In this document: piece after piece, positions 1 to 36,351 of the stretch | Layout of the letters: every line of letters starts with the position of its first letter | How positions within the stretch are numbered: position 1 is the stretch's first letter | Assembly: GCA_031265585.1 (NCBI GenBank) | Contig: JAISCL010000042.1 | Location: 1 to 36,351, forward strand | Direction: 5' to 3' | Source of the DNA: Tannerella sp. | Lineage (GTDB): Bacteria > Bacteroidota > Bacteroidia > Bacteroidales > Tannerellaceae | DNA length: 36,351 nt | Notes under the pieces: model-generated | Databases searched by the model: none | What the model saw: the letters and a program-made list of their open reading frames with translations, nothing else | What the model was told of the DNA's origin: nothing | Made by a program: the position numbers and the translations under genes

Positions 1-112
1 CAATGAAACACTGACAAAAACAATGTTGCTCACTGCACGACATAAGTCGATCGCCGTCCTGTTTGACACGATTTTTTGGCAAAAACTTCGTTAGGGTGAC
101 GCATTGTCGAAG

Positions 113-1087
113 TCAGGAGCACAGGATTCTATCCTGACCGAGCCGTTCCATAATGTCGCGACAATAGCCTGCCATTTCCATTTCTATTTTGTTGGTATTG
201 TATTTCTTGATTTTCTGCAAAGCAGGTGTTTCAAGCATATCTGGAGTGAACCACATCCGGGATTCGTTCCGGGTGGAAAGTTTCCGGTTCAGAAGAAAAT
301 ACAGGAAATGCGGAATCTCAACCGCCATCTGTGTACGCAGATGGATATTGTCCTTCCCGACCGGATTGATTTTACGCACCCAGAAGCGGACTTCTTCCCT
401 GGGAATGATAATCGGATTCTTTTCGTTGTTGGAGCAAAGCACGAACTTGGCAAAGAACTCAATCTCCCGTCGGTCTTTGCCTTTGGCTTCCATCTTGTAA
501 TCGCCCGCAGTCGAAAGATTTTTGATTTTCTCTGTATCTTCCATCTTATTCAATAGCAGTTCATCGACCAGCACCAACAGACGGTGAGCCCAGTCCGCAT
601 TGAACTGACTGCGGAAATCCTCGTTGGTATTGAATGTAGCATTCTTGCCGAATATCATTTTCAGGAAGCGTAGGAAAGTTGTCTTGCCGGTATTCCGCTC
701 GCTGGAAACCAGCAGCAGGATAGGCAACATTTGGGTGGGGCGGGTATAGAGGATCTGCAGGTAATCCAAACCCAACTCGATTTGTTCTCCAAAGATGTGT
801 TCCAGAAAGGAACGAATGTGCGGGAACTCACCTTGCCGGGGGATGTGAGAAACCGGCTCGTACTGATTCAGATAGCTTCCATGAACCTGTTGATAATGAA
901 CATGGTCGGGAATAATGCAGAAGCCGTCGTATTTCTCAATCTCCGGCAAATTGTTTTTGCCATAATCCTGCCGGAGCGTTTCATAACTCCAGAGGATTTT
1001 CTCTTCAACACAGTCACCACTGATGAGCGGACGTTGCACGACCTTGTACAAAGACGTGCCGATGCGGATGTATTTTTCTTCTTTCAT
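113..1087 (-). CDS. D5-like primase/helicase (SF3-type ATPase), possibly truncated at its C-terminus
   Basis: Cytoplasmic replication helicase/primase of the phage and plasmid D5/VirE-like class found on Bacteroidales islands. Residues 128-137 form a Walker A loop with the core NTGKTT, residues 170-176 form a Walker B strand ending in DE, and FAKFVLCSNN near 212-221 fits SF3 motif C. The start overlaps the stop of the upstream HTH gene by 4 bp (ATGA), so the two are translationally coupled. The protein has 324 residues. From memory, relatives run some tens of residues further, and the frame is open again beyond the TGA to the window edge, so a premature stop is possible but unproven. The likely role is replication of the excised element. 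Confidence 0.7.
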   Translation of the reverse strand: MKEEKYIRIGTSLYKVVQRPLISGDCVEEKILWSYETLRQDYGKNNLPEIEKYDGFCIIPDHVHYQQVHGSYLNQYEPVSHIPRQGEFPHIRSFLEHIFGEQIELGLDYLQILYTRPTQMLPILLLVSSERNTGKTTFLRFLKMIFGKNATFNTNEDFRSQFNADWAHRLLVLVDELLLNKMEDTEKIKNLSTAGDYKMEAKGKDRREIEFFAKFVLCSNNEKNPIIIPREEVRFWVRKINPVGKDNIHLRTQMAVEIPHFLYFLLNRKLSTRNESRMWFTPDMLETPALQKIKKYNTNKIEMEMAGYCRDIMERLGQDRILCS

Positions 1088-1431
1088 CGGGTGTCTCTTT
1101 TACGTCTTGCACTGCGGGCAAGGGTCAGTAACACATCCGACTGGTCGTTTTTCGGTTTCGTTTGGTTTTCTGCCCATGAAAGAATATCTTTCCGGGAGAA
1201 TACCAGCTTTTGTCCGAACTTCCGGCAAGGGATATTCCCCGATGCCGTTAATTTATACAGTTTCGCTTTCGACAGGATATAGCCGTATTCAGCCAACAAT
1301 ACAAGCGCACCGGATAATGTCATCGTGTCTATTTCCGTTTTAGGCTCTTGCCTGATATGAAACAGTTTCGACACTTCTTCGTGTACAATAGCCCGAAGTT
1401 TATCTTCTTCGGCAACAATAATATTACTCAT
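1084..1431 (-). CDS. Small helix-turn-helix DNA-binding protein (excisionase-like)
   Basis: A 115-residue cytoplasmic protein. The N-terminal half (about 1-45) is charged and probably helical; residues 46-100 form an HTH_17-type winged helix with a SKAKLYKLTASGNIPCRKFG core followed by a wing and the helix FSRKDILSWAE. Proteins like this sit just upstream of primase genes on Bacteroidales elements and act as excision or replication control factors. I chose the ATG that puts the start 41-48 bases after a good promoter -7 box; a longer in-frame reading upstream would begin before that promoter. The stop overlaps the primase start. The precise role is inferred. Confidence 0.7.
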   Translation of the reverse strand: MSNIIVAEEDKLRAIVHEEVSKLFHIRQEPKTEIDTMTLSGALVLLAEYGYILSKAKLYKLTASGNIPCRKFGQKLVFSRKDILSWAENQTKPKNDQSDVLLTLARSARRKRDTR

Positions 1432-1471
1432 ATTTTTGTAGATTAAAAATGAAACAAATCGTTTTACCGCA

Positions 1472-1504
1472 CAAAGATACGAATGGAAGATATTGTTAAT
1501 CAAA
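1472..1504 (-). promoter_or_regulatory. Promoter for the HTH-primase operon
   Basis: On the minus strand TTTG (1504-1501) and TATCTTTG (1479-1472) are separated by 21 bases. This fits the Bacteroidetes consensus TTTG-N19-21-TAnnTTTG and gives a short leader before the ATG at 1431. Confidence 0.6.
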
Positions 1505-1627
1505 TAGATAGTTATATAACATCGGTGGGACAAATGGGGACAAATGATGCTGAATGGCGTCAGGTAAATAAAGTTTGTCTCTCCTGATGGACAAAATGGA
1601 GTAGATTGTCTCAGGTCTGTTAAGTGA

Positions 1628-2071
1628 TTAATTTTTTGTGGTATTTTTTTGTATGCGTTCTTCGGAATGTGCTGTTTGGTATTTACGAAGTTCCTCTAAC
1701 ACAGTATCCGTACTGAAAATTTCAACATTTGACAGGTATTTGGATTTTTGAGGAGTGATAAAGCCTTTGTTTATCCAGGCGGTTAAGGTTTGGCGGGAAA
1801 TGCAAAGCATTCTGGCTAACTGGACACGATGTATCAGTTGTTCATCTTCGAATGTTTCAATAGTATTTTTCTTTGCGATGATATAGTATTGCAAATGCTT
1901 TATGGCCTTATCTACTTCTTTTATAGTTGCTTCATAACTATCAAAGACGGTTAGTTTTAGGGTGGCAAGGTCTTTGTCGGAATAGGCAGGGTTATTCCGT
2001 AATTCTTCTATCAGAGCAGGATAACATTCTAACTCTTTTAGGTTGATGGTTGTCTGTTTCCGGCGGGGCAT
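1628..2071 (-). CDS. Helix-turn-helix protein, AbiE-adjacent
   Basis: A 147-residue cytoplasmic protein. Residues 1-75 contain a predicted helical region, and residues about 80-130 hold a MerR/excisionase-like HTH (RVQLARMLCISRQTLTAWIN) with a wing (KGFITPQKSKYL) and a closing helix. It starts 3 bases after the AbiEii-like gene and may be read from the same transcript. It could be an excisionase, a regulator of the island or an accessory to the toxin locus. I see no catalytic motif. The 196-bp gap after it contains only the promoter of the next gene. Confidence 0.6.
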   Translation of the reverse strand: MPRRKQTTINLKELECYPALIEELRNNPAYSDKDLATLKLTVFDSYEATIKEVDKAIKHLQYYIIAKKNTIETFEDEQLIHRVQLARMLCISRQTLTAWINKGFITPQKSKYLSNVEIFSTDTVLEELRKYQTAHSEERIQKNTTKN

Positions 2072-2074
2072 GGG

Positions 2075-3067
2075 CTATATTTTTATTTTTCTAAACCGTT
2101 CATTCAGTTCCTTGATTCGCTCAATCAGTTTATCAAATGGTAAAGATTCTCCATATATCATGTTTTTCATCTTTTCGTAATCCTCTCGCCATTCATTCAT
2201 AACGAAGTCAGGCGGAACAAAATTTATCGTTTGGGGGGAATGTGTCGAATAATCGACCTCTTTCATTGCCGTCAATGTTCTTCGATGTTCAATTATTGCA
2301 TTGTATAAATCTCTGTTGTTCAATGCCTCTGTTGCAAAATCTGTATCCATTAGTTTTTCCAAATCATAGATATGGCGCGTCATTCTATCAATGCGAACTT
2401 TTTCAAATGGTTTTTGAAATTCCTCGTGCAGCAAAAAGGCTTTTTCAAGAAAAGTTCGTTGTGGAATAACAGTCGGAACTACAAAATAAGTATCGGCAAA
2501 ATCTGTATCAGGAAAATTATCAGCAATAATAGAGCGTATTTGTATATTTTCGCTTGGCTCAATCAAAGAACGTGCGCCAATTTCAATGACTACCTTATCT
2601 CTGATGTAACTTGATGCAAAAAGGGAATTATAGAGTATTTCAATTGTCTGAGGGTCTTTAGTTGTATCTTGAGTTTCCGGAACAGACAACGAATAGCCAT
2701 CAATACCATTATCTTTCAATTTATTGTCTAATTCTTCTTTTAATTTTCCGCTAATATAAGTGCAAGATGCTCGACGTAAATTGTTGATTTGTTTCTTTTT
2801 CAATTCCCCATCGAAACCAAAGAATTTGCGGTCGATAGCAATGTCAACATCTTCCGAAAATCGCTCAATCAGATTCCAAGCTTTGCTCAACGATGTTCCG
2901 CCTTTAAAAACTATATGGTCGGCACATTCGCAGGAGAACAACGCCTTAAGCGTCATCGTTACCCACCAGTCTTTTTCTACTGCATCGGGCGAAAGCTTCG
3001 TTTTGTCAGCAATATTTTCAATAATAAATATTCTTCTGTTGTCAGCAATATTTTGCCATTTGTCCAT
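2075..3067 (-). CDS. abiEii: AbiEii-type nucleotidyltransferase toxin
   Basis: Toxin of the type IV AbiE system. The family has a DNA polymerase beta-like nucleotidyltransferase fold, transfers nucleotides to a cellular target and causes growth arrest or abortive phage infection. Residues 55-62 (KGGTSLSK) are the AbiEii motif I, and residues 71-76 (SEDVDI) carry the paired metal-binding aspartates D73 and D75. The 330-residue length suits the family. It lies 3 bases after the AbiEi-like antitoxin gene and is surely co-transcribed with it. Codon use and base composition are AT-rich like the rest of the element. The assignment to the family is firm; activity is not shown by the sequence. Confidence 0.88.
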   Translation of the reverse strand: MDKWQNIADNRRIFIIENIADKTKLSPDAVEKDWWVTMTLKALFSCECADHIVFKGGTSLSKAWNLIERFSEDVDIAIDRKFFGFDGELKKKQINNLRRASCTYISGKLKEELDNKLKDNGIDGYSLSVPETQDTTKDPQTIEILYNSLFASSYIRDKVVIEIGARSLIEPSENIQIRSIIADNFPDTDFADTYFVVPTVIPQRTFLEKAFLLHEEFQKPFEKVRIDRMTRHIYDLEKLMDTDFATEALNNRDLYNAIIEHRRTLTAMKEVDYSTHSPQTINFVPPDFVMNEWREDYEKMKNMIYGESLPFDKLIERIKELNERFRKIKI

Positions 3068-3070
3068 ATA

Positions 3071-3670
3071 TCAATCATTTATAAGTTTTAATAAAATATC
3101 TGTAATCCAACGTGGAGCAATGTAAGCGTCTGCAAGTAAAATTTCTTTGGCTTCCAATGTTAGCGCATTTTTAATGATTTGAAGTTCCTTTTCCGTTACT
3201 CTATCTTTCCCTATTTCTTTTAAAGCAGCAGCAATCAAAGGCGTTATTTCTCCTCTAAAAGCAAAATTTTTAGGTGCTGTTTGTCTGAATGTAATTGTTT
3301 GTTTTCCTATGTTGATTTTACGAGTAATACCGTCAGTTAAAAAAACGACCTTCATCGGAACTTGCGTTGACAGTCCTAATTTATTTAAGGCATACAAACC
3401 TGTGGGTTGGATTCTTGATTTGTCGCGTTTAGCAATAGCTCTTGCCACTCTTTCGATAGACGGAAATAAGATTCCCAGTTCTTTGTCTATGTAGGGGAAC
3501 AAATAAACACCTTTTGATAATCGGATGATAGTGCCTTCTTTACAGATGCGAGATAGCGATTGCCTAATAGATTCACTACTGCCGGCTGAATCAAACTGTT
3601 CAGGGAAGAAAATTGTTCCCTGTTCGAATTGTAAAATAGTATTTAATACCTGTTGATGAGTAGATTGCAT
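3071..3670 (-). CDS. abiEi: AbiEi-type antitoxin / DUF6088 regulator
   Basis: A 199-residue cytoplasmic protein that pairs with the AbiEii toxin. The N-terminal 65 residues form a winged helix (SIRQSLSRICKEGTIIRLSKGVYLFP), as in AbiEi antitoxins and DUF6088 proteins, followed by an AbiEi_C-like region to the end. Known AbiEi antitoxins counter the toxin without a stable complex and repress their own promoter by binding inverted repeats. A perfect 15-bp inverted repeat covers the promoter just upstream of this start, which agrees with that mode of control. The gene is first in the operon. Confidence 0.82.
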   Translation of the reverse strand: MQSTHQQVLNTILQFEQGTIFFPEQFDSAGSSESIRQSLSRICKEGTIIRLSKGVYLFPYIDKELGILFPSIERVARAIAKRDKSRIQPTGLYALNKLGLSTQVPMKVVFLTDGITRKINIGKQTITFRQTAPKNFAFRGEITPLIAAALKEIGKDRVTEKELQIIKNALTLEAKEILLADAYIAPRWITDILLKLIND

Positions 3671-3683
3671 ATTCTAATCAATA

Positions 3684-3720
3684 ATTATGTCACAAAAATA
3701 CAGGATTTTTGTGACATAAT
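3684..3720 (-). promoter_or_regulatory. Perfect inverted repeat over the abiE promoter (probable AbiEi operator)
   Basis: The arms ATTATGTCACAAAAA (3684-3698) and its exact complement (3706-3720) flank a 7-base centre. On the minus strand the repeat contains TATTTTTG (3700-3693), a match to the -7 box TAnnTTTG, so a bound regulator would block transcription. It begins 13 bases before the antitoxin ATG and 5 bases after the integrase stop. It could also help terminate integrase transcripts, but the stem is AT-rich and lacks a T tract. Confidence 0.7.
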
Positions 3721-3725
3721 AAAAT

Positions 3726-4958
3726 TTAATCTCCAAAATTCGTTAGAAACGCTGCATTTTTTATCCGTTCTTCTTTTTCAAAGGATGCCAGATAGTTCTC
3801 GGTTGTCTTCAAATCACTATGCCCTAAACTGTCTGAAATATAAGCAATGTTTGCCCCGCTTCTTTTTAAAACGCTTGCAAATGAATGTCTTGCTGTATAG
3901 GTACTTATATTTGAAATCCCTAATTTATCTCCGATTTTCTTGATATGTTTGTTTATTCGGCGGGTAATATCCTGAACCCTTTTCTTTTGTTCTATCGGCG
4001 TTTCGTTTCCGGTAAGAAAAGGAAAAACATAACTGTTCGGACTTTTATCAGGATTACCCCAGCGATCAATAATCTGTTTCATTTCGGGCATGAGCAAAGC
4101 CTCTATTTCTTTCTTTTCTTTGGAAGTATGCAAAGTCTTGGAACGGTAGAAATGAATTTCATCGCCGTCAATATTGGCATATTTCAGTTTCAGCATATCA
4201 TTGATATTGATTCCGTTGCACAAATAAGAGAAAAACCATAAATCCCGATAATGCTCTGTGGCTTCTGCTCCATCTGTATAAGTGATGATTTGTTTTATCT
4301 GCTGTAAGCTCAAAGCCATTTTACGTCCTTTTCCGGTTGGAACTTCGTATTTACCTTTTCCGAAAGGATATTGAGCCTCTTTGAGAATTCCTGCATTTTT
4401 CGCTTCATTGAACAATGCTCGCATACTGCGGATATACATCGAAATGGTCGTATAACTCTTTCCTTCATTCAACATGGCTTTCTCGTATTTTTTGAGCCAA
4501 TCAACTGTAATTGAATCAAAAGCTATTTTTGTCCCGGCGTATTTTTCCAAATGCCGAAAAGCACAGGAATAGGTAATTGAGTTTCCGATAGCGCCCGCTT
4601 CGACCAAACTATCTACTTTTGCTTGAAAAGCAGAATTGAGTGTATCGCTCATACACTTTCCCAATTGGGTATTCAGTGCGTCAAAAGAAAATTTGCCTTC
4701 GCTTTCCAACGATTGAACGGTATCCCTGACCTTCTCGTATGAATATTGAAGGTCTTTTTTGATACACAACAGTTCTGTATTTTTTGTTTTATCCAATTTT
4801 TCCCAGTCTGAAACCGACATATTTTTTCCGGTAGAATAATACTTCCTATCTCGTTTATGTGTTACCCTAATCTTCACAGGATATGCACCAGACTTGGTCT
4901 CTCTGCGATTATCCAAAATGGCAGCTACCGTAATTCCATTCAAATTATATGTATCCAT
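3726..4958 (-). CDS. Tyrosine recombinase (integrase) of the element
   Basis: Site-specific recombinase that integrates and excises the element at tRNA-Val. It has 410 residues: an arm-binding domain (about 1-85), a SAM-like core-binding domain (about 105-195) and a catalytic domain (about 210-400). Visible catalytic residues are R357 (in TARHSF), H380 (LGH) and the nucleophile Y389 (TTENYL). The first catalytic arginine is replaced: the box I region reads YLCNGININD, with N251 where Arg is expected. Loss of Arg I is known in some Bacteroidetes recombinases, such as IntDOT of CTnDOT (Ser there). The gene faces away from the att site, which is 178 bases upstream. A matching promoter and a possible operator precede it. 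Confidence 0.92.
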   Translation of the reverse strand: MDTYNLNGITVAAILDNRRETKSGAYPVKIRVTHKRDRKYYSTGKNMSVSDWEKLDKTKNTELLCIKKDLQYSYEKVRDTVQSLESEGKFSFDALNTQLGKCMSDTLNSAFQAKVDSLVEAGAIGNSITYSCAFRHLEKYAGTKIAFDSITVDWLKKYEKAMLNEGKSYTTISMYIRSMRALFNEAKNAGILKEAQYPFGKGKYEVPTGKGRKMALSLQQIKQIITYTDGAEATEHYRDLWFFSYLCNGININDMLKLKYANIDGDEIHFYRSKTLHTSKEKKEIEALLMPEMKQIIDRWGNPDKSPNSYVFPFLTGNETPIEQKKRVQDITRRINKHIKKIGDKLGISNISTYTARHSFASVLKRSGANIAYISDSLGHSDLKTTENYLASFEKEERIKNAAFLTNFGD

Positions 4959-4974
4959 AATCTTTATTTTTTAG

Positions 4975-5018
4975 TTGTGTGTGCACAAAAATACGTACAC
5001 ACAATTTGCACACAAATA
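4975..5018 (-). promoter_or_regulatory. Integrase promoter with overlapping inverted and direct repeats
   Basis: On the minus strand TTTG (5016-5013), a 19-base spacer and TATTTTTG (4993-4986) form a very good promoter. Inverted arms TTGTGTGT (4975-4982) and ACACACAA (4997-5004) straddle the -7 box. An 11-base near-direct repeat, GCACAAAAATA (4983-4993) and GCACACAAATA (5008-5018), covers both boxes. These could be operator or arm-type recombinase/excisionase sites. Confidence 0.6.
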
Positions 5019-5135
5019 TAGAAATTATATGAAAATAAAGCAATAGGGAAGAAAATCGGGAATTAACTATATCGCTAATTTATAGATAATTAAAAGTAAA
5101 TAAAAATGAAAGAAAATAGAAGAAAACGCCACAAA

Positions 5136-5182
5136 TCTGCCTTACAAGCAGAGGGTCGGCGGTTCGAATCCGTCAACGCCCA
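5136..5182 (+). other. Displaced tRNA-Val(UAC) 3' half = attachment site
   Basis: The stretch folds exactly like the 3' part of a tRNA: anticodon stem TCTGC/GCAGA (5136-5140, 5148-5152) around a 7-base loop with anticodon TAC, a 5-base variable loop, a T arm with GGCGG and CCGTC around TTCGAAT, then seven acceptor bases AACGCCC and discriminator A. The D arm and 5' acceptor strand are missing; the AT-rich bases before 5136 belong to the element. This is the classic footprint of integration into a tRNA 3' end, with the intact copy rebuilt at the other end of the element. Confidence 0.88.
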
Positions 5183-5193
5183 CGGTAAAAATG

Positions 5194-5230
5194 AAGGACT
5201 TACAAGAGATTGTGAGTCCTTTTTCTTTTA
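5194..5230 (+). terminator. Rho-independent terminator of the original tRNA-Val gene
   Basis: A 10-bp stem (AAGGACTTAC with GTGAGTCCTT, one G-U pair) with an 8-base loop is followed by a T-rich run. It lies just after the tRNA fragment and was probably cut off from its promoter by the insertion. Confidence 0.8.
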
Positions 5231-5357
5231 TGGGGACATACGATTACCTTATATTCAATCTTTCTTTATATGCTTGTTTATCGGCGGGTATATGGGTAAT
5301 ATAAAATTTTTCCGGATTTTGTTTGACTTGGATAGGGTAAAATCGGTTAGACGGTAT

Positions 5358-5365
5358 TATCTTTG
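5358..5365 (+). promoter_or_regulatory. -7 box upstream of the GH95 gene
   Basis: TATCTTTG matches the Bacteroidetes -7 consensus and lies 37 bases before the ATG. No TTTG is found at the expected 19-21 base spacing, so only the -7 part is convincing. The rest of 5231-5402 shows nothing else. Confidence 0.4.
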
Positions 5366-5402
5366 GGCTTAATTTTTATGTACATTATTAAATCTTACTC
5401 AA

Positions 5403-7796
5403 ATGAAATGGATTTCCGCTAAATTAGTTGCAGCCATCGTATGGCTTTGTTTTATTTCCTGTGACAGTTCAGAACAGAAGGAACACTTGAGATTATGGTA
5501 TAATCAGCCGGCCGATGCTATGGCAAAGGATCACCCGTCCGGTTGGGAAAATGACGCCGAATGGCTGAAAGCATTGCCCCTGGGCAACGGTTCCCTGGGC
5601 GCGATGGTTTTCGGGGATGTAAACAGGGAGCGTATCCAGTTGAATGAAGAGAGTATGTGGTCCGGCAGTTATGATGATAATGATAATCCGGATGCTTTTG
5701 AGGCGCAGGCGGAAATACGACGGCTTCTTTTTGACGGAAAGTACCGGGAGGCAACCGAACTGGCCAACCGGACACAGGTTTGTAGAGGAGCCGGTTCGGG
5801 GCATGGCAACGGCGCGAAGGTTCCTTTCGGCAGTTTCCAGACGCTGGGCGATTTGTGGATTGATAACGGAACGCAGGCTGCGTATGAAGATTATTACCGC
5901 GAACTGGATCTGGACGATGCCGTGGTGCGGGTAAGGTACCGGCAGGATGGCGTAAATTACCGGCGCGAGCTGTTTGTCAGCCAGCCGGATCAGGTGCTGG
6001 TCATGCGTTTTACGGCCGATAAGCCGGGGCAGGTCTCGTTTACCTGCGGCATGAACCGGCCTGAATGTTTCAGTACGGGTACGGAGGGTGAGCAACTGGT
6101 GATGTCCGGCGCACTGTCCGACGGAAAAGGTGGCCAGGGCTTGGAATATGCCGTCCATTTGAAGGCTGTCAATAAAAACGGGACCGTCCGGTACCGGGAT
6201 TCGTCGCTGGTTGTTGAAAATGCCGACGAAGTTGTGTTGCTGCTTTCCGCATCTACCGATTATGCGTTGAAATATCCTGCTTATAAAGGGCGCAATTACA
6301 AGGCGCTGGTTAATGAAAACATAAAAAAGGCGGCGGCGGAAAAGTATGATCATTTGCTGACCCGTCACCGGAACGAATACCAATCCTACTTTAAACGAGT
6401 TCGCCTGGATCTTACACTGGATGAAGTGGTGCCGGTTCCTACGGATGTCCGCCTGGCGGATTTCCGGAAGACGCTGTCCGATAACCACCTGGTGGAACTG
6501 TTTTTCCAGTATGGGCGTTACCTGCTGATCGCTTCGTCCCGTCCCGGCACGCTTCCGGCCAACCTGCAGGGGATATGGACCAATAAGCTGCAAACCCCCT
6601 GGAACGGAGACTACCATACCGATATTAATGTGCAAATGAACTACTGGCCGGCCGGAACGGCTAATCTGCCGGAAATGCATCTGCCGCTGTTTGACCTGAT
6701 TGAATCGATCGCCGAACCGGGCCGGAAAACGGCGGCCGTACAATACCACCTGGACGGCTGGGTCGTTCATCCTATCACGAATGTATGGGGCTATACGGCT
6801 CCGGGTGAAGTGGCAAGCTGGGGCATGCATACCGGCGCCGGCGCCTGGATTTGCACCCATATTGCCGAGCATTACGCCTTTACGCGCGACAGGGCTTTCT
6901 TGCAGCGGATGTATCCGGCGCTGAGAGGCTCGGCCGAGTTTTATGCCGGCTGGCTGGTGGAAAACCCGGAGACGGGCAAGCTAGTTTCCGGCCCGGCCGT
7001 ATCGCCGGAAAATACGTTCGTCGCCCCCGACGGCAGCCATTGCCAGATCAGCATGGGCCCGGCGCACGACCAGCAGGTGATCGGGCAGCTGTTTCAGGAT
7101 TTCCTGATGGCTTCGGACGAACTGGGTATTGCGGATGAGTTTGTTGAAAAAATAAAGGACAGCCGGGAACGCCTCGCCGGCCCGCAGGTCGGGTCGGATG
7201 GCCGCCTGATGGAGTGGGCCGAAGAATTTCCCGAAGCAGAGCCCGGACACCGTCATATCTCCCATCTGTTTGCCCTGCATCCCGGTTTGCAGATCAACCG
7301 CGAACATACGCCGGAACTGGCCGAAGCCGCCAAACGGTCGCTCGATTTCCGTATCGCCAGCGGCGGCGGTCATACGGGATGGAGCGCCGCATGGCTGATC
7401 AGCCAGTATGCCCGGCTGCACGAAGCCGAACAGGCCTGCAAAAACATCCATGCGGTTTTATCCAAAAGCGCTTCTCCCAACCTGTTCGGACAGCACCCTC
7501 CTTTCCAGATGGATGCCAATTTCGGTACGACGGCCGGCATCGCCGAAATGCTGGTGCAAAGCCATGAAGGAAATATCCGTCTGCTGCCCGCCTTGCCCGC
7601 CCGGTGGCCGGCAGGAACAGTCAGCGGCCTGAAAGCCCGCGGCGGTTACGAGTTGGATATAACCTGGGAAAACGGGAAACTGTTATCAGCCGTAATTCAT
7701 GCCACCCGCGACGGTGATGTAGAAGTAAAATACGGCGACACTAAAAGACTGCTATCGCTGAAAGCCGGCGAAAAGGCGACAATATCATTCCCCTGA
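5403..7796 (+). CDS. GH95 family alpha-L-fucosidase-like lipoprotein
   Basis: Exported glycoside hydrolase that should release alpha-linked L-fucose (or L-galactose) from host or plant glycans. A type II signal peptide ends in FISC, giving a lipidated C20. The N-terminal beta domain spans about 30-280, the (alpha/alpha)6 catalytic domain about 310-715, and a C-terminal beta domain follows. The motif HTDINVQMNYW has H405, D407 and N409; SPENTF gives E536 as the likely general acid, and FQMDANFG gives D704. In the Bifidobacterium enzyme AfcA the matching positions are H419, N421, N423, E566 and D766, so N421 is Asp here. The His favours fucose over galactose. The 797-residue length is usual. 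Convergent with the GH43-like gene. Confidence 0.92.
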   Translation: MKWISAKLVAAIVWLCFISCDSSEQKEHLRLWYNQPADAMAKDHPSGWENDAEWLKALPLGNGSLGAMVFGDVNRERIQLNEESMWSGSYDDNDNPDAFEAQAEIRRLLFDGKYREATELANRTQVCRGAGSGHGNGAKVPFGSFQTLGDLWIDNGTQAAYEDYYRELDLDDAVVRVRYRQDGVNYRRELFVSQPDQVLVMRFTADKPGQVSFTCGMNRPECFSTGTEGEQLVMSGALSDGKGGQGLEYAVHLKAVNKNGTVRYRDSSLVVENADEVVLLLSASTDYALKYPAYKGRNYKALVNENIKKAAAEKYDHLLTRHRNEYQSYFKRVRLDLTLDEVVPVPTDVRLADFRKTLSDNHLVELFFQYGRYLLIASSRPGTLPANLQGIWTNKLQTPWNGDYHTDINVQMNYWPAGTANLPEMHLPLFDLIESIAEPGRKTAAVQYHLDGWVVHPITNVWGYTAPGEVASWGMHTGAGAWICTHIAEHYAFTRDRAFLQRMYPALRGSAEFYAGWLVENPETGKLVSGPAVSPENTFVAPDGSHCQISMGPAHDQQVIGQLFQDFLMASDELGIADEFVEKIKDSRERLAGPQVGSDGRLMEWAEEFPEAEPGHRHISHLFALHPGLQINREHTPELAEAAKRSLDFRIASGGGHTGWSAAWLISQYARLHEAEQACKNIHAVLSKSASPNLFGQHPPFQMDANFGTTAGIAEMLVQSHEGNIRLLPALPARWPAGTVSGLKARGGYELDITWENGKLLSAVIHATRDGDVEVKYGDTKRLLSLKAGEKATISFP

Positions 7797-7873
7797 CGGG
7801 TTTACGTATCCCGGATTGCGTACACGCTTTGCAGGTCAAGGTGTGAAACTATCGTACATTTTAGTGGTTATAG

Positions 7874-7906
7874 TTTTGCTGAACCGGCTAAACTGGTTCA
7901 GCAAAA
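7874..7906. terminator. Inverted repeat between convergent glycosidase genes
   Basis: A perfect 12-bp stem (TTTTGCTGAACC with GGTTCAGCAAAA) encloses a 9-base loop and ends one base before the stop of the minus-strand gene. It can act in both directions. There is no T tract beyond the stem, so termination is likely but not certain. Confidence 0.55.
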
Positions 7907-9646
7907 TTAGTTGCCCTCAAAAACCTCGCCTGCGCGAGTGACGCCGTTTTCATTGAATGCTTCTACCGAGAAATAATACCGGGAATCGCGGTTGAAGAGT
8001 CCGCCTTCGTAGTGGTTGTCGTAGACCATGACGGCGTTCAATAGTTGTTCCCGGTTTATGCCTGTGCGGACGATATAGCCGGTCGCGTTGTCCTGTTTGT
8101 CCCACGTCAGTGCGTACCTCCGGGGGTTTTGGGGGTTGCGGGCAACCCGGACATTCGTCACTTTTGCGGGCTGTTTGCCGTTGCCTTCGCCGAATACGCG
8201 AAATCCGTAGAGCGCAAACTTTCCGGGCAATTCTCTTTTGTTTGTAATCTTCAGGTAGCGGGCTTTGACGGGATTATCAAGAACGACCAGGTCGTGCACG
8301 GCATCCACGGTGTTGAGGCTTTTGTCGACAAGCGTCTCCCAGTCGACGCCATTGCCGGACGATTCGACGACGTATCGGTAGGCAAACGGTTCGTGCGGTG
8401 CGCGAATGGTGAAGTCCTGGTCTGCAAAGTTTATTTGCAGCGCGCGAACCGTCATGGAAGCTTTCAGGTCAACGCAGAACCATTCTTCCGGATTGCCCGT
8501 CGCGGCGGACCACCGGTTTTCGATTTCTTCGTTCAACGCATTGGCGACAGGGAAGTTTTGCAGTTCCGACGAGGCAGTCGCCGTCTTGCGGAAGGACAGG
8601 AGGTTCCAGCCGGTAGAGCGGTCATCTGCCGAGAAATCCGCCTTCCCGTCGGGAATCACGAACGGATAATCCGTCCACACCGTCTGCGTGGCAGGATTGC
8701 CGTCTTTCGTAAAATAGAGCGGGAACAGTCCCAGCCGCCGTTCAAACATGTGGCGTTGCGATATTTTGATGGTCGCTACGTGCCAGTAGTTGCCGTATTT
8801 GTCGAGGAACGTATGCCCGTGTCCGGCGCCTCCCGCAAATCCTCCGGCTTTGAAAGAGAACGGATTGCTTTCGAGATACGTAAACGGGCCGAGCGGACTG
8901 TCGCCCGCGTAGGCGCCATCGGCATAGACGCGGAACTGCGTTCCCGGGGCGGCGTATTGCAGGAAATATTTCCCGTTGTGCTTAATCATGCAAGGCCCTT
9001 CGTTCCAGCCGTCTTTGCTCTCTTCGTTGTTTTCGCCGAACGATTCCCAGCCGTACCGGTCCGAATGATGTTCGATTAGCGCCACCGCGTCGCCTGTCGT
9101 TGCAAAGCCGTTTGCCGGGTCTACTTCCACGCCGTAGATGGGATGAACGTTTGAGCAACCCCAGTACATGTATACCTTGCCGTCGTCGTCCCTGTAAAAT
9201 GCCGGGTCCTGCGATCCCTCCGCGTTGAAATGGAATTTGCTGTCTATCAGTTCCCAGTTGCCGTCGCTGTCGGGGTTTGCTGTCTTATAGATTTTGACCG
9301 GTTCCCACGATGCCATGAAATACAGCGTGTCGCCAAGCACGAGGATTGTCGGCGCATAATTCTCAATGGTCTCAATCTTTGTCGACGGGATGAATTCCCA
9401 GCTTTTCAAGTCCGGCGAATTCCAGTAGCCGCCGGATTTGGAGGCGAAGAGGTAATATTTCCCTTTGAAATATTCGCAGACCGGATCGGCCGCCTCACGC
9501 CAGCCGGGTTCGTCGAACTGAAACCGGTAGTTCAGGTTCATCGGGTTTGCCACTACCGAATGGATGTCCACAGCCTGCTTCGCCGCTTCCTTTTCGGCCG
9601 AACAGGAAAGCAACAGTACAAGTCCAAAAAATAAATACTTTTTCAT
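7907..9646 (-). CDS. GH43-like glycosidase lipoprotein with discoidin and FN3-like domains
   Basis: Exported five-bladed propeller glycosidase; GH43 enzymes act on arabinosides, xylosides or galactosides. The lipobox LLSC places lipidation at C15. The propeller spans about 30-335. Likely catalytic acids are D54 (EAADPV), D147 (SQDPAFY) and E216 (NEGPCMI), the usual Asp-Asp-Glu pattern of clan GH-F. Residues about 350-486 form an F5/8 type C (discoidin, CBM32-like) sugar-binding domain, and about 492-575 an FN3-like module. The 579-residue protein is complete. Its substrate cannot be read from the sequence. It is convergent with the GH95 gene, so the two are not in one operon but may serve the same glycan. 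Confidence 0.82.
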   Translation of the reverse strand: MKKYLFFGLVLLLSCSAEKEAAKQAVDIHSVVANPMNLNYRFQFDEPGWREAADPVCEYFKGKYYLFASKSGGYWNSPDLKSWEFIPSTKIETIENYAPTILVLGDTLYFMASWEPVKIYKTANPDSDGNWELIDSKFHFNAEGSQDPAFYRDDDGKVYMYWGCSNVHPIYGVEVDPANGFATTGDAVALIEHHSDRYGWESFGENNEESKDGWNEGPCMIKHNGKYFLQYAAPGTQFRVYADGAYAGDSPLGPFTYLESNPFSFKAGGFAGGAGHGHTFLDKYGNYWHVATIKISQRHMFERRLGLFPLYFTKDGNPATQTVWTDYPFVIPDGKADFSADDRSTGWNLLSFRKTATASSELQNFPVANALNEEIENRWSAATGNPEEWFCVDLKASMTVRALQINFADQDFTIRAPHEPFAYRYVVESSGNGVDWETLVDKSLNTVDAVHDLVVLDNPVKARYLKITNKRELPGKFALYGFRVFGEGNGKQPAKVTNVRVARNPQNPRRYALTWDKQDNATGYIVRTGINREQLLNAVMVYDNHYEGGLFNRDSRYYFSVEAFNENGVTRAGEVFEGN

Positions 9647-9805
9647 GTTATAATAATGTATTGGTTTAATAATCTAAATTCTCCGATTTCCGTTTGATAC
9701 GGTGTGCAACTACAGCCTGTTGCCGGGCGGAAACGGTGTGATTCCCGCCGCCGCCGGCAAACCGCCTGCCCGGCGCCGCCTCATTCTTACTGAATATTTT
9801 TCCCG

Positions 9806-9949
9806 TCATTCGTCCGGATTTTGCAGTGATGTCTGTAATTGATTTACAAAGGTAGCATTATTTTCGCAAACGAACCGGATTTTTTGCGGAACCGTCCGGT
9901 TCGGAAGCGAAACGGCCAGCCGGTTCCAGCCCTGCTTCAGGGGCAGCGT
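9806..9949 (-). pseudogene. Possible remnant of a glycosidase C-terminus
   Basis: Reading the minus strand from 9949 gives 47 residues before a stop, beginning TLPLKQGWNRLAVSLPNR and containing IRFVCENNATF. The phrase LPLKQGWNRL with the following strands resembles the beta-sandwich end of Bacteroidales glycosidases such as GH20, where a (V/L)xLKKGWN motif is common. There is no start codon and the frame is closed just upstream by TGA. It may be the tail of a deleted gene. Resemblance is judged by eye. Confidence 0.35.
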
Positions 9950-10028
9950 TCATACTTCTTTCTTTATCGTTTGCAGGTCTATTTTTTTCCGGCACCTCAA
10001 AAAAAGATTTAGCCAAAAACGGGCTATT

Positions 10029-10060
10029 TTTGCATTATTCCGTACTTATTATTATCTTTG
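10029..10060 (+). promoter_or_regulatory. Promoter of the yajC operon
   Basis: TTTG (10029-10032), a 20-base spacer and TATCTTTG (10053-10060) match the Bacteroidetes housekeeping consensus exactly. The expected start of transcription lies about 30 bases before the yajC ATG. Confidence 0.75.
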
Positions 10061-10094
10061 CCACCCTATTGAGTAGAAACTTTAAATAAAAAAA

Positions 10095-10424
10095 ATGAAT
10101 ATCTTATCAAAAGTATTATTGCAGGCTGCAGAGCCTGCCGGCGGCGCAGGGGGGTCTTATATGAGTATATTGATGATTGTAGCCATGATCGCTATTTTTT
10201 ACTTTTTTATGATCAGGCCACAGCAGAAACGTCAGAAAGACATACAGAAAGCGCGTGAAGCAATGAGGGTTGGCGATAAGGTCGTAACGGCCGGTGGAAT
10301 ACACGGACGGATCAGGGAGGTGGCTGAACATTCAATGCTTATTGAAATTGCGGACGGCGTTCGCGTTCGTGTGGATAAAGCGTCGGTTTACGCTTCTCCG
10401 GAAGATATTCAATCCAAAACATAA
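10095..10424 (+). CDS. yajC: Preprotein translocase subunit YajC
   Basis: Small inner-membrane accessory of the Sec translocon, acting with SecDF. A single membrane helix lies at about 19-38 (MSILMIVAMIAIFYFFMIRP), followed by the family's positively charged PQQKRQKD stretch and a cytoplasmic beta domain with GDKVVTAGGIHGRI. The 109-residue length is normal. It leads an operon with the YbbR-domain gene and coaE, an order seen in many Bacteroidetes genomes. A consensus promoter stands immediately upstream. Confidence 0.95.
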   Translation: MNILSKVLLQAAEPAGGAGGSYMSILMIVAMIAIFYFFMIRPQQKRQKDIQKAREAMRVGDKVVTAGGIHGRIREVAEHSMLIEIADGVRVRVDKASVYASPEDIQSKT

Positions 10425-10448
10425 CGTTAACAAGGATTTTTGCCGGTC

Positions 10449-11459
10449 ATGCAGAATAAATTCATCTCTGCATTGAAATCAATGTTCCGGGATACGGGGG
10501 ATTTTTTTCGTAAACAGCAATGGAAGGAGATTTTGAGATTTCTTTTCTTTTTGTTGCTGTCTTCCGGCTTCTGGTTTTTGCAAACTTTGCAGCAGGACTA
10601 TGAACGGAATATAGAATTGCCTGTACGCTATAAAAACATCCCTCCGGAATGGATTCTTTCGGAAGATAACCCCGTGAAAATAACCCTGCTGGTAAAAGAC
10701 AAGGGCACTACCTTGATGTACTATTTGTGGAAGGCGAATTTTTCTCCTGTGGAGATCTCCCTGTCCCATCTTGCGCAGTCGTCCGGCCAGTCTCTCCAGG
10801 TCACGGCCCAGATGCTTGAGGTCATGCTGTCAAAACAGCTGATCGCTTCGACTTCCATACTTTCCATAGAGCCGGATAAAATTGTCATTAAATATGATTC
10901 TTTAAGCAACCGGCTGGTGCCTGTTGTCGTGAATATCGCCGTTCAGACCAGGCCGGGTTTTCAGCTGTCCGACAGTATACGGATCTCACATCCGGAAGTA
11001 CATATATATGGTAGCAGCAGGACGCTTGATACGTTAGATCATATAAGTACGAAACATGCTGCGATTGAAAATGTTTCGAGTACGAAAGAGCTTACGGTAG
11101 CACTTGATTTGCCGGCAGGCGTGAAATCGGATTATGAGACGGTAAAACTTACGGTTCCGGTAGAAGAATTTACGGAAAAAAGAATCCATTTGCCGGTATT
11201 GTGCCCGGATATTCCTTCCGGCTATGCATTGCGCATATTTCCAGCAAGCGTTGAGGTCGTATGCGATATACCGCTGTCACTGTTCAAGGAGTTGACGGAA
11301 AATGAGCTTGAGATACAGGTCCCGTTTCACGAATTTCTGGAATGCCAGTCTACAGGCAAATTGCCGGTACAGCTTTCGAAAAAGCCCTCCCGGGTTGTCA
11401 ATACAGTGATTACACCCGATGAGGTGGAATTTATTATCGAGCAGTTAAGTCATGATTAA
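10449..11459 (+). CDS. YbbR-like domain protein (CdaR-related)
   Basis: Single-pass membrane protein with one N-terminal helix at about 31-50 (RFLFFLLLSSGFWFLQTL) and a large extracytoplasmic part made of repeated YbbR-type beta modules, roughly 60-140, 145-235 and 240-330. In Firmicutes the related CdaR regulates the c-di-AMP cyclase; in Bacteroidetes the role is not established. I start at the ATG; an upstream in-frame TTG is less likely. The gene starts 24 bases after yajC, and its end overlaps the coaE start by 8 bases, which fits one operon. Confidence 0.8.
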   Translation: MQNKFISALKSMFRDTGDFFRKQQWKEILRFLFFLLLSSGFWFLQTLQQDYERNIELPVRYKNIPPEWILSEDNPVKITLLVKDKGTTLMYYLWKANFSPVEISLSHLAQSSGQSLQVTAQMLEVMLSKQLIASTSILSIEPDKIVIKYDSLSNRLVPVVVNIAVQTRPGFQLSDSIRISHPEVHIYGSSRTLDTLDHISTKHAAIENVSSTKELTVALDLPAGVKSDYETVKLTVPVEEFTEKRIHLPVLCPDIPSGYALRIFPASVEVVCDIPLSLFKELTENELEIQVPFHEFLECQSTGKLPVQLSKKPSRVVNTVITPDEVEFIIEQLSHD

Positions 11460-12033
11460 AATAGGCATTACAGGAGGGATCGGAAGCGGGAAATCCGTTG
11501 TTTCATCGCTGCTCGGAGTGAACAGGATTCCTGTGTATGTGGCAGATGCGGAGAGCAAACGGCTTTCGGATACCTCGCCGGCTATACGCAAAAAGCTGAC
11601 TGACTTATTTGGCAGCGGCATTTATGTAAATGACCTGCTTGACAGGAAGCGTCTTGCCTCGTTTATCTTTTCCAGCGAACACGTTCTTAAGAAAGTGAAT
11701 GGAATCATTCACCCTGCCGTTAAAAAGGACTTTCACGCCTGGGTGAAACAGCAAAAGGGGAATACATGCGCCGTTGAATCTGCCATTTTATTTGAATCCG
11801 GATTTAATAAAGCGGTCGATGTCATTCTTTTGGTGTACGCCCCGGTAGAACTCCGGCTGACGCGCGCCATGAAGCGTGACGGCGCTGCCGAAGCGGACAT
11901 TATGAAGCGGATGAACCGTCAGATGCCGGAAGAATTAAAGCGCAAGGAGGCGGACTGTGTCATCATCAATGATGATGTTCAGGCCCTGATCCCCCAGGTG
12001 GACCGTTTCCTGAAATTATTGACCAAAAAATAA
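11452..12033 (+). CDS. coaE: Dephospho-CoA kinase
   Basis: Catalyses the last step of coenzyme A synthesis, phosphorylating dephospho-CoA with ATP in the cytoplasm. The P-loop GGIGSGKS spans residues 8-15, the substrate region includes YVADAESKRL (about 29-38) and HPAVKKDF (about 87-94), and the lid region contains RMNRQM. The 193-residue length is typical. Translation is probably coupled to the YbbR-domain gene through the 8-base overlap. Confidence 0.95.
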   Translation: MIKIGITGGIGSGKSVVSSLLGVNRIPVYVADAESKRLSDTSPAIRKKLTDLFGSGIYVNDLLDRKRLASFIFSSEHVLKKVNGIIHPAVKKDFHAWVKQQKGNTCAVESAILFESGFNKAVDVILLVYAPVELRLTRAMKRDGAAEADIMKRMNRQMPEELKRKEADCVIINDDVQALIPQVDRFLKLLTKK

Positions 12034-12052
12034 AAAATTATACCATACAGCT

Positions 12053-12607
12053 ATGAATGAAGAAATAAAACAGATTGCCGAACGTTTGAAAGGGCTTCGG
12101 GATGCATTGGAAATAAGCGTGGAAGAGATGGCCGGGGCATGTCAGGTCTCACCGGAGGAATATCTTGCGCTTGAGAGTGGAACAGCAGATATATCAGTGA
12201 GCATACTTCACAAGATATCACAGGCATATCGGGTCGAATTGACAACGCTCATGTTTGGCGACGAGCCGAAAATGAGCGCTTACTTTGTAACCCGTGAAGG
12301 AAAGGGCATTTCCGTGGAACGGACAAAAGCGTATAAGTACCAGTCGCTGGCAGCGGGCTTTTCAAAGCGCAGGGCGGATCCGTTCATGGTCACCGTCCAT
12401 CCGAAGCCGGAAGGGGAACCGGTCTACCTGAATACACATTCCGGACAGGAATATAATTATGTAGTAAGCGGCCGCATGCAGATACGGATAAACGGCAAGG
12501 ATTTTATACTGGAAGCCGGAGACAGCATCTATTTCAACTCGGAACTGCCGCACGGCATGAAGGCGCTGGATGACGAGGAAGTGAAATTCCTGGCAGTCAT
12601 ACTGTGA
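12053..12607 (+). CDS. XRE-family regulator with C-terminal cupin domain
   Basis: A 184-residue cytoplasmic transcription factor. Residues about 6-66 are an XRE-type HTH (KGLRDALEISVEEMAGACQVSPEEYLALE) and residues about 108-182 form a cupin beta-barrel (HSGQEYNYVVSGRMQIRING, LEAGDSIYFNSELPHGMKAL) that probably binds a small ligand. It lies 19 bases after coaE and 54 bases before the acyl-CoA synthetase gene. Such regulator-ligase pairs are common in Bacteroidales, so it likely controls the ligase in response to an acid or its CoA ester. The ligand is unknown. Confidence 0.87.
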   Translation: MNEEIKQIAERLKGLRDALEISVEEMAGACQVSPEEYLALESGTADISVSILHKISQAYRVELTTLMFGDEPKMSAYFVTREGKGISVERTKAYKYQSLAAGFSKRRADPFMVTVHPKPEGEPVYLNTHSGQEYNYVVSGRMQIRINGKDFILEAGDSIYFNSELPHGMKALDDEEVKFLAVIL

Positions 12608-12661
12608 TATTATCCGGGAATTCGGATTGAATATTAAATTTACTAAATACATAACTTGAAG

Positions 12662-14326
12662 ATGTTAGAAAAGTTTTTAGCGCAGACTGTATTTGAATCG
12701 CAGGAAGATTTCAAAAAGAATTTTAAAATAACCGTACCGGAAAACTTTAATTACGGCTATGATGTTGTTGACGCATGGGCGGAAAAGGAGCCGGGTAAAA
12801 AAGCGTTATGCTGGACAAACGACCGGGGCGTCCACATTGATTTTTCGTTCGCGGAAATGAAGGCATATACGGACCGGGCCGCCTCGTATTTCCAGTCCCT
12901 GGGTATCGGACGCGGAGACATGGTCATGCTGATCCTCAAGCGCCGGTATGAGTTCTGGATTTCGATCATTGCCCTGCACAAGCTTGGGGCGGTCGTTATA
13001 CCCGCGACGCATCTGCTGACGAAAAAAGACATTATTTACCGTGCGAATGCGGCCGGCATAAAAATGATTGTATGTGCGGGTGAAGACATGATCCTGAACC
13101 ATATAAAAGAAGCGATGCCCGACTCGCCTGCCGTCAAGCGGCTGGTATCGGCAGGCCCTGTCATAGCGGACGGGTTCGATGACTTTCACAGGGGACTTGA
13201 AAATGCGGCGCCCTTTGTCCGTCCGGAACACGTAAACACGAATCAAGACACCTCGCTGATGTATTTCACATCAGGCACTTCGGGCGAGCCAAAGATGGTA
13301 ATCCATGATTACCTCTATCCGCTGGGGCATATAACAACCGGCTGCTACTGGCATAACCTCCGGGAAGACAGCCTGCACCTGACGATCGCGGATACCGGCT
13401 GGGGAAAAGCCGTCTGGGGCAAGCTGTACGGGCAGTGGATCGTCGGAGCCACGGTTTTCGTCTACGACCATGAAAAATTCACTCCCGCCGACATGCTGCG
13501 CATGATACAGGATTACAGGATTACGTCCCTTTGTGCGCCTCCCACCATTTTCCGCTTCCTCATCCGTGAAGACGTGACCAAATACGACCTGTCTTCCCTG
13601 AAGTACTGTACAATTGCGGGAGAGGCGCTTAATCCCGCGGTCTTTGACGCCTTTTACAAGCTGACCGGGATCCGGCTGATGGAAGGTTTCGGCCAGACGG
13701 AAACGACCCTGACGGTATGCACTTTCCCCTGGACAACCCCCAAGCCCGGCTCCATGGGACTTCCCAATCCTCAATACGAGGTAGACCTCCTGCGTCCCGA
13801 CGGAACAAAAGCGGAAGACGGCGAACAGGGTGAAATTGTCATCCGCATCGGGGAACGCAGGCCGATCGGCCTCTTTAAGGAATACTATCGTGACCCCGAA
13901 CGCACACACGAAGCCATGCACGGCGGCTGCTATTATACGGGAGATGTGGCATGGCGCGATGAAGACGGTTATTACTGGTTTGTAGGACGGGCGGATGATG
14001 TCATAAAAAGTTCCGGCTACCGTATCGGCCCGTTTGAAGTGGAAAGCGCCCTGATGACGCATCCGGCAGTCGTGGAATGCGCCATAACCGGCGTGCCTGA
14101 CGAAATACGCGGCCAGATAGTGAAAGCAACGATCGTTCTTTCAAAAGAATACAAAGAGAAAGCGGGCGATGAACTGGTAAAAGAAATTCAGGATCACGTC
14201 AAGCGCGTTACCGCACCCTATAAATATCCGCGTATCGTGGAATTTGTGGATGAATTGCCCAAAACGATCAGCGGAAAGATCCGGCGCGTGGAAATACGGT
14301 CGAAAGACGATAGCAGGGAATCATAA
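12662..14326 (+). CDS. AMP-forming acyl-CoA synthetase (acetyl-CoA synthetase-like)
   Basis: Activates a carboxylic acid with ATP and joins it to CoA. Core motifs are FTSGTSGEPKMVIH (202-215), EGFGQTET (341-348), YTGDVAWRDEDGYYWFVGR (425-443), and PKTISGKIRR (533-542) with K539 as the catalytic lysine of the C-terminal domain. The 554-residue length fits the short- to medium-chain acyl-CoA ligase subgroup. I begin at the ATG, two codons after an in-frame TTG. It follows the cupin regulator and ends before a cluster of palindromes. The acid used cannot be read from the sequence. Confidence 0.9.
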   Translation: MLEKFLAQTVFESQEDFKKNFKITVPENFNYGYDVVDAWAEKEPGKKALCWTNDRGVHIDFSFAEMKAYTDRAASYFQSLGIGRGDMVMLILKRRYEFWISIIALHKLGAVVIPATHLLTKKDIIYRANAAGIKMIVCAGEDMILNHIKEAMPDSPAVKRLVSAGPVIADGFDDFHRGLENAAPFVRPEHVNTNQDTSLMYFTSGTSGEPKMVIHDYLYPLGHITTGCYWHNLREDSLHLTIADTGWGKAVWGKLYGQWIVGATVFVYDHEKFTPADMLRMIQDYRITSLCAPPTIFRFLIREDVTKYDLSSLKYCTIAGEALNPAVFDAFYKLTGIRLMEGFGQTETTLTVCTFPWTTPKPGSMGLPNPQYEVDLLRPDGTKAEDGEQGEIVIRIGERRPIGLFKEYYRDPERTHEAMHGGCYYTGDVAWRDEDGYYWFVGRADDVIKSSGYRIGPFEVESALMTHPAVVECAITGVPDEIRGQIVKATIVLSKEYKEKAGDELVKEIQDHVKRVTAPYKYPRIVEFVDELPKTISGKIRRVEIRSKDDSRES

Positions 14327-14337
14327 AAAGACTTTTT

Positions 14338-14355
14338 CTCCGACGCGCGTCGGAG
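14338..14355. repeat. 18-bp perfect palindrome
   Basis: CTCCGACGCGCGTCGGAG is its own reverse complement. It lies 11 bases after the ligase stop and next to the second, larger inverted repeat. It may act in termination or belong to a dispersed palindromic family. Confidence 0.7.
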
Positions 14356-14356
14356 G

Positions 14357-14399
14357 TTTTGCGAGACGTCTCGGAGGTTTGGCGAGACGTCTCGCAAAA
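14357..14399. terminator. Paired palindromes forming a 17-bp hairpin between convergent genes
   Basis: Two copies of GCGAGACGTCTCG (14361-14373 and, as its complement, 14383-14395) pair with each other, flanked by TTTT and AAAA, to give a 17-bp stem with a 9-base loop. Each copy is itself palindromic. The place between convergent genes suggests a two-way terminator. Confidence 0.6.
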
Positions 14400-14430
14400 A
14401 AGCTGCAAGATACGGAGAATGACCGGAAGG

Positions 14431-16239
14431 TCATTCATATTTATAATCAACCGATCCGTCAACCGGACAGGTCGCCACATTATTTATATAATACCGGTCA
14501 CCGTTTTTCTTCAGCGTATAAGCAATTACCCGGCAGTTTGAATAATTTATGACCCGGTCTGTAACAGCCTTATCCAGCGGTATGGAAAAGCGCTCGGCGA
14601 CCATCTCCCCGTTTTGTATGACGCCTAATGATTTGCCTTCGTACGGCCTGTAATCGCCCGGCATCGAATAAGTCGCAACAGCCTGGCTTACGAAATTGTC
14701 ATCCCGTACCGTCTGATCGTCGGTATAGATCGTCTGTCTTTTCACCACGTCGTCTTCCACGATAAAGGCATATACCCTGTACTCATCCGTTACGTTGACT
14801 TTTACGTTTACTTCAACCTGTATGCTGTTCGCTGTCTTTTCCGATACGATCGCAATGCCGGACGTGGCGGGAAAGGCGCGCCTCATGGACTGGTGTAACT
14901 CGTAAATCCTCTCAACCCGGCGTATTAACAGTACGTTACTCAAGTCCAGTATGCCGAAGGGAGTGACATCCCAGCCATAATGCGTCAGGAAATCCTCCGC
15001 ATCCACATCCCTGCTCTCCAGTCCGCTGGCTGAGCGGTGCAGCGAGAGGATCTGTATCCGGTCGGAATGCTGTTTTTTTATCTCGTGGAAGACGGTAATC
15101 AGCTGGGGAGAATATCCGCACCACGTGGCAACGACCTCCATCGCGCAGGACTGCCCGTAAAAGGCTGCACGGCTGGCGGTTATCCGGATGTCGCCCGACT
15201 GTATGCCGGCGTATTGCGCATAGAAGGTATAGGCGCCTTCCAGGTTTGTTGCGAACAGGTGTTCCGCAAGCCGGAGGTCTTCCGGTTCGCCCCTTCGGTA
15301 AATTTCCGCACCGTCGGCCACCTGTATGCCGTCTGCAAACACGGAAAACGTCGCGGCGTCAACGCCTGTCGCCATCACGCTCCCCTTATCGGCCGAAACC
15401 GTGACGCTTGCAGGCGTTACCTCTATTTCAACCGCGCCGGATGTGCGTTCTTCAAAAGTCGCATAAACCGAATAGCTGCCGAATGAGGAGGGGATGAACA
15501 GCCGGCTGTTAAAAACCTCTTCGCTGCCGTTACGGGTAATGTGCAGGGCGATGGAAGCGGATACGTCATCCATCTCATCGGATATGGCGGTGAAAGTCAC
15601 CTCTTCGCCTGTTTTCACGGCTGTTCTGTCGGATGTCAGTGTCAGGACAAACGGAGTGGCCGTGACGGTCACGGCGTTTGAGACCAGCTCCCCGTATCGG
15701 CCGTAAAATTCATACGAGCCTGTCTGTCCGGTCGTAAACGTGTTATTTTCCAGCACGACTTCCGCATCGCCGTCCCGGTAGAAAATCTCGGCGCTGCCGG
15801 TTACATTTTCACCGTCGAGAGTTGCGGAAAAGGTCACGGCGCTTTTGCCGTTCGCTTTCAGCGAAGTCGCATCTGCGCTCAGCGCCAGTACGGGAGGCCT
15901 TGCATTTACCTGTACCTCCGGCGATTGAAGCCCTTTGTAGGTTGCATAAAAACGGTGCGTCCCGGAAATGCCGGTAGAAAAAGCATTTCCGGAAAGCGCC
16001 CGGTTTTCTTCCCGGTACATGATCTCTGCTTCCTGATCGGAACTTATATCTTTTTCATCCGCGCGGATGGAAAAAGTAACGATGTCATGGCCGTCGGACT
16101 TGAGTTCATTCTTGTCGACGGATAAAATAATATTCTGCAGCTTTTCCGGCTCTTCTTCGGCATCGGAACATCCTGAAAACGCAATCGCAAAGGCATATAA
16201 CAGGTAAAGCGGGCTTGAAATGTTGTTTTTAAAATTCAT
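14431..16239 (-). CDS. Omp28-like lipoprotein with four Ig-like repeats
   Basis: A 602-residue envelope protein. The signal peptide ends in FSGC, so C24 is lipidated. Four related Ig-like modules of about 80 residues follow (about 35-113, 115-195, 197-275, 277-355), each with a SADxxxLKANGxxxVTF-like opening and a (F/Y)YAxY-like close. The C-terminal 245 residues resemble Omp28 proteins, with a thioredoxin-like fold (EVVATWCGYSPQ). The usual CxxC is reduced to C374-G-Y-S, so a dithiol redox role is unlikely. I use the ATG just before the signal peptide; an upstream in-frame ATG would put 38 non-secretory residues in front of it. Function unknown; adhesive or surface-binding roles are possible. 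Confidence 0.75.
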   Translation of the reverse strand: MNFKNNISSPLYLLYAFAIAFSGCSDAEEEPEKLQNIILSVDKNELKSDGHDIVTFSIRADEKDISSDQEAEIMYREENRALSGNAFSTGISGTHRFYATYKGLQSPEVQVNARPPVLALSADATSLKANGKSAVTFSATLDGENVTGSAEIFYRDGDAEVVLENNTFTTGQTGSYEFYGRYGELVSNAVTVTATPFVLTLTSDRTAVKTGEEVTFTAISDEMDDVSASIALHITRNGSEEVFNSRLFIPSSFGSYSVYATFEERTSGAVEIEVTPASVTVSADKGSVMATGVDAATFSVFADGIQVADGAEIYRRGEPEDLRLAEHLFATNLEGAYTFYAQYAGIQSGDIRITASRAAFYGQSCAMEVVATWCGYSPQLITVFHEIKKQHSDRIQILSLHRSASGLESRDVDAEDFLTHYGWDVTPFGILDLSNVLLIRRVERIYELHQSMRRAFPATSGIAIVSEKTANSIQVEVNVKVNVTDEYRVYAFIVEDDVVKRQTIYTDDQTVRDDNFVSQAVATYSMPGDYRPYEGKSLGVIQNGEMVAERFSIPLDKAVTDRVINYSNCRVIAYTLKKNGDRYYINNVATCPVDGSVDYKYE

Positions 16240-16281
16240 GTGTATACGGATTATTCCACCATTTTTTTCTTTTAGCAGATG

Positions 16282-16313
16282 CAAAAATAGATATTTTCCT
16301 TCAAACGGGCAAC
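16282..16313 (-). promoter_or_regulatory. Promoter of the Omp28-like gene
   Basis: On the minus strand GTTG (16313-16310), a 20-base spacer and TATTTTTG (16289-16282) give a near-consensus promoter about 40 bases before the chosen ATG, which supports that start. Confidence 0.5.
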
Positions 16314-16330
16314 ATCTCAACGGATAAAAT

Positions 16331-16361
16331 TTTGTACATCTCCCGGCTTGCACTATATTTG
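16331..16361 (+). promoter_or_regulatory. Promoter of proB-proA
   Basis: TTTG (16331-16334), a 19-base spacer and TATATTTG (16354-16361) match the Bacteroidetes consensus. Transcription would start only about a dozen bases before the ATG at 16380, which rules out the longer upstream in-frame start. Confidence 0.75.
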
Positions 16362-16379
16362 CAGCCTGATTTCAAGATT

Positions 16380-17465
16380 ATGTTTCAATATAGGAGAATC
16401 GCTGTAAAAGTCGGCAGTAATGTGCTGGCACGTCCTGACGGGACGCTGAACATTACACGCATGTCCGCACTGGTTGATCAGATTGCGGAATTGCACCGTA
16501 ACGGCATTGCCGTCGTTTTAATATCTTCGGGTGCGGTCGCTTCCGGACGCAGCGAGATCCGGCCGGACAGGAAGATTGACGCCGTTTCCGCGCGGCAGTT
16601 ATATGCGGCCGTAGGGCAGGCCAAACTGATCAACCGCTACTATGAGCTGTTTCGCGAACACCGCATCCCGTGCGGACAGGTGCTTACAACGAAAGAGAAT
16701 TTCGGTTCCCGCCGTCATTACCTGAATCAGAAGCACTGCATGGAAGTGATGCTTGAATGCGGCGTTATCCCGGTTGTAAATGAAAATGACGCCGTGTCGG
16801 TGACCGAACTGATGTTTACCGATAATGACGAACTGTCGGGACTTATTGCGGCGATGATGAGCATGGATGTACTGGTTATACTCAGCAATGTGGATGGCGT
16901 CTATGACGGCGACCCGTCTGATGCCGGATCGAAAGTCATCAGGGAAATAACCGATTCCCGTCATGCGGTGCCGTCATCCGTTCAGACCGGGAAATCACAG
17001 TTCGGACGTGGCGGCATGTTGACAAAGTGCAGTATCGCCCGGAAAGTGGCGGATGAAGGAATAGCTGTAATTATAGCCAACGGTGCGCGCGACAATATAT
17101 TGCCGGAAGTGCTTAAAGGGGACGGTAGCGTTGTCTGCACGCGCTTTCGTCCGTCATCAAAACCGGTAAGCAATATCAAGAAATGGATTGCCCATTCCGA
17201 AGGATTTGCGAAAGGAAAAGTCTATGTAAACAACGGTGCACGCGATGCCCTGCTTCAACCGAAGGCAACGAGCGTGCTGTTCGTTGGCGTGACACGCATA
17301 GAAGGCGATTTCGAGAAGGACGATATTGTCAGGATCCTCGATGAATCCGGCCGTCAGATCGGCGTAGGATGCGCAGGATATGACAGTGAGGAAGCGTCCG
17401 CACGCATCGGCAGGCGCTCAAACAGGCCGCTTGTTCATTATGATTACCTCTGTCTTGAAGGATAA
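16380..17465 (+). CDS. proB: Glutamate 5-kinase
   Basis: First step of proline synthesis: phosphorylates L-glutamate with ATP in the cytoplasm. The amino acid kinase domain (1-255) shows VKVGSNVLA (9-17), SSGAVASGR (49-57), VVNENDAVS (132-140) and the ATP region [11 protein letters not shown] (169-179). A PUA domain (about 275-355) follows. The 361-residue length is typical of the PUA-bearing form. The next gene, proA, begins 11 bases after the stop. Confidence 0.96.
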
Positions 17466-17476
17466 AAATAACAGTT

Positions 17477-18724
17477 ATGGAATACGAAGACAAAATAAAG
17501 GAAGCTGCCTCGGCAGTGAAAGCGCTGGTAACGGTAAGTGACCTGCGGATCAGCGAAGCGCTTACAGATACGGCTGAAGAGCTGCTGGCGGAAAAAGACT
17601 CCGTTCTGGAAGCAAATCAGGCGGATCTGTTAAAAATGGATCCGTCCGATCCGAAGTATGACCGCCTGAAGCTAACGCCGGAACGTATTGAAGCGATGGC
17701 GAACGATATGAGGCAGGTTGCATGGCTGCCCTCGCCGCTGAATAAGGTGCTGAGCGAATCGGTGCGTCCCAACGGGATGAGGATCCGGAAGGTTTCGGTG
17801 CCTTTCGGGGTGATAGGAGTGATTTATGAAGCGCGTCCCAATGTCACGTTTGATGTTTTTTCCCTGTGTGTAAAATCGGGAAATGTCTGCCTGCTGAAGG
17901 GCGGTTCCGATGCGGACTGCTCAAACCGCGCACTGGTGGCGATCATACACCGGATCTTGAGCAGGCGCCGTATAAATCCTGCCGTATGTACCCTGCTGCC
18001 TCCGGGACATGAAGCGACAACGGCGCTGTTGCAGGCGACCGGACAGATTGACCTGGTCATACCGCGCGGCAGCAGCGCCCTGATTCGTTATGTGCGTGAA
18101 AATGCACGGGTGCCCGTTATTGAGACGGGAGCCGGCATCTGTCATACCTATTTTGATAAAGATGGTGACAGGGAAAAGGGCCGAGGGATTGTGAATAATG
18201 CGAAAACACGCCGCGTCAGCGTATGCAATGCGCTTGACTGCCTGGTTATACACCGCGACCGGCTGGAAGATTTGCCGTATATATGCAGCAAGCTTGCCGG
18301 TAGCCATGTCGTGATCTATGCGGATGAACCCTCCCTGAAAGCCCTGTCCGGACATTATCCGGAATCCCTGCTGCAGCCGTCGACGCCGGAACATTACGGC
18401 ACCGAGTTTATAGATTATAAAATGAGTATACGAACGGTTCATACCCTGGAAGAAGCGCTGGAACACATTGCACGGTACAGTTCCAGGCACAGCGAATGTA
18501 TCATTACCGAATCCGCAAAAGCCGCGCATATTTTTGAGCGGCAGGTCGACGCGGCATGTGTATATACGAATGTCTCCACTGCCTTTACCGACGGTGCGCA
18601 GTTCGGATTCGGGGCGGAAATCGGCATCAGTACGCAGAAAATGCACGCGAGAGGCCCTATGGCATTACCCGAACTGACTACTTACAAATATATAATAGCC
18701 GGGGAAGGACAGGTACGGACATAG
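17477..18724 (+). CDS. proA: Gamma-glutamyl phosphate reductase
   Basis: Second step of proline synthesis: reduces gamma-glutamyl phosphate with NADPH to glutamate semialdehyde. It has the aldehyde dehydrogenase fold. Key stretches are [17 protein letters not shown] (108-124), [11 protein letters not shown] (140-150), and [11 protein letters not shown] (244-254) with C250 as the catalytic cysteine. The [16 protein letters not shown] motif near the C-terminus is conserved in the family. 415 residues, normal length. Co-transcribed with proB. Confidence 0.96.
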
Positions 18725-18819
18725 TGCTTTTTTTTAACAGTTAACGGATGCAGCGTTTTCTCAAATCATGCATCTTATTATAGTGTGATATTTTTATTAA
18801 CAATTTAATTTTATGAATT

Positions 18820-19431
18820 ATGAAAAAAGAATCTAAATTAAAACATTTATTTGTATCGTTAGTGATGCTGGGATGTTCGTTCGGCTTTACAGCCTGTGAT
18901 AAAAACAAAGATGATCCGGCAAAGGAACCGCTGTTAACCGATGTTTACGGTAACTATTTAGGTAAAATGACGACGGCTGTTACGCCGGCAACTTATGATA
19001 CCGGGGTAAGTACGGAAGGCGAGGACATTTCGGCAACTGTAAACAATGATACGGTGACTTTTGCAAAATTCCCGGTGGAGAATATTATTAAGGCTATTCT
19101 TCAGGACGTTCCGGAAGAAGGAGTAGGGGCGATTATCGGACTTCTTGGAGATGTTAAGTATGAGATCGGATATAAGGCCGAATTTAATGCCGCTAAAGAT
19201 GGCATTTCCATGACGTTTGATCCGAAACCGCTTATATTGGCAGTTCCTACACCTACACTTACGGGTGAAGTACAATCCGTAACGGTATCTGTTTCGGCAG
19301 ATGAAAAAGGCAGTTATGCCGTTGAGGGGAAAACCCTGAAATTTTCTATCAAGGTAACCGGTGTAACCGTTGATGGCGATGATTTTCCGGTTCCTCCAAT
19401 GACATTCAGTTTCAATATGAATAAGAAATAG
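18820..19431 (+). CDS. Small lipoprotein, DUF4840-like
   Basis: A 203-residue envelope lipoprotein. A long signal peptide ends in FTAC, giving lipidated C26, then an acidic linker. The rest is beta-rich, with a YGNYLGKMTT strand, NNDTVTFAKFPVENIIKAIL, and a C-terminal hairpin ending in PMTFSFNMNKK. It resembles the Bacteroidetes-only DUF4840 family by eye; the family has no established function. It sits between proA and a strong terminator as a single gene. It is probably not linked to proline synthesis. Confidence 0.7.
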   Translation: MKKESKLKHLFVSLVMLGCSFGFTACDKNKDDPAKEPLLTDVYGNYLGKMTTAVTPATYDTGVSTEGEDISATVNNDTVTFAKFPVENIIKAILQDVPEEGVGAIIGLLGDVKYEIGYKAEFNAAKDGISMTFDPKPLILAVPTPTLTGEVQSVTVSVSADEKGSYAVEGKTLKFSIKVTGVTVDGDDFPVPPMTFSFNMNKK

Positions 19432-19453
19432 TTTACTGTAAACTGTTTAAGAG

Positions 19454-19490
19454 AACAGGATCGGCTTTAGTAGTCGATCCTGTTTTTTTT
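19454..19490 (+). terminator. Rho-independent terminator
   Basis: A perfect 10-bp stem (AACAGGATCG with CGATCCTGTT), an 11-base loop and a run of T residues lie just after the DUF4840-like gene. The convergent lipoprotein gene ends beyond it. Confidence 0.88.
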
Positions 19491-19497
19491 ACTGCGG

Positions 19498-20079
19498 TCA
19501 GTATTTTAGAAAAACAATCCAGTACCAGTCCTTCGGATCTCCTGCCCCGACGCTGGGACGGTAGAGATAGACATATGCCGGGGTATCGGCGGAAACCCAG
19601 CTTGTATTCTGAAGATTTTTTATTGCGTCCCATACCGACCGGTAATCGACTTCCGGAGGCATCATTTCGTCATATTCATCATGATACAGAGTTTTAAATC
19701 GGGGCGTTTTTGATGAAATATCAAGCGTGACAAAGGACGACGGCGGTTCTGTTTTTTCCGGAAACGTGCGTTCTCCCTTTCCCAGCCAGACGATGGTTCC
19801 GGCAAACAGTTTTGCCCCGGTTTCCTTATCGTACCAGGCAACGTCGCCGAAGTCCCCGGGCGAGTGATATTCACAAACCGGTTCAAAAGAATCGACAGGG
19901 CGGGGTAATGTTAATGTGTATCCGCCTAAAAAACGGTTTGTGGTATAGTCTACCATAAAGGTAAAAACCATGCCGGCATCGGAGGGACAAACCGTAATTT
20001 CGGGATTCTCCATAGCATCATTACAGCCGTTCAGCATGAAAAGTATAGCTGTTGAAAATAAAAAAAGTTTTGTTCTCAT
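19498..20079 (-). CDS. Hypothetical lipoprotein
   Basis: A 193-residue envelope protein with a signal peptide ending in LNGC (C19 lipidated). The mature part is rich in aromatic residues and beta strands (GGYTLTLPRPVDSFEP, FAGTIVWLGKGER, and WYWIVFLKY at the end). I recognise no family. It stands alone on the minus strand between the proA region and argF', facing away from argF'. It may be a lineage-specific surface lipoprotein. Confidence 0.65.
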   Translation of the reverse strand: MRTKLFLFSTAILFMLNGCNDAMENPEITVCPSDAGMVFTFMVDYTTNRFLGGYTLTLPRPVDSFEPVCEYHSPGDFGDVAWYDKETGAKLFAGTIVWLGKGERTFPEKTEPPSSFVTLDISSKTPRFKTLYHDEYDEMMPPEVDYRSVWDAIKNLQNTSWVSADTPAYVYLYRPSVGAGDPKDWYWIVFLKY

Positions 20080-20161
20080 ATTCTTGTGATTTTATACCTT
20101 ATATGATGAAAAAAACGGGAAAACAGTTGCATGATAAACTGTATTTTGCCATTAATAGTTG

Positions 20162-20169
20162 CAAATATA
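20162..20169 (-). promoter_or_regulatory. -7 box for the hypothetical lipoprotein
   Basis: On the minus strand TATATTTG matches the -7 consensus about 80 bases before the ATG. No clear TTTG is seen at the right distance upstream. A weaker TATTTTG on the plus strand (about 20140) could serve argF'. Confidence 0.35.
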
Positions 20170-20210
20170 GAGGATTTTTCCGAAATTGCGCCCCGTTAAA
20201 AAAAAAGAGT

Positions 20211-21170
20211 ATGAAAAATTTTACAAAAGTACAGGACATCGGGGATCTCAAACAGGCCGTTAAGGAAGCTTTGGTACTGAAAGGCGACCGTTTCGGAAAC
20301 GTTGATCTCGGGAGGAACAAAACCCTGCTGATGATCTTTTTTAATTCGAGCCTCCGTACGCGCCTGAGTACGCAGAAAGCCGCCCTGAACCTGGGCATGC
20401 ATACGATTGTACTGGATCTGAATCAGGGCGCCTGGAAGCTTGAAACCGAACGCGGCGTGATCATGGATGGCGATAAGCCGGAACATCTGCTGGAGGCCAT
20501 ACCGGTGATGGGGTGTTACTGTGACCTGATCGGCGTCCGTTCGTTTGCACGGTTTGAAAGTAAGGAGGATGATTATAATGAAGTAATCCTTAATCAGTTT
20601 ATACGGTATTCGGGACGTCCGGTCTTCAGCATGGAGGCGGCCACGCGCCATCCGCTGCAAAGTTTTGCAGACCTGATCACAATTGAGGAATATAAAAAAA
20701 CGGAGCGTCCGAAAGTGGTCATGACCTGGGCGCCGCATCCGCGTGCACTTCCGCAGGCTGTTCCCAACAGCTTCGCCGAATGGATGAATGTGACGGATTA
20801 TGAATTTGTGATTACACATCCCGAGGGCTATGAACTGGATCCGGCGTTTGTCGGTCGTGCGCAGGTGGAATATGACCAGCGCAGGGCATTCGAAGGGGCT
20901 GATTTTATTTACGCCAAAAACTGGGCGGCCTACAGAGACCCCCATTACGGACAGATACTCAGTACAGACCGCTCCTGGACGGTCGATGCGGCGAAAATGG
21001 CCTTGACGGATAACGCCTGTTTCATGCACTGCCTTCCCGTACGCCGCAATATGATTGTGACGGACAGTGTCATTGAAAGTCCGCAAAGTATTGTCATTCC
21101 CGAAGCTGCAAACCGTGAGATTTCAGCTCAGGCCGTCCTGAAAAGAATGCTGGAAAGCCTTGAGAGTTGA
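20211..21170 (+). CDS. argF': N-succinylornithine carbamoyltransferase
   Basis: Transfers a carbamoyl group from carbamoyl phosphate to an N-acylated ornithine in the Bacteroidetes version of arginine synthesis. The carbamoyl phosphate motif reads FFNSSLRTRLST (43-54), and FMHCLPVRRN (271-280) holds the HCLP signature. Residue 90 is Pro (GDKPEHLLEAIP). In the Bacteroides fragilis enzyme P90 gives preference for N-succinylornithine, while Glu at the matching site gives N-acetylornithine. This predicts the succinyl form. I chose the ATG that gives 319 residues, the family length; the longer upstream frame has no homologous content. Confidence 0.93.
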   Translation: MKNFTKVQDIGDLKQAVKEALVLKGDRFGNVDLGRNKTLLMIFFNSSLRTRLSTQKAALNLGMHTIVLDLNQGAWKLETERGVIMDGDKPEHLLEAIPVMGCYCDLIGVRSFARFESKEDDYNEVILNQFIRYSGRPVFSMEAATRHPLQSFADLITIEEYKKTERPKVVMTWAPHPRALPQAVPNSFAEWMNVTDYEFVITHPEGYELDPAFVGRAQVEYDQRRAFEGADFIYAKNWAAYRDPHYGQILSTDRSWTVDAAKMALTDNACFMHCLPVRRNMIVTDSVIESPQSIVIPEAANREISAQAVLKRMLESLES

Positions 21171-21187
21171 AAGTTAATTTTCAACTC
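21164..21187. terminator. Hairpin between convergent argF' and DUF3467 genes
   Basis: A 9-bp perfect stem (GAGTTGAAA with TTTCAACTC) and a 6-base loop overlap the argF' stop codon and end one base before the DUF3467 stop. No long T tract, so it is a modest terminator at best. Confidence 0.45.
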
Positions 21188-21188
21188 A

Positions 21189-21509
21189 TTAAGCTTCCCC
21201 CGGTATGCCTCCTATGGGCGGGATGAGTTCACCGAACGAACTGTTGCCGATGCCCCCGTTTTTAGTCATATCGTCATACTTCTGTATGTTATCCTGCAGG
21301 GCATAGAGCAGTCTTTTTGCATTGTCCGGAGTCAGGATAATACGGCTTTTTACCTTTGCTTTCTGCGTGCCGGGCACGATGCGTATGAAATCAATTATAA
21401 ACTCCGATGAAGAATGTGCGATGATCGCCAGGTTGGAATAAGTGCCCTGCGCTACTTCGTCTGTCAGTTCTACCTGAATCTGGTTTTGTTTCTGATTGTT
21501 ATTGTCCAT
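21189..21509 (-). CDS. DUF3467 protein
   Basis: A 106-residue cytoplasmic protein of the widespread DUF3467 family. The body reads QVELTDEVAQGTYSNLAIIAHSSSEFIIDFIRIVPG, followed by AKVKSRIILTPDNAKRLLYALQDNI, the characteristic strand-strand-helix layout. Function is unknown. I use the ATG before DNNNQKQN; an upstream in-frame start lies before the probable -7 box (TATTTTTG, 21553-21546 on the minus strand). Convergent with argF'. Confidence 0.85.
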   Translation of the reverse strand: MDNNNQKQNQIQVELTDEVAQGTYSNLAIIAHSSSEFIIDFIRIVPGTQKAKVKSRIILTPDNAKRLLYALQDNIQKYDDMTKNGGIGNSSFGELIPPIGGIPGEA

Positions 21510-21572
21510 ATATAAGATTGTTTTTAATTCTGTCGCTTTCGGCGACAAAAATACATTTTACTTTTGAAAAAA

Positions 21573-21603
21573 TTTGCCTCTTTCAAAAAAATCATTAGTT
21601 TTG
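21573..21603 (+). promoter_or_regulatory. Promoter of the DUF4831-POT unit
   Basis: TTTG (21573-21576), a 19-base spacer and TAGTTTTG (21596-21603) match the consensus. The leader before the ATG at 21638 is about 30 bases. Confidence 0.7.
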
Positions 21604-21637
21604 TGCTGTTTTTTTGATAAATACTGAACCGTTAAGA

Positions 21638-22708
21638 ATGAAAATAAAAATAACATTAGTCAGTTTATTCCTGTGCGCCCTGGGAGCAGCAGCACAAACG
21701 AAAGTAGAAAAAATAGTGCCGACAAAAGCGTCGGGAGACGGCGTGACTTATTTCCTGCCCAAAACGTCCTTTGTGGTGAATGCGGAAATTACAAAAGTAA
21801 CGGTAAAAGCCGGACCTTATTACCGCTACGCAGAACGTTACCTGGGTGTGAAAGACGTTGCAACGGAAGACATTGTCTATCATGAGCTGGGAAAGATCAC
21901 CTTGCAGAGTAAAGGCATTCCCGATCCCGATAATATGTATAGAATCGAATTCAGGCAAAAAACGGTGGCGCCTTTTGCCTGTCTCACGCCGGACGGCCTG
22001 TTATGCGCCATCAACGAAGTCTATGTTCCCGAAGAACGGCCGGAAGACGCGAAAGTCGATAAGGGCGCTTCCACTGTACCGCCGGCTTCTTCGGTTTATA
22101 CGGAAGACCTGCTGATGGCCGGTTCGGTTGCCCGGCAGGCTGAGGTAGCGGCCAAACAGATCTACCGCTTGCGGGAAAGCCGCACCGATATACTGACCGG
22201 TGACGCCGATAACCTGCCACCGGACGGCGAGGCCATGAAAATCGTTATCTCAAAGCTGGAAGACCAGGAAAAGGCCCTGACGAAACTTTTTACAGGTACG
22301 GAAACGCGCGAAACGGCCTATTATGACGTTTCCATCATGCCGGAAGACGAACTGGAACACGAAGTCCTGTTCCGTTTCTCGTCAAAACTCGGCATTCTGG
22401 ACGATGACGATTTGGCGGGCGAACCTGTTTATATGAATCTGACAGCGCTGGAACGTGCGCCCGAACTTGATCCGAAAGAAGCGGAAAAGAAAGCGAAGCT
22501 ACTCAAGGGAGCTGTCGTGTATAATGTTCCGGGAAGGGCGCGGGTGGAGATCCTGCGTAATAACAGGAGTATCCTGAAAAGGGATGTGCCGGTTGTTCAG
22601 TTTGGCACGCAGGAGGCGCTGGCTCCGGTCATTCTGGAAGACAAAAAGGAGCCGGTAAAAGTTGTTTTTTATCCGGAAACGGGTGCAATCCGTCAAATTA
22701 CAAAGTAG
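21638..22708 (+). CDS. DUF4831 family exported protein
   Basis: A 356-residue protein with a type I signal peptide (cleavage after AAA19, before QTKVEK). The mature sequence matches the Bacteroidetes DUF4831 family: YFLPKTSFVVNAEITKVTVKAGPYYRYAERYLGV at the start, an AxxIYRLRESRTDILTGDADNLPPDG helix-loop in the middle and YNVPGRARVEIL near the end. Function unknown; it is expected in the periplasm. It lies 24 bases before the POT transporter gene, so the two are likely co-transcribed. The start is set by the promoter and the signal peptide. Confidence 0.83.
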   Translation: MKIKITLVSLFLCALGAAAQTKVEKIVPTKASGDGVTYFLPKTSFVVNAEITKVTVKAGPYYRYAERYLGVKDVATEDIVYHELGKITLQSKGIPDPDNMYRIEFRQKTVAPFACLTPDGLLCAINEVYVPEERPEDAKVDKGASTVPPASSVYTEDLLMAGSVARQAEVAAKQIYRLRESRTDILTGDADNLPPDGEAMKIVISKLEDQEKALTKLFTGTETRETAYYDVSIMPEDELEHEVLFRFSSKLGILDDDDLAGEPVYMNLTALERAPELDPKEAEKKAKLLKGAVVYNVPGRARVEILRNNRSILKRDVPVVQFGTQEALAPVILEDKKEPVKVVFYPETGAIRQITK

Positions 22709-22732
22709 CTAATAACTTAAATTTTATCTCAC

Positions 22733-24295
22733 ATGTTTAAAGATCATCCTAAAGGATTACTTGGTGCGGCGCTCTCAAATATGGGCGAGCGTTTTGGCTT
22801 TTATATCATGATGGCCATTCTGACATTATTCATTTCTGCCAAGTTCGGCTTGTCGGAAACTACAACCGGATTAATTTATTCCGTTTTTTATGCTTCCATT
22901 TACCTGTTGGCGCTGGTCGGCGGACTGGTAGCCGATAAAACGAAAAATTATAAGGGCACGATACTTGCCGGTATTGTCCTGATGGCTGCCGGCTATCTGA
23001 TTATCGCGATTCCCACGCCGACTCCCGTGCCGAGTATGAGGCTGTACCTGACGATAACCTGTGCGGGACTTCTGGTGATTTCGTTCGGCAACGGGCTGTT
23101 TAAGGGAAATCTTCAGGCGCTGGTCGGACAGATGTATGATAATCCCCGGTATGCGGCTAAAAGGGATGCCGGATTCCAGATCTTTTACATGTTTATAAAC
23201 ATCGGCGCCATGTTTGCCCCCTTTATTGCGATTGGAGTGCGTAACTGGTGGCTGAAAGTGCACAACTTTGATTATAACGCCTCCCTTCCCGAATTATGCC
23301 ATCAGTACATTGCAAAGGGGAATGCGATGCCGGTGGAATCGATGGAACGCCTGGTGAAATATGCGAACGGCGCTTCGCTTGACGGTTCTGCCGTTACGGA
23401 TTTAACGGCCTTCTCCAACAGTTACCTGGATGTGTTTAATGTCGGTTTCCAGTATGCATTTGCGGCTGCTATTATAGCGATGCTGATCTCTCTCGTTATT
23501 TATATCGTAAACCGGAAGACCTTCCCGGATCCTGCTGGTAAAGCGGCTGTTGCGGAAAAAGGCGCCGTCAAAATATCAAAAGAGGAAATAAAAATGAACG
23601 CCCGGGAGATCAGGCAGCGTATTCTCGCCCTGTTTGCCGTCTTTGGCGTAGTCATCTTTTTTTGGCTGTCTTTCCACCAGAACGGTTATTCACTGACTTA
23701 TTTTGCACGGGATTATGTGAATCTGGATATCATCAATATTGACCTGGGATTTACCAGTATTAAGGGTGCAGAGATTTTCCAGAGTGTCAATCCTTTCTTT
23801 GTCGTCTTGCTTACTCCGTTGATCATGTGGATATTCGGCGCTTTAAGCCGGCGGAAAAAGGAACTGTCTACCCCGAGGAAAATAGCGATCGGTATGGGGA
23901 TTGCCGCTCTGGCGTATGTGTTCTTGATGATCTTTTCATTCGCCTTGCCGGCTAAGGAATCACTGGCAACGATGAGCGCTGAAGGATTGGCCGCTATGCG
24001 TGTCAGTCCGTGGGTAATGGTTGTTTTGTATTTTATTCTTACCGTAGCAGAGCTGTTTATCTCTCCGCTCGGTCTGTCCTTTGTATCGAAGGTGGCTCCT
24101 CCGCATTTGCAGGGTCTGATGCAGGGATGCTGGCTGGCTGCTACAGCTGTCGGTAATTCCATCCTGTTTATCGGAGGAATCCTGTATACAAATGTGCCGT
24201 TGTGGATCTGCTGGCTCGTGTTTGCCGGAGCTACCGGTCTGTCCATGATTGTCATGCTTGGCATGGTAAAATGGCTTGAGCGCGTAGCCAAATAA
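22733..24295 (+). CDS. POT/PTR family peptide transporter
   Basis: Proton-coupled uptake of di- and tripeptides across the inner membrane. About 12-14 hydrophobic helices are visible. The family motif on helix 1 appears as GERFGFY (18-24), and the PTR2 signature as FYMFINIGAM (151-160). A hydrophilic loop with GKAAVAEKGAVKISKEEIKMN (about 268-288) splits the two halves. The 520-residue length is usual. It probably shares the DUF4831 promoter. Substrate range cannot be told from the sequence. Confidence 0.92.
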   Translation: MFKDHPKGLLGAALSNMGERFGFYIMMAILTLFISAKFGLSETTTGLIYSVFYASIYLLALVGGLVADKTKNYKGTILAGIVLMAAGYLIIAIPTPTPVPSMRLYLTITCAGLLVISFGNGLFKGNLQALVGQMYDNPRYAAKRDAGFQIFYMFINIGAMFAPFIAIGVRNWWLKVHNFDYNASLPELCHQYIAKGNAMPVESMERLVKYANGASLDGSAVTDLTAFSNSYLDVFNVGFQYAFAAAIIAMLISLVIYIVNRKTFPDPAGKAAVAEKGAVKISKEEIKMNAREIRQRILALFAVFGVVIFFWLSFHQNGYSLTYFARDYVNLDIINIDLGFTSIKGAEIFQSVNPFFVVLLTPLIMWIFGALSRRKKELSTPRKIAIGMGIAALAYVFLMIFSFALPAKESLATMSAEGLAAMRVSPWVMVVLYFILTVAELFISPLGLSFVSKVAPPHLQGLMQGCWLAATAVGNSILFIGGILYTNVPLWICWLVFAGATGLSMIVMLGMVKWLERVAK

Positions 24296-24303
24296 ACGGT
24301 TTT

Positions 24304-24345
24304 ATGCTGCGGAATCTAACCTGAATGCTGCGGCTTCTAACTTGG
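24304..24345 (+). repeat. Two adjacent imperfect 21-bp tandem repeats
   Basis: Units 24304-24324 and 24325-24345 both begin ATGCTGCGG and share 17 of 21 bases. A third, more diverged copy may follow. In one plus-strand frame they read as seven-residue units (AAESNLN, AAASNLE), but there is no start codon. Confidence 0.6.
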
Positions 24346-24359
24346 AAGCCGTTACTTTT
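24331..24359 (+). terminator. Probable terminator after the POT transporter
   Basis: CGGCTTC and GAAGCCG form a 7-bp stem with a 7-base loop, followed by TTACTTTTA. It sits between the convergent POT and nadD genes and overlaps the second tandem repeat. Confidence 0.45.
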
Positions 24360-24927
24360 AGCCTGGATTCTGTGGAATGAAAATATCCCGGATTTTTTCG
24401 GGAAGAAAGAAACGGATATCTTTGCCTTCCTGAATGGCCTGGCGTATAAAAGTGGATGATATTTCCAGCAGGGGAGCATCCACTTTTGTAGTATTTGTGT
24501 ATCCTTCGGGAATCGTTGTTTCATGATCTTTCCGGGGATAAATAATGACAGGAAATTCATTCACTAACTCTTCATGATTTTTCCAGCTTGACATTCTGTT
24601 CCAGTTGTCGGCACCCATAATTAGCTGGAATGTTTTATCCGGAAACTGTCTTCGCAGCTCCCGTAATGTTGTGATGGTGTAAGAGGGACGCGGCAGTTTA
24701 AACTCAAAGTCGCTGGCTTTGAATCCGGGATAACCCTCAATGGCGGCTTCTACCATTCGGAGCCGTTTGTTTTCATCCATCAAACCGGATTTTTTCTTCA
24801 ATGGATTTTGCGGTGATACAAGAAACCATAATTCGTCCAGGTCGCAAAATTCACACAGCCAGTTTGCCAGCGCTAAATGACCGATATGAATCGGATTGAA
24901 TGAACCGGGAAATATGCCGACCGTCAT
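24358..24927 (-). CDS. nadD: Nicotinate-nucleotide adenylyltransferase
   Basis: NAD synthesis: joins AMP from ATP to nicotinate mononucleotide. The nucleotidyltransferase signature GSFNPIHIGH spans residues 8-17 and ISSTFIR spans 156-162. The 189-residue length is normal. Its ATG overlaps the gmk stop by 4 bases (ATGA), so it is the last gene of a yicC-gmk-nadD operon, an arrangement common in Bacteroidales. Confidence 0.95.
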   Translation of the reverse strand: MTVGIFPGSFNPIHIGHLALANWLCEFCDLDELWFLVSPQNPLKKKSGLMDENKRLRMVEAAIEGYPGFKASDFEFKLPRPSYTITTLRELRRQFPDKTFQLIMGADNWNRMSSWKNHEELVNEFPVIIYPRKDHETTIPEGYTNTTKVDAPLLEISSTFIRQAIQEGKDIRFFLPEKIRDIFIPQNPG

Positions 24928-25499
24928 TTTTCAGATCCTATAAAATTCCGGACAATCTTCAAGGCTTCCTCCTGCGTCTTTATAAGACTGTCATTGATGA
25001 TGATCACATCAAATGCAGGTGCGAAACTTAATTCATATTCCGCCTTTTCCAGGCGGTCTTCTATGATTTCAGGCGCATCCGTGCCGCGTTTTTCGAGACG
25101 TCTGCGTAATTCGTCCATGGAAGGAGGCTGTATAAAAACCGACAGTGCACGGTCGCCGTAAAACTTTTTGATGTTACATCCGCCGACCACATCCACATCG
25201 AAAACAACACTCTTTCCGGCACCGGTGATACGTTCAACTTCACTTTTCAGTGTCCCGTAGAACTTGTCTTTATACACTTCCTCATATTCCAGAAAATCGC
25301 CGTTTTCTATGTGTGAACGGAATTCTTCCGGTGTGAAAAAATAATAATCCACTCCATCCCGTTCATTTCCGCGTGGTGCACGGCTTGTTGCGGAGATGGA
25401 AAACTGCAGGGGCAGGCCCTGCAGTAACAGATAATGTATGACAGAACTTTTGCCCGAACCGGAAGGCGCCGAAAATATAACCGGTTTTCCTGTTTCCAT
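24924..25499 (-). CDS. gmk: Guanylate kinase
   Basis: Phosphorylates GMP to GDP with ATP in the cytoplasm. The P-loop APSGSGKSS spans residues 11-19; the GMP-binding part includes SATSRAPRGNERDGVDYYF (about 36-54). The lid region reads RRRLEKRGTDAPEIIEDRL. 191 residues. The gene starts 15 bases after yicC and overlaps nadD. Confidence 0.96.
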   Translation of the reverse strand: METGKPVIFSAPSGSGKSSVIHYLLLQGLPLQFSISATSRAPRGNERDGVDYYFFTPEEFRSHIENGDFLEYEEVYKDKFYGTLKSEVERITGAGKSVVFDVDVVGGCNIKKFYGDRALSVFIQPPSMDELRRRLEKRGTDAPEIIEDRLEKAEYELSFAPAFDVIIINDSLIKTQEEALKIVRNFIGSEK

Positions 25500-25514
25500 A
25501 TAAACGGTATGTTT

Positions 25515-26387
25515 TTACAGCACGTTCAGAATCTGTTCTTTGATTTGTTCCAGCTCGTCTTTCATCAGCACGACTATTTTTTGCATTTCGGCCTGATTGC
25601 TTTTGGATCCGAGCGTATTTACTTCACGCCCTATTTCCTGAACGATGAATCCGAGTTTTTTACCCTGTCCGTGACCGCTGTTCAGTGTTTCTATAAAATA
25701 GCTGAGATGATTGTCCAGCCGGCTCTTTTCTTCATTTATATCCAGCTTTTCCATATAATAAATCATCTCCTGTTCGAGACGGTTGGCATCAATCTGTACT
25801 TCCGGCACTTTCTGCAGGTTTTCGATGATACGGTTTTTGATTTTCTCAACCCGTTCCTTTTCGAAGGGTTCGATTTGTTTCAGGAGTTCCGATATATTGG
25901 CAATTTTCTGTTCAAACAGTTTGGACAGCATCTCCCCTTCCCGGATCCGAAATTCGCACAATCTGTCAATAGCCCGGCTAATGGCTTCGCTCACAACCAG
26001 CCATTCCTCTTCATCGGCTTCGGCCATTTCGGTTTTTATGACATCGGGCAGGCGCAAAAGCAAAAGAAACCAGTCCTCCGGCTGATTGATATGCAGCGCT
26101 TCCGCGATTTCCCCGATCTGCTCCTTATAGCTTTCCACGACGGAGGCGTTTATTTTTGTCGCAGGATCCTTTCCGATGTTTTCGGTTGTGATGACAAACT
26201 CCACTTTCCCGCGGTCAAGCCTTTTCGACAGCATGGACCGTATTTCCATTTCCTTCTCGCGGTAACTGTTCGCTATGCGGGTAAAGAGATCCATTTGTTT
26301 ACTGTTGAGCGCCTTTATTTCTATTGTTACTTTTTTTGTCGGCAGTTCCGTAATTACTTTTCCGAAACCGGTCATAGATTGAATCAT
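25515..26387 (-). CDS. yicC: YicC family endoribonuclease
   Basis: A 290-residue cytoplasmic protein. The start MIQSMTGFGK is the family signature, and the C-terminal end contains QEIGREVNTLGSKSNQAEMQ, the conserved DUF1732 part with RExNT. YicC/YloC proteins have been described as endoribonucleases acting in RNA decay. Charged helices fill the middle. It is first in the operon with gmk and nadD, behind an excellent promoter. Confidence 0.93.
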   Translation of the reverse strand: MIQSMTGFGKVITELPTKKVTIEIKALNSKQMDLFTRIANSYREKEMEIRSMLSKRLDRGKVEFVITTENIGKDPATKINASVVESYKEQIGEIAEALHINQPEDWFLLLLRLPDVIKTEMAEADEEEWLVVSEAISRAIDRLCEFRIREGEMLSKLFEQKIANISELLKQIEPFEKERVEKIKNRIIENLQKVPEVQIDANRLEQEMIYYMEKLDINEEKSRLDNHLSYFIETLNSGHGQGKKLGFIVQEIGREVNTLGSKSNQAEMQKIVVLMKDELEQIKEQILNVL

Positions 26388-26410
26388 ATCTGTTTTGATT
26401 TAAAAACGAA

Positions 26411-26442
26411 CAAAGATAGTCAAACGGGATGAAAAGGACAAA
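26411..26442 (-). promoter_or_regulatory. Promoter of yicC-gmk-nadD
   Basis: On the minus strand TTTG (26442-26439), a 20-base spacer and TATCTTTG (26418-26411) match the consensus; the leader is short. Confidence 0.75.
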
Positions 26443-26459
26443 TGCCGGACTTGTTTTTC

Positions 26460-26493
26460 TTGCGCTCCGATTAAAAATTATTTAGTAGCTTTG
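26460..26493 (+). promoter_or_regulatory. Promoter of the AT-rich exported protein gene
   Basis: TAGCTTTG (26486-26493) is a good -7 box. The nearest upstream TTG (26460-26462) is 23 bases away, slightly too far, so the -33 part is weak. Leader about 35 bases. Confidence 0.5.
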
Positions 26494-26534
26494 TCCCGTG
26501 AAAGAAATAAGCTTATAATTAATAATGACAGCCA

Positions 26535-27569
26535 ATGAAAAAACTGTTTTTTTTCCTGATGATTAGCGTCGGCGCTTTGGCAAAAGCCGTGGACGGTTAT
26601 GTGTATGATATGAATAACAATCCATTGGAAAATGTAGAGGTTAGAAACGTAAAATCCGGGAAAGTCATCTTTTCCAACTGTACCGGTTTTTTTTCAGTTG
26701 AGGGTGACGATCGTGATACGATTCTCTTTACACTTGCAGAATATGTAACGAACGGGTTGACAATAAGAAACATAAAGAACTCTAACGGAAAGATATTTCT
26801 GTTTAATGAATTGATTTTTGAATTGCCGGAAGTCACTGTGACACCTGATCATAATATGTATGCGTTACATGAAAAAGCAATTTATAACTTAAAAAGCAGA
26901 TTAATTAAGAATAAGGCGATATCCTACGAATGTACACATTTTGAAAAAGAAATAAATTCCGGCGACGGGAGGGGATTGAATATATTATTCACAGCCGTGT
27001 TGAATACTGTTAATCCGAGGCGAAAAAATGTAAATTATAAGTTCTTCTTATCAAAATTAGAAGTTACTCCCGCTACTCAAACGAGTGAAATAATGAAAGA
27101 TAATAAACTGTACGAGCCAAATTTATTTTTTGAGTTTATCAACAATAAAATGCCCAAATCAAAAGAAAATTCAATACAAATTTCAGACTCAATCATCGTA
27201 ATTAAGAATGGATACAATGATAATGCTATAATATGTACAATTGACAAAGCAGATACGACTCTTATTAAGGTTGAATATGCAGTTAAGTCAGACCCGAAAT
27301 ACAGGCAATTCAGGACATTTAAGGTAAAACAGGTATATTACTCATTTTCGGTGGAGTTCAGGAAAGAAGAGGAAGGATACTGTTTGTATGAATTAGTTGT
27401 CAATGAGGATTTTTCATTTTTAGCAGGGAAACCTGAAAAAGAAGAACGTATAATTGGCTCGTACAAAATTTCAACATTACCTTATACGATACAGGATGCA
27501 TCTTTAAACATCGAACTTGATACGCGAATACTTTATAATATGGGTAATTATCCGGCTCTATCGGATTAA
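26535..27569 (+). CDS. Exported protein with CarboxypepD_reg-like domain
   Basis: A 344-residue protein with a short signal peptide (MKKLFFFLMISVGALAKA) and an N-terminal carboxypeptidase regulatory-like beta-sandwich (about 18-105: VDGYVYDMNNNPLENVEVRNVKSG, then LPEVTVTP). The remaining 240 residues are beta-rich and end in a region typical of Bacteroidetes proteins that pair this domain with an unknown envelope domain. No TonB plug is present. The gene is clearly more AT-rich than the conserved genes upstream and has its own promoter. It might belong to the signalling cluster after it, but there is a 200-base gap and no direct evidence. Confidence 0.65.
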   Translation: MKKLFFFLMISVGALAKAVDGYVYDMNNNPLENVEVRNVKSGKVIFSNCTGFFSVEGDDRDTILFTLAEYVTNGLTIRNIKNSNGKIFLFNELIFELPEVTVTPDHNMYALHEKAIYNLKSRLIKNKAISYECTHFEKEINSGDGRGLNILFTAVLNTVNPRRKNVNYKFFLSKLEVTPATQTSEIMKDNKLYEPNLFFEFINNKMPKSKENSIQISDSIIVIKNGYNDNAIICTIDKADTTLIKVEYAVKSDPKYRQFRTFKVKQVYYSFSVEFRKEEEGYCLYELVVNEDFSFLAGKPEKEERIIGSYKISTLPYTIQDASLNIELDTRILYNMGNYPALSD

Positions 27570-27699
27570 GTATAACTCCACTTTTGTCAGATTGGATTTA
27601 ATTTTTATTTTTTGTGTCTTTAAGTTTGATTATAAACATAATATAAGTGGATTCTGTCGTTGAATATCGTAAATTGCAGAAATAAAATATCCGGATAAT

Positions 27700-27730
27700 T
27701 TTGGAAGTATTGATAAAAAACGTACTTTTG
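27700..27730 (+). promoter_or_regulatory. Promoter of the LytTR-FHA unit
   Basis: TTTG (27700-27703), a 19-base spacer and TACTTTTG (27723-27730) match the consensus. Transcription would start near 27736, so a coding start at the in-frame TTG of 27701 is excluded and the ATG at 27773 is favoured. Confidence 0.7.
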
Positions 27731-27772
27731 CTAATCTTAAAAAATGACAAGAAATTAATAGTGCCTTATACG

Positions 27773-28183
27773 ATGGACAAATATTTGATGATAAAGACAC
27801 GTGATGAGTTGTTGCGTATAAATATTGAGCGTATCTTATATTTTGAAGCGGACCGGAATTATACCAAGCTACTTTTGGCAGAGGGCATTCAATTTACTTT
27901 TGCCGTTAATATTGGTAAAATAGAAGAAATGCTGGCTGTCCAGATATCGAATCCGGATACTATCCTCATTCGCGTCGGGAAAAGTTATATCGTTAATAAG
28001 AAACATATATTACAGATAAATCTACCCAAACAGAAGCTGTTATTATTAGCCGGTGAAAGTAAACCCCGGGAGTTGACGATTCCAAAAGATCCGCTCAGGG
28101 CTTTGAAGGATTCATTGGAGGCCGAAGTTTTGGGCGCCGGTAAACTAACTGCAGCCAAAGAGGGTGAAAATAATGAAAGTTAA
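27773..28183 (+). CDS. Stand-alone LytTR DNA-binding protein
   Basis: A 136-residue cytoplasmic transcription factor that is almost only a LytTR domain (about 1-105). It opens KYLMIKTRDELLRINIERILYFEADRNYTKLLL and contains the conserved FxRVxKSYIVN-like stretch ILIRVGKSYIVNKKHI. No receiver or sensor domain is present, so control must come from another partner. The tail after residue 110 is variable. The stop overlaps the start of the FHA gene by 11 bases. As first gene of the cluster it is the natural DNA-binding output of the kinase/FHA system; this link is inferred. Confidence 0.82.
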   Translation: MDKYLMIKTRDELLRINIERILYFEADRNYTKLLLAEGIQFTFAVNIGKIEEMLAVQISNPDTILIRVGKSYIVNKKHILQINLPKQKLLLLAGESKPRELTIPKDPLRALKDSLEAEVLGAGKLTAAKEGENNES

Positions 28184-28826
28184 AATAGGAAAAGCCAGTG
28201 ATAATGATTTTGTAATTAACGATCCGCAGGTGAGTCGTTATCATGCCTTGTTGACACAAGACGAAAACCGCGATTTGTTATTGGAAGACCTTGGTTCAAC
28301 GAATGGAACTTTTGTAAATGACTGCCAGATTGTCAAAAAACGTGTAACTTCAGAAGAAAGGGTTACGTTTGGGACAGCTTACACCGTGTCGATCCATGAC
28401 ATACTGAAAAGAGACAACGATTACAGTGAAGAGTTTGTACGCCTTAAAGATGTGTATGACGGTTATATTAAGGAAAAAATACGAATCCAGTCCAGTAACC
28501 AGTTTAAAACAAGACTGTTTCAATCCCTGCCTTTTGCCGTAATCGGTGTTGCCGGAATTGTACTCGGTTTTATGGGGCATACGAATAAAGGTCTTTTTGT
28601 CTTCAGTTTTATTCTGGCAGTTTGCGCTCCGACGATCGGTATCTATTTCGGTGCACGCCAGGCCGCCAAAATACCGGCCCAGCTGCAACGCCTTGCCAAT
28701 CAGTTCAAAATAGACTATGTCTGTCCTAAATGCGGCACCTTTCTGGGTGAGATCCCGTGGGAATCTTTAAGTAATAAAAAGCGGTGTCCGGTGTCTTCGT
28801 GCAGGGCCAAATGGATTCGTACCTGA
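28173..28826 (+). CDS. Membrane FHA protein with C-terminal zinc ribbon
   Basis: A 217-residue phospho-threonine reader anchored in the inner membrane. The FHA domain (1-75) keeps the binding residues S21, R22 and H24 (SRYH) and the loop DLGSTNGTFVND (39-50). A charged linker (78-112) may form a helix. Two membrane helices follow (about 118-134 and 139-159). The C-terminus has four cysteines (C184, C187, C205, C210) in a zinc ribbon. Both ends should face the cytoplasm. I start at the ATG; an in-frame GTG three codons earlier is possible. It probably docks the phosphorylated kinase or another Thr-phosphorylated partner at the membrane. Confidence 0.85.
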   Translation: MKVKIGKASDNDFVINDPQVSRYHALLTQDENRDLLLEDLGSTNGTFVNDCQIVKKRVTSEERVTFGTAYTVSIHDILKRDNDYSEEFVRLKDVYDGYIKEKIRIQSSNQFKTRLFQSLPFAVIGVAGIVLGFMGHTNKGLFVFSFILAVCAPTIGIYFGARQAAKIPAQLQRLANQFKIDYVCPKCGTFLGEIPWESLSNKKRCPVSSCRAKWIRT

Positions 28827-28916
28827 AATCTTGAGATTTGTACAATAATTCCTGTATTTTGTCCGTTATGAAGAAAATGTAAAAGGTAAACCCTGTTACA
28901 TTTATCCGGATCGTTA

Positions 28917-28924
28917 TATATTTG
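28917..28924 (+). promoter_or_regulatory. -7 box upstream of the Asp-rich protein gene
   Basis: TATATTTG matches the -7 consensus and lies 25 bases before the ATG. The -33 region is weak (TGTT at 28894-28897, 20 bases upstream). It would drive the Asp-rich, zinc/FHA and PP2C genes as a unit. Confidence 0.5.
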
Positions 28925-28949
28925 CAACAGAATTTTAATTATAACAGAT

Positions 28950-29216
28950 ATGAAAGATGAATATACATTCGTTACGTTAGATAACGATATGGTCACTACA
29001 GGAGATGCCGTTTTTGTCGATATTGATGATACGGTGAATTCGGATATGGATTTCGTCCAGATAGATGATTCGTATAATCTTGATTTACAGATTGACGGTG
29101 TTATGGGCGACAGTGCTGATTTTATCACAATGGATGATATGGATATGATCAATGATTTTGATATTGATTCTTATTCATCTGATATAAGTGAGTCAGATGT
29201 ATCCATCATCTTATGA
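28950..29216 (+). CDS. Small Asp-rich acidic repeat protein, family not recognised
   Basis: An 88-residue protein with 23 Asp, 2 Glu, a single Lys and no Arg or His. It has four copies of an F-(V/I)-x-(I/L/M)-D-(D/N) motif (residues 7-12, 22-27, 35-40, 58-63), giving alternating hydrophobic and acidic residues that could form beta strands or bind divalent metal ions. There is no signal peptide or membrane helix. Its stop overlaps the start of the zinc/FHA gene by 4 bases (ATGA), so it is translated as part of the cluster and is very likely a real gene. Ser and Thr residues near acidic groups are possible kinase targets. Its role is unknown. Confidence 0.72.
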   Translation: MKDEYTFVTLDNDMVTTGDAVFVDIDDTVNSDMDFVQIDDSYNLDLQIDGVMGDSADFITMDDMDMINDFDIDSYSSDISESDVSIIL

Positions 29217-29728
29217 TTTCTATTAAATGCCCGCATTGCAGAGTAGGACTTAAAGTTGACGAGACAAGAATACCGAAGGGGATTGAATTTTTTAACTGTC
29301 CGAAATGCAAGCGGGAAATACCCATATCTTATCTGGATCAGAAACTTGAACAGGATTCTGATGTGGAGACATTAGTTGTCTCCAAGGCAAAAGATAAAGG
29401 TATCGGACGTCTTATCGTTCTTCCGGGTATTGATACGCCTCAACAGGAATTTCAGTTGAACGAAGGTATTATGATTGTTGGTCGTAAGGCAAAAGTCTCT
29501 ACGGCCAATATTTGTATACAAACCGGTGACAAGACGATGAGCCGTAACCATATTCGCATAGAAGTGAAGAAAAATTCGAAAGGCGGGTATTTTCGTTCCC
29601 TTTCGGACAATAACAGTAAAAATAATACGTTATATAATGGAAAATGCATTGAAAACGGAGATGTGGTGGTGTTGAAAGATAATGATGAAATTGTGATGGG
29701 GCGCACGACTATCCGTTTTAATGAGTAA
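29213..29728 (+). CDS. Zinc-ribbon FHA protein
   Basis: A 171-residue cytoplasmic protein. An N-terminal zinc ribbon (C6, C9, C29, C32, similar to MJ0042-type) is followed by a short linker (DSDVETLVVSK, with T53) and an FHA domain (about 64-170). The FHA residues are R91, S110, R111 and H113 (MSRNH) and N138 (KNNT). The linker Thr stands in an acidic setting just before the FHA domain, as in mycobacterial GarA, where such a Thr is phosphorylated and then bound by the protein's own FHA domain. That comparison is an inference. The PP2C gene follows 8 bases later. Confidence 0.85.
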   Translation: MISIKCPHCRVGLKVDETRIPKGIEFFNCPKCKREIPISYLDQKLEQDSDVETLVVSKAKDKGIGRLIVLPGIDTPQQEFQLNEGIMIVGRKAKVSTANICIQTGDKTMSRNHIRIEVKKNSKGGYFRSLSDNNSKNNTLYNGKCIENGDVVVLKDNDEIVMGRTTIRFNE

Positions 29729-29736
29729 AACCATAT

Positions 29737-30549
29737 ATGACCATGAACATTACAATAGAAAGACCGTTTGCTGCAACCGAAAAGGGGATGCGTATCAATA
29801 ACGAAGATTTTATATACCCGCTATCGGAACTTGCTGATTCCGGACAGCGTCTTTTTATGGTATGCGACGGTGTCGGCGGGGCGGAAAAAGGAGAGATTGC
29901 CAGCGCCCTTGCCTGTGATTCGTTCCAGTCTTTTTTTGAAACATTTTTTGAAGATGACGATCCTTCCGAAGATTTTATAAACAGGGTCATCCGTTATACG
30001 GAATCCCGGTTCGATGAATATGTAAAATCGCATCCTGAAGCAAAAGGTATGGCGACTACATTAACGTTTTTATATGTCGGTGTTTCCGGAATTACGATCG
30101 CCCATATCGGAGACAGCCGGATTTATCAGTTCCGTAACGGGAAGATTCTCCGTGCAACGGAAGATCATTCGCTTGTTAATTCATGGGTCAAATTAGGCCG
30201 GATAACCAGAGAGGAAGCGATTGTCCATCCGCAGAAAAATGTTATAACAAGGGCCATAACGGGAACGGACGATTCGGTATGTGCCGATGTGGCGCTTATT
30301 ACCGACATACAGCCGGGGGATTATTTCCTGATGTGCACGGACGGTGTTTCGGAATGTTTTACAGATGAAAAACTGGAAGCTGTTTTTTCCCGTGGACTAA
30401 ATGCCGAATCTGTTAAGAATATGATTGTAGAGTATTGTGCGGATGAGGCCAGAGATAATTTTTCTTTCTATATATTGCCGGTTTTGGGTGTACAAAAAAT
30501 AGCCGGATATAAACAATATCTCCTTTCTTTCTTTTATTCTTTAGCGTAA
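29737..30549 (+). CDS. PP2C-family Ser/Thr phosphatase
   Basis: Removes phosphate from Ser/Thr residues with two metal ions; the counterpart of the kinase encoded next. It has 270 residues and no membrane segment. Signature stretches are NNEDF (21-25), CDGVGGAEKGE (43-53), GMATTLTFLYV (104-114), AHIGDSRIYQFRNG (122-135), CTDGVSECF (200-208) and RDNFSFYIL (239-247); D44, D202 and D240 are the metal ligands. An alternative ATG lies two codons downstream. Kinase-PP2C-FHA neighbours are the standard bacterial Ser/Thr phosphorylation set. Confidence 0.93.
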   Translation: MTMNITIERPFAATEKGMRINNEDFIYPLSELADSGQRLFMVCDGVGGAEKGEIASALACDSFQSFFETFFEDDDPSEDFINRVIRYTESRFDEYVKSHPEAKGMATTLTFLYVGVSGITIAHIGDSRIYQFRNGKILRATEDHSLVNSWVKLGRITREEAIVHPQKNVITRAITGTDDSVCADVALITDIQPGDYFLMCTDGVSECFTDEKLEAVFSRGLNAESVKNMIVEYCADEARDNFSFYILPVLGVQKIAGYKQYLLSFFYSLA

Positions 30550-30563
30550 AAATCGTATCTTTG
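30532..30563 (+). promoter_or_regulatory. Promoter of the kinase gene
   Basis: TTTT (30532-30535), a 20-base spacer and TATCTTTG (30556-30563) make a near-consensus promoter that starts inside the end of the PP2C gene, so the kinase can be expressed on its own. Confidence 0.55.
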
Positions 30564-30590
30564 TGCGGAATTAGTTAGTAGAGAGTATTT

Positions 30591-32474
30591 ATGAATTTAC
30601 CTGACGGATATTTTTTACAGAAAAAGAAATACCAGCTTACTTATACCATCGGCCAGGGCGGTTTCGGTATCACGTATTTGGGCGTATGGAATACGGAGGT
30701 AAAAGGAGGGCTTGGTGCAATGAAAACGAAAGTGCCTGTCTGTATAAAGGAATATTTCTTTAAAGACTATTGCTATCGCGATAAGGATTCGTATGCCGTC
30801 AAGGTTCATTCCGAGACCGGTGAAAAATTATTTGATAAATTTAAGGAAAAGTTAATCAAGGAAGCCAATATTCTCTCGGAAGTACAACATCCTTATATCG
30901 TCAATGTGCTGGAAGTGTTTGAAGAAAATAACACAGCCTATATTGTCATGGAGTATATAGAAGGCTGTTCTCTTAAATATATGCTTGATAAAGAGGGTGT
31001 CCTGACTGAAAATAAAGTGCTTAAATACGTTCACCAGATTGGAAACGCCCTTGATTTTGCACATGAGAAAAGTGTTGTGCACCTTGATATTAAACCCAGT
31101 AATATTCTTATTGATAAAGAAGACAATGCACGCCTTATTGATTTTGGAGTGAGCAAGCGGTATGACATAGACAAGCAGGAGACGAGTACAACGACACTTA
31201 CCCTGTCAAAAGGTTTTGCTTCTATTGAACAATATGATAATGAGGGGACGCAAAACTTTTCGCCCTGTCCTGATATATACTCTTTGGGGGCTACGATGTA
31301 TAATCTCCTGACGGGAATCATTCCGGTAGAGTCGATCTTGCGGGCAACCAAACAAATGCTGTCTCCGTCATCATACAATTCGAATGTAACGCAAAAAACC
31401 GAAAACGTGATCCTGAAAGCGATGGAGGTGAAGCCGGAAGATCGTTATCAGGTTATAAAGGAGATGCTTGCATCATTAGATATCCCTCCCTATGAGCTTA
31501 CCGAAAATACGCTTGTAGAATCGGAAAAACAGAGGGGAAATGATGCGACGGAAGTGTTGAATGCAGATTTTTCTAAAGCCGATGGCGATGAGGACAGGAC
31601 GATAGCGGTTTCTTCATCCGTAAATGAAGATTTCCGGGAAAGCAGTTCCCATTCATGGAAAAAAACAAAAAGAAGAATATTTTTGCCGGTTGCGATCTTA
31701 TTTTTTGCTTTTATTGGGTATGCCATATATAGCTATTTTGAGAATATTACGACCTCACGAAGTGCTTCCGGTATTGATATGCCGGGTGCAGGACATAGTA
31801 TAGTAGATACGGGACGTCTTGATAATAAGTTGTCTGTAATCTCCGGAATACCCGATCAGCAGGTTGGGCAGAAGCCGGAGGATGATGACCGGGAGCAGGG
31901 TGGAATGGAACAACAGCAGTCCGACCCGGAGAATGCATCTTCAAAGTCGGAAACCGGAACAGAACAGGGCCGGACACCCGATGTTCAATCCGGAGTAACT
32001 CCTCCCCAGCCTTCGGATTTGTCTGCTGAAAATCTCCAGGCTGCAGCAGAGGAAGAAGCAAGGATAGAGAAGGAATATCAGGAGCTTGTCGCTTCTGCAA
32101 AAAACAAAATGAAAAGTAAGGACTATACCGGTGCGTATGACGACCTGATGAGCGCTGTAAATAAGAAAACAACGGAGGAAGCGCTTAACCTTATGCAACA
32201 ATGCAGGGAGGAAAAAGAAAAGAATATAGTAAAAGAGAGATTGGCTAAATATTTAATATTTGACAAGATTGATTTTGGGGATTTGAAAATCGTAAGAAAA
32301 TTGGATTCAGGTCTTTTTGGTGCAATCAATGCAAAAGGCGAGGAGGTGATACCGTGTAAATACCTGGATACGGATACATCAAATGATGATCGCCTCTTTC
32401 TGCGTGAGGACAATCTGTATGATGTTTATGATAATAAAGGAAGGAATATGGGTACAAAATCTGCAGACTTATGA
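30591..32474 (+). CDS. Membrane Ser/Thr protein kinase with WG-like ectodomain
   Basis: A 627-residue inner-membrane kinase. The cytoplasmic kinase domain (about 15-295) has the glycine loop GQGGFGITYLG (21-31), K53 (VCIKEYF), VVHLDIKPSNIL (162-173) with catalytic D166 and N171, and DFG at 184-186. The Arg of the usual HRD is Leu165, a non-RD kinase. A juxtamembrane linker carries T320 and T337 in FHA-type contexts. One membrane helix (about 363-382) leads to an acidic, Gln-rich spacer (about 385-480), a charged helical part with a TPR-like helix pair (485-550), and a C-terminal WG-like repeat (LFGAINAKGEEVIPCKY, 575-590). The outside part may sense envelope signals. Confidence 0.9.
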   Translation: MNLPDGYFLQKKKYQLTYTIGQGGFGITYLGVWNTEVKGGLGAMKTKVPVCIKEYFFKDYCYRDKDSYAVKVHSETGEKLFDKFKEKLIKEANILSEVQHPYIVNVLEVFEENNTAYIVMEYIEGCSLKYMLDKEGVLTENKVLKYVHQIGNALDFAHEKSVVHLDIKPSNILIDKEDNARLIDFGVSKRYDIDKQETSTTTLTLSKGFASIEQYDNEGTQNFSPCPDIYSLGATMYNLLTGIIPVESILRATKQMLSPSSYNSNVTQKTENVILKAMEVKPEDRYQVIKEMLASLDIPPYELTENTLVESEKQRGNDATEVLNADFSKADGDEDRTIAVSSSVNEDFRESSSHSWKKTKRRIFLPVAILFFAFIGYAIYSYFENITTSRSASGIDMPGAGHSIVDTGRLDNKLSVISGIPDQQVGQKPEDDDREQGGMEQQQSDPENASSKSETGTEQGRTPDVQSGVTPPQPSDLSAENLQAAAEEEARIEKEYQELVASAKNKMKSKDYTGAYDDLMSAVNKKTTEEALNLMQQCREEKEKNIVKERLAKYLIFDKIDFGDLKIVRKLDSGLFGAINAKGEEVIPCKYLDTDTSNDDRLFLREDNLYDVYDNKGRNMGTKSADL

Positions 32475-32541
32475 TTAATAACTTTAAACATACTATTTTT
32501 ACTGCTTTTCCATCTTTTGTTTTTATTTTTTTCATCCTTTA

Positions 32542-32573
32542 TTTCATTCATATTATATAATCTTTTATCTTTG
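32542..32573 (+). promoter_or_regulatory. Promoter of the outer-membrane protein/lipoprotein pair
   Basis: TTTC (32542-32545), a 20-base spacer and TATCTTTG (32566-32573) are close to consensus. Transcription would begin near 32580, just before the ATG at 32604, which excludes a start further upstream. Confidence 0.55.
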
Positions 32574-32575
32574 TG

Positions 32576-32597
32576 CTTCAAAAAAACTTTTTTGAAG
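32576..32597 (+). repeat. Inverted repeat in the leader of the outer-membrane protein gene
   Basis: CTTCAAAAAA and TTTTTTGAAG pair over 10 bases with only 2 bases between them. It covers nearly the whole predicted leader, 7 bases before the ATG. It may be an operator or shape translation initiation. Confidence 0.5.
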
Positions 32598-32603
32598 AAG
32601 AAA

Positions 32604-33560
32604 ATGATGAAAAGAATAATGATTATATTTGTGCTGTTGCCTGTAACTTTTTATGTTACAGCGCAAAGACAGACTGAATATAACAGACAGGGAGATGAAG
32701 CCATGGAGCGCCTTGATTACAGCGCTGCCAAGGTCTGGTATGAGGAAGGCATTTCAAATTGTGACCCTTATAGCATTAATCAATTAACTTCTATCTGGCT
32801 GGCTGACGAATCCATGCGCATATCCATGCGCAATGTAATGAGACGCTGCCTGGATTGCCTTACAAACCGTGCTACCGAATTTAAAGATTCAATAAGCATG
32901 AATAAACTGATTCTGTATTACACGGAAGGGATCGGGACCTATAAAAATGAAGCGAAAGTGAACTTTTGGGAAAGCCAGATAGCGTTATTGCAAAATACAT
33001 CTATTGTGAACGGGAGAACTTCAAAAACTCCCCGTGAAAAAGTGAAAATGAAATTTTTTGCCGGATATTCGGCTTCCTATTATGCACCTTATGGACTTAC
33101 GGTGGGTGGAGTGGGGAGAACGGTTGGATGGTATCTGCGTTTTCGTACGAACCTGTCATTTCAGGATTTTTCGGAAACCTGTAACAGCGATGGGAGTATA
33201 GAAGGAGGTTTGCCCGGCAGTTTGCCTAACTGGACAAAACAGGATCCGGATAAAATTAACTTCTTAATGGCTACAGGAGGGCTTATGGTTAAGGTTGCCC
33301 CTTCATTTTTTATCTCAGCGGGTGCGGGGTATTGTAAGCGCGAAGCTATTTATAAAGTGGAAAAAATAAGTATTGACGAAGGCCGTTCCGAAGGATTTAT
33401 CTGGGCTAAATATAATGATAAAAAATCATCTTTTGATGGGGTTGCGTTGGATTTGGACGGAACATTCCGTATGGGAAAAGTGTTGTACGGTTCGCTTGGC
33501 TGTAGCTTACTCAATTTTGAGAATATATCTGCAAATGCAGGTATAGGTGTATTTTTCTAA
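32604..33560 (+). CDS. Exported TPR-like/beta-barrel outer-membrane protein
   Basis: A 318-residue protein with a signal peptide cleaved after VTA20 (before QRQTEYN). Residues about 25-150 are helical with a TPR-like unit (NRQGDEAMERLDYSAAKVWYEEGISNCDP). From about 170 to the end the chain has alternating aromatic strands (MKFFAGYSASYYAPYGLTVGGVG, WYLRFRTNLSFQDF, FFISAGAGYC) and finishes in GIGVFF with a terminal Phe, as in outer-membrane barrels. It is 11 bases before the FN3/Kelch lipoprotein gene and shares its transcript. It could anchor or expose that lipoprotein. I know no exact family. Confidence 0.72.
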   Translation: MMKRIMIIFVLLPVTFYVTAQRQTEYNRQGDEAMERLDYSAAKVWYEEGISNCDPYSINQLTSIWLADESMRISMRNVMRRCLDCLTNRATEFKDSISMNKLILYYTEGIGTYKNEAKVNFWESQIALLQNTSIVNGRTSKTPREKVKMKFFAGYSASYYAPYGLTVGGVGRTVGWYLRFRTNLSFQDFSETCNSDGSIEGGLPGSLPNWTKQDPDKINFLMATGGLMVKVAPSFFISAGAGYCKREAIYKVEKISIDEGRSEGFIWAKYNDKKSSFDGVALDLDGTFRMGKVLYGSLGCSLLNFENISANAGIGVFF

Positions 33561-33571
33561 ATAAAAGGACA

Positions 33572-35776
33572 ATGAAACGGTTATTATACATAAATATTCT
33601 TGCGGTTGGTTTTTTTCTGTTGCTATTTTCCGGTTGTATTGAAGATCCGAAAATGCAGTTGGGGGTGAGAGGCGTCGGTAAGCCTGAATTTGAGGGAGGC
33701 GCTGTATCTAAGGCTGTAACCGTCTCGACGATTGAAGTTTCAGCTAAGATAAGTAAAGCAAACGGAGCGGAAATAACAGAACGGGGCTTTTGTTACGGTA
33801 CGGAACCTTCTCCTTCTATAGAAAATAACAATACGGTACGTGATGCAAATGTGGGTATCGGCGAATATACGTTGATAATAACAGGTTTGTCTGACAGTAC
33901 GGGCTATTATATATGGCCTTATGCTATTAACTCAGGGGGAACTGCATACGGGCCGGAACTTAGAGATACAACGTATAGCGGTCAGGCTTCTGTGGTGACG
34001 CTTGATACGGTTCATACGTATGCATCAAGAGTGATGGTAGAGGGTCGTATAAATAAAGCAGGAGAAGGAGAGCCGGGAAAATGTGGCATTTATTATTCGA
34101 CAGATGAAAATTTTGAACAGAAAGATTCTGTGGAGACTGTGGTTCCGGATAATGACTCAAAAATCTACCCGTGCCTGCTTTCAGGACTTACGCCCGATAT
34201 GGAATACTATTATCAGGCGTATGTCAGGAATGACTATGGCTTGTCAACGGGCGACGTTAAATCGTTTAAAACAAAAGACGGAAAGCCGAACCTGAATCCG
34301 GTAAGTGCTGCAACCGGGTATACGGATGCCAGGTTATCATCAACTGTGGAAGACGGAGGAGACATAACGGTAATAATTGTTGAACGTGGATTTTGTTTGC
34401 GGGAACAAACTGCAGATATAGATAGTATCATACCCTCCGGCGAGGGTGGCGTTGGCTATTTTGAGGAACTGATAGAAGGATTGAAGGCGGGAGGAAGATA
34501 TATTGTGAAGGCGTATGCAAAAAGTACGGTTCTTGATGTGGATGATTTGGAGTTAACCGTATACAGTAAAGATACGCTTATTTTCACCCAACAGGATAAG
34601 CCGACTGTGGTAACGGAAGAAGTCGAAGACAGAGATGTTTTTGGCGGAAATGCTACTGTTACAGGCGCCATTTCAGCTCAGGGAAGGGGTCCCGTTATTG
34701 AGGCCGGAATCTGCTGGTCGCTGACGAATCCGGTGCCTAATACGGATGATAATTATGAGTTATCATCTGTTAATACAGAGCAGAAGTTCACCGTACGGTT
34801 AACGGGCTTAAAGGGTGGTGTTACGTATTATGTCTGTGCTTTTGCAAGGAACGTATACGGCCTGTCATACGGAGAGCCGCAAAAGTTTACTACGCCCCTG
34901 GTCTTTAATGCTAATTTAGTCACATTTGGGGGGCAGACACCCGTTCTAAGTTCTCCGGCCTATTTTGCAACGTATAATGATGGCACATTTTATTTGTTGG
35001 GAGGAGATCTTGGACCTCATTTAACAGCACAATTGTGGTCTTATACTGTTTCTGATACTAATAATGAGTGGAAACAGCTTAAATCATTTGACGGAGGAGC
35101 AGCAAAATGGCAAACCGGAGTTGGATATGGAGGAGCAGCGTATGTTTTTGGAGGAGTATATGAAGATCCTGATGCAGAGATTGGATTATATTATTATGCC
35201 CCTTCTCCTATTAATGAATGGAAGTTAAAAAGTACAGTACCTGATACGTTATATTCGGTAGCAGGCTGCGCGTATGGTAACAGTGTTGTATTTATAGGAG
35301 GACAGAAGGATACGGTAAAACAAAGTGTATGGAGTTATGAACATGGAAATGACATCTGGAAAAAGAAGTCGGATTTTCCTGTTAAGCAATATGGAGGTTT
35401 TGCTGTTGTCTATAATAATAAAATTTATGCCGGAATGGGTAAAGATGATGATGGTGTTTGTAACGGAAGGCTATGGGTGTCGGAAGATGGAGCTGACGGA
35501 TGGGATTTAGCTACCGAATGCACAGAATATCATGGCGGAATTATTTCCGGGGTAGTAAGTTCGGTGAATCGATGCATCTATGTAATAGATGAGGATTATC
35601 ATATTCTTGAATATTCTCTGGAGTTTGGTGAATGGAAAGAGAAATCCATATTGCCTTCAATATTCGAAAATAATGTTCATTGCATGTATGAGTATCAGGG
35701 TAAAATATATATAGGTCTTGGAAAAGAAGCAGATAGAAATTCGTTGATTGTCTATGACCCTTCATGGGATAATTAA
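33572..35776 (+). CDS. Surface lipoprotein with four FN3-like domains and a Kelch propeller
   Basis: A 734-residue lipoprotein (lipobox FSGC, C22). Four FN3-like modules follow (about 38-135, 142-236, 243-337, 345-441), three of them sharing an ERGFC/EAGICW-type strand and all having a (L/T)xxLxxxxxYYxxAYARN-like strand. The C-terminal 280 residues form a Kelch-like propeller, with repeated YNNKIYAGMGK, NSVVFIGGQ, GAAYVFGG and GTFYLLGG blades followed by W-bearing strands. It is presumably at the cell surface, where it may bind glycans or proteins. The last gene of the cluster; a T run without a stem follows. The ligand is unknown. Confidence 0.83.
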   Translation: MKRLLYINILAVGFFLLLFSGCIEDPKMQLGVRGVGKPEFEGGAVSKAVTVSTIEVSAKISKANGAEITERGFCYGTEPSPSIENNNTVRDANVGIGEYTLIITGLSDSTGYYIWPYAINSGGTAYGPELRDTTYSGQASVVTLDTVHTYASRVMVEGRINKAGEGEPGKCGIYYSTDENFEQKDSVETVVPDNDSKIYPCLLSGLTPDMEYYYQAYVRNDYGLSTGDVKSFKTKDGKPNLNPVSAATGYTDARLSSTVEDGGDITVIIVERGFCLREQTADIDSIIPSGEGGVGYFEELIEGLKAGGRYIVKAYAKSTVLDVDDLELTVYSKDTLIFTQQDKPTVVTEEVEDRDVFGGNATVTGAISAQGRGPVIEAGICWSLTNPVPNTDDNYELSSVNTEQKFTVRLTGLKGGVTYYVCAFARNVYGLSYGEPQKFTTPLVFNANLVTFGGQTPVLSSPAYFATYNDGTFYLLGGDLGPHLTAQLWSYTVSDTNNEWKQLKSFDGGAAKWQTGVGYGGAAYVFGGVYEDPDAEIGLYYYAPSPINEWKLKSTVPDTLYSVAGCAYGNSVVFIGGQKDTVKQSVWSYEHGNDIWKKKSDFPVKQYGGFAVVYNNKIYAGMGKDDDGVCNGRLWVSEDGADGWDLATECTEYHGGIISGVVSSVNRCIYVIDEDYHILEYSLEFGEWKEKSILPSIFENNVHCMYEYQGKIYIGLGKEADRNSLIVYDPSWDN

Positions 35777-35808
35777 GCTGTTTTTTTGAGAAAATATTCG
35801 AATAAAAG

Positions 35809-35839
35809 TTTGCAGATAAAAAATGATTCCCTATCTTTG
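35809..35839 (+). promoter_or_regulatory. Promoter of tRNA-Ser
   Basis: TTTG (35809-35812), a 19-base spacer and TATCTTTG (35832-35839) match the consensus about 38 bases before the tRNA. Confidence 0.75.
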
Positions 35840-35876
35840 CACCGTTTTTTAAGCAAAGGAGTTCTTGTAATTCTAA

Positions 35877-35961
35877 GGAGAGATGGCAGAGTGGTCGATT
35901 GCAGCGGTCTTGAAAACCGCCGTACTGAGAGGTACCGGGGGTTCGAATCCCTCTCTCTCCG
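35877..35961 (+). tRNA. tRNA-Ser(UGA)
   Basis: An 85-base class II tRNA. The acceptor strands GGAGAGA and TCTCTCC pair fully, with discriminator G. The anticodon stem GCGGT/ACCGC holds the loop CTTGAAA with anticodon TGA (Ser). The long variable arm and the T loop TTCGAAT are present. No CCA is encoded. It has its own consensus promoter and a strong hairpin downstream. Confidence 0.95.
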
Positions 35962-36005
35962 CTTACAACATTAATTATCAGTGTTTTATAGATAGAGCAC
36001 CCACA

Positions 36006-36041
36006 AAAGCACCCATTTTTGGGGCTTATGGGTGCTTTTTG
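36006..36041. terminator. Terminator between tRNA-Ser and the glucosaminidase gene
   Basis: A 12-bp stem (AAAAGCACCCAT with ATGGGTGCTTTT), an 11-base loop and flanking T/A runs allow two-way termination. An extra copy of GCACCCA just upstream (from 35998) gives a direct repeat. Confidence 0.8.
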
Positions 36042-36063
36042 GTGTACCGCGCATGAAATCACG

Positions 36064-36351
36064 CTACCGACCTGAATCGTACCGGTACAATTGATTCTTT
36101 TCAATGATTTGTATTAATAAAGTTGCGTAATTGGGAGATTCCGCCCATTCTGATTTCTGTAATCCGTATGCCCATCCCCTGTAATCTGTATGCCTGAGTG
36201 TTAATAACTGTCTGTAACGAGGCAATGTCGTAAGAATACGCGAGCGATCCATATAACATTCTCTTACCGAATCATAAGCCCGGTATCCGTTCCTGCCGCG
36301 TATGCCGAAATGATTATTTAACATGCGGGCAAGCCGGCTTTGCCCGTAACC
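36064..36351 (-). CDS. Glucosaminidase-domain peptidoglycan hydrolase, C-terminal part
   Basis: The last 95 residues of a larger gene that continues beyond the window. The sequence GYGQSRLARMLNNHFGIRGRNG is the conserved strand-helix part after the catalytic Glu in FlgJ/LytG-like N-acetylglucosaminidases, and RECYMDRSRIL followed by DYRGWAYGLQKSEWAESPNYATLLIQIIE is the family's C-terminal end. These enzymes cut the glycan strands of peptidoglycan in the periplasm. The catalytic Glu and any signal peptide or LysM domains would be upstream, outside the window. The end is complete (TAG). A hairpin shared with tRNA-Ser follows. Confidence 0.85.
   Translation of the reverse strand, partial: GYGQSRLARMLNNHFGIRGRNGYRAYDSVRECYMDRSRILTTLPRYRQLLTLRHTDYRGWAYGLQKSEWAESPNYATLLIQIIEKNQLYRYDSGR

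Follow-up and report, generated by a model that had tools for sequence, protein, structure and literature searches.

LytTR Regulatory Systems (LRS) pair a LytTR protein with a membrane inhibitor and show positive autoregulation through 9-bp repeats with a 12-bp spacer, which lie upstream of the LytTR gene, roughly 10 bp before the -35 element (PMC6193735). The signals of two of them, HdrRM and BrsRM of Streptococcus mutans, are unknown according to that paper, whose main text nowhere uses the term FHA. The FHA domains of DgcB and OdhI are each described as binding a Thr in the protein's own tail that is followed by hydrophobic residues at +2 and +3 (PMC6733907). The threonine phosphorylation pathway of type VI secretion (T6SS; TagQRST-PpkA-Fha-PppA) has a surface lipoprotein, a Hanks kinase, an FHA protein and a PP2C phosphatase. 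We describe a gene block in the family Tannerellaceae that shares parts with each of these and looks like a new route by which a signal passes from surface to DNA by Thr phosphorylation.

The window, meaning the whole stretch of DNA that was analysed, is 36,351 nt of the forward strand of contig JAISCL010000042.1 from Tannerella sp. (GCA_031265585.1). The gene block at 27773-35776 consists of eight ORFs, all on the + strand, as the original prediction had it, and Pfam backs the predicted type for five of them. The first gene (27773-28183) encodes a LytTR DNA-binding protein without a receiver domain; the ORF is 160 aa long, 136 aa from the likely ATG, and its sole Pfam match is PF04397 (7.7e-10). 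Its stop at 28183 overlaps by 11 bp the ATG at 28173 of a membrane FHA protein (28173-28826), which has an N-terminal FHA domain (PF00498, 1.5e-18), two transmembrane segments by hydropathy and a Cys4 zinc-ribbon-like C-terminus with invariant Cys. After a gap of 123 bp comes a small Asp-rich protein of 88 aa (28950-29216), which has repeated phi-phi-x-D motifs and was aligned over 78 sequences and whose stop at 29216 overlaps by 4 bp the ATG at 29213 of a cytoplasmic Zn-ribbon/FHA protein (Zn-FHA; 29213-29728; PF00498, 1.1e-11) with a conserved linker residue, Thr53. Next are a PP2C phosphatase with its catalytic motifs (29737-30549; PF13672, 1.5e-18) and a membrane Hanks kinase (30591-32474; PF00069, 2e-42), which is made up of the kinase domain, juxtamembrane Thr motifs, one transmembrane segment (residues 363-381 by hydropathy) and a periplasmic end that weakly matches the WG repeat (WG_beta_rep, 0.0091). 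A gap of 129 bp separates the kinase gene from that of a putative outer-membrane protein (32604-33560, with 32604 as the likely start), whose N-terminal part looks helical by eye. The last gene (33572-35776) encodes an FN3/Kelch-type lipoprotein with lipobox FSGC, perhaps surface exposed; its Kelch and FN3-type Pfam matches are weak, nearly all under the curated cut-off. No Pfam model matched the Asp-rich or outer-membrane protein at 0.01. Of the tight overlaps that had been predicted, the 11-bp and 4-bp ones are real, and two other junctions are the 123-bp and 129-bp gaps. None of the nine proteins scanned with Pfam has a histidine kinase or receiver domain, so the locus does not qualify as a two-component system. 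Flanking 906-aa and 295-aa genes, by eye PPDK-like and CysE-like housekeeping genes and absent beside the window copy, were rejected as members. An antiphage system was also rejected: the PADLOC matches were generic kinase ones and one weak Zn-FHA match of 18.6 bits.

As in LRS, a receiver-less LytTR gene is followed at once by an overlapping gene for a transmembrane partner, and direct repeats with a phase of about 21 bp lie near a promoter within the same gene set. Unlike in LRS, the membrane partner combines an FHA domain with a zinc-ribbon-like end, the gene set runs on into kinase, phosphatase and surface genes, and the repeats sit at an internal promoter, before the Asp-rich gene. At the LRS position upstream of the LytTR gene, roughly 10 bp before the -35 element, such repeats were not found over 73 loci, where lag-21 self-match gave no clear peak (three slices of 100 bp scored 0.247, 0.282 and 0.265).

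The promoter of the LytTR/FHA pair, P1, has its likely -7 box, TACTTTTG, at 27723-27730 on the + strand, paired with TTG at 27701-27703; other TANNTTTG boxes lie upstream of it at 27621 and 27696. All 73 loci examined have such a box in the 150 bp upstream of LytTR, a raw count without shuffle. The internal promoter, P2, has its -7 box, TATATTTG, at 28917-28924 (+), and the TANNTTTG box is kept in 75 of 77 orthologous gaps before the Asp-rich gene, against a shuffled rate of 0.11. The candidate operator lies at 28837-28869 (+), where the direct repeats TTTGTACAATA and TTTTGTCCGTTAT stand in 21-bp phase and stop 47 bp before the -7 box, farther off than the LRS repeats are from their -35 element. 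Over 73 of these gaps the lag-21 self-match was 0.379, with a shuffle maximum of 0.294, and with up to 3 mismatches allowed the full site occurs a single time in its genome. In 91 loci no additional full-strength operator was found besides the block's own promoter, using models built from those same promoter sites. To judge by its sequence, the gap before the Asp-rich gene has the layout of a LytTR autoregulatory promoter, and the DNA-binding protein probably switches on the gene block itself. The LytTR output that had been predicted is supported by LytTR-like phased repeats at an internal promoter, to which the protein would bind.

As in GarA/OdhI and Bdellovibrio DgcB, a conserved Thr with hydrophobic residues at +2 and +3 precedes the FHA domain of the Zn-FHA protein, and a kinase and a PP2C are present. 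Thr53 is kept in 76 of 77 sequences within an otherwise variable linker, and among solved structures the Zn-FHA profile comes closest to the DgcB FHA domain (6hc1, 1.1e-05) and mycobacterial TB39.8. The acidic-Thr-hydrophobic motif was written as [DE].?T[VIL][VIL] and scored against shuffles. It was found in the kinase juxtamembrane segment in 46 of 67 sequences (shuffle mean 2.9, maximum 9) and in the Zn-FHA linker in 57 of 77 (mean 2.4, maximum 7), and so is not universal under this strict pattern; a control segment in the periplasmic part of the kinase had it in 4 of 67 (shuffle mean 4.6). Its presence alone is not specific, because 41 of 65 lipoproteins and 22 of 76 PP2C sequences have it as well. 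Unlike in GarA/OdhI/DgcB, the Zn-FHA protein has an N-terminal zinc ribbon, the partner kinase bears copies of the same motif, and the cluster holds no metabolic enzyme or GGDEF partner. Thr53 and the juxtamembrane motif fit, and appear compatible with, an FHA switch of the GarA/OdhI/DgcB type. The original prediction of a Thr-phosphorylation mechanism is supported by conserved FHA-type motifs in the kinase and Zn-FHA, where phosphorylation would take place; its suggestion of an envelope-stress role or of a ligand remains unsupported.

The membrane-FHA gene is present in 107 of 123 family genomes (58 of the 61 good ones). Gene order was counted in 80 named loci, 62 of them judgeable and the other 18 too short on one side. 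All eight genes are found in the same order and on the same strand with gaps under 800 bp in 55 of the 62; a further four have all eight with one larger gap, and three are without two or three of the kinase, outer-membrane protein and lipoprotein. Six of the 18 too-short loci nevertheless show all eight genes. An accidental grouping, in which the kinase and phosphatase would lack these neighbours in related genomes, is ruled out by the 55 loci with the whole set in order. LytTR is the first gene in all 55 intact loci, its protein is strongly conserved (33 first-panel loci), and the Asp-rich gene was located in the gap at 35 of 40 first-panel loci. The gene set occurs in named Parabacteroides and Tannerella species, whose habitats are gut and mouth.

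A core of membrane-FHA, acidic, Zn-FHA, PP2C and kinase genes recurs in other Bacteroidia, and in further families and, going by kinship labels, further orders of the class the membrane-FHA gene still adjoins those for Zn-FHA, PP2C and kinase. In L081, L083, L084, L087 and L256-L258 the five lie close together, as here (the kinase of L257 is on the other strand, and the acidic gene of L083 is cut at the stretch end). These loci differ from the window in their larger acidic proteins, in having LytTR in some only (the core was called without it in L081, L083, L257 and L258) and in accessory genes that by eye are caspase-like or of other kinds. The sole surface-gene match called in them was a 20-bit outer-membrane-protein match in L257, on the other strand, and the pair of outer-membrane protein and lipoprotein looks family-specific. 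Profile comparison gave no support for kinship between the Asp-rich protein and these larger acidic proteins (probability 8%). Conversely, the LytTR/membrane-FHA pair stands without the remaining genes in L080, and likewise in L082, where the contig ends. Eight regions of five related loci were tested for phased repeats, and only one region, in the paralogous system of L087, stood out (0.025, uncorrected); repeats downstream of the pair in L080 did not. The pattern TTTC[AG]TCCATTA, chosen after the L087 result was seen, occurs there three times in 14 kb, always intergenic and with two copies 21 bp apart, and among the five loci examined such a pattern was found in L087 only.

We propose, with moderate confidence, a phospho-gated LytTR circuit, in which an LRS-like pair of LytTR and membrane protein is gated by a Ser/Thr phospho-relay. 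The FN3/Kelch lipoprotein and outer-membrane protein would relay a signal from the surface to the periplasmic part of the kinase, which would phosphorylate its own juxtamembrane motifs and Thr53 of Zn-FHA, both conserved sites. The two FHA proteins would be the readers of phosphorylated Thr sites, the soluble Zn-FHA being switched by its own pThr in the manner of GarA/OdhI/DgcB. The membrane FHA protein may put LytTR under kinase control, like the membrane partner in an LRS, as the tight pairing and overlap of the two genes suggest; a link between LytTR and kinase through this protein seems more likely than a direct one. Released LytTR would bind the repeats at 28837-28869 and drive P2, which would raise the level of the Asp-rich protein, made first, and those of Zn-FHA, PP2C and kinase in a feedback loop, with PP2C resetting the phosphorylation state.

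The block might instead be two units that merely lie side by side, an LRS of LytTR and membrane FHA next to a module of kinase, PP2C, Zn-FHA and surface genes. This would suit G080, G005, G060 and G022, where the cluster is split and the kinase and both surface genes sit apart from the LytTR part, as well as the lone pairs and the cores without LytTR described above. We think it unlikely: the membrane-FHA gene keeps its Zn-FHA, PP2C and kinase neighbours outside the family as well, an FHA domain calls for a partner that carries pThr, and the candidate operator lies between the two units and would place the second under LytTR. It seems quite improbable that the block is a pathway of the T6SS kind, with an outer-membrane lipoprotein and partner acting on a Hanks kinase and FHA protein, PP2C as reset, post-translational gating of a machine and LytTR incidental. 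The parts list does resemble TagQ/TagR-PpkA-Fha-PppA as outlined in PMC10482370, and the membrane FHA protein has a weak TagH-type match (24.8 bits, with a cut-off of 120.25). Unlike that pathway, however, the cluster has a transcription factor, which heads every intact locus and has a candidate operator. The T6SS sheath gene VipB/TssC (PF05943) was found in none of the 123 family genomes, in a search whose control does not prove detection of Bacteroidota-type T6SS because E. coli alone was positive among 14 control genomes.

It is doubtful, too, that surface fimbriae are the main output, with LytTR driving a type V (Mfa/FimA) fimbrial operon besides its own as a surface-sensing adhesion switch. 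A pattern of the repeats plus the -7 box gave 18 matches in 13 of 123 genomes and 0 in the reversed control; the Asp-rich promoter accounts for 11 of the matches, and the other 7 lie upstream of a DUF3575-like gene (DUF3575 and fimbrial genes were confirmed by Pfam in the window's genome only). The fimbrial sites, however, are without the CGTTA half and, at the three loci tested, score under the position-weight threshold, and a loose search by sequence alone gave 5 matches, including the own site, against 3 in the control. At 1e-40, only 11 of 41 genomes of the genus have a DUF3575 relative. Upstream regions were readable at 11 of 12 loci, with repeats and box in 8 but not in 3, and 7 of the 8 are the pattern matches themselves. 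An AraC gene lies upstream, AraC proteins can likewise use 21-bp-phased sites, and the window's genome encodes 11 LytTR genes. The fimbrial operon as a second LytTR target is thus possible but weakly supported.

By title or abstract, none of the literature matches listed describes this gene set, which is weak evidence because most subscription journals lay outside the search. To our knowledge, the route from surface signal to promoter is known for few bacterial Ser/Thr kinases. The set described here, near family-wide, joins a Ser/Thr kinase to an LRS-like pair, with one defined candidate operator and candidate phosphosites in a tractable commensal. Tentatively, and with rather less than moderate confidence, we suggest a class of transmembrane signalling in which a membrane FHA protein puts a LytTR transcription factor under the control of a Hanks-type Ser/Thr kinase, with autoregulation by phased repeats and a five-gene core across Bacteroidia that takes interchangeable sensors and outputs, fimbriae being one output in Tannerella-like species. 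If true, this class would stand beside two-component systems as their phosphothreonine counterpart.

The eight genes lie on one strand at 27773-35776 of the window, and open reading frames together with a domain search confirmed the kinds of protein that the original prediction had named. In order, they encode a LytTR protein without a receiver domain, a membrane FHA protein with two transmembrane segments and a Cys4 end at its C-terminus, an Asp-rich protein of 88 amino acids (28% acidic and 1% basic; ATG at 28950), a zinc-ribbon/FHA protein (Zn-FHA), a PP2C phosphatase, a Hanks kinase with one transmembrane segment, a putative outer-membrane protein (probable start 32604) and an FN3/Kelch-type lipoprotein. 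Upstream they are flanked by a gene (26535-27569) whose carboxypeptidase-regulatory-like match is weak, and downstream by a tRNA-Ser (35877-35962). Elsewhere in the window, an AT-rich stretch at 2075-4958 holds an integrase-like gene and two genes which by eye resemble an AbiE-type toxin/antitoxin pair. The genome carrying the window (4.88 Mb, 383 contigs) encodes a second, distant Hanks-type kinase on contig C51 (7958-8575; 31% identity across the kinase domain).

The membrane-FHA alignment was scanned against named genomes, and the best 80 of 99 relatives were retained. The titles of these 80 name Tannerella, Parabacteroides or Tannerellaceae in all but two cases (one Porphyromonadaceae bacterium, one Bacteroidia bacterium), so the family concerned is Tannerellaceae. 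There the membrane FHA gene was found in 107 of 123 genomes, a count that includes at least one (G071) matching solely via a paralogous system, and in 58 of the 61 good ones. Flanking sequence was sufficient to judge 62 of the best 80 loci. All eight genes stand in the same order with gaps below 800 bp in 55 of them, which bears out the expectation that the same neighbours recur in order across related genomes; four more have all eight with a larger gap, and in three, two or three of the genes for the kinase, the outer-membrane protein and the lipoprotein are missing. Of the remaining 18 loci, all too short on one side, six nonetheless show all eight genes. Most loci of a first panel of 40, partly shared with the 80, have this order too; among those that deviate, L046, L050, L062 and L067 lack the genes ahead of the kinase, and in L071 no LytTR was called. 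Some Parabacteroides loci (L042, L053, L054) carry what by eye is a fimbrillin-like lipoprotein gene immediately upstream of the LytTR gene.

An order-level search for the membrane FHA protein matched 8 of 344 genomes, four of them Tannerellaceae, and a phylum-level search with a looser cut matched 14 of 395, two of them Tannerellaceae; 10 of the other 12 phylum-level matches cover the N-terminal FHA part only. Outside the family, locus L080 holds a LytTR/membrane-FHA pair without the other genes of the set, and L082 holds such a pair at a contig end. In L081, L083 and L256-L258, membrane FHA, acidic protein, Zn-FHA, PP2C and kinase genes lie near one another, some with caspase-like or other accessory genes (named by eye); the kinase of L257 is on the opposite strand, the acidic gene of L083 is cut off, and the LytTR match of L256 is just 20 bits. 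The paralogous systems L084 and L087, inside Tannerellaceae, have the same kinds of parts, headed by LytTR. Because these outside loci and paralogous systems hold them, the five genes form a phospho-signalling core (membrane FHA/acidic/Zn-FHA/PP2C/kinase) that recurs in Bacteroidia, which we take to be the class of the outside genomes. The outer-membrane protein and lipoprotein genes look specific to Tannerellaceae, since the sole surface-gene match in the outside loci was a 20-bit outer-membrane-protein match on the opposite strand in L257. In L081, L083, L084 and L256-L258, the acidic protein clustered with the kinase, the PP2C and the two FHA proteins has DxDxDG-like repeats; by eye, most of these acidic proteins start with an acidic-Thr motif and some of the Zn-FHA proteins have T-phi-phi-phi at the end. 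A Zn-FHA relative (98% of length, 28% identity) is also encoded in MT838606.1 and MT835920.1, both of them unannotated and deposited as phage records from human faeces.

Of 77 aligned Zn-FHA proteins, 76 have Thr at position 53 of the linker and 65 have Asp or Glu just before it, at position 52; residues 55 and 56 are almost always hydrophobic, and positions 42-51 and 57-64 vary. The same type of motif, often in two copies, occurs in the kinase juxtamembrane segment. The pattern [DE].?T[VIL][VIL] was found in 57 of 77 Zn-FHA linkers (shuffle mean 2.4) and at least once in 46 of 67 juxtamembrane segments (shuffle mean 2.9), twice in 23 of them (shuffle mean 0.1), compared with 4 of 67 periplasmic control segments (shuffle mean 4.6). 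It is informative only at conserved positions, because 41 of 65 lipoproteins and 22 of 76 PP2C proteins carry it too. Among solved structures, the DgcB FHA domain of Bdellovibrio and the TB39.8 FHA domain of mycobacteria come nearest to the Zn-FHA profile, at modest E-values. According to PMC2784874 and PMC6733907, DgcB, GarA and OdhI bind a Thr in their own tail, with hydrophobic residues at +2 and +3. The kinase and Zn-FHA motifs may be phosphorylated on Thr.

The gap between the membrane FHA and Asp-rich genes (123-157 bp long in the central 80% of 77 loci) holds the putative promoter P2. In the window, two direct repeats, TTTGTACAATA (28837-28847) and TTTTGTCCGTTAT (28857-28869), stand in 21-bp phase upstream of a -7 box, TATATTTG (28917-28924), ahead of the Asp-rich ATG. 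An inverted repeat, ATGTAA/TTACAT (28877-28901), lies between the direct repeats and the box, and by eye is similar in near relatives. Parabacteroides gaps have repeats of different sequence that are equally phased. Self-match at lag 21 over 73 gaps reached 0.379, and no shuffle exceeded 0.294; there was no clear lag-21 peak upstream of LytTR (0.247, 0.282, 0.265) and none in the kinase/outer-membrane gap (0.310 at lag 21, 0.320 at lag 18). The TANNTTTG box was found in 75 of 77 membrane-FHA/Asp-rich gaps (shuffled rate 0.11). All 73 loci examined have one no more than 150 bp upstream of LytTR, a frequency without a shuffle baseline. Of the kinase/outer-membrane gaps just 7 of 56 have it; that of the window does hold TATCTTTG, at 32566. 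The strict P2 site occurs once in its own genome with up to three mismatches allowed, and position weight models, derived from the P2 sites themselves, matched P2 alone in 91 fetched loci, with no hits for the reversed control.

The repeats-plus-box pattern gave 18 matches in 13 of the 123 family genomes and none in the reversed control. Eleven are at P2 and seven are upstream of a DUF3575-like gene; in the window's genome this is the first gene of a fimbrial operon that also has DUF3868, fimbrillin and Mfa2 genes. These seven suggest that the fimbrial operon might be a second target of the same regulation, which we consider doubtful: the fimbrial sites are without the second half-site, a sequence-only search did not rise above its control (5 matches including the own site, versus 3), and a DUF3575 relative is present in 11 of 41 genus genomes. 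Repeats and box appear in 8 of 11 readable upstream regions, yet seven of the eight are the pattern matches themselves. An AraC gene upstream of the operon and the 11 LytTR genes of the window's genome also weigh against it. The operon (contig C156; 4239-12883 of L217) is of type V, with DUF3575, DUF3868, fimbrillin, Mfa2 and FimA-like genes and phased repeats in its promoter. Every one of the 11 matches to the Parabacteroides-type pattern adjoins the membrane FHA gene of the eight-gene set.

The set combines features of the LytTR Regulatory System (LRS), of GarA/OdhI-type FHA switches and of the threonine phosphorylation pathway (TPP) of T6SS; no description of it was found among the literature matches listed. 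LRS operons, according to PMC6193735, have 9-bp repeats with mostly 12-bp spacing and autoregulation. The set shares their repeat phase but differs in the defining position of the repeats, and no sheath gene of the T6SS that defines TPP was found in the 123 family genomes; it is therefore a variant, not a member, of either. What was directly observed is the gene order, the domains, the conserved Thr and the conservation of the phased repeats and -7 boxes, and the proposed circuit builds on these. In it, the surface pair would sense a ligand and signal to the kinase, the kinase would phosphorylate the Thr motifs, the FHA readers would bind them, and the LytTR protein, controlled by the membrane FHA protein, would activate the set's own promoter, P2.
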